From the NCBI GenBank assembly GCA_011033025.1, contig WFMF01000068.1, positions 62,001 through 126,000 of the forward strand: a stretch of 64,000 nt of DNA, given 5' to 3'. Made by a program: the position numbers and the translations under genes. This document shows positions 1 through 64,000 of this stretch, piece by piece; position 1 is the first letter of the stretch; each line of letters starts with the position of its first letter. The stretch is from Beroe forskalii. Lineage: Eukaryota; Ctenophora; Nuda; Beroida; Beroidae. The notes under the pieces are model-generated. The model saw nothing but the letters and a program-made list of their open reading frames with translations. It made no database searches and was not told the DNA's origin.

Positions 1-1745
1 CGTCATGGTGACTTGAGACCTCGAAAATCGAAATCCTCGTTCAAAAATACCTTAAGAATGACGATTCTTGGGAGTCAATCGGCCGAAATAAAATTTGACC
101 CCTTAGACCCTTATAGACCCCTTATTTTAGAGGGAAGGAAGCGTCATGGTGATTTGAGACCTCGAAAATCGAAATCCTCGTTCAAAAATACCTTAGGAAT
201 GACGATTCTTGGGAGTCAATCGGCCGAAATAAAATTTGACCCCATAGACCCTTATAGAACCCTTATTTTAGAGGGAAGGAAGCGTCATGGTGATTTGAGA
301 CCTCGAAAATCGAAATCCTCGTTCAAAAATACCTTAAGAATGACGATTCTCGGGAGTCAATCGGCCGAAATAAAATTTGACCCTTAGACCCTTATAGACC
401 CTTTATTTTAGAGGGAAGGAAGCGTCATGGTGACTTGAGACCTCGAAAATCGAAATCCTCGTCTAAAAAATACCTTAAGAATGACGATTCTTGGGAGTCA
501 ATCGGCCGAAATAAAAATTTGACTTTTTTTAGACCCTTGTAGACCCCTTTTATTTTAGAGGGAAGGAAGCGTCATGGTGACTTGAGACCTCGAAAATCGA
601 AATCCTCGTTCAAAAATACCTTAGGAATGACGATTCTTGGGAGTCAATCGGCCGAAATAAAATTTGACCCCTTAGACCCTTATAGACCCCTTATTTTAGA
701 GGGAAGGAAGCGTCATGGTGATTTGAGAACCCGAAAATCGAAATCCTCGTTCAAAAATACCTTAAGAATGACGATTCTCGGGAGTCAATCGGCCGAAATA
801 AAATTTGACCCCTTAGACCCTTATAGACCCCTTATTTTAGAGGGAAGGAAGCGTCATGGTGACTTGAGACCTCGAAAATCGAAATCCTCGTTCAAAAATA
901 CCTAAGAAATGACGATTCTTGGGAGTCAATCGGCCGAAATAAAATTTGACCCCTTAGACCCTTATAGACCCCTTATTTTAGAGGGAAGGAAGCGTCATGG
1001 TGACTTGAGACCTCGAAAATCGAAATCCTCGTTCAAAAATACCTTAGGAATGACGATTCTTGGGATTCAATCGGTCGAAATAAAATTTGACCCCTTAGAC
1101 CCTTGTAGACCCCTTATTTTCGAGGGAAGGAAGCGTCATGGTGACTTGAAACCTCAAAATTCGAAATCCTCGTTCAAAATTACTTTAGGAATGACGGTTC
1201 TTGGGAGGCAATCGGCCGAAATGAAATTTGACCCCTACGACCCTTATTGACCCCTTATTTTAGAGGGAAGGAAGCGGCATGGTGACTCGAGACCTCGAAA
1301 ATCGAAATCCTCGTTCAAAAATACCTAAGGAATGACGATTCTTGGGAGTCAATCGGCCGAAATAAAATTTGACCCCTTAGACCCTTATAGACCCCTTATT
1401 TTAGAGGAAGGAAGCGTCATGGTGATTTGAGACCTCGAAAATCGAAATCCTCGTTCAAAAATACCTTAAGAATGACGATTCTTGGGAGTCAATCGGCCGA
1501 AATAAAATTTGACCCCTTAGACCCTTATAGACCCCTTATTTTAGAGGGAAGGAAGCGTCATGGTGACTTGAGACCTCGAAAATCGAAATCCTCGTTCAAA
1601 AATACCTTAGGAATGACGATTCTTGGGAGTCAATCGGCCGAAATAAAATTTGACCCCTTAGACCCTTATTGACCCCTTATTTTAGAGGGAAGGAAGCATC
1701 ATCGGGTCATGAGACCTCGAAAATCGAAATCCTCGTTCAAAAGTA
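1..1745. repeat. 141-bp tandem satellite, about 12 copies
   Basis: A unit starting CGTCATGGTGACTTGAGACC recurs at about 1, 142, 283, 423, 570, 711, 852, 993, 1134, 1275, 1415 and 1556. The period is 141 bp with small indels in some copies. It runs off the left edge of the window and decays near 1,745. Because 141 is a multiple of three, long open frames of 47-residue repeats appear; I do not regard them as genes, since codon choice merely follows the repeat. The copies are very similar, so expansion is probably recent. Confidence 0.95.
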
Positions 1746-1900
1746 CCCCTTAAAGGTCAACTGGCTGTGTAGCTAACCGGATATCCGGCAGGTAAGCCGG
1801 CTGTGTCGGAATAGTTCAAGACGATCTCAACTGCATTGACCGTGTTTGCGTTCATAAATGACGAAAAAGTCATGTGACTGTAGTTTCTGTCCGAGTGTTC

Positions 1901-2101
1901 GTTGAGCCGCGCAATGTCCGTGTGTTTGTCACGGTTTGTCGTTGTTCGTGGGTTGTATTTTGGAAATTTATTTTTTGAAAATGAAAAAATATTTTTTTAA
2001 ATCCAAAAAATCATAAATACAACCGAACGAACACGATTACAACCGTACCAACGAACAAACGGACAAACCGTGACAAACACACGGACATTGCGCGGCTCAA
2101 C
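1901..2101. repeat. Hairpin-forming inverted repeat between opposed satellite arms
   Basis: The segment 1901-1960 (beginning GTTGAGCCGCGCAATGTCCG) is matched by its reverse complement at about 2033-2101. The spacer between is an A/T-rich stretch of about 70 bp. The match is nearly perfect over the outer 35 bases. It sits between the forward 141-bp satellite and the inverted diverged copies to its right, so it is the centre of a larger inverted structure. It may be a foldback transposon core or a MITE. Confidence 0.8.
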
Positions 2102-2287
2102 AAACACACGGTTGAAATTGTCTTGGGATTATTTCATCGTTTGCTGTGTGCATTAACGAACAACTCAGTTTTACAGATTTTTTTTGAAATGCTGTAAATG
2201 GTGTACTTTGCATATAAGAAACTATGAAATGCTGCGGATAGTGTACTTTGTATATAAAAATGAACACTGCGCGGCTTTTTTTGTGGA

Positions 2288-2710
2288 AATAAGGGTTAAA
2301 AGTTTATTTCATCCGATTCACTCTACTGAATCATCGTTCCTAACGTATTTTTCAACGAGGATTTCGATTTTCGGGGTCTCAAGGCCCGAAAATTTTTCCT
2401 GCTCTCTGAAATTAGAGGTCAATAGCTCGATAAGGGGTCGAAATTTACTTCATCCTATTTACTTTCAAGAACCATCATTCCTTACGTATTTTAGAACGAG
2501 GATTTCGATTTTCGAGGTCTTAAGACCCCATGATGTTTCCTTCCCCCTGAAAAAAGGGGTCAATAACTTAATTGTAATGACAACATAACTCATGAGACCC
2601 GATAAATTTTCTTTCCTTCTGAGATAAAGGGTGTTCAAGGGTCAAACTACGATAATCTGCCCGATTCACTATCAAAAGCCTTTATTCCCTAACGAAATGT
2701 TAAAGTTTTG
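2288..2710 (-). repeat. Diverged inverted copies of the 141-bp satellite
   Basis: Reverse-complement matches to the left satellite recur here: AACGAGGATTTCGATTTTCG at about 2355 and 2493, TTTCATCCGATTCACT-like segments, and AAGGGGTC/TTCCTTCC blocks. About two and a half strongly diverged units are present. They are much older or faster evolving than the left array. Just upstream (about 2187-2265) a short segment ending GTGTACTTTG is duplicated. Confidence 0.75.
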
Positions 2711-2714
2711 GAGG

Positions 2715-4240
2715 AGGATCCTCATCCATTCCAGGATATTATGACGTTATCACTTATTAGAACAGTATTTCCGTATTTAGCGTCCCTCTGCGAACTGATT
2801 GCTTGCGGAGTAATCTCCTTTACACATATGAGCTTCCGATTGCGCGGCGTTGCATTGACTTGTTTTGCGCGGCGCGTTTCCAGTTTCTTCAGAAAGCGAA
2901 CGTAGGGAAGCGATGCGCGCTTGTTTATTGATTTACCCTAACTAGAGGGCTAGAGTCCCATATAATTTGAGAGCCTTCATTATCTATGAAAGTAACGTCG
3001 TACGTGATCCTCCTCAGAATAAAGAATAGCTATTAGCCATATTGTAGACCGCGCGCGCAAGCATCTTTTGAGATGATAAAACCTTCAAAGCGCCGCGCAC
3101 CGCTTAGTCTTGCTTAACACATATACCCCTGTTTGCGTTGCGCAGCGCGTACGTACGTACACCTATGCGGGCTTAGATGATTTTAACGCCTTTTTGCTCC
3201 TTTACACCATTGTCGCAGGCGTTGCCTGACCCCCTCGCGCGCGCGCCACGACTCGCCGAGTCGTGGGTCTGACGACGTCAGACAATTACACCATAGGCCG
3301 GCGGCCTTACGAACGCTCAGTGCGTTAATGCCTTATAACTAGCGCTCAGTTCAATTCTGCACGCCTAAGCACCTACCCGGCTAGATGAACTCAGTGCGCT
3401 GACGCGGACGCAGCTTCCTAAGCCCACATGGGTGTGTACGTGCCGCGCGCGCTCGCGCATCCCTGCTGGATCGGAGAAGCGCGCCACGCGAGCCATACAG
3501 GGATATATGATATACGTGTTCACTGTTCAGCAAAAGCTTTCTGCGCGGCGCCCGCATAGGTGTGTGTGTATACGCGCGTGGCACTTCTTACTCCATGTTA
3601 CGGAGCTTTATTTAGTGCGCGCAAAGCGCGAACAAACAGGGACACGGGTACGTCTCCCATATAAACGGGAGTCTTCATTATCTATGACAATGACGTCACT
3701 CAGAAAAATATAATTAAGCGCACCTAGCGCTTTAACATTTAAGGACAAGGGTTAGGGTCAGGATTAGGATCAGGATTTGTTAGGGTTAGGGTTAGGATTA
3801 AGGTTAGGGTTTTGGTTAGGGCTATGGTTAGGTGTAGGATACAGAAAAATTGACGTTTAGATCTGTGACGTCACTCAGAGCCGTTTATATGTTATATGGG
3901 AGAGATACCGGGACACGTAACATGTGGTAAGGCGCTTCCCTACGGATATACGTGTTAAGCAAGGCAAAAGCATTCCTAAGCATGCCTAGGTGTGTGTGTG
4001 TACGCGCCGCGCGCTTCCCTAAAAGCGCGCGGTAACATAACAGGGGTATACGTGTTTAGCAGGGCCAAGCGATGCCCCTGATAAGGGGAACAGGCACATA
4101 CGCACACTTCCTCTAACCAGGGGCCGGGCGTCGCTTGCCGCGCCGCGCACTCCCTGCGCGTAACCAGGGTCCTGGTGTGGGCAAAACCTGAAACCAAGGG
4201 CAATTTATCTATGAAGGTTTCCAACGAAAAATGGACCCCT
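2715..4240. repeat. GC-rich region of GCGCGC-bearing inverted and direct repeats
   Basis: This stretch has no gene I can support. It is far richer in GCGC and CGCG runs than its surroundings. It holds inverted pairs such as ACACCTATGCGGGC (about 3160) against GCCCGCATAGGTGT (about 3550), and ATATACCCCTGTT (about 3121) against AACAGGGGTATAC (about 4038). It also holds a diverged direct repeat (CTTCATTATCTATGA at about 2975 and 3674). The pattern suggests overlapping foldback elements. Confidence 0.55.
3748..3840 (+). repeat. Degenerate interstitial TTAGGG-like repeat
   Basis: A run of variants of GGGTTA (GGGTTAGGGTCAGGATTAGG and similar) spans about 90 bases inside the GC-rich foldback region. 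It resembles the animal telomere repeat TTAGGG but is degenerate. A weaker block of GTTAGGGTTAGAGTTAGAG lies at about 61,085-61,110. It is probably an interstitial relic, not a chromosome end. Confidence 0.6.
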
Positions 4241-4694
4241 GAGTAAATGCTGTATGGTTTTTAATAGTGCTACCTATTGCTATTATACCTAATAAAGACT
4301 ATGTGAAGAGTGAAGGTTAAATATCATTGTCTTTATGCTATGTTATAATCAGTGAAAGGCTTAATTGTGTAATAGATTCAATCAATACTTCGGAGCTCCA
4401 ATTAGGCCTTGGGAGAGGTGGTAATTCCTGAAACCCTGTCCAAAAAGCGTAGACCCTGTGTAAAACTGCAGTCTATAATTGTCACAAATGTGTCAATAAC
4501 ATGCTAAATGAAATGTGGCAAAGTGCAAACTCATCCAAAACCTGTCACAGAGTTGGTAAATCTTGTTGAAATTCTGTTATAAACCTGTCCAAAACCTTTC
4601 TGGTAATTGCCAAAACCTTGGCAATATGGAAGAAGTTCGACCCTCAAAAGCAGGTGTCTGCTTGTAAGCTTAAAAGCAGACATGGGTCAAAAGT

Positions 4695-6620
4695 GGCAAA
4701 ATGGTACCACAGGAACACGACAAAAATTAGCCTCCATTAGCCTCCATTAGCCTCCATGGAGGCTGAGTGGAGGCTGAGTGGAGCCTGAGTGGTGGCTAAG
4801 TGGAGGCTAATTTCAAAAATCAGCCTCCATGGAGGCTAATAGAGGCATGAGGCTAATTTTCAAAAAATAGCCTCCACTATGGAGGCTAATTAGCCTCCAC
4901 CCAGCCTCCACTAGGCTCCACTCAGCCTCCACTATGCCTCCACTCAGCCTCCACTCAGCCTCCACTCAGCCTCCACTCAGCCTCCATGGAGGCTAAATTT
5001 TTGGTTTAGCCTCCACTAGCCTCCACTCAAGAATTAGCCTCCATTAGCCTCCATGGAAGCTATTTTGACAGTGCTAGTGGAGGCTATAGCCTCCAAATGG
5101 AGGCTAAAATCATGAAAAAACACAGATAATATGCTAGCCTCCACAAAATTAAATTTAGGTCATGTTTTTACAAAAAGAGTACATTTTGTAACATAGACCA
5201 AAGTTTCTAATCCAGCTAGTATTAGGCAATAGGCACCACTGGGCCTCCACTAGAATCCACTCAGCCTCCACTAGGCTTCACTCAGCCTCCACTAGGCTCC
5301 ACTCAGCCTCCACTAGGCTCCATTCAGCCTCCACTAGCCTCCACTTAGCCTCCACTCAGCCTCCACTTAGCCTCCACTAGGCTCCACTCAGCCTCCACTA
5401 GCCTCCACTAGCCTCCACCTCACTGGCCTCCTCCACTAGGCTCCACTGGGCCCACCAGCCTCCACCCAGGCCCAACCAGGCTAGTGGAGCTAAGTGGAGC
5501 CTAGTGGAGGCTGAGTGGAGCCTAGTGGAGGCTGAGTGGAGCCTAGTGGAGGCTAGTGGAGGTTGAGTGGAGCCTAGTGGAGGCTGAGTGGAGCCTAGTG
5601 GAGGCTGAATGGAGCCTAGTGGAGGCTGAGTGGAGTCTGAGTGGAGGCTAGTGGAGCCTAGTGGAGGCTAGTGGAGGCTGAGTGGAGCCTAGTGGAGGCC
5701 GAATGGAGCCTAGTGGAGGCTGAGTGGAGCCTAGTGGAGGCTAGTGGAGGTTGTGTGGAGCCTAGTGGAGGCTGAATGGAGCCTAGTGGAGGCTGAGTGG
5801 AGCCTAGTGGAGGCTGAGTGGAGGCTAGTGGAGCCTATTGGATCCTAGTGGAGGCTAGTGGAGCCTAGTGGTGGCCAGTGGAGCCTAGTGGAGGCTTAGT
5901 GGAGCCTAGTGGAGGCTAGTGGGGCCTGAGTGGAGCCTAGTGGAGGCTGAGTGGAGCCTAGTGGAGGCTAAGTGGAGGCTAGTGGAGGCTGATTGGAGCC
6001 TAGTGGAGGCTGAGTGGAGCCTAGAAGAGGCTGAGTGGAGCCTAGTGGAGGCTGAGTGGAGCCTAGTGGAGGCTGAGTGGGGCCTTGTGAAGGCTGAGTG
6101 TAGGATAGTTGGAGCTGTCTGAAAGTTTGAAGCTATATATTGGTTTTCACATTAGTACACATAAATCACCATTTCCAGCAAGAAATTTGTGTTTTGTAGG
6201 CTCATTGATTTAGGCTCCACTCAGCCTCCACTTAGCCTCCACTCAGCCTCCATTAGCCTCCATTAGCCTCCATATGGAGGCTTTAGCCTCCACAAAAATG
6301 ACTCTTTAAATTTCCATGGAGGCTAATGGAGGCTAATTCTTGAGTGGAGGCTAAACCAAAAATTTAGCCTCCAATCCTCCATGGAGGCTGAGTGGAGGCT
6401 GAGTGGAGGCTGAGTGGAGGCTGTGTGGAGGCTAATTAGCCTCCATAGTGGAGGCTATTTTTCAAAAATTAGCCTCATGCCTCCATTAGCCTCCGTGGAG
6501 GCTAATTTTTGACATTAGCCTCCACTTAGCCTCCACTCAGGCTCCACTCAGGCTCCACTCAGCCTCCATGGAGGCTAATGGAGGCTAATTTTTGTCGTGT
6601 TCCTGTGGTACCATTTTGCC
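4695..6620. mobile_element. Foldback element built on a GGAGGCT minisatellite (copy 1)
   Basis: The left end GGTACCACAGGAACACGAC (from about 4703) is mirrored exactly by its reverse complement ending near 6613. The match extends through AAAAATTAGCCTCCATTAGC. Between the ends, a GCCTCCACT-type array reads one way to about 5465 and its complement reads the other way to about 6110. The main unit is 21 bp (GCCTCCACTA followed by GGCTCCACTCA). A non-repeat segment of about 90 bp lies at 6105-6200. Outer, less perfect inverted matches with AGCAGA/GTCTGC motifs reach about 4650 and 6665. Heptad open frames (WSLVEAE) are a by-product of the 21-bp unit. No transposase gene is seen, so it would be non-autonomous. 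Confidence 0.75.
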
Positions 6621-7400
6621 TCAAAAGTAGATGTCTGCTTTTCAAAAGCAGATGTTTGCTTTTCTAGGGGAATCTAGTTACCATCAAAGGAGAAACACAC
6701 TTTGCTTGTATCCCAACAGCCATATTGTGGTATAGATCAGGGAACACCAAGAGGAATCATTTCCTCATTTCAAGTTGTTTTCTCCTCCATACAAAAATGG
6801 CTTCAAGAGTCATCTCACTGTGACCCGTGGAGGACCAAACCACTGCACCTTTTGCTCAGATTTCTGCTGGGTTTCCTGCCCTCATCTGAACCCTGTGAAC
6901 CACCTGATCCCCTCCACCTTCCTCAACAACCATGGGAGTTGAGTGGGGGCTGCAGTCCAGTGCCTGCTTTAGAACATTTCTCTAAATCAGGTTGAGCAGG
7001 AGGATCTCTGTGTGGAAAGAAGGTTGTTGCTGTTGTTTAGAGGCATTGTGATTGAGATGAATGACATATTTCACTGTTTTTATAAGTGAAAGGGGGTGCA
7101 TCATTCTTTGGTTTTAATACACTCTCTGGAATGCAGTCACATAGGAAAAATACAGTTACCAGCCTTATTTTTGGTATTTGCGACCAATTATAGACAAAGA
7201 AGTCTATATGTAGCCCAAAAATGGGTTTTAAGAGGCTGTAAATCCTGAAAATGGCCAATGGGGAGGGAAAAATGGTTGTTTTTAACTGTTGAATAACCTC
7301 ATAGACTGTAAAAAAGATTTATTTAATATCTTATTCAATACTGATATTTTGTTTGATATTATACTGATATAGGTAACCTCGAGATGTCAAATTGACTGTG
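6621..7400. other. No gene seen
   Basis: Mostly unique sequence with no open frame showing family resemblance or sound splice sites. It forms the upstream flank of the POPDC gene, so an untranslated first exon or promoter could lie here, but I cannot point to one. Confidence 0.4.
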
Positions 7401-7440
7401 ACCCTGTTTGGAGAGGCTCCTTACCACACATGTTGGGTTT

Positions 7441-9342
7441 ATGGGAATTTTCGATTTTCCTGGGTATAATCTCCTGACCTGTGAATGGGGTCCAGTAAAT
7501 AATGTCCTTTTTCAGGTGAGTTTTAAGCTTGTTTCTTAGCCTTATGGCGAATGCACTTATATTAATTGTTATCTCTAAATTTACATGAAATGCATGGCTT
7601 AGATACGTTGATAATGCTTTTAAACAATTTTTGATTAATGAATCAACTGAAGAATTAATCAATTCAGATCAAAAATAGTCATTGCAACTTTAAATCATTG
7701 AAACTGTTAATTCATATGTCATAAATGTTGAGTTATAACCAATGATTTCAGATTGCCAATTCATGGCTTGTTGTCCTCTACATCGGAGATTTTATTAACT
7801 TTCCATCAACATTTGCTTATTTAGTGTTCCTCCGTATAGTTCTATTGTTTGCAGGTAATAACACTGTCTGATGTTGTTTCAATTTTTCTAATTAACATTG
7901 CAAGTATTTATTATTCCCCTACTAATCAAATTATATACTTCAAAAAACATCTTTATACACGACAATTCAAACATTGAATTTCCTTTTACGTAATAACATT
8001 TCAATACCTGTTTCATGAATATTTCTCTGGTGATTACTCAACCATACCTACCATTACCAGCCTTATTCTTTCTCTGTATGGGGTGCTTGGGTACTCTGCT
8101 CTCCTGACACTGCCTTGTGGAACTTTATTTTGATGCTGTACAATTTGGTGAGATTGGCTTATCTCCTCTTCAGACACTACTATCCTGTCGACATTAAGCC
8201 AAGTAAGTTTCTCTTTTTCATTTGAGAGGGCAGTATTTTGGCACTTCTGTATCTGGATGCATTGTTCTTTTTTGTTTGCAACCGAAAATTCAATACTATT
8301 CATTTTTCATCGATCCTTATTCTCTGATTTCGAATTAAATTGAAAATATATTTCAGAATTTGAAAAGCTGTACAATACAGCATACAAGTTCAGTGGTCTT
8401 TCCTTGGAAACGTACAACAGGTTAATCAGTGCAGGAACAGTAATAAGTGCTGATGCACACAACTCCCATCTATTTACAAGGAGTTTAAACTCCCCTGACA
8501 AGATTTTCCAGATTATATCAGGTAATTTTGAATGAATTACTTTCATAATATAAGAATTTAGTGTCGTGATGTGTCAGCCATTGGGCACACGAATGCAGTT
8601 TGTTCTCCAATATGTACTTTTAATTGATATTTAATCGAATAATCGATGTCAGACATCAGTGTATTGTTTAAAAGAAATAACCTGCCTAAATACAAATTAC
8701 ACTCACAGATGCATAAATCAAACTATAGTCTTAAAATATATTAAGAGTGTGAAGAGGAAATGATGGTTTTTATCTTCCAGGAAAAGTCCTCATCAACCTT
8801 ATAAATGGAACAAAAGTGAAATTACGAGAGGGTGATTTTATCAATGATAACAACTGGAATTTTAATAACCATCGTGATGTCCAGTCCTTTATCTTAGACT
8901 ATACTGTTTTATCAGGTTTACTCCAACTTTCTATTAATACCTATCATAACATTTTCATCCATATTTCAAATTAGACTTTGAAACGCGCTTTTATAATGGT
9001 TAATCCTTTCAGAACATTATGTTACTTTCAAACAGTGTCCATATTGCTTTGTAAAACCTATGAAATCCGGTGAAATAATAAATTAAGATCTTCATTCTTC
9101 CCTCCCCCAACACTTTCAACCCCTCCCTCTACCCCCTCAGGCCTATGAAAGTCCTCTGGGACGACTAATAATTCAACTCTACACCCGTCATAACACCCCT
9201 TCACCCTCCAGACTCCCTGCTGATCTCCTGGTCCTACTCCCGTCTCACAGAGCTGCTCCAGGACCCTGACAGGCGTTTCTTCTCCTACCTCCTCCTCAGC
9301 AACCTCAACTCCTCCTCCTCCGTTTCAGTGACTTGGTTGTAG
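7441..9342 (+). CDS. popdc: Popeye domain-containing (POPDC) membrane protein, six exons
   Basis: Proposed coding exons: 7441-7515, 7752-7854, 8061-8202, 8357-8521, 8781-8915 and 9212-9342. Known POPDC proteins have a short extracellular N-terminus, three membrane segments and a cytoplasmic cAMP-binding Popeye domain; they act at muscle and nerve plasma membranes. Here LTCEWGPVNNVLFQ matches the conserved N-terminal cysteine region, LWNFILMLYNLVRLAYLL the third membrane segment, and SDSLLISWSYSRLTELL the family's ADDNCRFLCWSRERLTYFL region. Phases agree at every junction except within exon 3. That exon needs a one-base shift, passing from ALFFLCMGCLGTLLS into DTALWNFI. The last exon also stops early, while a neighbouring frame stays open to 9779. 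This could be a decaying gene or assembly indels. The start ATG at 7441 is tentative; the frame is open to 7402, so an upstream exon is possible. The cAMP-contact motifs DSPE and FQVT are not conserved (NHRD and FILD lie there). Confidence 0.8.
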
Positions 9343-9779
9343 TGAGGGATGGTATTAGTCTGGATGACGTCACGATACACAACTCTATATCCCTACACGA
9401 TGATATTGTCACAGATCAGCAGGAGGTGAGGAAAAGTGCGACACCGATTAGTGGTGGGGTGGATCAGGGACTGCTCCTTCATAAAACAAACCATGACGGG
9501 CTGGATCAGGGACTGCTCCTTCATAAAACAAACAATGACAATGGCGTTAGCAGCAGTAGTAGCAGTAGTAAGTCTAATGCATCTGTTGACCGGCTGCTCC
9601 TTCACCAAACTCTTCGGAACAGCACTATCTCCCTTCCTGTGAAGGACAGTGTGTCTGGGAGGGGCTATTCTAAACTCGTGAGTGAGAAATGTAACGGGGA
9701 TGCCGCCAGGTTTTATACCCTGGACACCGGTGACTTTTGGGAACAGGACTTTTTCCTGGAATCCGAGACGGGTGTTTAG
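9320..9779 (+). CDS. Possible C-terminal tail of the POPDC gene in a shifted frame
   Basis: A frame open from about 9270 continues through SDLVVVRDGISLDD to a TAG ending at 9779. It overlaps the last Popeye exon in a different frame. It contains a duplicated GLDQGLLLHKTN-type segment, a serine run and an acidic end. No domain is recognised. POPDC proteins usually have a low-complexity, serine-rich cytoplasmic tail, so this may be the true C-terminus reached through a sequencing indel near 9327. Alternatively it may be reached by use of the acceptor-like CTCCGTTTCAG at 9327, or it may be chance. Confidence 0.4.
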
Positions 9780-9836
9780 AATTTTATTTGGGTTGAGTGT
9801 GAGTGGAAGGACATTATGCAAGATATTAATTTATTA

Positions 9837-10430
9837 GCAGGCCCGTTCGGCACTGCTACGCAGTGTCTCGTCCGCAAAGTTCAGACCTAAGCAGTTTAAA
9901 TTAATGAAAATCTTTTTACCAAAAAAAATTGAAAAATCCGAATCAGAACCAAAGTTGTTCAGTAGAGTAGCGTATCAAAATCAACAAAGCAAGAAATGAA
10001 ATTCACTCACTTCTCATGTTACCATAGCAACGCGAGCATTTCCCACTATCTGCACGTGTATGCCGACACAAATCCATACACACATCGACACAGTGCCCAT
10101 ACACACGGTTTTCCCATTCTAATCTATGATGCCGACACAATAACCCACACACATGCCGACACAAAATCCATACACTCTTACCAAATTATATATAAGACTA
10201 GCAGGCCCGTCGGGCCTGCAAATACACAGCTCATTCGGCGCTGCTACGCAGCACCTCGTTCGCAAAATTCGAATCAACTCAATACTTTTTACCGCATCAA
10301 AAAATTCCAATCAGATCAGGAGCTATCAAGAAACGTATTCAAAACAGCATTTAACAGAAATGAACGCGGGCGCGCAATATGTAACCATAGCAACGCGCGC
10401 GCATATATCCATACTTCACGTGGGCGCCCC
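9837..10430. repeat. Diverged direct duplication with AGCAGGCCCG start
   Basis: AGCAGGCCCGTTCGGCACTG at 9837 is echoed at about 10,200 (AGCAGGCCCGTCGGGCCTGC, then CATTCGGCGCTGCTACGCAG). A second shared block, ACCATAGCAACGCG, lies at 10,021 and 10,384. Two diverged copies of about 360 bp therefore sit head to tail. It looks like an interspersed element end; the family is not identified. Overlapping open frames here lack coding signals. Confidence 0.55.
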
Positions 10431-13400
10431 AAAATGTGTCTACAAAAGGACAAAAAACGTTACTACATACAAAAAAATAGTACAGAGGTTGCGAAATTAT
10501 ATTAGAGATTACATTGAATTATCGGAAAGTTCATGCTGTCATATAGCTTGATGTATGGGCCTGAATTTCACCGTTTATTGTTTGAACTTTTGAACAACTT
10601 TATTTACTATCGATTAAACCATTATCCAAAATCCAACTTGGTAGGAAGGTCGCGATTATGTATTGTTTATGAGACTACAATATTGTAGCTTCAGTAATAT
10701 CCAGTTATTAGCCACTATAATATGAGTTATGGCATTAGCAACTATACCACTAGCCACCATATTCACTGGACTACTAACTTAGGCTATTATATTAGAAAAT
10801 ATGTGTTTCGAAATTTCAAATATACCTACTCATTAGAGTAGTTGAGCTTATTCGAGAATGTAAGGATTTAAGGAATGGGAATGGAAATTGCAGTTCTTGA
10901 AGTCAGATTATTATATTTCGCTATAATTTATGATGTATTATTTTGCATATATGTTATCTTATTTAGACTTTGTATAAATTATTTAGTAGTTAAAACTGAA
11001 AATAGATGTGTAAAATATGCTCTATCTTTGTTTAATGTTTATGAAATATCCAGACTTTGTACTCTGTAGATTATTAGTAAAAACCTGGACATTTATTGAA
11101 TATATATTTTACCAGAATTAATATCTATTTATGGTCAATATTCGGGCTTAATCGAGTCAAAAATGTGATGAATGCCAACCAGTTTTATGGAGAAATTGTA
11201 GTAATTGAAAAATCAATTTATTCGTATTTCGTTGTTTACGACAATATCGTTGTTTTCATTGGCTTTTCAAAGCTCTAATCCGAAAACCCAATTCCTCAAT
11301 TTTCCCTTCTCAGAACATCCGTCTCACCCCAGAAAATATTCAATTTATTCAGATTGAATGAGTTCATATAATTTTGTCTTTTGAATATGAAAATGAATTT
11401 GAATATGAAAGGAGTAATGTAACGATGGTTCCGGTCACGCTTTTCATTGCAACTACTAATAGAGAATGACATTCGAGGAATTGCGCATTTTCTAGCTCTA
11501 ATCCGAGTCTGGACCTTGCTTGGTCCTGCGTCCCCTGGCACGGGTTGTTCGATCTTTTCAGGACTCTAGTCCAAGTCCTGTTTTGATTTAGCGTATACAA
11601 AACAAAACAAAACAATTGCGCATTTTCCTTGAAGCGTGAAATAATATAACATTAATTGTAGGCATTGGTCAGTGGAAAAAACTGTCGGGAAAGTAGAAAT
11701 TCGGATACTTCTCAATTACAAATCATTTCAGTTTTTTGGAATTTTGCCTTTCTAAATTAGTAAATTCTCTGAGGGAATTTTCACATGAAAAAACAAACAA
11801 ATATAAGACAAAACGTCAAAACAATTACTTCACGCCATTTATACAATCAATGTATATTGAATAGTGTGTCTTTGGTGCCTTTGGTATCTCTTCAATCACA
11901 ATTCAGAACTATCAACTATTAGCCATCTTAAAAAGTGACGGTGATGCATCCATTGTGCAATGATCCAACCTCAAGATTCCCAAAAAGTATTCAGGTACCT
12001 GCAAGTATATTAAGATTGAAATGTTGAACTGTGAGTATCTCAAACTTCATTCCCCACATGGTGTGACTTTGATGTGGACTGCTGTAGATTAATGGATTAA
12101 TCATTAATTAATTCATTAGTACTGTATGCATGCACATTGCGCAGCAATATTCTTTAACTTCTGATATTTCGACACAGTTATTCAGTTCTACAGTATTGCA
12201 GTAAGAGTGTAAATTCCACACATAACATAATACCGTCGTGCTGCTTCTATTGCTCACAGTCAGAGCAATAGCGTACGGAATGTGACGTCATTATCATAGT
12301 TTAAAGTGGTGAGTTGAGGACTCAGGACACAAAGAATATATCATGCTTTCAACACTCTTCTGACATCAACACGCAAAGGAAATACTGCACAGCGACAGCG
12401 ATTTATAGTAGGTATCGACAATTCTTGAGGAATTGTTGTGCCTTATATTTGAGAACTAGCTCGCATATTATGTGCATAGCCCAAAGGGAAGCTGAAGAAT
12501 GAATACTTTGGCTATCTGTATATTTGAGTATTTGTATCTATAAACCACTAAACCAGAGAAGTTGTGTGTGATCAACCCATGTTTATTAGGCAATAAATAA
12601 ATAAATAATCGGGTGTTTTTAGTAACCTTGTAGTACCTACGTTTTACTTTTAGATAGTTTATAGAGAGATGGAGCCTGAAGGGTTATTAGGCTAAATCAC
12701 GTGCTCAGCCAATATAACATAGATTCATAGCTTTGGCCTTTGATCTATTTGCATGCCTGTATACCCATGGTTTGCATTCCACTCACTTAGGCAGAGCACG
12801 TCAAATTAGCTATGTAATAAGTCTGTATCACACTAGGTAGGTATATTGCACTTCACTATCAGTAGAAATTGACTTGGTGCAAGCATATTTCTACTTTTCT
12901 AAAACACAAGGCTGGATTAGGCCGCGCCTACTTAGCTTATAGTTCCGAGTAACAGAGAGTTCCCCATACCATCACCCCACGCTATGGTTGACGCTAGATT
13001 ATAGCATTGCCAGCAGTTGAGCTTGTATTGGATACTGAGGTTGGATGATGCCAATTAATCAGCTGGCACATCCAGACATTGGACATATTGGTTAGAGAAT
13101 ATCCTTCAATCTTCATTATGTCCATGATATAAACTTACACACTGAACTTTTATTAAACATCGCTCTGAATATTCTGTGATCATAAGTATTTTAAGAATTT
13201 TAAAACAGTCCACTACGTTTTAGCTTACGAATCTATCATCCGAACATTTCATCTGTACTCTGTTTTATAACATATTACTGAGAAACGTAATCATGAATTT
13301 AAAATTAAGACGTTTTTAATGTCTAATTATAGCTAGATATCTGCCGGCATGCAATACAAACTCATATGATTTCTTGTTATTCAGAGTTAACGTGCTTTGC

Positions 13401-15090
13401 AGAAGAAATGTTAGATGCCATGATAAAGATGAATAACGGTAATTGAGTTTTTATTCTAGGAATTATTATCTTATTTCCTGGCAGAATTGAATTTAAAGAA
13501 TAAGTGATCAATCTCGAGGCTTGAAAATTAATATGGTTTAATTTCGTATATCCAAAAGCTGTTTTCAGGCAAAATAGGACATTCTAATTTTGGTCTTCTT
13601 CTACCCCATTCGCCCTATCTATAATAATGGTTCCTAATTAAGTAACTTAAGAACAGTTGAGTTATATTAATCAATTATACTTAATAGTTAATATAATCAC
13701 TTAATAACATCTAAATGGTTAACTAATAACCGTCCTGTATGCTATAAATAGTTTGCTAATTGTCATATTATACAGTTATACGGTATCAACTGTCTGCTCA
13801 ATTACACAAGTACATGGTAGCATCCAATAGCTAATCCTTTTATCTACACACGCAATTGTCAGTCATACATTCACTAATATGTTACATACAGTTAATTGTG
13901 TATACTTTAGGCTACATACAATCAAAGAATTTATCATGATATGCATGAATATGTTTTATCCGTATTGTGATTTATTACATTTGTCAATTCATTATCTGCA
14001 TATTATAGAACAACCCTCTGACGTTTTATTTTGATCGGTGGCTTGTCTGAATGTCTGATCGGTTCCATATTATAGTTTGCACCCTCGCTCTTCGGGCTGC
14101 AGGTCTACTTAACCGGATCCCTTGGGATGCACCGTCGGTAAGTATCCCAAAATGGACTCGCTACGCGACGGTATATGAACTTATGTATTTTATATATACA
14201 CCCCCACCCCATTACAAATCCCATCTCTCCCATAGCGAATAGCTCAGTACTTATACTTGTATTACGAATTATAAAGGGAGGAGCACATCGTTTATGCCTG
14301 TAAAGGCAGGCCTCTAGACTTCTAGATCTACTACTGACAATACACACATGTGCGTTAGATGATCATAATACTCAAATCTAAGCGTTTATATCTTAACATT
14401 TATATTGGGTACTTCTAAAATCTGTAGCTTTTACTTGGAATTAACTTTCCGCAGAATTATGTCATTGTAAAATATATACTTTTATTTGAGCGGAGTTACT
14501 GAATTTTTAGTAGCACTAAATATAAAGTCTTTAGCACAGTGCTAGGTTTAAATCTATGTACTCAATGCTTATACATACAATCTACTCCGCCTATACACTA
14601 AACGTTGTGTATAGTTAAAAGCAATTCAACCAGTCATCAGTGTAAGCATATGCAGTGTAGGTAGACAAGTGATTATGCTAATGTAATCGGCTAGCAGCCA
14701 CTGTGCAAACTTCATGAGCTTTCAATATATAGCTTGGTATATGAAATATTATACAGCAATAAATCCTCAGTTTATTAGTTCATTCTAGGTGCCAATCTGT
14801 CCCGTCATCAGCCAAATTTAACTCAAAATCTCAACATTTTGGCTCATGAGCCAAATGTTTCCGTTTAGAAATATGTTTAAGTTGTTTGGATTAATTCCAA
14901 CACGTTAAGCTCATGACAGATGTTTGAACATTGAAAGATCGATGACAGTCAAGCGATGCATGATTATGGTTTAACTGATGAATGAACTAGATGCCACATC
15001 ATCACAATTTTAGTATTGTCATGCATGAAACAATCTTTCCAATTTCCATATCGTCGGACTTCGTAATCAGTAAACTTTAAACTGTCAAAA
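10431..15090. other. A/T-rich intergenic stretch, no gene seen
   Basis: No open frame here shows protein family features or consistent splice phases. A 54-base segment at 13,385-13,438 is bounded by TTATTCAG and GTAATT and reads LTCFAEEMLDAMIKMNN; I rate it as chance. A segment at about 14,075-14,330 (CTCGCTCTTCGGGCTGCAGG and CCTGTAAAGGCAGGCC) resembles an interspersed repeat, family unknown. Confidence 0.4.
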
Positions 15091-15591
15091 ACTTCAGATG
15101 AATGAACTGTCCCAATTGTACCAAGGAAAGGAAACCGTCTATAAATGTAGGAGCGCGCGAAACAATTTTCTTAGATAAACGCACTTTTTTATATTTAGCT
15201 CAGCATAAATATTCGCGCGCGGGTGTGCGTTGCCACGCGCGTTTCTTTACGATTGGCCGGAGTTTTCCCTTCATTGGCGAAGAACTGCAAACCCCGGAAA
15301 ATAAACTTCAGCCACTACTCCACTGTCTTTTCGCTCGTTTTGATAGTTTATCTTGGTTTGTATCCGAATCAAACCGGTTCAAGCTATCAAGACTAGTCCA
15401 AAACCTTCTTGAAACGGTCTGAACGGACAATAGCAGGAAAGAAGGGCCGACAAAGTGTATCAATATTGAAGCAGGTTTCGGGACACCGATCGGAATTAGA
15501 AGCCCATTCTTTCCAAATCTACAGATTTTCATTCTTCTGTCCTGTTCATGCCATTGAAGTTTCAATCCGCAACAAATCCCGATTGATCACA

Positions 15592-15664
15592 GCCGAAATA
15601 GCTCAGTTGGGAGAGCGTTAGACTGAAGATCTAAATGTCCCTGGTTCGATCCCGGGTTTCGGCA
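15592..15664 (+). tRNA. tRNA-Phe (GAA)
   Basis: The 73 bases fold as a complete cloverleaf: acceptor GCCGAAA pairs with TTTCGGC, A box TAGCTCAGTTGGGAGAGC, anticodon loop CTGAAGA with anticodon GAA, B box GGTTCGATCCC, discriminator A. No CCA is encoded, as expected for a nuclear eukaryotic gene. A T-run (TTTT at about 15,669) follows and would end Pol III transcription. Confidence 0.97.
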
Positions 15665-15863
15665 GATATTTTGATTATCGCCGAAAAATAGCCCAACAAA
15701 TTTTGTTCACCTCATTTAAAAGGGCCAAATTTTATTTGTCAAGCGGAAAAAATTGAAAAGAGCAGTGTCGGTTGATTCCGTCAACTCTTAGTATTGACTA
15801 TTTTGCAAAACATTATACCCAGGCATTCAACAAAGAAATTTGTTGACAGGAAACAAAAGTATT

Positions 15864-15936
15864 TGCCGAAACCCGGGATCGAACCAGGGACATTTAGATC
15901 TTCAGTCTAACGCTCTCCCAACTGAGCTATTTCGGC
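15864..15936 (-). tRNA. tRNA-Phe (GAA), inverted relative to its neighbour
   Basis: The reverse strand reads as the same 73-base tRNA-Phe as at 15592-15664, with anticodon GAA and the same A and B boxes. The two genes point towards each other with about 200 bp between. Reading beyond the 3' end on the minus strand, a TTTT run at about 15,855-15,858 can act as terminator. Both copies look intact. Confidence 0.97.
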
Positions 15937-16115
15937 TGTAGTACTCTGGCTACTTCCAGGTGTTGAAATTTGCGTACAATTTTAAAATTTGATGCATCCA
16001 TCTTCGGGTTTCACCTTGGCACTTGAGCATACAAATCGTTCAAATCCCAGTCAATAACATTCGTGCAATGCAGGTAAAATAAAAAGAAAATCGATCGTAA
16101 CGACAAAAGGTATAT

Positions 16116-16187
16116 TTCCCATACCGGGAATCGAACCCGGGTCTTGTGGGTGAAAGCCACAGATGCTAGCCCCTACACCATATGGGA
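16116..16187 (-). tRNA. tRNA-Glu (TTC)
   Basis: The reverse strand gives TCCCATATGGTGTAGGGGCT at the 5' end, an anticodon loop CTTTCAC with anticodon TTC, a T arm GGGTTCGATTCCC and a closing TATGGGA with discriminator A: 72 bases in all. The sequence agrees with the animal tRNA-Glu pattern. A TTTT run lies just downstream on the minus strand. Confidence 0.95.
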
Positions 16188-16786
16188 GATGTACGATTTG
16201 CATTCAGAGCATACCGATTCCCTCCTCTTTTTTTATTAAACACTAAAAACACTTTACTTCATAGAACTTCAAATTCAAATGAACTCAATTTCGCCACAGT
16301 ACAATTACAGTACATAAAATAATATGCAGCTTGAGCTATCCCATAAAACAGCTCAAATATTCATGAATTCACGATGATATTTCTACTGACAATGGACAAT
16401 CAAAAAATGACCTTACAAACAAAGATACAAAGTCCTATCATGGAACAATCAGGCGATCTTCCATTTTAATCAATCTGAGCAAAGTTTTGAATAAAAAGCA
16501 ACAGTGGTATACATATGCGAGTAGGGGAGTAAAAATTCAAGGTTAAGATTTCACTGCAACATTAAATACCTAATTCAGATGACTCTATCTTAAAGAGTCA
16601 TTACATTACTTCTGAAACAATCAACGGGTTCAATCAAGGGTCTGCTAAACATATCAAATAAAAGCTTCAGAAATCATATCATAAAACTTATGACAACAAT
16701 ATGAGTGGTTAAATTTCTCAACGATTATTGTTCTAAATCGTGGGATGTATTGTTCGCTTCGGACGTAACGGGCGTGTTACTAGGGT

Positions 16787-16885
16787 GTTACCATGGTTAC
16801 CAAGTAGTTGTCATGGTTACCAAGTGGTTGACATGGTTACAAGGTGTTGTCATGGTTACCAGGTGTTGTCATGGTTACCATCTGC
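16787..16885. repeat. 21-bp minisatellite spanning the hnRNP U-like stop codon
   Basis: On the plus strand ATGGTTACCA(A/G)GTGTTGTC-like units recur about five times with a period near 20-21 bp. On the minus strand the first unit contains the terminal TGG-TAA of the hnRNP U-like frame, and the rest lies in the 3' untranslated region. The unit repeats the stop context TGGTAACCATGACA. Confidence 0.7.
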
Positions 16886-19800
16886 CACGGTTGTTGTACC
16901 CTCCTCTGTTATTGTAGCCACCTCCATAGCCGCCTCTGTAGCCACCTGAAGTGAGGAATTACTTATTTCAAGGGATTTAAGAGGGTGTTTATTTTCTTTA
17001 CACATGATTCCATTTTGTCACTTCAAGAATTCCATGATATGGCTCAGAACGGCTGAAAAATCTCAGTAATAATCGTGGTATATATCTGGGATTTAGCTAA
17101 CCTGAGTAGCCACCGCCACCATAGCCGCCTCCATAGCCACCTGAAATAGGGGTGGGGTCATTAAATAACATGTTTATATTGGGACTGTTTGAAAAAGAGA
17201 TTGGTATAGTCAATAGTGACTAGAATGGGGTATTTTTTGTCTTAATAGTTGATCCTATTACGACGCACTACAGAGGATTCAATTCATAATCTAAGTCTTT
17301 TTAGTTATTTGATGGTCCTTAAAATACGACAGACATTTCTCCTGACCTGTAGAACCACTACACTCTAAAGTTTGTATATCTTACCTCTGTAGCCGCCGCC
17401 CCCGTAGCCACCTCTGTTGCCACCGTAGCCACCTCTGTTTCCACCGTACGGACTGTACCTGCAACAACACACGGGGATTATATTGGCAGGAGCAAAAATA
17501 ATGATGCCCAGGCTGTCTGGGTAATTCTACATGAAAAACATCATTTCAAGCATGAACGATAGATGAAGGCCCATGATAATGGGCAGATTTAGGTGGAAAT
17601 TTGGAAGAGGATTTTAAAGCAAACCCCTCATTACCACCCACCTGTTGTCCCTGTTGTTGTTGTTGTTCCACTTGTTGTTGTAGTTATTGTAGTTGTTATA
17701 GTACCCTCCTCGATTGTTGTTGTAAGGACGGGACCTCCTCCTGTTGTTCTTCAACCAGTCCTGTCCTTCTGAGTTGTACGTTCTGATCCGGGTATGGGTT
17801 TCTTCCTCCGTTCCGTCCAGGAATTCAACCTGGGTAATTACCGAGTAATTCAACTTTTTAGATTCTTCAAAACTTAGAAGCAAAACTTCAAGTGAAATGT
17901 AAAAGCGTCAAAATTCTGTACAGTATGCAGTGATTTCCACAGATGACTCAGCACAATTTTCCGCAATTTCCACCATAGATTTCCCTATAATTGCCAACTC
18001 ACGGAAGAGACTTGGTCGGGTGTAACAGGCACAGTGAGGTAAGCCTTCATCTCATTCTGCAAGTCTTTAGGCAGCTCCTCATGTCTCTCTGCCTCAGGGA
18101 TCCCTTCTGCTCGTTCCTTGAGGACTTCCTCAGACGGGATGATGGCGACTGCCCGACGATCATACCCTCCGGTAAAGTTTTGGTTAGAACACCATCAGAC
18201 CCTCCTGGCCAACAGAAGTGAATAGTTAGAATTAGATCAAACCCTCCTGAGAATTGAGATGAGATGGTATGGAAATGGTTGAAATAAGGGATTATGAGCA
18301 TCTCTAAAATCGATACATTCAAGGAGGCATTTTTTGAATTTCGTCACCCCATTCGCCTGTTACCCTCCGGTAAAATAGCTGAGTTTCCGCCTCTGAGCCG
18401 CGCTCTGACAGTTATGCTGATCGATGATGTAATTCCTCGCCCGCCGGCCCGCCAAATCGAACACAATCCGTAGCAAGTTCTCAGCGTGGTTTATCATCCC
18501 GAAGCCCATGCGACCGTTCTTGGTTTTCTTGCGGGCTTCCACCGCATCGCTCATTCGTTTGAGAATGTAGGAAGTTCCGAGGAGGTAGTAACTGAGAGGG
18601 GTTGGAAAGGGTAAGAAGTAGCATTTTGCAGAAGGGTGAATGGGTCCCTTGTGGGAACAAAACAGAACAAAGTAAAAATGGGACATGCGCGGTCAACAAA
18701 AATACGCTGTTATAGTTGAAAACAGGCCACTAAACAGGCCGTCAAGAAATTAACTCACTTCTTCTCGGGGTTTTCCTCCACGACCTTCTTCACATAGGTA
18801 GTTTTCCCTGCACTGGAGAATCCAATCATCATGATCACCTCGCACTCCTCCCTGCTTGCTGGCGCCTTGTATCCCTTCACTTTATCCTCGTGATCCTGAG
18901 ATGGGGTTTTTCTTTGTTTTTACGGTCATTGGGGGGGGGGACAAGGTTTGCTTTTGTGATTTTGGGAGGGAACGTATTTGTTTTTTTAATGATTCTCTGA
19001 GGGGCAGGGTTTGTGTTGTGATCATGGGAGAGGGACAGGGTTTGTTTTTACAATCCTGGGAGGGACGGGGTTTGTTTTTTACAATCCTGGGAGGGACGGG
19101 GTTTGTGTTGTGATCCTGGGACGGACGGGGTTTGTTTTTATAATCCTGGGGAGGGACGGGGTTTGTTTTTCTGTTTCCAGAGTGAGCAGGGTTGAGGCGG
19201 ACAAAAGTTAGTAGCCCAAGAATCAGAAAGAGGGACTTCTTTTTGGGCTTTATTACCCAGAATTAGGTTTGAATATCTTTAATCTGAAAAATCGTGTAAG
19301 TTAAAGGAGCGTTTGTTTTGTTAGATCAAAAGAAGCTGATATAGGTGACGGAGTCTTTGGCATCTAAGGAGATCATGATGCTATTAGAAGACTCAGGCAA
19401 AAGTTCCAAAAAATAGATCAATAAATATCATTTCATTTGAAAATTCTGGAGAATGAAAGGGAGACAAAGATGAAACCATCGCAGAATTTCGTTCATTAAG
19501 ACTGCCCGTGCTCTTGCACCCTAGCATTAACGTCATAATGCAAGCACCTATTAAATAGATGCTCCTCGAACTATTTTAAGACAATGATTACAGTAATGGC
19601 ATATTAGGAGCGAAAAAGAGAAAAAATGAACACAAAGGCACGATAAAAGGTCCTTAAATCAAAGAACGGTCAATAAATATCGAGCTCATTGTTGACTAAA
19701 TAGAATCATAAATGCCTGCAGGGTTTAAAAACAGTAGATCTCAATTTCGCGGTACATTACTCTAAAATGATCGTGCACTACGTTATATCCTGTTTGATGG

Positions 19801-22800
19801 TATTTGCATGGGGCACCTCACGGGAAAACTTCTCGTTTTTTCTCGACTACCAGACAGAGTTGAGTGGATTTATCTACGAAGGTTCAAATACTCCGGTACG
19901 GTGTGATGTTCTAACACCCGCCAAAACAAGGAAAATCACAACCACGCGTCTGGAAACCCTTGGCATGAACTCCACCGGAGCCAAGAAAATGTGCCCCTTC
20001 CGTCCGAGCATGAGAACTTGTAGGAACAGGCGCAATCTGAGCATGGCAGAAAGCTGCTTGGCGCATGATTGGGTGTGCTGGATTGGAAATATCAATGTTT
20101 GTGATGGATTCTCCGTTTGTTTGTGGGACGAATGCAGCTGTCCTAATTCTGAGGAAACCGTTTTCTTCTGTGCTGATGGACAGGGGTGTATTGACATAGC
20201 ATCGACTTGTAATGGCCAGTATGACTGTTTTGATGGATCCGATGAAAAGGTGTGCGAAGACTTGGTTGAGATAACATGCAAAAACGAATTTCTAGATATG
20301 GATACCCTAGAGTGGGATACCAACACCGACAAACTGATCTTATCGAGACACATTGCCTGTCGACAGCAAATGATGGACATGGCGAGACCTGACTTTTCAG
20401 AGTGTGACCTGTCGGTATGTGACAATTACAACGTCTCGAAAGGAATGTTCGCAGGTCACCAGAGCACGTACCAATGCACGTTCAAAATAAGTGAGGCTAT
20501 CGATAAATTATTGTTTGCCGGTTGGTTCCAGCTAATAAATATCACAAAAATATGTTTGAAAAAGTGTCAAGGGCTAGTTTCCACCGAAATATGCGGGGGG
20601 TTCGACACCAGTTACACCCCAGGACGCCTCTTTGAATTTAAGTGCACTGGAAAAAAGGGCGGTCTTTTCCAACACATTGAACCAAGAAGGGTGTGTGACG
20701 GTAAGTTCGATTGTGAGGATTCCTCCGATGAGATGCATTGTTTAGACAGGTTTTACTGCACTGACCCAGGTGGAAACACCAGTGAAGTGTCCTGGGTGTC
20801 ACAGGGGGCGGTGTGTAATAGTTTCAAGGACTGTGACAATGGGAGGGATGAGTGTGCTGACTGCAACATGGGGGTCATGTCAAATAACCAGTTTCTGGTG
20901 AGAAACCGTGCACTTTTCCAGTGGCTCATCCTGTCGTGTCTGATGAATTTCATTGCAAATATTTGGGCTGGAAAAGCTGATATAACGAAGTTAACGGACC
21001 AACTTGAGAATCACATTAAGGTTGATGTGTTTCTAAAACTTCAGATCTGTTTCTACGATCTTCTGCAGGGTTTTTACCTCCTCTCCATTATCTGTGCTAA
21101 TGTGACGTTCTTCGGAAAGTACTGTGAGTTTGACCACGATTGGAGGTCTGGGTGGATGTGCAAGGTTCTAGGGATCACCTTCAACTTCTCTTCCCATGGC
21201 TCCTTGCTTACAGTCCTCATCATGACTTGTTCCAGAGCCTACAAATGTCAGTATAGCTTCACTGAAGGGGTCCGCCTGAGATCCATCGTCCTGGTCTCCA
21301 TTCCACTAGCCTTCCTGAACTTCTCCATCTGGGTGGTCCCTGTACTTCCACTTGACTCCATACAAAGTGTGTTCAGGAGTAAGATAACCTTGACACAAGC
21401 TAACCCGTTCATAGTAAGAGATTACCATGATGCGAGTCATATTGATAGGATCTACTCTCAATACTTCGGAACAAACCATTCAAAGCTAGGCATTTATGAG
21501 AAAATAGGAGTCCTCAAAACCATTACCAACAAGCCAGAGCTTTTCAGTTACAGTGAATTGTCCTTTTACAGTTGGTCCCCGGTGTGCATTCACGACCTTT
21601 TTGGGTACAAAGACGCTCTGAGATACCACAAAATAGCCTACATTTTATCCATACTCACCATACTGGCTGCTATCACAGCATTTTATCTAGTAATCCTGAA
21701 CATCTTCTTGAAAACCCGAAGCATCGCCAATCCGTCCACCAATAACCAGGTAGAAAGGGAGCTGATAATTAAAGTTATTCTTATCGTGGGAGTGAAACTT
21801 GTCTCATGGCTTACCATCATTGTTGTCATGGTATACTTCACTATAACCAGAAAGTACGTGCCGGACATTTGGTTCGAGGTCACATCGGTCTTCATAATAC
21901 CCACAAACAGCATTCTCAACCCCATTTTCAATAGCAACCTAATCAAGTTCCTGACAGATGGTGCTAGAAAGATCTGGTCTTGGACGACTGCTAAACGCAA
22001 GGATGAGAGCATACAAATGTCTTCTGTTGCTGTGAAAAGCAGGTACCGAGAAGACTCCATTCCAGCCCAAGATTCCGTCCAAAACGAACGGAGGCGACTG
22101 AGACTGCTGATACTACCATTATGGAGAGCTAGATCACAACCATTTTTCCATGATCTTACCCCTAACCTGAACCGTAACATTAACCTTGTGAACCTAAATA
22201 GCTCTGGACATGAACAAGTCACGAAGACAGAAGGTAACAAACGATCGAAGGTATTTGACAGAAACATTTTCACTGGATGTTAGCAGACACAGAGGAATGT
22301 TGCAAAACGCTTTTATTAATGACAATTAGAAAGAGAATGCTATTTTAACATGCTGATGATATATTGAAATACGTATTCGTTGGACCAGTGACAAGGTTTT
22401 TAAGACAAGTTTAATATTAGGAATATGTTTATTGTACAATCTACGTAATATGCGCTATTTAGTTCTATATATCGCCTCTAATTTGTCTATAATACCTGAA
22501 TGTAGGTGAATGTTTCGGGAGTGAAGATGTCTTCTCCAGGCGATGTTATCAGGGAGAAAGGCATGTTCCTTATACCTGAAATGGGGAAAACTGTAGCATC
22601 AAGGGCTCGTAATATAATTAATGATGGGCAACAATGGGGAAGGGTGAGGAGGAACCTTCATCAGGGAAAGTGATATTTTCCAGAAATCGCCTTATGCCGT
22701 CAAGAATTCAGCAACGGTTTGCGATAGGTGTCTAGGATCGACGGGAAGTTTTCTAAGAATAAATTTGCAACAAATGTAAATTCAAATGATATTTCACTTA

Positions 22801-23617
22801 CCAACGGTGGGGAAGAGAGCAACATTCTGCAGACACTTGGGAAGTTCTATAGCGTCACCCAGAACCTCTCCGTTATGATAAAAACTGATAGCATTTTCAT
22901 TTACAATAACATACATAGAATAACAGGGGCGTGTCGAACTCCTATGTGCGCGGCTTTTCCATGCGCGGCGTAATCGTGCGCGGCTCCCCCGCCAGTTATT
23001 TACAGGCAGTGAGCCGTGCACGATAACGCCGCGCATGGAAAAGCCGCGCACGTAGGAGTTCGACACGCCACCGTAACGTACTAAGAGGGGCACATTTAGA
23101 GTAAGTTATTTCCTGTGAATGCACTAGATTGACAAAATAGAGGTGAATGATGTTTTTTATGTGTTTATGGAGTGAAGAGTATCCCATGATAAATGACTGG
23201 TCAATTAACAATTTCGGGTCTAAATAAGAAACTGATAGCATTTTCATCAAAATCAATAGCCACGGTGATTGTATCTTTCTCCTTCAGCTTGGTGTCAAAG
23301 TAGTCTTCTGCCTTTCCATCAATGTACTTCTTGCCTGATGAAAAATAACAATTCAATCGGGATATAAAATATGAAAAAGTAGATATGAGAGATTTTGGAT
23401 AATCCTTGAATCCTCTAAGTACTCAACCTACCGAAGTTATCGATGCAAACACTGGTCTCATCTGCGCCTAGCAGTAAGTTGCCTTTTAGCGTGGTAACCC
23501 CGATCCTAAACTGGTGTTTCTCAACGCCAAAACTCTCGTAACTACGGCACTCCAGTTTCTCACGGATCGTAGCACCGAAACAAACTTTACCAGCGCTGGT
23601 ACCGTGGGTTGTTCGAC
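16875..23617 (-). CDS. hnrnpu-like: hnRNP U-like RNA-binding protein (SPRY, P-loop kinase-like, RGG), 5' incomplete
   Basis: Coding exons in transcript order: 23617-23432, about 23334-23233, about 22890-22802, 22575-22496, 18895-18759, 18591-18364, about 18169-18003, 17829-17642, 17458-17385, 17140-17102 and 16945-16875, ending GRW-stop. The product follows the hnRNP U order. The SPRY domain shows AGKVCFGATIREKLE, NENAISFYHNGEVLG and FTPETFTYIQ. The P-loop kinase-like domain has Walker A GFSSAGKTT and IIDQHNCQSAAQRRKL. The tail is rich in RGG, GGY and NN. Proteins of this family bind RNA and chromatin in the nucleus. The N-terminal SAP region was not found and should lie to the right of 23,617. 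Two introns are bracketed by direct repeats and do not join in frame with strict GT-AG. A 3.6-kb intron (22495-18896) carries a receptor gene on the opposite strand. A possible polyA signal, reading AATAAA, is at about 16,232-16,237. Confidence 0.92.
18163..18374. repeat. 14-bp direct repeat bracketing an hnRNP U-like intron
   Basis: TACCCTCCGGTAAA occurs at 18163-18176 and again at 18361-18374, at the two ends of the roughly 190-bp intron between kinase-domain exons. On the coding strand each copy reads TTTACCGGAGGGTA and lies across the junction. Family alignment (FTG-YDRRAV against human FAG-FQRKAV) needs one copy or less in the mRNA. Confidence 0.85.
18925..19190. repeat. G-rich minisatellite in the large hnRNP U-like intron
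   Basis: A unit of about 34 bp built on GGGAGGGACGGGGTTTG plus a T-run and AATCCT recurs six to eight times with variation. It lies between the Walker A exon and the nested receptor gene. The G-runs could form quadruplexes on the plus strand. Confidence 0.8.
19767..22283 (+). CDS. LDLa-repeat seven-transmembrane receptor, intronless, nested in an intron
   Basis: A single open frame of 838 residues starts at the first ATG, which opens a signal peptide (MIVHYVISCLMVFAWG). LDLa modules lie at about 131-164 (FFCADGQGCIDIASTCNG, ending DGSDEKVC), 293-326 (VCDGKFDCEDSSDEMHC) and a degenerate third at 329-366. Seven hydrophobic segments follow from about 384 to 722. The extracellular CxC and NxS/T sites suit a disulphide-bonded, glycosylated ectodomain. 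Class A landmarks are altered: the DRY position reads SRAYK (489-493) and the NPxxY position reads NPIFN (718-722). The tail is basic. Domain order recalls GRL101/LGR-type receptors of invertebrates but lacks leucine-rich repeats. The ligand is unknown. It lies within an intron of the minus-strand hnRNP U-like gene. A lack of introns suggests an ancient retrocopy or a family trait. Confidence 0.93.
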   Translation: MIVHYVISCLMVFAWGTSRENFSFFLDYQTELSGFIYEGSNTPVRCDVLTPAKTRKITTTRLETLGMNSTGAKKMCPFRPSMRTCRNRRNLSMAESCLAHDWVCWIGNINVCDGFSVCLWDECSCPNSEETVFFCADGQGCIDIASTCNGQYDCFDGSDEKVCEDLVEITCKNEFLDMDTLEWDTNTDKLILSRHIACRQQMMDMARPDFSECDLSVCDNYNVSKGMFAGHQSTYQCTFKISEAIDKLLFAGWFQLINITKICLKKCQGLVSTEICGGFDTSYTPGRLFEFKCTGKKGGLFQHIEPRRVCDGKFDCEDSSDEMHCLDRFYCTDPGGNTSEVSWVSQGAVCNSFKDCDNGRDECADCNMGVMSNNQFLVRNRALFQWLILSCLMNFIANIWAGKADITKLTDQLENHIKVDVFLKLQICFYDLLQGFYLLSIICANVTFFGKYCEFDHDWRSGWMCKVLGITFNFSSHGSLLTVLIMTCSRAYKCQYSFTEGVRLRSIVLVSIPLAFLNFSIWVVPVLPLDSIQSVFRSKITLTQANPFIVRDYHDASHIDRIYSQYFGTNHSKLGIYEKIGVLKTITNKPELFSYSELSFYSWSPVCIHDLFGYKDALRYHKIAYILSILTILAAITAFYLVILNIFLKTRSIANPSTNNQVERELIIKVILIVGVKLVSWLTIIVVMVYFTITRKYVPDIWFEVTSVFIIPTNSILNPIFNSNLIKFLTDGARKIWSWTTAKRKDESIQMSSVAVKSRYREDSIPAQDSVQNERRRLRLLILPLWRARSQPFFHDLTPNLNRNINLVNLNSSGHEQVTKTEGNKRSKVFDRNIFTGC
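22882..23247. repeat. 19-bp direct repeat bracketing a SPRY-domain intron
   Basis: AAACTGATAGCATTTTCAT occurs at 22882-22900 and 23229-23247. On the coding strand each copy encodes ENAIS, once after DFD and once after IVN, at the two ends of the intron. A palindromic MITE fills part of the intron. The conserved SPRY strand (DENAISFYHNGEVLG) needs only one copy. Confidence 0.85.
22928..23069. mobile_element. 142-bp palindromic MITE
   Basis: Arms GGCGTGTCGAACTCCTATGT and their reverse complement meet over a short centre near 22,995 (CAGTTATTTACAGG). Arm identity is high over about 58 bases, with GCGCGG motifs in both. No clear target-site duplication is seen. It lies in the hnRNP U-like intron only about 30 bases from the SPRY exon repeat. 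Confidence 0.8.
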
Positions 23618-23694
23618 CTGGGGATGATAAAATGAGGAACCCTTCAAGTGGATCCTGCGTGATAAATGTTGTGTGGTAAAATACTGTGTGGTTA

Positions 23695-24195
23695 AGGAAA
23701 AACGCGATTTTAACCCCCCATAACAGACAGAAAATGGCTGATTTCGGGATTCTGAAGTATGGTATGTCTTTCTAAGGTCGTCCATTGATGGCGTGCAAAT
23801 TTTTAGCTTTTCGATTTCGGATCTTGGGTGCCTCAGAAATGAAGACCAGCATGGATCACTGTTTTGAGAGGTAAAAATAGGCTTTTTGGATCTACAGGAA
23901 AACAAAGGAAAACTGGCGAATATCATTGGTTCAGTGGTTTCAGGGCATAATTTATGACCAGATACACTTCTATTTGACCATCTATGAGACATCTACGCCC
24001 AATAAGGGGCGAAAAAGGCAGTTTTTGCTTGAAAACGCGATTTTAACCCCCATAACAGACAGAAAATGGCTGATTTCGGGATTCTAAAGTATGGTATGTC
24101 TTTCTTAGGTCGTCCATGGATGGCGTCAAATTTACAGCTCAATCGGCCAAAGCTTTTCGATTCGGATCTTGGGTGCCTCAGAAATGAAGACGTGA
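23695..24195. repeat. Direct duplication of about 150 bp, copies 330 bp apart
   Basis: The segment from AACGCGATTTTAACCCCC through ATAACAGACAGAAAATGGCT to GGGTGCCTCAGAAATGAAGA appears at about 23,700-23,850 and 24,034-24,190 with minor differences. Open frames over it on both strands are not convincing. It lies upstream of the first recognised hnRNP U-like exon. Confidence 0.8.
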
Positions 24196-25029
24196 AAATG
24201 GCCAAAATTCAAAATTCTGAAAGCAGCATTTTCTTAGTTGGATCAAACTGTAGGCCTGCAAAATTTCATGAGTTAATCCTGAGTAGTTTAGTAGGACGAC
24301 CCCCCCCCCGAGAGATATTGACTGCACCAGAAAATTTGACACAATTGGACTTTGGGAAAACTCTGAGTATAAAATGGGCAGGAAACCTGCTCTACTGGAA
24401 GGCGCGGTTTTAACTTTGGTATTTTCTTCCCGCAATCATTGCGCGCATTTGCCGCGCGCTATATTATTTAGTGCGCGGCGCTTCTCAATTTTTCCCTCGC
24501 TCCGATCCCCAAATCACAATTTTGTTTTACGAAAGTTCATACTTCATAGATGTACGGTAAGAAATGGTCAATGCTCCTGAAAGGCGTGATAATTTCCCAG
24601 CATCATAGCAGCCAATTAAGGAGAAAAGGAATTTCTGAGCACGTACATCCTGAATCATGATGTCCGCTGACGCCTTCTGCATATCACCAGACAAGTCCGT
24701 CCGTATTCACATCAATTCAACAAATTGATAAAATCACGAATTTATTGGTTTGCAGGCCTCCGTTGTCACAAATTTAAATGTTTGATTGATCATGGACTTC
24801 ATGGAGAGTGGGAAATGTTGTTAACGATATAACGGCATAACGCTGCTATTTCCGATAATCCGATATTATGAACTATTGAGAACTGCTTGATAAAAGCATT
24901 CAACTTATGCAATAGATTTTAAAATTCGAAAAGTAGGACTCTTCATGTTGAGGAATAGATGCCAAAGATCAACTGTATCTATTTTGTATCCCGGAATTGT
25001 TATCAAAGCAGTAAAGCAGTAAAGCTATT

Positions 25030-25437
25030 GGGATCGTCTCAAGAAACTAAAACTGATGTCACTGCAACGCCGAAGAGAAAGATACTGCATCATCCAAGTT
25101 TGGAAAATCATTAACGGGCATGCCCCTAATGACCTAGAAATGCAGTTTAAGCACCATCCTCGGCTTGGGATCAAGGCACTCATCCACAGTTAAACACCAA
25201 AGCCCAGCTTTCTGTTCGAAGTGACTACGACAGTTCTTTTTTGGTGTTAAAGCAGCTCAGCTTTGGAATATCTTGCCGCATGACGTCTCACAACTGATTT
25301 CACTTGAAAGCTTCAAGATCGGTTTGGGCAGGTTCCTTGAGCAGTTCCCGGACACGCCACCTGTTCCGGGGTACACAGCTGTGAACAACAACTCATTGCT
25401 GAGCTGGAAGGAGACGCGCATGACGCAGATGTCCTGA
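25030..25437 (+). mobile_element. 5'-truncated LINE (CR1-like clade), end of reverse-transcriptase ORF
   Basis: Translated pieces match the C-terminal region of non-LTR retrotransposon ORF2: LKLMSLQRRRERYCIIQVWK, NGHAPNDLEMQF, LWNILPHDVSQLISLESFK and FLEQFPDTPPVPGYT, ending with a TGA at 25,437. The frame is interrupted between the pieces. The upstream boundary is unclear. It is an old dead copy, much shorter than a full LINE. Confidence 0.8.
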
Positions 25438-25745
25438 GCACGCCCAGTCAAACTCACCATAACGTACGTACCACATCCTTACTTAATTGTGTAACTACCT
25501 GTAACCAGTGGAAAGACCCGAACTCTCCACGAAACTAGGCGAGTGTACCCTGAAATGGCCTAATTATCCGAAACAACTTGCTTGCGTCGCTTGAGTGCCT
25601 CAACAGCTACATTTTCCGGAACCCTCAGCACATTTAATCAAATATGGAACAGCTCGAAAATATCCGAAACCTGGATGATTGATAGAAGTCAGTGTTCGGT
25701 TAGGTGTCAGGACATGATGTCAGTCAGTGATGGATCAGGGTTAAA

Positions 25746-26415
25746 GGATTTAGGATCTGCTCCCTGGTGTTCCCAGAGACTTATCACAACCCGAGGAGTT
25801 AGGATCTGCTCCCTGGTGTTCCCCTGAGACTTGGCACAACCCGAGTAGTTAGGATCTGCTCCCTGGTGTTCCCCTGAGACTTGTCACAACCCGAGGAGTT
25901 AGGATCTGCTCCCTGGTGTTCCCCTGAGACTTGTCACAACCCGAGGAGTTAGGATCTGCTTCCTGGTGTTCCCCTGAGACTTGTCACAACCCGAGGAGTT
26001 AGGATCTGCTCCCTGGTGTTCCCCTGAGACTTATCACAACCCGAGTAGTTAGAATCTGCTCCCTGGTGTTCCCCTGAGACTTGTCATAACCCGAGGAGTT
26101 AGGTTCTGCTCCCTGGTGTTCCCCTGAGACTTTTCACAACCCGAGGAGTTAGGATCTGCTCCCTAGTGTTCCCCTGAGACTTATCACAACCCGAGGAGTT
26201 AGGATCTGCTCCCTAGTGTTCCCCTGGGACTTGGCACAACATAAGGAGTTAGGATCTGCTTCCTGGTGTTCCCCTGAGACTTGTCACAACCCGAGGAGTT
26301 AGGATCAACTCCCTAATGTTCTACTTATACTTGGCACAACCCGAGGAGTAAGGCTTTCCGGTGTCCCGCGAGACTTGTCACAACCCGAGGAGTTAGGCTC
26401 TACTCCCTGTGGTGT
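25746..26415. repeat. 50-bp tandem repeat, about 13 copies
   Basis: Units starting AGGATCTGCTCCCTGGTGTT recur at exactly 50-bp steps (25,751, 25,801, 25,851 and so on to 26,301). Each ends CACAACCCGAGGAGTT. The last two copies are degenerate. No gene overlaps it. Confidence 0.95.
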
Positions 26416-26564
26416 ACATCACAGGGAGCAGTGTTAGAAGGACTCAACAATTTGGCCACACTTGTTGAAGGATCAGGTACTCAATCTGTGGAGGAGATAA
26501 TGGGTTGCTAGTTCGAGCCTTTGTAAAATCCAGAGAGTGAGTTTTTAAAGCAAATTTTTTACAT

Positions 26565-27000
26565 GTATTCAGTGGAGACCGTATACTAAGCGGTTACATG
26601 TCGAAGTGGTGACTGTATACCGCAACTTACATGGTCGAGGCGACAGCCGAGACTGTGTGTTGGATAATGGACGAGGCGTGCCGAGTTTATTATCGAAGGT
26701 ATATGGTCACAGCTGAGATCATGGAACCGGATTATACCCCGACCGGAAACAGCTGGGACCGACTATTCTCTGACCAAACAACAGTTTTTCTTCCCACTCG
26801 GGTCTGACGACCCTCGTCCGGATTCAACGCTTAAGTAGATTTTTGAGTGCTCCTTTATAAAATCAAATTTCATTTTTAGCTTTTTTGCACTGTTATTCAG
26901 TGGAGACCGTATAACCAAACTTACACGGTCGCTAAAACAAGCTTGGGAGGGGTATAACCAAACTTACACGGTTGCTAAAACAAGCTTGGAAGGGGTATAA
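26565..27000. repeat. Short direct duplications with GTGGAGACCGTATA motif
   Basis: ATTCAGTGGAGACCGTATA occurs at about 26,568 and 26,893. A 58-bp segment containing AACCAAACTTACACGGT and GCTAAAACAAGCTTGG is repeated back to back at about 26,912-26,998. No coding content is seen. Confidence 0.75.
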
Positions 27001-29335
27001 AAAAAACTTTCTGGGGTCCGGATGGGTCCTCTAATGAAACCTTCTTAGCAAAATGCTTGTTTACACCTTACAAAAAAGGGCATAACTCCTCCTTTCTTTC
27101 AGGATATTACGAGCAACATGGGACCAATATGATCTCGGAGTAGCTTTCATTTTTTAATCTCAGAAACAGAGATATAGTCCAAAAACTGGCTTTTTGTGCA
27201 TATCTCTGACAATTTTGAGCTTAGCCCTCCGAATCTTTGGCGCAAAACTGTATGACCTATAACTAGATCATTACATCCCAAAATTTGATAAAAAAAACTC
27301 TAGTTATTTTTCGGAATCAACATACGATACCCTGCACTAAGAAATACGTTATTAAATGCGTGTAAAACTATACTTCTATACTATACAAATAGAGCTACCC
27401 TTTAAATCGCTCTACGCCTGTCGTAAGACCGGGTGAGACTGCATTATGGATATTCTGTTGAACATGTAATCTCACAATACCGACTCAGAATTGTCATAAT
27501 CTTGCTCAGCAGTTGAACTGCAACCTTTATTAATAATGGCCTTCTTTTCTCGAGAAATCTGCTGATTTATTGATTTTTCTAGATTGTTCGAATTGCACGG
27601 GTTGACCTGTGTTTGCACCTTGATGGTCTAAGGTCTCACGTGGAAACTCCACCTTTTTACGTCATCAATTTACAACCTCCAAGTCATATCGATAACGTCA
27701 CTTTCCTTGAACTATTGCCTGTGCGAGACTCTCCCTGGTCCTGAATCTCACGTACGCGAACGCAGTATGTGACTCCTTTTACAACTTCTCATTCTTGGTA
27801 TATTGGTTTTAATGAAAACGGTTGTGGTGAGCAGTTTCCCAGAAATGTAATGGTTGATAACACATTCCGTATGGCCTGGTAACGTCACATACGAGAACAG
27901 AATGATGACTTAACTTCCCCCTGATCACTTAATAAAAGCACGTTTTAGTTCAATTTGTTTTTCTCTTGTGTTAAGTTTGTGCAACAAGCGTTTATGATTC
28001 TGCGTGGGAAGTTCCTCTGTATCAGTTTCAATCGGACCCATTTCTAAAGAAGACCCATGGTATGTGACCTTTCTTGAAAAATATAGGTTGTTTAATGAGA
28101 CGTGAAAAGGGCATCTAGTTCCGTCAGATTGTTTATTATGAAACCTCCTTAATTTATTTTACGTTTTGGCATTTAAACTATCATAGTAAATTCATTTGAA
28201 TCCCCGTTAATTCCCCTTCTGTACATAAATCTTTGTTTATTCCAGTCCGTTTATTCGTCCCCTAGCCCTCCCTAGAAGCTTGAAATTTTTTATTTTTGTT
28301 ATTAATAATGAAGGATGAAATTTCATCAGTTAAAGTTTCGCAAAAATAAGTCACTGGTCGACGATTTAAATTACATATGCTGTGAAAAGCTCTTCAGTTG
28401 ATGGAGTTGATCTCTCATCTGAGTTCATTGGTAAGGTACTTGGTAAGCTCGAGGAATTTTAACTCGTAATTTTGAAAAATGAAAGAGATTCCAACTGTAA
28501 ACCTCCCACTTAATTGCAATCTTTGCACGTGCACGCGCGAACGTCATGGATGCAGCGGATAGAATGGTCTAATTCTATCGTCAACAACGATTATTTGCAC
28601 GTGCACGGTCAACGTGGCGCGCGTGTTACGCCACTACTGATTTTTATGGAAATCTAGAGTACAATTTAAAATTTTCTCTTCCTTGCAATCGCCTTTTTAT
28701 AATATTTTGGAAATATTATGATGAAAAACCCTGAAAATGCCCGGAAGGATTTATATCATTAGATTATGTTTCCGAGTGATGGGAGCTCCTTCCCTCTCTG
28801 AATCCAAAGCTCTGATTGGTCGAATTGATTGAACAGCATCATGGTTCGTATATGGCACAAATTCTGTCATCGGTTTCCGACTCTCGAGCAAACGAATGCC
28901 CGCGCCTTGACCAAGTCGTATTCATCATTATTCACTAACCATAGCTGCCGATCTCAGAACTGCCCTCTTTTTGGGCTTTGTGGTGCGAACCCTCGATTTT
29001 GCCTGCTCTTTAGAACAATTTTCTCTCCATTCTGGTCTTTAGAGATATGAATATAATAAGCATTGTACTTTTTGAATGGTTTTTTTAATTCTGAAAATAT
29101 AGCTAAAAAGTTGCCGACTTCTTCACTGAAATATGCCACTTTTTGATGTGTTTTGCCCTCCTTTTTATTTTTATTCTTGAAGGTTTCAATTCTATTCCAA
29201 CAACTGTAAGAGCCAATGACAGGAATCGAAGGATTCAAGTGTAATCAAGCCAGTGACGGTTGAGGTCGTGTAATCCATACTTTATTCACCGGAGACTTCG
29301 CTGCAATTGGCAACTTCTCATTTGAGGGGGGGGGG
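27001..29335. other. No gene seen
   Basis: Mixed unique sequence. I looked here for upstream minus-strand exons of the hnRNP U-like gene (SAP and N-terminal SPRY) and found none that I could support. Short open frames at 28,829-29,238 have no family resemblance. Confidence 0.35.
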
Positions 29336-31757
29336 GTAAGCCAATTTTTTGGAAAACAAGTTTCTGAGATAATAGTTGACCCCCGTGTGCCAACAATTTG
29401 GCCGGGTTTGGTACCCCCAGACCCTTGGGTGCATTTTTCAAAAGCGACTTGGACGGGATTTGAGGTGTGCAGTCAATAGATAATGGTCCCCTGGGGGTCT
29501 TCCATGAAACAATCGTCTAAGAGTACTCGTAGCGCTTACGAATAAGGTACCAATTTTACGAATACTCTCCAAGAGTGTACATGAAACATTCAACCGTGTT
29601 TGGGCGATCCGAAAATATCACGCGCACTGTCCACGAACATTGATTTACGAATACTCTCGGATTTACGAATACTCTCTCAAATAGTCACGTGTAATGAACA
29701 CCAACCAATAGGGTTTGAGTATTTCTCACGCACTTACGCAGTTTCTGCATTTGAGAGCGGAAGAGAACACTCATTATTCCTTATATGGAAAGTTGTTGTG
29801 GTATGAGTGTTACATGTTTTGAGTATGGCTATTTCATGTACCTATTTGTAGTGTTGCCTTCTAGTTTGCTGTTTCGTTCACTGTTCAGCGTTTTCTGGTT
29901 CTACAGTCGACCGTCTTCATCATGTTTTGTGCTTTTTATGCTTTTAAATTTTGAATGTTCCATTCAGCTGTCAATTCTTTATTTAACAATAATTGTTCAA
30001 TTTCTGCGTTCACCGTCTAAATTTAGCTGAATTTGCACAATGGTGTCTACCGTGATGTATTCTAAAAGTAAAATACATCTTTTAATTTTGGGAACGTTCG
30101 GTTCTGTTATAGGTAGGTACATTTTGAGTTGTCCATGATATTGGCAATTTCCGATTTGATAACATGAAACGTGATTAGGCATGATATTGCTTCGATTGTC
30201 TTTATAGCCCGTTTACCTTCCCATTTGATCTAAATGTGATGTTATACGTACCTATAACAGTTTTTGCTTGAGCAATGATGTACATTGTACAGTTTCAGTG
30301 AACTGTGAACGTACCTCGATTCTTTTTTATTCATTTTCAATCGCAGCGTTGAAAATTCATGCTCCTGAGACCTGAACCTTTGCAGTATTTGGCCGTAGAT
30401 GTATGAACTACACATTCAAGTTCAATAATGATCGCTGTCTTGATAGTCCAGTAGTTCACATAAGCACTTGACAACTGATCCATATTACTCGTGATCGTTT
30501 ACAGATGGCAAACAAATTTTTAGTACTTTTTCCATCTCGAGCATCATGACTGACCTACCCTCAATAATAGCATAAAGATGAAAGGCAATCATTGTGACTT
30601 GATAGATACAAGCATATCGAGGGCATGTCAATTTGTCTACAATCGTCGTTTTAACGTTTTATCATCATTTTCAAATCATTTCGCTATGAATGAAATTGTT
30701 TAATGTGGATGATGTGATAAATTTGGAGGTCGGACTCGGGAGCCGGAATGCTCTATGCCTCTAAACTCAAAATGTGTCATGAAATACCGTGCCAAAGTCC
30801 AACTCTATCATCAACTTATTAAGGAGAAATGGGTCAAGAGTATTCGTAAGACCCCTCCAGAGTGGTCGTAGGATTTTTCGTAACTTGGCACAATTTACGA
30901 ACTGACTTAGGAGTAGTCTTTGACTTACGCACACTCTTATTAGGGTCACGCACCCTCACGCAGTGAATCACGCACACTTAAGAAGGGTTTTAGGGAGTAC
31001 TCGTAAATGTCCAAGAGTAATCGCAAATCGAGTTTCATGGACAAAATTATTGTAGAGTATTCGTAAATGTCACGTGACAGTGTTCGTAAGTGTGTCAAAA
31101 TGCGTTCATGGAAGACCCCCTGTTAACCATAAAAAATTTAAAGACGATATCTCAAAAAATGGCCGAGTTAAGGCAAAAAACGTATGCCCATATATGGGTA
31201 TATGCACGTCGCGCAAGCCGATTTTGGCTCATAACGTCTTAACGTGGCCAAACATCAATATTTTCGAATGAGACCAACTTTATTCGATACATGGCGTTCA
31301 ATTACGTCCTCTCTGCAAGTTTGAGGTTGATTGCTGCTAAAATAGCGATTTGAGGTCCAAAAACCTCTTTAAGAACCACAAAATCGCCGTTTCCTCGGTT
31401 CATGTTTTTTCGGAAGTGTACTTTACTCAGACGCTTATAACTTCGGCAGCGATTACGTGAAACTAGACAAAATTCCACAGAAACAAATAGAGCCGATTTT
31501 GTATCAAGGACTCCAAACTCAGGGGACCATTATCTATCGATTGCTCACCTCAGACCCCGTTCAAGTCGCTTTTGAAAAAAATGCGCCCTTTTTGGGCTTA
31601 CTTTTTGGGCTTACTTTTTGGGCTTACTTTTGGCGCCGGCGCAACGGCGGCGCCAGTGGGGCCGTGAACCCGGCCAAAAAGTTGGCCCACAGGGTGTACC
31701 TTTTGGGTCAACCTTTATCTCAGAAACATGTTTTCCAAATTTGGCGTCAATCCCCCC
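29336..31757. mobile_element. Large element with long diverged terminal inverted repeats
   Basis: The left arm (about 29,336-29,492) matches the reverse complement of the right arm (about 31,520-31,757). Shared blocks are TTTGGAAAACA-GTTTCTGAG, GGCCGGGTT, TTTTCAAAAGCGACTT and AGATAATGGTCCCCTG. The right arm contains extra sequence relative to the left. No transposase frame is seen. A second, smaller element lies inside. Confidence 0.65.
29493..31120. mobile_element. Inner DNA element with 16-bp TIR GGGGGTCTTCCATGAA
   Basis: GGGGGTCTTCCATGAA at 29,493-29,508 is mirrored by TTCATGGAAGACCCCC at 31,105-31,120. Subterminal motifs related to TTACGAATACTCT recur near the left end, and AGAGTATTCGTAA near the right end, as in many DNA transposons. 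No transposase frame is recognised, and no target duplication is clear. It sits directly against the left arm of the outer element. Confidence 0.65.
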
Positions 31758-31829
31758 GCACAGTTTCCTGTACTTTCGGCTGAGTGGACCGTGTGGCTGC
31801 TTAGGTGAGAGTTCTCACCCTTAGCATGA

Positions 31830-31906
31830 TAGGCACGGCCGGCAATCGAACCACCAACCTTTCGATTGAAAGTAAAACACCTTAACCACTGCGCTACCTG
31901 GCCACT
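31830..31906 (-). mobile_element. tRNA-derived SINE head
   Basis: On the minus strand GGCCAGGTAGCGCAGTGGTT gives an A box and, about 45 bases on, GGTGGTTCGATTGCC gives a B box, with GGCC ends that could pair. A tRNA-like body of about 75 bases then runs on without a proper anticodon arm. This is the look of a Pol III SINE, not of a working tRNA. It abuts the right arm of the large inverted-repeat element. Confidence 0.6.
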
Positions 31907-32104
31907 ACCTGGCCACAATATTATATTCGAATTAGACAATATTTTAATTTCAACTATATTTCCTTTTTGAGCGTTAATTTCCCTCAGATGATGATGATTT
32001 GCGAAAAATGATTTCTTTGATTCTTGATAATTCTAGAATAAAAGAATATTTAGGTTGCTTTAAAACGGTGTGTTGTGATAATATTGAACTTACCAAGGAA
32101 TATA

Positions 32105-32430
32105 TTCACACTAACCAAGAAGTGACCCTAACCAAGGAGTGACCCTAACCAAGGAGTGGCCCTAACCAAGAAGTGACACTAACCAAGAAGTGACCCTAAC
32201 CAAGGAGTGACCCTAACCAAGGAGTGGCCCTAACCAAGAAGTGGCACTAACCAAGAAGTGGCACTAACCAAGGCGTGACCCTTACCAAGGAGTGACCCTA
32301 ACCAAGGAGTGACCTTAACCAAGGAGTGACCCTAACCAAGGAGTGACCCTAACCAAGGAGTGACCCTAACCAAGGAGTGACCCTAACCAAGAAGTGGCAC
32401 TAACCAAGGCGTGACCCTAATCAATAGGGG
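32105..32430. repeat. 17-bp minisatellite
   Basis: Units of ACCAAGGAGTGACCCTA and close variants (GAAGTGGCACTA) recur about 19 times. It begins abruptly after CTTACCAAGGAATATATTCAC and ends near AATCAATAGGGG. No gene overlaps it. Confidence 0.92.
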
Positions 32431-33475
32431 AGGAGTGGCACTGTCAATATCAAAGTTCTGATAATTGACTATTGAGGATAAACTGCCCCTCTGAGGGGTG
32501 CTGCCACGTGCCAAATACCATAATGTCACCTAATGTCAATTTATGAGCCTCCACATGGGTGCGACGCCCCGCCGCCAGACTTGTCTCGTGGTGACGAACC
32601 ATCTGATAATCCATATACATATCTATTATACAACGTCTGATGAAACCTGAGCTGAACCCGAGCCAGATGTATATTATAGGGATACATCTAATTAAAGAAA
32701 ATATGGTCTCATGATAAATGTCGCCTAATTCGATGTCAATAATCTCGATGAGATAAAGAGAAATATGCAACTTTGATTCTACTGAAGCAACCCTGGCCTC
32801 AGGTTCTAATCTACTTTGTGCTGGTTTCCAATTACCAAGGTTCCTAATTATATTTCATATTATCTTAGAACTCAAAATGCAAGAACTTGATTAAATTCAC
32901 GAAAATAGCTGATAAGAGTATTCTGTACTCCAATTTAGATTATCCAATTTTATTCAAAACTTCCAAGAAGGAGGCCGTGGCTTGCCCGGCCATCAATGTA
33001 AAATGTGGAAGAAATTCCGAGAAAATGATCAACCTCTGATTCAAAACTATCATTACTTTTCCCAGAAATATATCTCAAGTAATGGAAGTGCAGAAAGGTT
33101 TTAAATCATTATCTTAGTATCGTGTTTTGATATGGGTGAGGCCTCCTCTCACTCAACCCCTTGTCCAACTTGTCAAACGTGCCATGTTATACTTTGAGCT
33201 ATTGGACTACACGGTCCTATGTTGATCATAGTTGGAACCTAGCTGAGGCATCCCTTGGGAATATTCGGGCCTACTGGTCTAAATGTGGACACCTCCCTAA
33301 AACCTGCGTGACATTTCCTTCTATTCCTCCAATGGCTCTTCTCATTAACAGGTTGTCAATATTAGTACTGATAATTATTCTTTTTAAACTAATATCACAA
33401 GTTGCAAAAGCAATGGCTTGTGGTGCCTCCCCTCCCTTGTCTGGTGTGCTTTTGAAAATCAAGGGGGCTGCCCCC
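32431..33475. other. No gene seen
   Basis: Unique sequence between two tandem arrays. Open frames of about 106 residues exist on both strands but show no domain and no splice context. Confidence 0.35.
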
Positions 33476-33479
33476 TCCC

Positions 33480-35055
33480 CCTAGCCTTGTAGTCCCATGC
33501 CTGTATGTTGCCCCTCAATTCATTGTCTAAATCAGGGGGCCTGCCCCCTCCCCTAGCCTTGTAGTCCCATGCCTGTATGTAGCCCCTCAATTCATTGTCT
33601 AAATCAGGGGGCCTGCCCCCTCCCCTAGCCTTGTAGTCCCATGCCTGTATGTAGTCCCTCAATTCATTGTCTAAATCAGGGGGCGTGCCCCCTCCCCCTA
33701 GCCTTGTAGTCCCATGCATGTATGTAGCCCCTCAATTCATTGTCTAAATCAGGGGGCGTGCCCCGTCCCCCTAGCCTTGTAGTCCCATGCCTGTATGTAG
33801 CCCCTCAATTCATTGTCTAAATCAGGGGGTCGTGCCCCTCCCCCTAGCCTTGTAGTCCCATGCCTGTATGTAGCCCCTCAATTTATTGTATAGATCAGGG
33901 GGCTGCCCCCTCCCCCTAGCCTTGTAGTCCCATGCCTGTATGTAGCCCCTCAATTCATTGTCTAAATCAGGGGGCGTGCCCCCTCCCCCTAGCCTTGTAG
34001 TCCCATGCCTGTATGTAGCCCCTCAATTCATTGTCTAAATCAGGGGGCCTGCCCCCTCCCCTAGCCTTGTAGTCCCATGCCTGTATGTAGTCCCTCAATT
34101 CATTGTCTAAATCAGGGGGCGTGCCCCCTCCCCCTAGCCTTGTAGTCCCATGCCTGTATGTAGCCCCTCAATTCATTGTCTAAATCAGGGGCGTGCCCCG
34201 TCCCCCTAGCCTTGTAGTCCCATGCCTGTATGTAGCCCCTCAATTCATTGTCTAAATCAGGGGGTCGTGCCCCTCCCCCTAGCCTTGTAGTCCCATGCCT
34301 GTATGTAGCCCCTCAATTTATTGTATAGATCAGGGGGCGTGCCCCCTCCCCCTAGCCTTGTAGTCCCATGCCTGTATGTAGCCCCTCAATTCATTGTCTA
34401 AATCAGGGGGCGTGCCCCCTCCCCCTAGCCTTGTAGTCCCATGCCTGTTTGTAGCCCCTCAATTCATTGTCTAAATCAGGGGGTCGTGCCCCCTCCCCCT
34501 AGCCTTGTAGTCCCATGCCTGTATGTAGCCCCTCAATTCATTGTCTAAATCAGGGGCGTGCCCCCTCCCCTAGCCTTGTAGTCCCATGCCTGTATGTAGC
34601 CCCTCAATTTATTGTATAGATCAGGGGGCGTGCCCCCTCCCCTAGCCTTGTAGTCCCATGCCTGTATGTAGCCCCTCAATTTATTGTATAGATCAGGGGG
34701 CGTGCCCCTCCCCCTAGCCTTGTAGTCCCATGCCTGTATGTAGCCCCTCAATTCATTGTCTAAATCAGGGGGCGTGCCCCCTCCCCCTAGCCTTGTAGTC
34801 CCATGCCTGTATGTAGCCCCTCAATTCATTGTCTAAATCAGGGGTCGTGCCCCCTCCCCCTAGCCTTGTAGTCCCATGCCTGTATGTAGCCCCTCAATTT
34901 ATTGTCTAAATCAGGGGGCGTGCCCCCTCCCCCTAGCCTTGTAGTCCCATGCCTGTATGTAGCCCCTCAATTCATTGTCTAAATCAGGGGGTCGTGCTCC
35001 CTCCCCCTAGCCTTGTACTCCCATGCCTGTTTGTAGCCCCTCAATTCATTATTTA
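33480..35055. repeat. 72-74 bp satellite with higher-order structure, about 21 copies
   Basis: Each unit holds AGCCTTGTAGTCCCATGCCT, GTATGTAGCCCCTCAATTCA and a G/C palindrome-like GGGGGCGTGCCCCC. Unit variants recur in order: CCTGCC, TAGTCCCTC, CCCCGTCC, GGGTCGTGCC, TTTATTGTATAGAT. The block from about 33,600 reappears about 437 bp (six units) later, so part of the array grew by duplication of six-unit blocks. The minus-strand open frames (AWDYKARGGG repeats) are by-products. Confidence 0.95.
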
Positions 35056-36060
35056 ACATGCCGTCTGCACAAGAATCTGCACTGAGCTCATGAAGTTTGG
35101 TTGTTACATAGTTATTGCTACTACTGGGGCATAAATTCTCTTGTTGTCTGAGAACGATGAATCTATCAATCTGCTTTTATTGACGTCATATTGGTGTCTG
35201 CCACTAAGCGTGCTCAAGAGTCTTTGCATTTTTCTGAAATGATTGATTCCTGATGGTTACTTAAATGTGAGGATACTCAAATCCAGTCTCATACGGAAGA
35301 TCTTGGCCCGATGGACATTTAGCATGTTAGGAATATTGATAATTGGAAATTTGCACATTGTGTACCTGCACTGAGAAAATTATTATTGCTTTAATACTTA
35401 TGCTGAGATTATGTCAGGACGTCTTAATGAATGGACTTTTGAACAATTTTCCAAAGAATCTATCACTGACTTGTCGATGTATGCTGTTTATGACAGCAAA
35501 ATTAAATTCCAAAGAGCCAGTCCTGAATGATGCCAATGTTTCACTTTGTTTTTGCCCTAATTAAAATAATTACTTATCACACCTCCTGAGATAAGTAATT
35601 TGCGTATATAGTAATTAGCAGCATCTAGAAAGTCTCCGGTCCAAAACAGTTATCGTATATTTTCGCTCAGCTAGATCAATATTGACGTCGGTATACCGTC
35701 CGTATTATGGAAGTTGAACAGCCAGTTTGTCAAATGTGACGTCACGAATTACTTCGCGAGCTTTCTGAACGCGTCATAACACATGTCAGCCTGGTTTGCA
35801 GGAAGTAGTACAAGAAATACCGGCAGCAATGATGATTTTTGAGTAAACGTTCATCACTAAAAATGGTATTCTAGGCGGATGGAAAGAACGCGGGACGTAT
35901 CAAATAATTTCACCATGTATACTGTATAGCGATACGTATCGTGTTGCACGTTCTGGTTACTCGAGTATGTGACGCGATTCTTTCTCGAGAATGTAACGAT
36001 TGACTGAGGTCCAAAACTAAGTTGCGGAGAGTCCGATAGTTGAAACCAATGATTATCTCC
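35056..36060. other. No gene seen
   Basis: Unique sequence between two arrays. GTGACGTCAC, a CRE-like palindrome, occurs at about 35,739. No exon could be supported. Confidence 0.35.
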
Positions 36061-36064
36061 GATA

Positions 36065-37135
36065 ATTTGCCAATATATGACAGACTGCTGTCATACACCA
36101 GTCTGACACATCACTGACAACATTCTGGCATATCACTTACAACAGGCTAACACATCGCTGACACCAGTCTTGACTCTTGCATATCACTGACATCAGTCTG
36201 AAGTATCACTGACACCAGTCAGACGTATCACTGACAACAGAATGACGTATCACTGACAACGTATGACTGACAACAGTATGACTGACACCAGTTTGATGTA
36301 TCACTGACGCCAGTCTGAAACATCGCTGACACCATTCTGGCATATCACTGACACCAGTCTGACACATCGCTGACACCAGTTTGGTGTATCACTGACATCA
36401 GTCTGAAGTATCACTGACACCAGTCTGACGTATCACTGACAACAGTATGACGTATCACTGACAACATCATCGTATATCACTGACACCAGTTTGACGTATC
36501 ACTGACACCAGTCTGGAGTATCACTGACTAAAGTCTGCAATATCACTTACATCAATTTGACACATCACTGGCACCAGTCTGACGTATCACTGACATCAGT
36601 CCGAAGTATCACTGGCACCAACCTAACGTATCTCTGACAACAGTTGGACACATGACCTACACCAGTTTAGAGACTCACTCACACCAGTTTGGTGTATCAC
36701 TGACACCAGTTTAGAGTATCATTGACACCAGTTTGGGATATCACTGACACCAGTTAAGAGTATCACTGTCACTAGTGTTGCGTATCACTGACACCAGTAT
36801 TAGTTTATCACTTGCACCAGTCTGGCGTATCCGATATCACTGACTGCAGTCTGACAAGATGGTATTGCATATCACTGGCGCCAGTTTTATAACACTGATA
36901 TTGCATATCACTGACTCCAGTCTGTCGTATCACTGACAACAGTATGGCGCGTCACTGACTCTAGGTTGACACGCTGACGTTGTGTTTTACTGACGCCAGT
37001 CTGATATTATGTCAATGACGCCAGTCTGACTTCTAGCACTATGACTATCCCTGAACCATTCTTTCAAATCAATTGTACCAATCATACATCGCTGATGCCA
37101 ATCTGTCAAATCTCTGACACCAGTATGACTGATAT
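36065..37135. repeat. About 21-bp minisatellite with core TGACACCAGT
   Basis: Degenerate units of GTATCACTGACACCAGTCTG recur through about 1 kb. Many copies diverge, suggesting an older array. The core TGACACCAGT is shared, in reverse orientation, with the smaller array at 58.1-58.8 kb. Confidence 0.9.
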
Positions 37136-38412
37136 GTGTGCTCATAGGTTGAAAGCAACAGGTCGAAAAGTAGGTCGAAAAGTAGGTTGAAAAGATAGGT
37201 AGAAAGGGCTCAATAAAGACTCTTCTTGGCTTGGAAATTGCAGATCATGCTTTCAATCTTCAAGAGAGATGAGGAAAGGATAGTTCCTGTTGTGAAACCA
37301 TCCAGACTGGGGCACAGTAAAATTCTACATGTCCTTTCGACCTACTTTTCAACCTGTTGTTTTCGACCTATGAAGACACATATGCCTGACGTTTACAAGC
37401 CGTTAGGGTAAAGTCATTGTTTGCCTTGAGATCAGGTTCATCAGGAATGTGACCAAGGTTCACAAGAGGATCTGTAATGTTAATCAGGAATGTGACCAAG
37501 GTTCATCAGGAGTCGGTCATGGAACCAGATGAATTCTATTCTCACAATGCAATTGAGTCGTCCCACCATAATATTGTAATCTTACCCAATTGAAATGATA
37601 GCCCAACCTTATACAGTGCAATTTTCAGACTTTCCATTTAATTCCTTTAATTCTCATTCATTTCCCATTCAACTGTTCTAGTTCCCACGAACATTTTAAT
37701 TTAAGATTTTTATGCATTGATTTATTCCAAATTCAGCAATTTATTTACCAAATTTCCAGAAACTTATGTCAATTTACCAAATAAAACTACTTCGTTAACT
37801 GAGCTTAAATTGAAGAAAATTGATACACAAAAAGTTTTATCAACAAATAAATCGCTCCACATCTCCTAATTGCTATTCATCAGCTTTAAAATACATCCCT
37901 CTGAATTCTGATATAACAGAGGGTTATAATCTGTGAGGACACGAATATTTATATGAATATCTGTATAATTACGGAAACACACGAATAGGCACTGGTTGTT
38001 CGTTACCATTTAATAATATCATGGAACTCAACAAACCAAAATTAAGCAAAAATAACCTATATAATTAGCTAATTAAAATTTAGCATCAGTCTACACTGTA
38101 CAGGGTGTGAAAGAATAGGAAACATATTCTCCTTCGTGTACAGTGTCTTAAACAATCGTTTGATATTTTTAAACAAAGTCTTTGCAATTTGTTGGCTATC
38201 TTCAATAACTTATATTTGCATGGAAAACAACAAATCGGGAATCTGCACTACTTAGCATCTGAGTACAGTTAACCGAGACATTTTACTAACGGATTTACAG
38301 AAGTAAATCCTGCTCGGTGCACTCGACCAGTAGCCAGCTGTAAATCCACGACTTACAAGATGTCTGTGTGAAAGTCCGTACTCCAGAGTACATTGATACG
38401 GTGATATACCTA
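37136..38412. other. Downstream flank of the zinc-finger gene, no other gene seen
   Basis: Contains a duplicated GTTGAAAG/GTCGAAAAGTAGG motif near 37,150-37,200 whose complement (TCGACCTACTTTTCAACCTG) lies at 37,338. This makes an inverted pair of about 190 bp. ATCAGGAATGTGACCAAGGT is repeated at about 37,440 and 37,482. No exon is supported. Confidence 0.45.
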
Positions 38413-38825
38413 CTACTTCTTGCCAGTCCTCTTCTTCTCCAACTGTATGACACATTCTAGAAGGTCGTTGACTGAAGCTGAGGGCCCGAGGCGTCTGATG
38501 GCATCTTGGGCTAGTTGTCTCCAGTTCGGGTATCCTAACCGTTGGCAGTACGATTCGAATCTTTCGGTTTTGTGTCGACTGAAATAAACAAATTATATTA
38601 TAAATTTAAAGCAATTTTTGATAAATGCGTCACTGATCATTCATAGAAAAACAAAGTCAAATTCATTGCTTATTTTTCTTTGAAACTAATGGTTATTCAC
38701 TTTAATTGTTCTAGATATATTCAATACTTTTCAAATTTCACTTACTCAGATTGGCACTTTCTGTCATGATTTTTCTTCTCCATATCAGAGGCAAAGCGTC
38801 TGTTGCAAAACCGGCAGTCCAACAT
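38413..38825 (-). CDS. Small C2HC zinc-finger protein, two exons, 81 residues
   Basis: Exon 1 runs 38,825-38,746 from the first ATG; exon 2 runs 38,578-38,413 to TAG. The donor is GTAAGT, the acceptor TTTATTTCAG, and the join is in phase. Exon 1 encodes MLDCRFCNRRFASDMEKKN, then HDRKC: C-x2-C-x12-H-x4-C, a C2HC zinc ribbon or finger. Exon 2 encodes a helical, charged remainder with YCQRLGYPNWRQLAQDAI, ending in LEKKRTGKK. The basic end may bind nucleic acid or act as a localisation signal. I do not recognise a named family. The zinc knuckle resembles those of ZC2HC-type proteins, but this product has only one. AATATATAAAG lies just upstream of the ATG at about 38,851-38,861 and may be a TATA-like element. 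Confidence 0.75.
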
Positions 38826-39474
38826 TTTATTGCTAAAAAGTCCAGTTAAATATATAAAGTTACCCAAAACGTTACTAAGTTGAAAGTGGTGGAACGAGCC
38901 AAGGACTGGCAATGCGAGTTATTTAAACCCTGTCTTATCTGTGAGTGGTATGTAATTAATTCTCTCTTTCTCGCCCTCTAGCATGCGCCCCAAAATAACG
39001 CACGCAAGTTAACCAGTCCTAAACTTTCACGTCATCGCATAGAAATTGATTGTTCAGCTCGGTAGAGACATTCTCATAATTATCAGCCGTATCAGGTGTC
39101 CCCGCGAGGTGTCCACTGCCTCCAGAATTCGTAAGAGCACTGCCAATTACCTGTCACGTCATGTGAGCTGCTTCCAGAGTTCTTGAGAATTCAACAGCAC
39201 TGCTTGTTACTCAATTATGGCTCCTCAGAACCTAATGCCTGTAGTGCAGTGATGCCGATTTCTTTATTAATTATCTTTAGGCCATCCATTATATGCTGGG
39301 CTGAAAAATAGGTGTTCCAATGCCACCAATGCGCCATCATAGGTCGTGATCGTAGCTTCACCTCAACTTCATATATAACTTGGTAGTGACCTTGGAACTG
39401 AAGCTCGCCAGGTGGCCTGCCTCTTATCAGTATGGTCTTATCCTTACCTTTCAAAAGCATTTTTCTTCCCGGTA

Positions 39475-39640
39475 GTGGCCAAAATTTTTCCCACTAAATC
39501 CAATTTTTCCGTTTTCTGTGGCCCGCTCACTTCGCTCGCAAAAAAGTACCCATGTACCCACATCCAGAAAATTTTTAATTTCCTCTGAGACCCATTTTAT
39601 GATTTCTGTGGCCCACTCGCTTCGCTCGCAAAAAGTATAT
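39475..39640. repeat. Duplicated TTCGCTCGCAAAAA segment
   Basis: TTTCTGTGGCCCGCTCACTT followed by CGCTCGCAAAAAAGTA occurs at about 39,514 and, slightly changed, at 39,602. The copies are about 88 bp apart. It resembles the end of an interspersed repeat. Confidence 0.55.
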
Positions 39641-39679
39641 TAAGTATATAAATGGTAGCCCTAAGTCCTAACTGATCTT

Positions 39680-40375
39680 TCTGAGCGCCACAGGCGAAAT
39701 TTTTGAAAGTATCACATTGAAGACTGTCTAGGACCAATTAAGCCACATAATGAATCACAACAGCATGCTGCAGGCGAAAATTTTTGGTTTTTTACACTTT
39801 TACATCTGAATCTGGCTCTAAAGTCAATTCGGTATTGATAATTTGATTACAACAGTCCGCCGCAGGAGAAAATTTTTAATGTTTCACACCTGTGGCTGTG
39901 TCTAACACCAATTTATCAACAAAATTTGATCAAAACAGCCCGCTGCAGGCGAAAATTTTTAGGTTTTTTGCATCTAAATCTGCCTCCAAGTTCAATTTGG
40001 TAATACATTATTGATTACAATAGCCTGCTGCAGGCAAAAATTTTTAATGTCTCACATCCCTGACTGTGTCTAGACCAGTTGTGTAACACAATTTGATCAC
40101 AAAAGCCCGCCGCAGGCGAAAATTTTTGGGTTTTTGCATCTTAATCTGCCTCTAAAGTCAATTCGGTATTGATAATTTGATTACAACATTTTCAATGTTT
40201 CACACCTGTGGCTGTGTCTAAGACCAATTTATCAACAAAATTTGATCAAAACAGCCTGCTGCAGGCGAAAATTTTCAGGGTTCTTTGTATCTGAATCTGC
40301 CTCTAAATTCAATTCGGTATTGATAATTTGCAGTGGACTGTTTAATTTAACAGTCTGCCACAGGTGAATATTTTC
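39680..40375. repeat. Dimeric tandem repeat of about 180 bp
   Basis: Alternating half-units carry CTGCAGGCGAAAATTTTTGG with CTAAAGTCAATTCGGTATTG, and TTTTTAATGTTTCACACCTG with CTGTGTCTA-ACCA. Both end in a TTTGAT-ACAACAGCCCGC type sequence. About four dimers are visible. It joins directly to a 19-bp minisatellite. Confidence 0.85.
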
Positions 40376-40377
40376 AA

Positions 40378-40765
40378 TGCTTTCTACTCTACTGGGAAGA
40401 TTTCCTACCACTGGGAAGATTTCTAACCACTGGGAAGATTTCCTACCACTGGGAAGATTTCCTACCACTGGGAAGATTTCCTACCACTGGGAAGATTTCC
40501 AACCACTAGGAAGATTTCCTACCACTAGGAAGATTTCCTACCAAGTACCACTGGGAACTTGGGAAGATTTAGTAGCACTGGGAAGTTGTTTTACCCACTG
40601 GGAAGATTTCCTACCACTGGGAAGATTTCCAACCACTGGGAAGATTTCCTACCACTGGGAAGATTTCCTACCACTGGGAAGATTTCCTTCCACTGGGAAT
40701 ATTTCCTACCACTGGGAAGATTTCCTACCACTAGGAAGATTTCCTACCAATGGGAAAATCTTAAA
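40378..40765. repeat. 19-bp minisatellite (CTACCACTGGGAAGATTTC)
   Basis: About 20 near-identical copies, with one irregular patch at 40,540-40,600. Open frames on both strands (TTGKISYHWEDFLPLGRF type) come from the repeat, not from a gene. Confidence 0.95.
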
Positions 40766-41880
40766 ATAGAAACTACTGGAAAATAACTGAAAAGTACCAG
40801 ACTTAATCCTGGGAAGATTCCAATGAAAATTTTCGAAAAATCTCGATTTTTGAAAAATTTCCCGGTAAATCAAAAAAATTTACCGGTAGTCACGACTACC
40901 CGGACTACCAACTTTTGAAAGGTAAGGTCTTATCAGAATAATGCGATGAAGCGCGTGCTCCTGGCCCCGAATTAAGCCATATTATACGAAATGGTGCGAA
41001 AGTATCCCGGTTTGAGGGCTTCCTTAATTAATCTTATTATCAAAATTTCAGTATTCTCGAGGTCGGTCATGAATGCAGTCCTTCCTGAGTGCTAGTAGTT
41101 AGAATCTTAGGTTGTTACTGACCGATTGGTTGTAACCATTTCGGCGGGATAAAACAGAAACTGTAAGCATTTGATACTTTTATCATGTCAATAAATCAAA
41201 GTGGGTGAAGAAATTTCGGACGATGTCTAGCTGGTAGCTTCGAAATTAAATAAACTTCTAAAAATATCGGCACAATAATTTCATCGAACTGCTATTCTGT
41301 ATCTTATCTCATAATCAAGCAAACTCTCTAGTGCATCATGTTTTGAAGCGAAATCTATGGGACATAAGGACCAACTTCATCGGCAAAATACCTTGGCTGT
41401 TCTGAGAACCCATGGGTATCGGGTTGGTGGCTATTGATCGAGGTTCACAAACTTTAGACTTAGCTAGATTCACAGGCTTTTTTATTTGAAAATCTAAAAC
41501 CATTCGAAGGATCAGACCGAAGTTTGTTCAGCATAAAGTACTTGGAATGATCTAGTGTCCGGGTCTTGAAGACTCCCAGTTGAAGTCGGTGTTCCCAGTT
41601 CGCGGTCTCCCAACTTGGCAGACAAAGGTTTTCCCTCAAAACTGGAAGAGACACGGGGAGACCGTGATGGTAAATTGAATTACTCGTTATCCGGTGTTCT
41701 GAAATATTCTCCCAGTGTGGGGAGATAGGAAGTGCCGAGTTGCATCCACTTGAGTGTTTATGCCGATTATGATAATAGAAATGAAATAATATTCTCGAGA
41801 GCACCATATTATCATGATAATGGACGCTTATTTTATGGAAAATATTCTATGGAGTTTTAAGAAAATATTCTTTGGAATGT
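40766..41880. other. No gene seen
   Basis: Unique sequence. A 115-residue minus-strand open frame at 41,460-41,807 shows no domain. A CGAAAAATCTCGATTTTTGAAA type inverted motif lies near 40,833. Confidence 0.35.
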
Positions 41881-41882
41881 TA

Positions 41883-42145
41883 TGGAAAATATTCTATGGA
41901 ATAGCTTCATTCTGGGCCCAATTCCCCCTGAATTTTCAACCCCCTCGTCAACCCCCCCCCCCCGAATTTTTAGAATTCCAACCCCCATTCTTGGCATCCC
42001 ACCCTGAATGAATATGGAAAATATTCTATGGAATAGCTTCATTCTGGGCCCAATTCCCCCTGAATTTTCAACCCCCTCGTCAAAACCCCCCCCCCCCTGA
42101 ATTTTTAGAATTCCAGCCCCCATTCTTGGCATCCCACCCTGAATG
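41883..42145. repeat. Tandem duplication of about 130 bp
   Basis: ATGGAAAATATTCTATGGAA followed by TAGCTTCATTCTGGGCCCAA and a C-run occurs at about 41,883 and 42,014. The two copies are nearly identical except for the length of the C-runs. A third, partial TATGGAAAATATTCTATGG lies just upstream, at about 41,835. Confidence 0.9.
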
Positions 42146-43855
42146 AAGCTATCTGCCGCCAAGAATCGATCAGAAACTTTTCAACAGCTTGGCACTTCAT
42201 TGACACTAAACTAGTCATTAGTCAACTGCATTGTCACAAATAGAACAGTGCCAAACGAGGGAGGCTATTCCAGGACCAGGATATTTGTTGCAAGAAATGT
42301 CCTGATTCTGAAAAAATACCGATAATAAGGAGATAACGACAGCAAGTGTACAAGATTAACGATTCTAGTTGGTACAATGCAACGCGTGTTTCCATTTGGA
42401 ATTGCATCACAAGAACTGGAGTCACATGATACTGGGCAGGTTCATGGAATGGCATCTGATATTCAGGCTTTCTGGTAGCAATTGTTTTGATATTCTGGTA
42501 ACTGGAACTTTACTTCCTATAACGTTTATAGAACTTCATCAATGAGTGAATAAGCTAATAAGCAACCGGCTAGACGACGATGAGAATATTTATAAAGATA
42601 AGCCTTCTCGCTTTGCTTTGTATCTTAGTAGTCATGGATAAACTACCAATCATGAAGTTTTACATTGTCCACTACGATCAAGTAATCAAGTGTTTCATTC
42701 CTCCCCTCTCCCTTATTTATTATTAAATGAGACGTTACACGTATATCAATTAAAATTAGAAAATGCAGCTAAAAATGCAGCCGAAAATGGCATGTTTGCT
42801 TCCATCTAAGAATTGCAACACCCACTTAAAACATCTTCAACACCCTCTTAGTTTAACTGATTTCGCAACACAAGTTTTTGACAATTAAGAACTTATTATA
42901 TTAACCTCAATTACTATTGACTGTGCAAAGTTCAGTTGGTTTCAGAGCAGTAGAATTTCTGATAACCATAATATGATGCAGCAAACAGATATTAAGAATT
43001 TCTGATAACCATATGATGCAGCAAACAGATATTAAAACAGAATTTTATGTTGTTCGTGAGCGACGACTCCGGCTTTTATGGCTTTTCAGTTGCAGCCGAA
43101 CTAACGGCAATTACCCGGTTACCCTGTTTAACTGTTAAATTGAGTGGACCCCATTAGTTTCAGTAATAGAGGTGAGGCTCTCTCCCTTTCATTTATCATC
43201 ATCAATGATTCGTGCAGTTACGGTATTGGAACACGATATTTGGTAGGATAATGATTACAGGAAGAACTGCGTGACATCCCGTAAAAACCCCCGTGCAGTG
43301 CACAGCAGCAGGGGAAGTGGGGAGTGCTTCCTCTTCCATATACGGAGATACTGCTAACTGCAACTGGGCGTAAGGGACACACGTGCGTTACGTGAACGAG
43401 TGCCACTTGTAAGTTGTACGGAGTATGAGATGCAGATTAGTGCATAATGTTGAGGGGGGAGGGGCAGTTGAGACCTGCGCATGCACCATTTATGCAATGG
43501 AGCGTTGAAAAACACTCATTTTTATGTTAATGAATGGTAAGGGAACGTAATAATATATTAATATACCACCCTCACAGCACAAATGTCAAATGCCCAAAAA
43601 GTTAATTTATTCGATTCACGTATAAACTCGAATTCCATTCTTCCTGGGGCACTTCTATTCCCACGTCATCCCAAGGGTTGTTTGGGATGAGTCAATGGGT
43701 CATGAGCACGTCTCCGTTAACTTCTTACTTTCTTAGGAATCGTTCACATATCAGTAAGAAAATCTTTGACAATGCAGGACAAACTTCGTCATCACAGTTG
43801 CTGAGTTACCTTCTCAGATCAGATAATTTTGGGGTTTAATTATGTGCGCTACTAG
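42146..43855. other. No gene seen
   Basis: Mostly unique sequence. A 45-bp segment (AATTTCTGATAACCATATGATG type) is duplicated at about 42,953 and 43,000. No exon can be supported. Confidence 0.4.
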
Positions 43856-43856
43856 A

Positions 43857-43990
43857 AGGGGGGGGTAAGGCAAACTTTGGCAAACGCTTCCACTTTTTTT
43901 GGAGTTTGCCAAAAAAAGTATTTGCCAAAGTTTGCCATAGTTTGCCAAAGTTTGCCAAAATTTTCCAAAGTTTGCCAAAAATACCCCAAA
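43857..43990. repeat. Palindromic TTTGCCAAAG element, left copy
   Basis: GGGGGTAAGGCAAACTTTGG opens a palindromic sequence made of GGCAAACTTTGGCAAA and its complement TTTGCCAAAGTTTGCC. A close relative lies at 47,950-48,057. The pair brackets the second GGAGGCT foldback element. Confidence 0.7.
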
Positions 43991-44300
43991 AATTTTGTTA
44001 TTGGTGATTTCTTGTCTACTGTGCATGCAGGACGTGTGCATAATGGTTTTTGAGGGAGCTGCACCGATTTCCAATGCTTAATTTTCATTCATACCTTCCC
44101 CTTCGAGGCTCAACTGGTGTCCACGCCTGGACCTTCCCTCTGCAAGCACCCCATTGTTTACAAAAAGGTGTCGGAAAGGACCAGGGTTAGAAAATTTCGA
44201 GAACCTTTCGGTTCAAGAAAAGAGATCTTTATAATTCCGTGACATGGATCCATGTATCTACTATCTACTACCAGTTCATCAGACAACGTGTCTTCGGCAG

Positions 44301-47300
44301 ATGGTACCACAGGAATATGACCAACATTAGCTTCCATTAGCATTCATGGAGGCTGAATAGAGGCTAATTTCAAGAATAAGCCTCCATGGAGGCTAATGGT
44401 TGCAATAGGCTAAGTTTCGAAAAATTGCCTCTACTGTGGTGGCTAATTACTTAATTAGCCTCCATTAGCCTCCACTCAGCCTCAATGGAAGCTTAAATTT
44501 TGGTTTCACCTCCACTAGCCTCCACTGAAGTCTGAAGAATTAGCCTCCATTAGCCTCAACGGAAAATAAAATATAACATTTTCGTGGAGGCTAAAGCTTT
44601 AATTTATGGAGGCTAGTGGAGGCTCTTTGGAGGCAGAGTGGAGCCTAAATCAATATTAGCGTCCATAAAACTGGTAAAATGTGCACTAAAAATGCAATTC
44701 ATAGATTCAAACTTTCAGACAGCTCCAACTATCGTCCACTCAGACTCCACTAGGCTCCACTCAGCCTCTACCAGGCTCCACACAACCTCCAATAGCCTCC
44801 ACTCAGCAGTCAGCATCACTAGGAATCAATCAGACTCAATTAGGCACCACACAGCCTCCACTAGGCTCCACTCAGACTCCACTAGTCCCGTTTAACCTCC
44901 ACTAGGCTCCATTCAGCACCCACTAGGCCCCACACAACCTCCACTAGGCCCCACACAACCTCCACTAGGCTTCACTTGGCCTCCACTAGGCTCCACTCAG
45001 CCTCCACTAGGCTCCATTAACCTCCACTAGGCTCCACTCGGCCTCCACTAGGCTCCACTCAGCCTCTACTAGGCTCCACACAGCCTACACTAGGCTCCAC
45101 TCAGCATCCACTAGGAATCACTCGGACTCCACTAGTCTCCGTTCAACCTCCACTAGGCTCCATTCAGCATCTACTAGGCTCCACTCAGCCTCCACTAGTC
45201 TCCATTAACCTCCACTAGGCTCCACACAGCCTCCACTAGGCACCACTCAGCCTCCATTAGGCTCCACTTGGTCTCCACTAGGCTCCACTCAGTCTCCATA
45301 CACCCTCCACTGATCACTAGGCTCCATCCAGCCTCCACTGAACCACTAGGCCTCACACAGCCGCCACTAGGTTCCACTCAGCCTCCACTAGGCTCCACTC
45401 AGCCTCCACTAGGCTCCAATCAGCCTCCACTAGGTTCCACCCAGCCTCTCCTAGGCTCCACGCAGCCTCCACTGACCACTAGGCTCCATCCAGCCTCCAC
45501 TAGGCTCCATTCAGCTTCCATTACGCCGTCCTGTTCCGACAGGATGGCAACGGGGAGGAACGGGACTCCTGTCCCATACGGGCGCCTGGGAGCTTGGAAG
45601 CGCTTGTGTCGGCCAGTAGCTTCCTCTCCTGGGCGCCGCCTGGGGCCCATCCCCCTTCTAGTAGTAGGCTCCACTCAGCCTCCACTAGGCTCCACTCGGC
45701 CTCCACTAGGCTCCATTGAGCCTCCACTAGGCTCCGCTCGGCCTCCACTAGGCTACACTCAGCCTTCACTAGGCTCCATTCAGATTCCATTAGGCTCCAC
45801 TCATCCTCCGCTAGACTCCACTCAGCCTCGATGAGTCTCCATACACCCTCCACTAGGCGCCACTCAGCCTCGATTAGTCTCCATAAAACCTCCACTCAGC
45901 CTCCACTAGGCTCCACTCAGCCTCCACTAGGCTCCATTCAGCCTCCACTAGGTTCCACCCAGCCTCTTCTAGGCTCCACACAGCCTCCACTGACCACTAG
46001 GCTCTACTCAGCCTCCACTAGGCTCCGCTGAGCCTCCACTAGGCTCCACTCAGCAGTCAGCATCACTAGGAATCACTTAGACTCCATTAGGCACCACACA
46101 GTCTCCATTAGGCTCCACTCAGACTCCACTAGTCCCGTTCAACCTCCACTAGGCTCCATTCAGTATCCACTAGGCCCCACTCAGCCTCTACTAGGCTCCA
46201 CACAGCCTACACTAGGCTCCACTCAGCATCCACTAGGAATCACTCAGACTCCACTAGTCTCCGTTCAACCTCCACTAAGCTCCACTCAGCCTCCACTAGG
46301 CTCCACCCAGCCTCCACTTGGCTCCAATCAGCCTCCACTAGGCTCCACTCAGCCTCCACATTCCACAAGGCTCCACTTGACCTCCACTAGGCACAACTCA
46401 GCCTCCACTAGGCTCCACTCGGCCTCCACTAGGCTCCATTCAGCATCTACTAGGCTCCACTCAGCCTCGATGAGTCTCCATACACCCTCCACTAGGCTCC
46501 ACTCAGCCTCCACTAGGCTCCATTCAGCCTCCACTAGGTTCCACCCAGCCTCTTCTAGGCTCCACACAGCCTCCACTGACCACTAGGCTCCACTGAGCCT
46601 CCACTAGGCTCCACTCAGCCTCCACTAGGCTCCATTCAGCCTCCACTAGGTTTCACCCAGCCTCTTCTAGGCTCCACACAGCCTCCACTGACCACTAGGC
46701 TCCACTCAGCCTCCACTAGGCTCCACTCAGCCTCCACTAGGCTCCACTCAGCCTCCACTAGGCTCCACTCAGCCTCCACTAGGCTCCACTCATCCTCCAC
46801 TAGGCTCCACAGTCCACACAGCATTTATTAGACTCTACTCAGTCTCCACTGACCAGTAGGCTCCAATCAGCCTCCATAACGCTCCACACAGCCTCCATTG
46901 GGCTCCACTCTGTCTCCACTAGTCTCCACTCAGCTTCCACTAGGCTTTAACCAACCTCCACTAGGCACCATTCGGCCTCGACTAGTCTCCACTCAGCCAC
47001 CACTAGGCTCCATTCAGCCTCAACTAGTGCACTAGGCACCACACAGCCTCCACTAGGCGTCACACTGCCTCCATTAGGCGTCACGCAGCATCCACTCAGC
47101 CTCCACTAGGCGCCACTAAGCCTTCACTAGTCTCCACGCAGCCTCCACTAGGCACCACTAAGCCTTCACTAGTCTCTACTCAGCCCTTACTAGGCACCAC
47201 ACAGCCTCCACTAGGCGTCACACAGCATCCACTAGTCCACTAGGCGTCACTATGCCTCCATTAGGCGTCACGCAGCATCCACTCAGCCTCCACTAGGCGC

Positions 47301-47590
47301 CACTAAGCCTTCACTAGTCTCCACGCAGCCTCCATTAGGCTCCACTAAGCCTTCACTAGTCTCCACACAGCCTCCACTAGGCGTCACACAGCCTCCACTA
47401 GGCTCCACTCAGCCTCCACTGTGCTCCACACAGCCTCCACTAGTCCACTAGGCGTCACACAGCCTCCATTAGGCGTCACACAGCCTCCACTAGGCGTCAC
47501 ACAGCCTCCACTAGGCGTCACACAGCCTCCACTAGGCTCAACTCAGCCTCCACTAGGCGCCACTGAGCAATAAGGCGCCACTAAGCAACG
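44301..47590. mobile_element. GGAGGCT-minisatellite foldback element (copy 2), right end lost or altered
   Basis: The left end ATGGTACCACAGGAATATGA matches the end of copy 1. Subterminal GGAGGCTAATTTCAAGAAT-type segments follow, and then the unique segment TTCAAACTTTCAGACAGCTC (about 44,709). That segment also occurs, inverted, in copy 1 near 6,120. An array of the 21-bp GCCTCCACTAGGCTCCACT unit then runs from about 44,735 to 47,570. Towards the right it changes to GTCACACAGCCTCCACTAGG units. No mirrored right terminus is seen. Open frames on either strand are repeat by-products. Confidence 0.75.
45533..45666. other. GC-rich non-repeat insert within the minisatellite
   Basis: About 134 bp beginning CGTCCTGTTCCGACAGGATG and ending CCCATCCCCCTTCTAGTAG break the 21-bp array. 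It holds GGCGCCTGGG and its complement-like CCTGGGCGCC. It could be a small insertion or a captured fragment. I do not recognise it. Confidence 0.5.
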
Positions 47591-47949
47591 GTGTTGGGTT
47601 ATGCTGCAGGAATCCATGGAAACTGGTGATCAGTGGTTACGGTGGGGCCTTACCATTGATTTTAGGCTGCTTTTGTAGCGTAGATGCTTCGGTTTTAGGG
47701 GTTTCATACAACTGTTTGATCCGTTGATCGGACTACTTAGTACTTAAATGCATAAAACTTTAAGTAAGAGGTAATGAAATATCGTATTTATTACTGTAGC
47801 TTACTACTCTATTTAATGTGGATATGATCTCTGCTACAGCTTCTGGGTAACGTCAAAATGTGTAACAGACCTTGGGATTCGATTCAGCATCCTTGAAAAG
47901 CATATTATGGGTACCTAAAGTGTTGCCAAAGTGCTCAAAAGGGTGTTTC

Positions 47950-48057
47950 ATTTTTGGCAAACTTTGGCAAATGCTTCCACTTTTTTTGGAGTTTGCCAAA
48001 TAAAGTGTTTGCCAAAGTTTGCCATAGTTTGCCAAAGTTTGCCTTACCTCCCCCCCT
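47950..48057. repeat. Palindromic TTTGCCAAAG element, right copy
   Basis: Carries GGCAAACTTTGGCAAATGC through TTTGCCAAAGTTTGCC and ends AAAGTTTGCCTTACCTCCCC, which is the complement of the left end of the copy at 43,857. Each copy seems to keep a different terminus. Confidence 0.7.
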
Positions 48058-49395
48058 AGAAAGACATGGAAAATTCGAGTAATATAATAATTGTGAAAAT
48101 AGAATTAATTCCTCCATTTTTTGTGGTTTCCCCTTGAAATTTATTTACTGACTTCTGTTTTAATCAGACAGCGATTTATCTAATGTTTGATTTGCTAGAT
48201 GAATTTACATCTGGTAGATTGAATATTATCAAACTGATTTTACTTCGTCGAGAAAATACTAAGGCCAAAAATTTCAAAAAATTGAAATTAGTGGATTCGA
48301 GCGGACCTAATCATTGGTTGGAAGGGTCTCCAGCGCCCTTGTTATATTTCCGACCAAATAATTTAATAATATCCGATAAGCTAGGTTGGTTTTCTTCTGA
48401 TACGGGTGAGTGATGCAGGGCAGAAAAGTAAAATTGAAAATCCGATGAATAAGACTCTAAAAATTTGGTAAAGGAGTCAATTGCAGCGGAATATGTTCCT
48501 AACGAAGCATTTGAATTCTGTGAGCTAGTCACGGTAATATCTTATGAATATATTCTGCTCAACAACTAGATGCATTCTCGAAGAATCTCCCTTAGATTAA
48601 GTGTATTTTACATCCCAGGCCCAGCATACCTTCTTGGAATTTTGGTCGGTCCATACTCAATATATATGCGGGTGCATCAATGCTGTTTTGCTGCACCGTG
48701 GTTTGTTGATTAAAATATACTCAGCACTCATATACTAATGATGCACATTATACCACGATCATGCCGTTACAAACTTTTTTGAGCTGGTGGGGGACAAGGC
48801 CTCCCTAGATTTTCTCTATGGGGGCCTTTTGAAAACTAAGGGGGGCCAAAATTTACATCAGCAAATTTACACTTTTTAAATTTTCACTGTTTTTACTTCC
48901 TTTTAATTTTCAAATTTTGAGAAAATCCTGGGTAGGGCCAAGGCTCCCCTAAGGTTTTTCTAGAGGGGGCCTTTCGAAAAACAGGGGGCCTGAAGTAAAT
49001 GCTCTGGATGCATACCCAGATGCACATGATACTCTTGTTACATAATCATTACTCAGGATACATACTCATGATGCATTTCCAGTACGCACCTTCAGGAAGC
49101 TTACTGAGGATGTTCTATTCCTCGCAACATACCCTGTGAATTAATGCATCACGTCATTATTATCGTATTGTGCAATGTCGCAAAACTGTGTTGCAAGAAC
49201 TACTTAACTGATTTAAATCCTCGCTTAAATCATAACCACTTGAAGCTTAGTAAAGCATTAAATTACTTCTTTGAACCGCAGGATTTTGCAACGCATTTAA
49301 ATCCATCCCTTCATGTAAAGAATTATGTGCTCTTTCAGTTTTTGAGACAGCTGTAACATATCGTGACTGTGTTCATCAGTAATAAGCGACATGTC
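48058..49395. repeat. Intergenic, with a duplicated GGGGGCC segment at 48,785-48,990
   Basis: No gene seen. Two related segments, CAAGGCCTCCCTAGATTTTC with ATGGGGGCCTTTTGAAAACT and CAAGGCTCCCCTAAGGTTTT with AGGGGGCCTTTCGAAAAACA, lie about 150 bp apart. Confidence 0.55.
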
Positions 49396-49573
49396 AAAGG
49401 GTGGTAAAAAACTTGAGATGACAGCAGAAAGGGCCCTGTGAAGAGATATTCCGCTGAACTTTTATTTTATTTCTGTCGGCCCCTGCAGACCCAACAGTTT
49501 TTACTGAAAGGAAAACTTCTCTACCGGGGCCTGGGACCCCACGCTACGGTCCCTGACCTTTTTACCACCCTTT
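49396..49573. mobile_element. 178-bp MITE with TIR AAAGGGTGGTAAAAA
   Basis: AAAGGGTGGTAAAAA at 49,396 is mirrored by TTTTTACCACCCTTT ending at 49,573. The interior is unique and non-coding. I see no convincing target duplication. Confidence 0.7.
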
Positions 49574-49808
49574 CGAAATTCGAGTTACTTTTGACAGATG
49601 AGTACATAATAAACACCGTGTAACGTTCAATGAGGCACAAACTTGTCAGGACATTCCCCTGAATTTGATAATGCGGTGCCAGCCGTCGCTTGAGTGATTA
49701 CAGTAAAGTGGCCGGTCATGAAGCAGATTGGCCTGCCCATGACAGGCCCCCGCACGTAATTCTGTGTGATTGCCGTGTTCGAAACATGGGGACTCCGAGA
49801 CCAGATAG

Positions 49809-49851
49809 TGACGTCACGTGGACTCCACTCTGAGCCCTTATAGTGACGTCA
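49809..49851. promoter_or_regulatory. Pair of CRE-like TGACGTCA sites upstream of the semaphorin gene
   Basis: The palindrome TGACGTCA occurs at 49,809-49,816 and 49,844-49,851, 35 bp apart. It lies about 550 bp before the first recognised semaphorin exon. This octamer is the classical cAMP-response element bound by CREB/ATF bZIP proteins. A promoter role is inferred from position only. Confidence 0.4.
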
Positions 49852-50402
49852 CATGTTATAATGGTGGTGAGACTTGCATTCTGCTGAGAGAGTACTGTTA
49901 CACTGATAAGGCGCGTGCTTCCAGAAACAGCTGCTCTTAAAACAGTAAAACCTTTGTTAGCACCGCACGTGGTATCGCTCGAGCCGCGCGAGGGAGTGAT
50001 TGTGCAATCCCGAATTATAAGGGTGATATTCTTACAACAAATAGTTGCATTAGTCTAGGATCAGCTGCCAGGTTGCAGTAGTAGAAAATGTTAGATTATT
50101 GTACTACGATTCCCTAGTACTGAAATCCAGGAATCGTGCCACACCAATCACCATGCCTCCTCACTTACCACAAGAGCACTACCGATTGCTATCATGGGGA
50201 CCTCATCGCCCGATGATCAAAAAGCAATAAACATGAAATTCATTGATGTTTTGGGAAAGGTTTTGTAAAAATTGCATAGACGCATAGCCAATTTTTTTCA
50301 CATTGGAGAAAATCATTTTTGGGATCAAGTGAATGACTATAATAAATGTTAGAACCCTATTTTTAATTTTGGAAACAAAACGGTAAACGTCCACATTTTC
50401 AG

Positions 50403-53400
50403 TTCTGTTCGGAGGAAAGCCATGTTGGAGCTCGGAGCCCGGATACATCACCGTTCCAGCTAACTGTTCCCAGAACTACTGTTCCCAGTGCTTCTTCGAC
50501 AAGGACATATGGGACTACAGGAACTACTACCTCTCTGAAAGCGACGGAAGGTTAGTTTTATTGCCCGTGGCTTTGAAGGCCAAGACGATGCATATTTGGG
50601 AGTCGCGTGCAAGGTAATTTCATAAACCATTTTAGACTGGAATCAGAGAATGAGCTGTGAGCTGATCCACTGAATCATCAATAATAAATAATATAAGTGT
50701 GTATGCTGATGTTATACTCTACACACTGCACCCTACTCCCAATACTTCCTCGCCATTTCTGGCGGCGCATATTAAGTACCATCAATATGCTTCATTGCTT
50801 CGCCAACCCCATTTTCCAGTTACCCGGTTGCAATATTCGCCATCTGGTTCTGATGATGCTAACCACCCTTTCCATCAGATTGATTGTCGCGGGTGTAGAT
50901 AAGCTCCTCTCGTTTGATGTCAATGATCACGTCTTCTCGAGGTTACAAGAGCTGGACGTTTCACCTGGCACAATCGATATAAATGCGAGTCCACAGTGTC
51001 TTGAAACCAGAACAAAGGTATGTTTCGTGCTGAAAACAGTGTGCATATGTTCATCATGATTTTCTGTGGCATCAGCTTTAATTCAGAATTCTAAGGAAAC
51101 TTTCCACCCCATCTACCACAGAACCACTTCATAGTGCTCAATTACATCAAGTTGATTGAAATTTTTGGCCTTTTGTGAATACAAAAGGCAAATAACGAGG
51201 TTAGTACATCGTGGTCTTGGAGGGTGAGAAATAGAATATGTGTATATCAGGTCGAGGTTTGCAATACTGTAATTTCTGGAAAGTGCTGATTGCTCCTTCA
51301 TAATATCAGTCGAAAATTTCCCTCCGTCCGTCCCTTTTCACACAAATCTTCAAAATCACAAATTTCCTAATTCATGAAGCTTTCGGTTGTCAAAATTTTA
51401 ATCTCATGTTGCATTCCCAGTCACTAAAATATCGACCAAGTCTAATGTCCTGGAAATTGATTTTCATTTCGACGATTTCAAACACAAAAAACACGATTTT
51501 TTTCGCCAAAAAAGATATTGACCGAGTAAATGTGAAGAAGGCTTGCCAAATTTGACTATTCTTTGAGAAATGATATGGAAAATTGAATCAATATCACAAT
51601 AAAAAACTGAAATTTTACACGTATTGTTACGCATAATTAACATGTCATTTCACGACTTTGTAGCGTAATCGGTTAGCGCGTCAGAGTTTATAGTGCTGGC
51701 ACGCTAGAGCTCACGGGTTCAAGCCCTACTATGGGCAAATTTCAAATTTTTATTTTCTTAGCTTATCTTCAGTTTTCTGATAGCAAAAAATGATCCTGAA
51801 AACAGTGTGCATATGTTCATCAGAAAGGTTTTAATTCAGGTCACAGAAAATTTTCAGTAATAAGTTTAATTCAGCAGTTAGATTTCGAAATACACGATGG
51901 CACGATACTCAAATACTTAAATGTTGCCCAGGTCGTTAAGACTAGAATTTCCAAAATGATGTTGAGTTGTTACAAGACATCAAGCATCGTGATGTAGCGG
52001 CTGCATACGGTCCACGGGAACAACAATAATTGTGTCGGTGCAGGCGCAATTCTTGTTAGTATAATAGCTAACAGTATAAAATTTTACTGCACGGGTTTCA
52101 ACTTTGATATCCGTATCATCAGTTCCTAGTAAGCAGAACTGAAATCATTGAAAGCAATTGAACGTGATATGACTTCCTAAATAGTACGCCCTATAGTTAC
52201 TATCGCGTTTAGGCGTTACCACCAACTCCCCCGAAACTACCAACACCCCCGTAACTACCCCAACTCCCCCGCCATTCCCACATTTTACTCATGGGCGAAT
52301 GACGTACGTGTCCTTCCCGAATGATCTCTTTTTCCTTCCTCAAAGGGTTACGTGTTCAAGGGTTGGTAACATTAATTAGTAAATTGTCTCCTGTCTAGCC
52401 TGTGACATTTCTCATATCATGCACTTAAAGAGTCAGGAGGCGTTGTCATCAGACAATTGGGATGGCCAAAATTTGACGTTTTTGGTTAAAAATTAATGAG
52501 GAGCATTTATATAGCAACCAGAAGAATTTCGCGGAATGAATTTCTTTCCTGGCCTGAGTAATTGGATTTTGAAAGTTGGAATTTTATGAATTGATAGTAC
52601 GCGGGTGAACTTATTATATCTATATATATCCGGATTTGCCATTATATTATTAAACGATCCCATCAAAAATATATCTCCTAAAACTTCCTAAAGCAGAATT
52701 TGTAGAAATTGAAATGAAGAGAATTATGCCCAATGGGTTTTTAATTTGGGCCATAGATCCAGAAATATTCGATTTTGATTTTTCAACTAGGGCAAAAAAT
52801 GCTCTTAATTTGGCTCCTAAAACATCAAAATTCGGGGTTTCGAGTTCAGAAACCGTCGAGTTGTCCTTTCACACATTAGCAAATGGATTTAATAATCGCA
52901 ATTTGATAATGTTATAAGATAATTTCTATGAGGTATCAGTAATCTAGTTTGCTGATGATAATGGAAAAATGGGTTTACCTTTTTTTCGCATCCTTAGGAT
53001 ACAATTTCCTGACGTTTTTGTTCGGTGCGATTAACTCGCGTTGTTTCCGCAGGACGCTTGCAAGAACTACAATCGGATCCTCCTTCCAACTGGAGAAGAA
53101 GGTGAAATCCTGACGTGCGGCACTACAGCTTTCTCTTTTGCCAAGTCCTGCCAGATTAGAAGTGTAAGTATATATTGGGTAACTCGGTAATCTGCCGATG
53201 CACACCTGGGGCACGAGAGGGGCCCACCCATGGGACAGATTACCGAGGTACCGCATATATTGAAATGCTGCTCATGTGTTTAGGATTGTTATCCATTTCA
53301 TATACACGGTGTGAGCATATAAAGATATCGACCGAACAGCAATTCCCCATTGCCTGCCCATTGTTTGATTCATGGCCTGCTCAGCTGCTTTGAGTAAACT

Positions 53401-56400
53401 GATATGAAGTTTTTAGTCGTCTGTAGGTAATGATACATACGTTTTGCATTTGAATGCCTGATCTGCAGTTATTTTCGTTTCTGCTTTTTGTCTTATTTGC
53501 TTTTGCTTTATCATTACCTTGGGCTGAAACAATTACTGAACAGGAGTGAGTTTACAAAACAAATCCCAACTTTCAGGTTAAGAAGTTGGATGAATACAAA
53601 GCGCTGAATGGGCAGGATTTCGTGCCCACCAGCCCTGAGGCTATGAGTACAGCTACGTTTTCTGACCGGAGGCTCTTCGCTGGTACAATGATATCAGATA
53701 ATCCTGGAAATAATATGTTTGCTATATCAAGCGCCAAGGTAAGTGCAGAGGTCATTGGTATATTTTGATACATTTTTCATCATTACTTCGTTTTTTTCCG
53801 TATTTTTTTTTCTACTCAATGCGTCAGATAACCAAAACTGATATGAAATTTCAAAATTTCGATTCCATAATTTGTCCCATTGACCGTACATCCAATTGAA
53901 TATATCCAATTAAGCAGAAAACCCAACGGGTTTTCTCGTTAGCATTATAATTTAAAATTAATTTTGATTACTTTCAATCAAATTTTGGTGTTTTCTAATT
54001 CCTCGCCCCACTTCAGATCGGCAGAGACAACCGGCAGTTTGCGAATCTGATCTCCACCTTTTACAGAGCTGATTGGCTCAACAAAGCCAAGTTTGTTTCG
54101 TCCTTCAGCAGTGGTGACTACGTATATTTCCTGTTCCAGGAGATAGACTACTTCTCAAATCAGGTTTTCTTTTTACCAACAACAACGGAGTTACAATGTC
54201 AAGATGTGTGTTTTTGTGGATCAGATTATCTCCAATTACCCAGGAAGAAAGCTGTTTCTCAGTCTCATGATACCTGACATTTCAAAATTTCCCAATTATT
54301 TTTTTGAGAGGCAGATCTGAGTACTTTGGCTTTATTGATGTTATAATACGATGCTTGACATCGTATTTATACTAATTTCATGGACAAAAATAAAAAGATA
54401 TCAATTTCTAAGACTATATTAATTGGTGAGCTTACTGATTATCAATTTCAGGTTGTGTCTCGCATTGCTCGGGTTTGCAAGGACCTTACTCAGCATTAAT
54501 TTCAGGTTGTGTCTCGCATTGCTCGGGTTTGCAAGGACCTTACACAGCATTAATTTCAGGTTGTGTCTCGCATTGCTCGGGTTTGCAAGGACCTTACTGA
54601 GCATTGATTTCAGGTTGTGTCTCGCATTGCTCGGGTTTGCAAGGACCTTACTGAGCATTAATTTCAGGTTGTGTCTCGCATTGCTCGGGTTTGCAAGGAC
54701 CTTACTGAGCATTTATTTCAGGTTGTGTCTCGCATTGCTCGGGTTTGCAAGGACCTTACTGAGCATTAATTTCAGGTTGTGTCTCGCATTGCTCGGGTTT
54801 GCAAGGACCTTACTCAGCATTAATTTCAGGTTGTGTCTCGCATTGCTCGGGTTTGCAAGGACCTTACTGAGCATTTATTTCAGGTTGTGTCTCGCATTGC
54901 TCGGGTTTGCAAGGACCTTACTGAGCATTTATTTCAGGTTGTGTCTCGCATTGCTCGGGTTTGCAAGGACCTTACTGAGCATTAATTTCAGGTTGTGTCT
55001 CGCATTGCTCGGGTTTGCAAGGACCTTACTGAGCATTTATTTCAGGTTGTGTCTCGCATTGCTCGGGTTTGCAAGGACCTTACTGAGCATTTATTTCAGG
55101 TTGTGTCTCGCATTGCTCGGGTTTGCAAGGACCTTACTGAGCATTAATTTCAGGTTGTGTCTCGGATTGCTCGGGTTTGCAAGGACCTTACTGAGCATTG
55201 ATTTCAGGTTGTGTCTCGCATTGCTCGGGTTTGCAAGGACGACACGGGTAACGATCCTGGTACCTTACGTCCCAGGAATCCGTGGAAAGTGTGGAAAACC
55301 TTCGTAAAAGCCAGGATTATGTGCGAGAACAAGGTGATGGACCCTACTTTCGGCAAACAGATCTTCTCCTACAACAGAATTGGGGAGTTATTTTAAACAA
55401 ATAATTCTAAATGCTTGGTGAATTCTATAAAGTTCAACGCTAATTCAAGGCTGTATGATAATGATGGTTGATAATGGATTGTACATTCATTAATTAGATG
55501 CAGAATCGTTATTATTTGTTAATAAGGTTAGGATTTAGGTTATGACTAATGGATATAGAATCTGGTCCCCAACTCCATACAACAGAATTGGGGACGGTAT
55601 TTTGGATGAGAAGCGGGTGATGTACGCCGCTTTCTCGCAAGGGGACACCTCGGCTAGCGGCTCGGTGGTCTGCAGCTACGAGCTCGACGACATCGACAAG
55701 ATATTCGACGATGGCCCGTACTTGATAAAGGACGAGAACGATAACCAGAACAAGGTGCTGCGGACTCCGCCAACCTGCGAAACAATGGACGACGTTGATA
55801 AAGACCAGAGCTTTGTGAGTTTCTAATCTGGTGTCTCCAGCTTTGGAGGCGCGGCAATAGTTTACTTACAAAAGTTCTCTATCAATTATAGTTAATTAAA
55901 TGATTTATAGCCAGAAATTTTAACTTTCCGCCTGAATTCGAGGCGCTTTTTGTCAAAATTCGAAGAGCCATATAATTCTATTGAATTTGAAACAGTTTCT
56001 GTTGAATTGAATTTGGGACCGTTGCTGTGTGAAATTAACCATCTTCTAATCGCAGAACTACTTGCTCACGGAGGACGCGGTGAAGTCAAAGAAAGCGCCC
56101 CTCTTCCTGCAGGCTGGCCCTCAGTTCACTAAGCTCCTTCTGGATAACAACGTCCAGAACGCTTCCTACCCGGTCCTCTTCATCGGAACCGGTGGGTTAA
56201 GTTAAACAGTAAACGTTAAGTTCAAATCCGAGAAATTCTGCCCGTACGATCGTACATTAAGTTATTATCCGACTCATTGTATAGTGTCTTCTAGATACTA
56301 GTTCAAATTCAAATTTATCGTGTATCCAGCACAATCGGTCATCCGATAGTTATCCCACTCGGACACTCGGCTTAAAGTTAACACTTCGTGATATAATTAT

Positions 56401-57447
56401 CGATAACACTCCCAATCCCATTTGTTGTTTAATCGCTTGTTTAATCGCTCAATATCTCTTCAGACAAAGGTCAAGTATTGAAGGTGACATGGGTGGACAA
56501 GGACAACACTCTGCAACCCATTCTGGTGGAGTCTCTCCAAGTTGCCGTCGGCAAGATAGACTCTAACCTTACTGTCAACTTCTTGGCATTCGAGAAAAAG
56601 TCTAACCCGGTATAAATACTACCTTGCTTCTTTTATCTTTGTGCCATTCGGTTTCCTTGTCATTTGGACAGAATAGAACTTCATCACAAACATCAGATGT
56701 TTATCCCTGAACTATATTTATAACTTCATCTGATGTGCATTTAGATGGGTGTTCCAGTGTTACCCATCTTAAGCGCGCAACACTCTGACATTTGGGCAAA
56801 CTAAAAAAGTGCGCGCGACGGAGTGTTGGAAAACCAACAATGCAGATTTTTAATCTGCATTGAAGTACCATCCTTGCTTTCCACCACTATTTCCCTGCGC
56901 CCTTGTCCCAGGCCCCTGCACCCTGTACCCAGGTTGTGTAACCCTCTTCGTCCGCAGAAGTTCTACCTGCTGGTCGGCACGGGAACCTCCGTCTCCAAGG
57001 TAGTGATGTCACGGTGTCAGAGGATCACCCTCAACAAGAACTGCTGTTACGCGTCCCGTGACCCTTACTGCGGGTGGTGCGTCGCCAAGGGAACCTGCAC
57101 CAGCCGACCAGACTGCAGGTACGGGTCTGTTTCTTACTTTCAAATTACAAAATGGAATATCATAATTATTTTATTTTGATTTCCCGTATAATGAACAGAT
57201 TTTAGACTATAAGGTTAAAGCAGTCTGACAGGAGATTTCTATGACTTTTGAGAGTCATGTGGTGGTTTGGTGAACTGCTTTACTTGGTAATATCCACCAA
57301 TTTAACATTACTTGCATGAAAGCATTTGAAACGCCGAATAAGATTTGAATGTATTTGCGTTCCCTCACGAACTTTACATGATATGGTCTTTTCTGCATGC
57401 ATCAGGAAAGGGCAAGGCATGTTGTTTGGCGGTTCACCACCAGATGG
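50403..57447 (+). CDS. sema: Semaphorin (sema domain and PSI domain), ends not found
   Basis: Exons with consistent phases: 50403-50550, 50879-51017, 53053-53163, 53577-53738, 54017-54163, 55208-55386, 55586-55814, 56056-56191, 56464-56609, 56958-57118 and a tentative 57406-57447. Sema blades are clear: LIVAGVDKLLSFDVNDHVF, ACKNYNRILLPTGEEGEILTCGT in outline, KAKFVSSFSSGDYVYFLFQE, SRIARVCKDD, VMYAAFSQ, GSVVCSYELDDIDKIF and YPVLFIGTGDKGQVLKV. A PSI domain begins with CCYASRDPYCGWC. The first exon is cysteine-rich (PCWSSEPGYITVPANCSQNY), which is unusual before a sema domain. Semaphorins are secreted or membrane guidance cues that bind plexins. The signal peptide, the rest of PSI and any membrane segment lie outside the exons found. 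The exon at 55208 is preceded by a 15-copy array of its own acceptor, and the intron at 55387 is bracketed by direct repeats. Confidence 0.92.
51657..51738 (+). mobile_element. tRNA-derived SINE head in a semaphorin intron
   Basis: TTTGTAGCGTAATCGGTTAG carries an A box and CACGGGTTCAAGCCCTAC a B box, about 45 bases apart. The acceptor ends do not pair and no intact anticodon arm is visible. It is therefore a SINE or tRNA relic. It differs from the SINE head at 31.8 kb. Confidence 0.6.
54431..55240 (+). repeat. 54-bp tandem array of a semaphorin splice acceptor and exon start, 15 copies
   Basis: GTTGTGTCTCGCATTGCTCG recurs exactly every 54 bases from 54,452 to 55,208. Each unit is CTTACTGAGCATTAATTTCAG in outline, then 33 bases of exon (VVSRIARVCKD) up to GAC. 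The fifteenth copy runs straight into the real exon. Variants of the spacer (TTAATTT, TTTATTT, TGATTT) show a partly ordered three-unit pattern. In the exon frame, every upstream copy meets a stop within or before copy 14. A 294-residue open frame across the array is in another frame and is not a gene. Confidence 0.97.
55370..55594. repeat. 17-bp direct repeat bracketing a semaphorin intron
   Basis: TACAACAGAATTGGGGA occurs at 55,370-55,386 (end of an exon) and 55,578-55,594 (over the next acceptor). With GT-AG splicing at 55,386/55,586 the frame is kept, but residues from the repeat are duplicated (RIGEIGDG). Confidence 0.9.
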
Positions 57448-57454
57448 GTAAGTT

Positions 57455-57875
57455 GCAGCTAGAGTCTGTTAGTTGCTAGAACAGTCCCTGTGTTAGTCGC
57501 TAGAACAGTCCATGTGTTAGTTGCTAGAACAGTCTCTATGTTAGATGCTAGAACAGTCCCTGTGTTAGTTGCTAGAACAGTCCCTGTGTTATAGTTGCTA
57601 GAACAGTCCCTGTGTTAGTTGCTAGAACAGTCTCTATAGTTGCTAGAACAGTTCCTGTTTTAGTTGCTAGAACAGTTCCTATGTTAGATTCTAGAACAGT
57701 CCCTGTGTTAGTTGCTAGAACAGTTCCTGTGTTAGATGTTAGAACAGTCCCTGTGTACGTTGCTAGAAAAGGTTCCTGTTTAAGTTGCTAGAACAGTCCT
57801 TGTGTTAGATGTTAGAACAGTTCCCGTGTTAGATGTTAGAACAGTTCCTGTGTTAGTTGCTAGAAAATGTTAGTT
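57455..57875. repeat. 24-bp minisatellite (GTTGCTAGAACAGTCCCTGT)
   Basis: About 17 variable copies follow directly after the tentative last semaphorin exon, beginning about 8 bases into the putative intron. Variants include TTAGATGTTAGAACAGTTCC. Confidence 0.9.
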
Positions 57876-58113
57876 GCAGAATGGTCCCTACATGTTCATA
57901 GTTTAGAACTAGTTTTGGAACAATTTAATCCAGCTATCTGGGCTAATGGTGTATTTCAATTAGGTTTAATAATTTGGCAACTTGTTTGGCAGATCTTCTG
58001 TCACATTTTAGATTTTAATTCGTTCGTAGTCTTACGCATTTCCATTTCGGCTGTTTCTGTGTTTTCTGTGTTATCATATGTCAACGTATCTTAGTATACA
58101 TTGGTGTCTACTG

Positions 58114-58785
58114 ATTTCAGTGTTCACTGATGCCAGCTTTATTTATGATTACTGGTGTCAACGTTCACTGGTGTCAACGTTAGCTAGTGTCAACTTACAC
58201 TGGTGTCAGTACACTGGTGTCAAAAAGTGGTTTACAAGGTTTTGCAAGGTTTAATATAAAATATTAACTAACTAACGTTGGTTGTTATATTGCACAATAA
58301 CAAAACAACAAACATCCTTTATTTCTGTAAAGAGTCTTTCCTGTCTCACATATTTTCATATTTGATAATATCCTGATAACAAAAATTAAAATCTCACAAT
58401 ATTTCGTTGTTCACATCGGTTATGATAAACAAAGTCATGCAAATTGTCAATAGCTATTTGAACCATTTCATCAGTTCACAGTTATCACTTCTAGCAATTT
58501 GAAACATAAGCATTATCTGAGAGTATTCGTCAACCATTTCGTTAACCTATTTGGAAGTCGATTCGGTTTGGTTGAGCACAAAGAGTTAACTGTATCATCA
58601 TACATCATACTTTCCATATGAGCAGTTTAATCCCACGTTAGTTGAATAAAATAGTTAAGTGATTTCTCACGTTAGGTGATTTCTCATGTTTCTTTCGACG
58701 TTAGATAATGTGGTGTCAGAGTGCACTGGTATCAGAGTACACTGGTTTCTCTGTAAAGTGGTGTCAGAGTGCACTGGTGAGAAAC
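58114..58785. repeat. Scattered CACTGGTGTCA minisatellite
   Basis: ACTGGTGTCAACGT and related units cluster at 58,114-58,225 and again at 58,700-58,785, separated by unique sequence. The core is the reverse complement of TGACACCAGT in the 36-kb array. Confidence 0.7.
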
Positions 58786-60146
58786 CATAATTGGTGTCCT
58801 ATGAATTCACTGGACTACTCATCCATACCCATAACATCGAATTAAATGAATACAAAACTCATTTAAGTATTAGAACTAAGTAGGTAAAATCGAGTTATTA
58901 GTTAATAGTGAATAATATTCCCTTTGCCACCCTTCCTCTGCTATATTTTCCTCTGTAGAACCAAAGGGCGCACTTAAATAATGAGAAGTTGTGAATGACG
59001 TCATTATCAGGGTTTAGAGTGGGGCGTCGAGGACACAGAATTGACTATTTTCCTGACCTTTTCATAGGACAATAGGACATACGATAATACTTGTATTTTA
59101 TATTTTAATGCCAACGGTTCATCAGTTCTTCCGTGGCCACTTGCTGGCGTTTAATACTATATACTACGCACGAACACCAACTCGTACACATTTGTTGGGA
59201 CTGACTGACAGACTGACACAAACTCGAACAAATTTTACAGACTGACAGACAAATAAACACTAAGTTTACCGATTTTTAGAGACTGACTGACAAACAAACG
59301 CCAATTCATACATTTTCGCAGTCAGTTCTCACAGACAGACTTACAGACAATAAAGCATATAATATACTCAAACACATAATATACATACAGACCCACAAAC
59401 TGACAGACGAAAAGACGAACACTTCGTCCTGACGCATATAAACCTACGTACAAACACACCGTCAATTGCTAGGTTAATAACACCTAGTTTTAGCTGGACC
59501 TACTACTTTACGTTGAGTGTTTGCTATCGTTTATATTGATTGTTGTTTTATGTTTAACTTATTATTTTATTGTTTGTGCTGATAATTTTTTATGAATTTA
59601 ATATGATTTAAATTGTTAGCTAAACTTGTTATTAACTTTGAATTTCAATCTTTTCAATCTTCTTCTGTCCTTACACGAATATTTCGTTGATGTGAGGCGT
59701 GGGCTTCTTATTTTATTATTCCCTCCTCAACGCCTTTTTCATCGTGGTTCCGTCAATTTGAATCTCAAAAGCTCAAAAATGTCCGAATATCCTTTTCCCA
59801 CTGACACTCGCACATATTCCTAAACTCATGTGTAATAAATTATCATCTTCTGGTGTTGATAACCTTCACATAGCGCTGAGAGTACCACCCCTTATCGGTT
59901 GTTCTTTTTTGTGGACTAATTCTTGGATACTTACCCGCGCGATCGGAAATATAAACTTCTCTTCGTCACGAATTCTCTTCCCTAAACCATGATAATGATA
60001 TCGCTTGATACCGCCCATTTGTCTTCTCGTGCGGTCTTTGAACGTGGGTTTAACATGTTTCATTTGGGTTTGTCATCACCTACAACACGCCTAGCACACT
60101 ATAACACGCCTGTGTTCTTCAGCAAACCAGAAGTAGTTATGATACA
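58786..60146. other. No gene seen
   Basis: A/T-rich sequence with an ACTGACAGACTGAC-rich patch at 59,200-59,420. No exon is supported. Confidence 0.35.
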
Positions 60147-61994
60147 CTTACCCCTATGTTCCATGGCCATATTTTCACCCATATATATCAGTGAGATTTA
60201 TTTTCTGATATTTTTTACCCATATTTTACGATTTACTGATATAATTCGGTCGAAAAAATATGTGCGAGCCAACATATTAAATTTTTTTACTCATATATAT
60301 GGGTAGCGGGCACCTAGATCGCGTTCTAATTGATACGCTTAATTGAATTTTTGACATGTACCCAGGTATTCTGTGTGTTAATGAGGTAATTGTTTACATT
60401 CTACACTCTATATTCTACAACCGAGCTCGAGCTCGTTCACCATTGACCTTGATCGAGGCGGATCGAGGAAATAAAAACTCTTGATTTTGCAATTGGGGAA
60501 TATGAAATTAAAAAATTTAAATGCATTGAATAAAAACAATCAAATCATATTTATGTCATTGTATAGGTCATGCCATGTTTGTGAGCCACAGCCACGGAGA
60601 AACTGCTAATGAGGCCTTGATCAGGCTAATGAGGCCGAGTACTGACCAATGGAGATCGTACCCAATCAATTTAATCAAGTCATTTATTATTTTGGCCTCT
60701 GACACTTTGTCAGGCTACTTTAAATCTCGCACTGACCTTAAAACGCATTGATTAAAGCCTTATGCAGAACAGTGAACACTGACAGTCATGTAATTTTTTA
60801 AGCCATAAAATCTGAATTGTAAGCATTGACTGCATCATTACCGTAATCATTACCGACGGCCGTGGAGCGGTGGAATCGGCCAATTTGAGCCTCACATTGA
60901 GAAACCTACCTACAGTCATTATTCAATGGGTTGGTACATACCCCATTCGCTCATTCGGTGAAGGTTACATAGTGAGTGAGCAAAATTTTCTCTGACAAAT
61001 CTGTACCTTTTAAATCTACGGTGTTTTAACGGCCTACCTCCTCTAAAATCAGTGATTAGGTCAGGCTCAAACATTAAGTTAGAGTTGAGGTTAGGGTTAG
61101 AGTTAGAGTAAGAATAAGGACTAGCGTAGTTGGGCTCCGGGTTAAGGTTTAGGATTATAACTTTAGAACAAGAGAGCTTTGACAGGGAATCGGTAAAAAG
61201 CCGAGTTAAGGCGTACACAGACTTTGTAGGTACCTGTAGGTAGAGTCTGCACACAGACGCACATCATAACAAAAAGCCGCTGCAGATGGTAATGATGTAA
61301 CCGTTTGCCTTGTTCAAGACTCTTTAAGGCCAAGAAGATACCTATAAGTGCAATGTACAGCCCCCACGGCCCACAGGGTTAGCTGTGAACAGGCATGCAG
61401 GTACGTTGCAAACGTGTTCACCCTCCGCAACAGATGTGTATTGCAGTGGCAGAAAGGTGCGGGTGCATTCAAGAATCTTGCCGATCCATGACAGAACAGT
61501 TCCCTTTTTTGATGAAATTTGATTTTGGAATATGCAGAGTAGGGGCCCAGGCCACGCGATTTTCACTTCTGACAAAAGTACATCCCAGTTTACTGCTTCT
61601 TTGGGCGTTGGCATTGTATACTTTACCTACCCTTCATAAGTTCATTAAGGCTGCACTGCTGAAATTTTTACTGTACTGTGTCTTGGTGAAGCGGAATGAA
61701 GATAAGACCAACTTTACATGCATTGAATCGAAATATTATGCTCATAATATAGTACGCTACGGAGAAGGAAATACACTCATATTGCTCAATCTAATTGGTT
61801 TATGCACCAATCATCAGTTGACTAAATACTGATGGGCTAATGTTTCAATGCTCGAATTGTGATTCAATAATGTAATTTGCGCGGCGCAAAAATTATATGG
61901 CCATGGAACAGGTTGAGCTGAAAAATATATTTTTCAGAAAAAATATGGCCATATTATTTCAGTGAATTATTTGGCCATGGAACAAGAGGGTAAG
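60147..61994. mobile_element. Possible DNA element with TIR-like ends CTTACCC-TGTTCCATGGCC
   Basis: CTTACCCCTATGTTCCATGG at 60,147 is mirrored by the complement of CCATGGAACAAGAGGGTAAG ending at 61,994, with about 20 of 22 positions matching. A further CCATGGAACAGG lies inside near 61,901. The 145-residue open frame at 61,395-61,832 has no recognisable domain. Element status is uncertain. Confidence 0.4.
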
Positions 61995-62312
61995 CAAGTT
62001 AAATGTCGGTGGACAAAGTCATAAATAATCGTATATCAAGGAATGTTTGGATAACTGATGATATCAGTCTATAGAGCGAAAAGTTGGTCTTTGGACGTGG
62101 AGAGTGGCTGAGTGCTTCATTATTATCATGGCTAAAGGAAATGAGAGATTTAACCGTAGGCTCTTACACAGTTATGAACAATTTGGTTTGTTCACGGAAC
62201 CATCATTTCATCTAGTGGGAGCAATGGCTCTTCACCTGAACAATATACTCTATAGCACTCTATAGGAAGGTTCTCCCGTATAAATCCTAGTTGAATGCAT
62301 CCACTCCGCTAC

Positions 62313-62474
62313 CAGGGGCGTTGCCTGATTTCTGAAAGAGGGGCAGCGAGTTTCATTCAAAACCTTTTTAATGTTTTATTCTGTTGGCTCAAAGCTCTCA
62401 ATTTAAAACAATGGAGAAAATTTTCAAAAAGGGGGAGGCAGCCGCCTGTGTCGCTTCCCCTGGCTACGCCCCTG
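62313..62474. mobile_element. hAT-like MITE, 162 bp, with 8-bp target duplication
   Basis: The ends are CAGGGGCGTTGCCTGATT and the complement of CCCCTGGCTACGCCCCTG, so the TIR begins CAGGGGCGT. The flanks are TCCGCTAC on both sides (62,305-62,312 and 62,475-62,482), a perfect 8-bp duplication. TIRs starting CAGGG and 8-bp duplications are the mark of the hAT superfamily. No transposase is encoded. Confidence 0.9.
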
Positions 62475-62482
62475 TCCGCTAC

Positions 62483-64000
62483 ATTCATGCGAGGGACATT
62501 GTGTTCATTCCTGTACCATAAAATATGGGCATATCGCTGCATATTTTAGTATTTTGAAGTAGTCTTCGGAGGTTGAATTTGCGTCAAAGTTTGAGTAGAA
62601 TTGCATCATTTGAGAAATATGTATTTGACCGTAGCCCATTACACCATACTGCACAGTGCATCTGCTGCTGTCCAGCTTTTAGTGCAAGCCCTGAAAGGAA
62701 TGACTTCATTCTTCATTGCTCTTGTTTCGTAATATTGTGAGATTGTGCATGTAGATTAACAGTGTAGTGAATTTAGATCCTTAAATCAGTGCACAGTGCA
62801 TCTTATTGCTTTTCTGTATTGTTTGTGTTGCTTTTGTTTGCATTTAATTTACAAAGAGCATTTCCCACAGCGAATATGGACTTATGCAGCTATGCAGGCA
62901 AATTGTCAAATCCTAATCAAGCATAGAAGCATAGATAATAGAACAACAGCTTCATGAATAGCAAGAACTCATCAAATCAATGAGAAAATATCGTGAGACA
63001 TTCCCAAGAAGTGAACAGCCAGGAAATTTTCCTGGCAGGTTACTTCTTGGGGAATGTTACCTTTTCCAAATGGCAGTTTCAGGATTCGGCACTGAAAAGC
63101 AATGTTTCATCGTGAGTTTTAATTAGTGATTATTCCCACGCCGCGCGTACATTTGGGGTCTTCTGTCCTAGGATTTGGTTTTGCGCGCAACGCAAACAAA
63201 CCATTTCTTGAGTGTTTCATCTGCTTTCGTTCATTTTCATACCACGCCAGCGTTATGTTTTCACTGGAGACGTTCCTCTGATTGAGGGACAAAACCAATT
63301 CCAGTTGTCTTGGAAGTTCCATGAAGTAGTGTCCATTTGTTGACTTGACCTAGAGTTTTGATAAATCAAATACAGGACCCAATTTATCTTGTATCTAGAC
63401 ATGTGTAAGTTGTAAGAGTGTAAGATTTAAGTGTGTATAATTGCGGTTATGTTGCATACAAGCCTTTTGTTCGGTTTCAATTTACTGCAACTGTTTAGAT
63501 CTTGCAGGATTGTGTTTAGTTACACGGAAACATTGTGCTTGCCTCCATTGTTGGGATTAAGTTTCTAGCTTGTTTCTGACTCATCGTGTGTTTTGTGACA
63601 TCCACTGAGGTCGCTTTCTGTTGTTTCTTTAGTTCTTTATGATCCCTCACTGTTTTTCTCTGATCCCTAGCTCAAATATACGATTGAACATCTTTTAATT
63701 CCGAATTTGAATGATTCTCCGATCTCGACAACTATTGAATATAATGAGCATTCCTTGATCTGAATTCCATGATTCTAACTTCCTCAATCCTCTCTTAGTT
63801 TACCCAGCAATCCAAACTCCGGAAACAAGATAAATTGCAGGTATTTAAGTAGGCGTGGCCTCTAGGCAGGGCATATATTAGCATTCATTAACGCTTATCG
63901 TCACTTTCCCAGGAAATGACCTCAATCAAACCTTCAGATAGTTACAACTGTTTGTTTACTGGCCGTGTATCAGGCTATATATGGTGCTGTATCAGGCTTG
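62483..64000. other. No gene seen
   Basis: Mixed sequence to the right edge. A short inverted motif (TTCCCAAGAAGTGAACAGCC and TTACTTCTTGGGGAATG) lies at about 63,000-63,055. TGCACAGTGCATCT occurs twice (about 62,651 and 62,791). Later semaphorin exons could lie here or beyond, but I found none I could support. Confidence 0.35.

What the first reader, a model, noticed from the sequence alone, without database searches (positions are those of the whole stretch)
54431..55240. Fifteen tandem copies of a 3' splice site plus exon start in a semaphorin gene
The end of one intron and the first 33 bases of the next sema exon were amplified as a perfect 54-bp period. Each copy keeps a branch-like CTTACTGA, the AG and an AG|GT junction. 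The cell must pick the fifteenth acceptor. Any other, read in the exon frame, meets TAA or TGA at or before copy 14. AG|GT at each copy also makes each a potential recursive-splicing point. The array could tune productive splicing, act as a poison-exon rheostat, or be a hot spot that spawns introns by duplicating AG|GT segments.
Basis: partly seen in the sequence, partly recalled or inferred. Interest (0 to 1): 0.88.

Follow-up and report, generated by a model that had tools for sequence, protein, structure and literature searches.

The report
Minisatellite on a semaphorin splice site
In an animal semaphorin gene the end of an intron plus the first 33 bases of the next exon is repeated fifteen times in a row; this looks like a kind of boundary-spanning repeat already described in lancelets ("mirages"), a striking but probably mostly harmless natural test of how cells choose among near-identical splice sites.

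Summary
The array is real: exactly 15 head-to-tail 54-bp units at 54431-55240, each with 21 bases of intron end (TTTCAG) and 33 bases of exon start (GTTGTG...). Units are not identical (mean pairwise identity 97%). With the copy-15 acceptor, nine modelled exons join into a 469-residue open frame with a Sema domain; 14 of 14 other acceptors meet a premature stop.

Minisatellites across an intron-exon boundary are described in amphioxus as "mirages" (Adh3, globins, troponin C, PGBD5). Globin BflGb6 repeats the same kind of segment, intron 3' end plus exon start; RT-PCR suggested ordinary splicing there, and a role in intron gain was proposed. I file this as a new member of a known kind. The organism was not identified, so whether it is a lancelet is untested.

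Rheostat and recursive-splicing roles are possible but unsupported; no RNA was examined. Against easy use of copy 15: only copy 1, nearest the donor, has a CTRAY branch motif. The coding region just downstream carries a 17-bp direct repeat 208 bp apart with stops between: perhaps a young intron, perhaps damage.

The parts
54431..55240 (+). array of 15 x 54-bp units; each = 21 bases of intron 3' end (ending TTTCAG) + 33 bases of exon start (GTTGTGTCTCGCATTGCTCGGGTTTGCAAGGAC, VVSRIARVCKD; copy 14 has one synonymous change)
54017..54163 (+). upstream exon e (IGRDNRQF...EIDYFSNQ), presumed donor CAG|GTTTTC
   Evidence: open frame and semaphorin alignment; donor inferred, weak U1 pairing -5.6 kcal/mol
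54431..54484 (+). copy 1: the most diverged unit, 3 bases unlike the consensus, only unit with a CTRAY branch motif (CTGAT)
55187..55240 (+). copy 15: the unit whose acceptor (55207|55208) keeps the reading frame
55208..55333 (+). exon f from copy 15 to donor AAG|GTGATG; the 469-residue model instead ends it at 55386 (GGA|GTTATT)
55370..55386 (+). first copy of 17-bp direct repeat TACAACAGAATTGGGGA
55578..55594 (+). second copy of the 17-bp direct repeat; the sema reading frame resumes here
55539..55814 (+). exon g as paired with donor 55333; the 469-residue model instead starts it at 55586

Best explanation
A boundary-spanning minisatellite of the kind called a 'mirage' in amphioxus. A 54-bp segment covering the last 21 bases of an intron and the first 33 of the next exon was duplicated (the unit junction shows no microhomology today) and expanded, by unequal exchange or slippage, to 15 partly homogenised copies (shown: copies and unit types; inferred: the events). 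Because the segment carries its own branch region, AG and exon start, the 14 upstream copies can be treated as intron and the protein stays unchanged if copy 15 is used. I infer that copy 15 is the main productive acceptor, since only it gives a short exon (126 or 179 nt, against 180-935 nt for the others) next to the downstream donor, as exon definition prefers. Use of earlier copies would yield messages with a premature stop that nonsense-mediated decay is expected to remove. On this reading the array is tolerated rather than selected, at the cost of some wasted transcript.
For: 15 exact-period units with intact AG|GT and exon start. Only copy 15 gives an open frame; 14 of 14 others stop 132-834 nt before 55333. 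The copy-15 model gives a 469-residue frame matched to solved semaphorins across the junction with a Pfam Sema match downstream of it. The surroundings are minisatellite-rich: 46 arrays (from the 75 rows, overlapping rows dropped) covering 20.5% of the window, 17 of 46 with at least 5 copies. A random 54-bp segment of this gene, array collapsed, spans an exon boundary in 848 of 5430 positions, so a boundary hit is not improbable. Amphioxus BflGb6 repeats the same kind of segment, with an edge unit excluded from homogenisation and 6 versus 3 units in two haplotypes, and RT-PCR suggested regular splicing. Here too one edge unit (copy 1) is the most diverged.
Against: Organism unknown, no genome held, so no second haplotype, transcript or relative was seen. 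Copy 1, nearest the donor, is the only unit of 15 with a CTRAY branch motif, so proximity and branch strength favour the wrong acceptor. The presumed upstream donor CAG|GTTTTC is weak. The coding region just downstream is interrupted by a 208-bp repeat-flanked stretch with in-frame stops, so this copy of the gene may be damaged. Right-edge copy 15 is not diverged (identical to copy 4).
Confidence: 0.7

Rival explanations
1. Self-correcting splice ratchet (a mechanism that could also operate within the mirage reading): the nearest acceptor (copy 1) is used first, but every junction recreates CAG|GTTGTG at the joined exon edge, so the message can be spliced again from that point to a later copy until copy 15 is reached. 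All paths that end at copy 15 give the same mRNA.
For: AG|GT in 15 of 15 units. Crude U1 pairing of CAG|GTTGTG is -7.6 kcal/mol in 15 of 15, within the range of the donors modelled in this gene (-2.1 to -11.7; presumed upstream donor -5.6). Copy 1 is nearest and has the best branch motif.
Against: The -7.6 value rests on a bulged pairing; contiguous pairing is only CAGGU. Of the first 3500 GT sites of the window, 116 reach -7 and 288 reach -5.5. A 54-nt intron is at or below usual animal minimum sizes (recalled). No RNA was examined.
Confidence: 0.1
2. Poison-exon rheostat: the copy number or splicing factors set the share of transcripts that use copies 1-14 and are degraded, so the array tunes semaphorin level.
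For: 14 of 14 upstream acceptors give a premature stop 132 nt or more before the donor at 55333, the arrangement expected to trigger decay.
Against: Any boundary duplication with a stop in the intronic part would do this; nothing shows selection for it. In 5 of the 14 units 2-15 (copies 6, 9, 10, 12, 13) the intronic part has even lost its stop codon.
Confidence: 0.06
3. Damaged or non-functional gene copy: the array and the interruption just downstream mark a decaying allele or paralogue.
For: In-frame stop at 55394 after exon f and a 17-bp direct repeat flanking a 208-bp stretch; weak donors at 54163 (-5.6) and, if used, at 55386 (-2.1); PSI match below Pfam's cut-off (21.7 versus 23.1 bits).
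Against: All nine modelled exons are open with GT-AG borders and join into one frame. An alternative intron 55334-55538 with an acceptable donor (-6.7) also removes the stop. The only exonic difference among 15 units is synonymous.
Confidence: 0.12
4. Assembly artefact: the copy number or the array itself was made by the assembler.
For: Repeat number is a common assembly error; an amphioxus globin mirage was reported as aberrantly assembled in a draft genome (legend of Additional file 4).
Against: Seven distinct unit types interspersed along the array are hard to make by mis-joining one unit; short-read assemblers usually collapse rather than expand arrays (general knowledge). For amphioxus PGBD5, re-sequencing was reported to confirm the repeats.
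Confidence: 0.04

Closest known systems
Amphioxus 'mirages': minisatellites spanning exon-intron boundaries (Adh3, globins BflGb6 and BflGb9, troponin C, PGBD5; PMC3087553, PMC3902484)
   Same: Tandem units covering an intron 3' end and exon start (BflGb6), AG/GT signals in many units, concerted evolution inside with an edge unit excluded. That the authentic copy lies last in BflGb6 is my inference from the text; the figure was not seen.
   Different: 15 units of 54 bp here, against 6 or 3 units of 150-160 bp in BflGb6 and units of 10-72 bp in Adh3 (the Adh3 copy number was not seen). The gene is a semaphorin. Organism, haplotypes and mRNA were not examined here.
[quoted passage not shown]
   Same: The duplicated segment crosses an intron 3' end and exon 5' part and passes on branch site, pyrimidine tract and AG.
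   Different: One duplication, a GTAAG donor, and a new intron confirmed by RNA-seq reads; here 14 extra copies and no RNA.
AGGT proto-splice-site duplication model (Rogers 1989, as cited in PMC4974935; Drosophila cases in PMC2891723)
   Same: Each unit begins and ends at AG|GT, so each is a potential GT-AG intron.
   Different: The model concerns exonic duplication and a new intron; here the array extends an existing intron.
Human internal tandem repeats at exon-intron boundaries in segmental duplications (PMC2812944)
   Same: Minisatellites at boundaries can change splicing or form introns; 27 intron modifications reported (passages).
   Different: On average 4 units of 30 bp, in genes within segmental duplications, with transcript evidence.

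Membership tests
amphioxus mirage | tandem minisatellite units that span an exon-intron boundary | tested here: met
   15 units of 21 intronic + 33 exonic bases; the boundary itself is inferred from the open frame and semaphorin alignment, not from RNA
amphioxus mirage | units keep AG/GT splice signals (many, not all, in published cases) | tested here: met
   TTTCAG|GTTGTG in 15 of 15
amphioxus mirage | internal homogenisation with diverged cluster edge | tested here: inconclusive
   copy 1 is most diverged, copy 15 is identical to copy 4
amphioxus mirage | found in a cephalochordate | not testable with these tools
   no genome held for the window; one exact-match scan, of viral contigs, gave 0; genome contigs (prokaryotes) was not scanned
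amphioxus mirage | length polymorphism or somatic instability | not testable with these tools
   one sequence only
amphioxus mirage | mRNA spliced as if the array were absent | not testable with these tools
   no RNA; only the copy-15 acceptor gives an open frame
semaphorin gene | Sema domain | tested here: met
   PF01403 E 4.6e-21, residues 255-395 of the model; 6qp9 Semaphorin-1A E 3e-35
semaphorin gene | PSI domain after the Sema domain | tested here: inconclusive
   PF01437 21.7 bits, cut-off 23.1; match runs to the end of the model
recursive splicing (ratcheting) point | 3' splice site directly followed by a functional 5' splice site | tested here: inconclusive
   AG|GT present, but +3 to +6 is TGTG and the U1 pairing is bulged; no RNA

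The most novel reading that the evidence does not exclude
The array is a self-correcting splice ratchet. Because every unit's AG is followed directly by GT, a wrong choice of acceptor regenerates a donor and can be undone, so the final mRNA does not depend on which acceptor is tried first. This would explain why boundary-spanning repeats are tolerated at such copy numbers and how introns can grow without changing a protein.
Probability: 0.1. Interest if true: 0.75.

Novelty: new member of a known kind. Interest (0 to 1): 0.42.

Why it matters
Fifteen nearly identical acceptors in a row in a native gene form a natural experiment on 3' splice-site choice: nearest-site and exon-definition rules predict opposite ends of the array, and wrong choices are readable in RNA because each of the 14 gives an exon of different length with a premature stop. 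It also bears on how introns lengthen or arise from tandem duplications. If the source is not a lancelet, it would extend mirage-type repeats beyond the animals in which I found them described.

Tried and rejected
Selection on the exonic part of all units: variable columns are 6 of 21 intronic against 1 of 33 exonic (Fisher p 0.011), but without the edge unit copy 1 it is 3 of 21 against 1 of 33 (p 0.29), so I do not claim it. RNA structure: copies 1-5 fold with z -2.16, 6 of 200 shuffles as stable; the single unit and whole array were folded without a control; too weak to use. Known RNA family: Rfam at gathering thresholds found 3 matches in the window, all tRNA. The array read as coding sequence: in the exon frame it has stops; another frame is open for 294 aa across it, which I take as a by-product of a period divisible by three. 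Copies elsewhere: none in the window up to 3 mismatches, no exact match in viral contigs.

Literature: ten paper searches ran. For a semaphorin mirage, (amphioxus, semaphorin, minisatellite, intron; 14 papers held at least three terms, 10 listed; amphioxus, minisatellite, mirage; 15 listed) showed none by title and start of abstract; only open-licence papers are held. Searches (3 papers; 2 papers) were seen as listings only; one listed paper reports an intronic VNTR that affects ABCA7 splicing (PMC5954066, listing only). One search found 0 papers. Passages of the amphioxus huntingtin paper (PMC2206037) mention tandem repeats but no mirage. Junction f/g: three readings were compared against solved structures.

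Full report
Observation. The window holds exactly 15 head-to-tail 54-bp units at 54431-55240. Each unit is 21 bases ending in TTTCAG and 33 bases starting GTTGTG. A 39-base core is found 15 times, only here, against 0 in 100 shuffles. The units are not identical: seven types in the order A B C D E F E B F F E F F G D, with 7 of 54 columns variable. The bases outside the array do not extend it, so the unit junction has no microhomology.

Gene. Exons b to j on the + strand, with GT-AG borders, join with the copy-15 acceptor into 469 residues without a stop; this model ends exon f at 55386 and starts exon g at 55586. Pfam gives Sema (E 4.6e-21, residues 255-395) and a sub-threshold PSI. Phmmer gives 31 distinct sequences, Semaphorin-1A first at E 3e-35, then Sema6. 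The alignment passes through the junction made by copy 15. Exon borders were placed by me from sequence, frame and alignment; exons upstream of b were not settled.

Consequence of each choice. In the exon frame 14 of 14 upstream acceptors meet a stop, 132-834 nt upstream of the donor at 55333; copy 15 reads open to 55393. With that donor the exon would be 126 nt from copy 15 and 882 nt from copy 1.

Signals. All 15 units have a YTNAY motif whose A lies 18 nt before the exon, but only copy 1 has a CTRAY motif. Crude pairing with the U1 5' end gives -5.6 kcal/mol for the presumed donor at 54163 and -7.6 for each AG|GT of the array, the latter with a bulge; of the first 3500 GT sites of the window 116 reach -7. 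Thus nearest-site and branch-strength rules point to copy 1, exon definition points to copy 15, and sequence alone cannot decide.

Surroundings. The window is rich in tandem arrays: 46 (from the 75 rows, overlapping rows dropped), 20.5% of the bases, 17 of 46 with at least 5 copies; 1 of 46 overlaps one of the modelled exons b-j. A random 54-bp segment of this gene, array collapsed, crosses one of 16 internal exon boundaries in 848 of 5430 positions, so the position needs no special cause.

Comparison. Boundary-spanning minisatellites are known in amphioxus as mirages. I read one whole section of PMC3087553 and passages of it and of PMC3902484. BflGb6 repeats the 3' end of an intron with the 5' part of exon 2, has 6 and 3 units in two haplotypes, and shows concerted evolution with an edge unit excluded; [quoted passage not shown] That paper also proposed mirages as a source of new introns. 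The original Adh3 paper is not held; I know it only through these papers. The potato RdRp case has the same geometry with a single duplication (abstract and results section). PMC2812944 reports human boundary repeats that can form introns (passages), PMC2891723 introns gained by tandem duplication in Drosophila (passages). The finding is therefore a new member of a known kind. Whether the source is a lancelet is not known.

Just downstream. TACAACAGAATTGGGGA occurs at 55370-55386 and 55578-55594, with in-frame stops between. Against Semaphorin-1A the 469-residue model scores 124.8 bits, the uninterrupted reading 123.4, and the reading with intron 55334-55538 115.8. For Semaphorin-3A the last two are equal or nearly so (for example 85.2 and 85.1 bits). 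This suggests, weakly, that one exon was interrupted. In an enumeration of open joins (17 pairs) the best donor is 55334, shared by three pairs, of which intron 55334-55538 keeps the most sequence. It may be a young intron, or the gene copy may be damaged.

Verdict. Most likely a tolerated mirage-type array with copy 15 as productive acceptor (0.7). The ratchet (0.1, partly overlapping with the main reading), damaged gene (0.12), rheostat (0.06) and artefact (0.04) readings remain open; no RNA or population data could be examined.

Noticed in passing
window 55370-55594: 17-bp direct repeat 208 bp apart inside the sema coding region, with in-frame stops between; possibly an interrupted exon spliced as a young intron (candidate 55334-55538).
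   Followed up: partly
window 54431-54484: Copy 1 alone carries a CTRAY branch motif and lacks the extra AG at unit position 8-9 that the 14 other copies have.
   Followed up: partly
window 19704-22280: 859-aa stop-to-stop frame with two LDL-receptor class A stretches (Pfam) and a weak match to glycoprotein-hormone receptors (7fig, E 6.1e-6): looks like an LDLa GPCR in one open frame.
   Followed up: partly
window 44735-47568: 2.8-kb array of about 21-bp units (TCCACTCAGCCTCCACTAGGC), with similar-looking arrays within 4726-6568.
   Followed up: no
window 15592-16187: tRNA-Phe (GAA) on opposite strands, starts 272 bp apart, with equal Rfam scores, and a tRNA-Glu.
   Followed up: no
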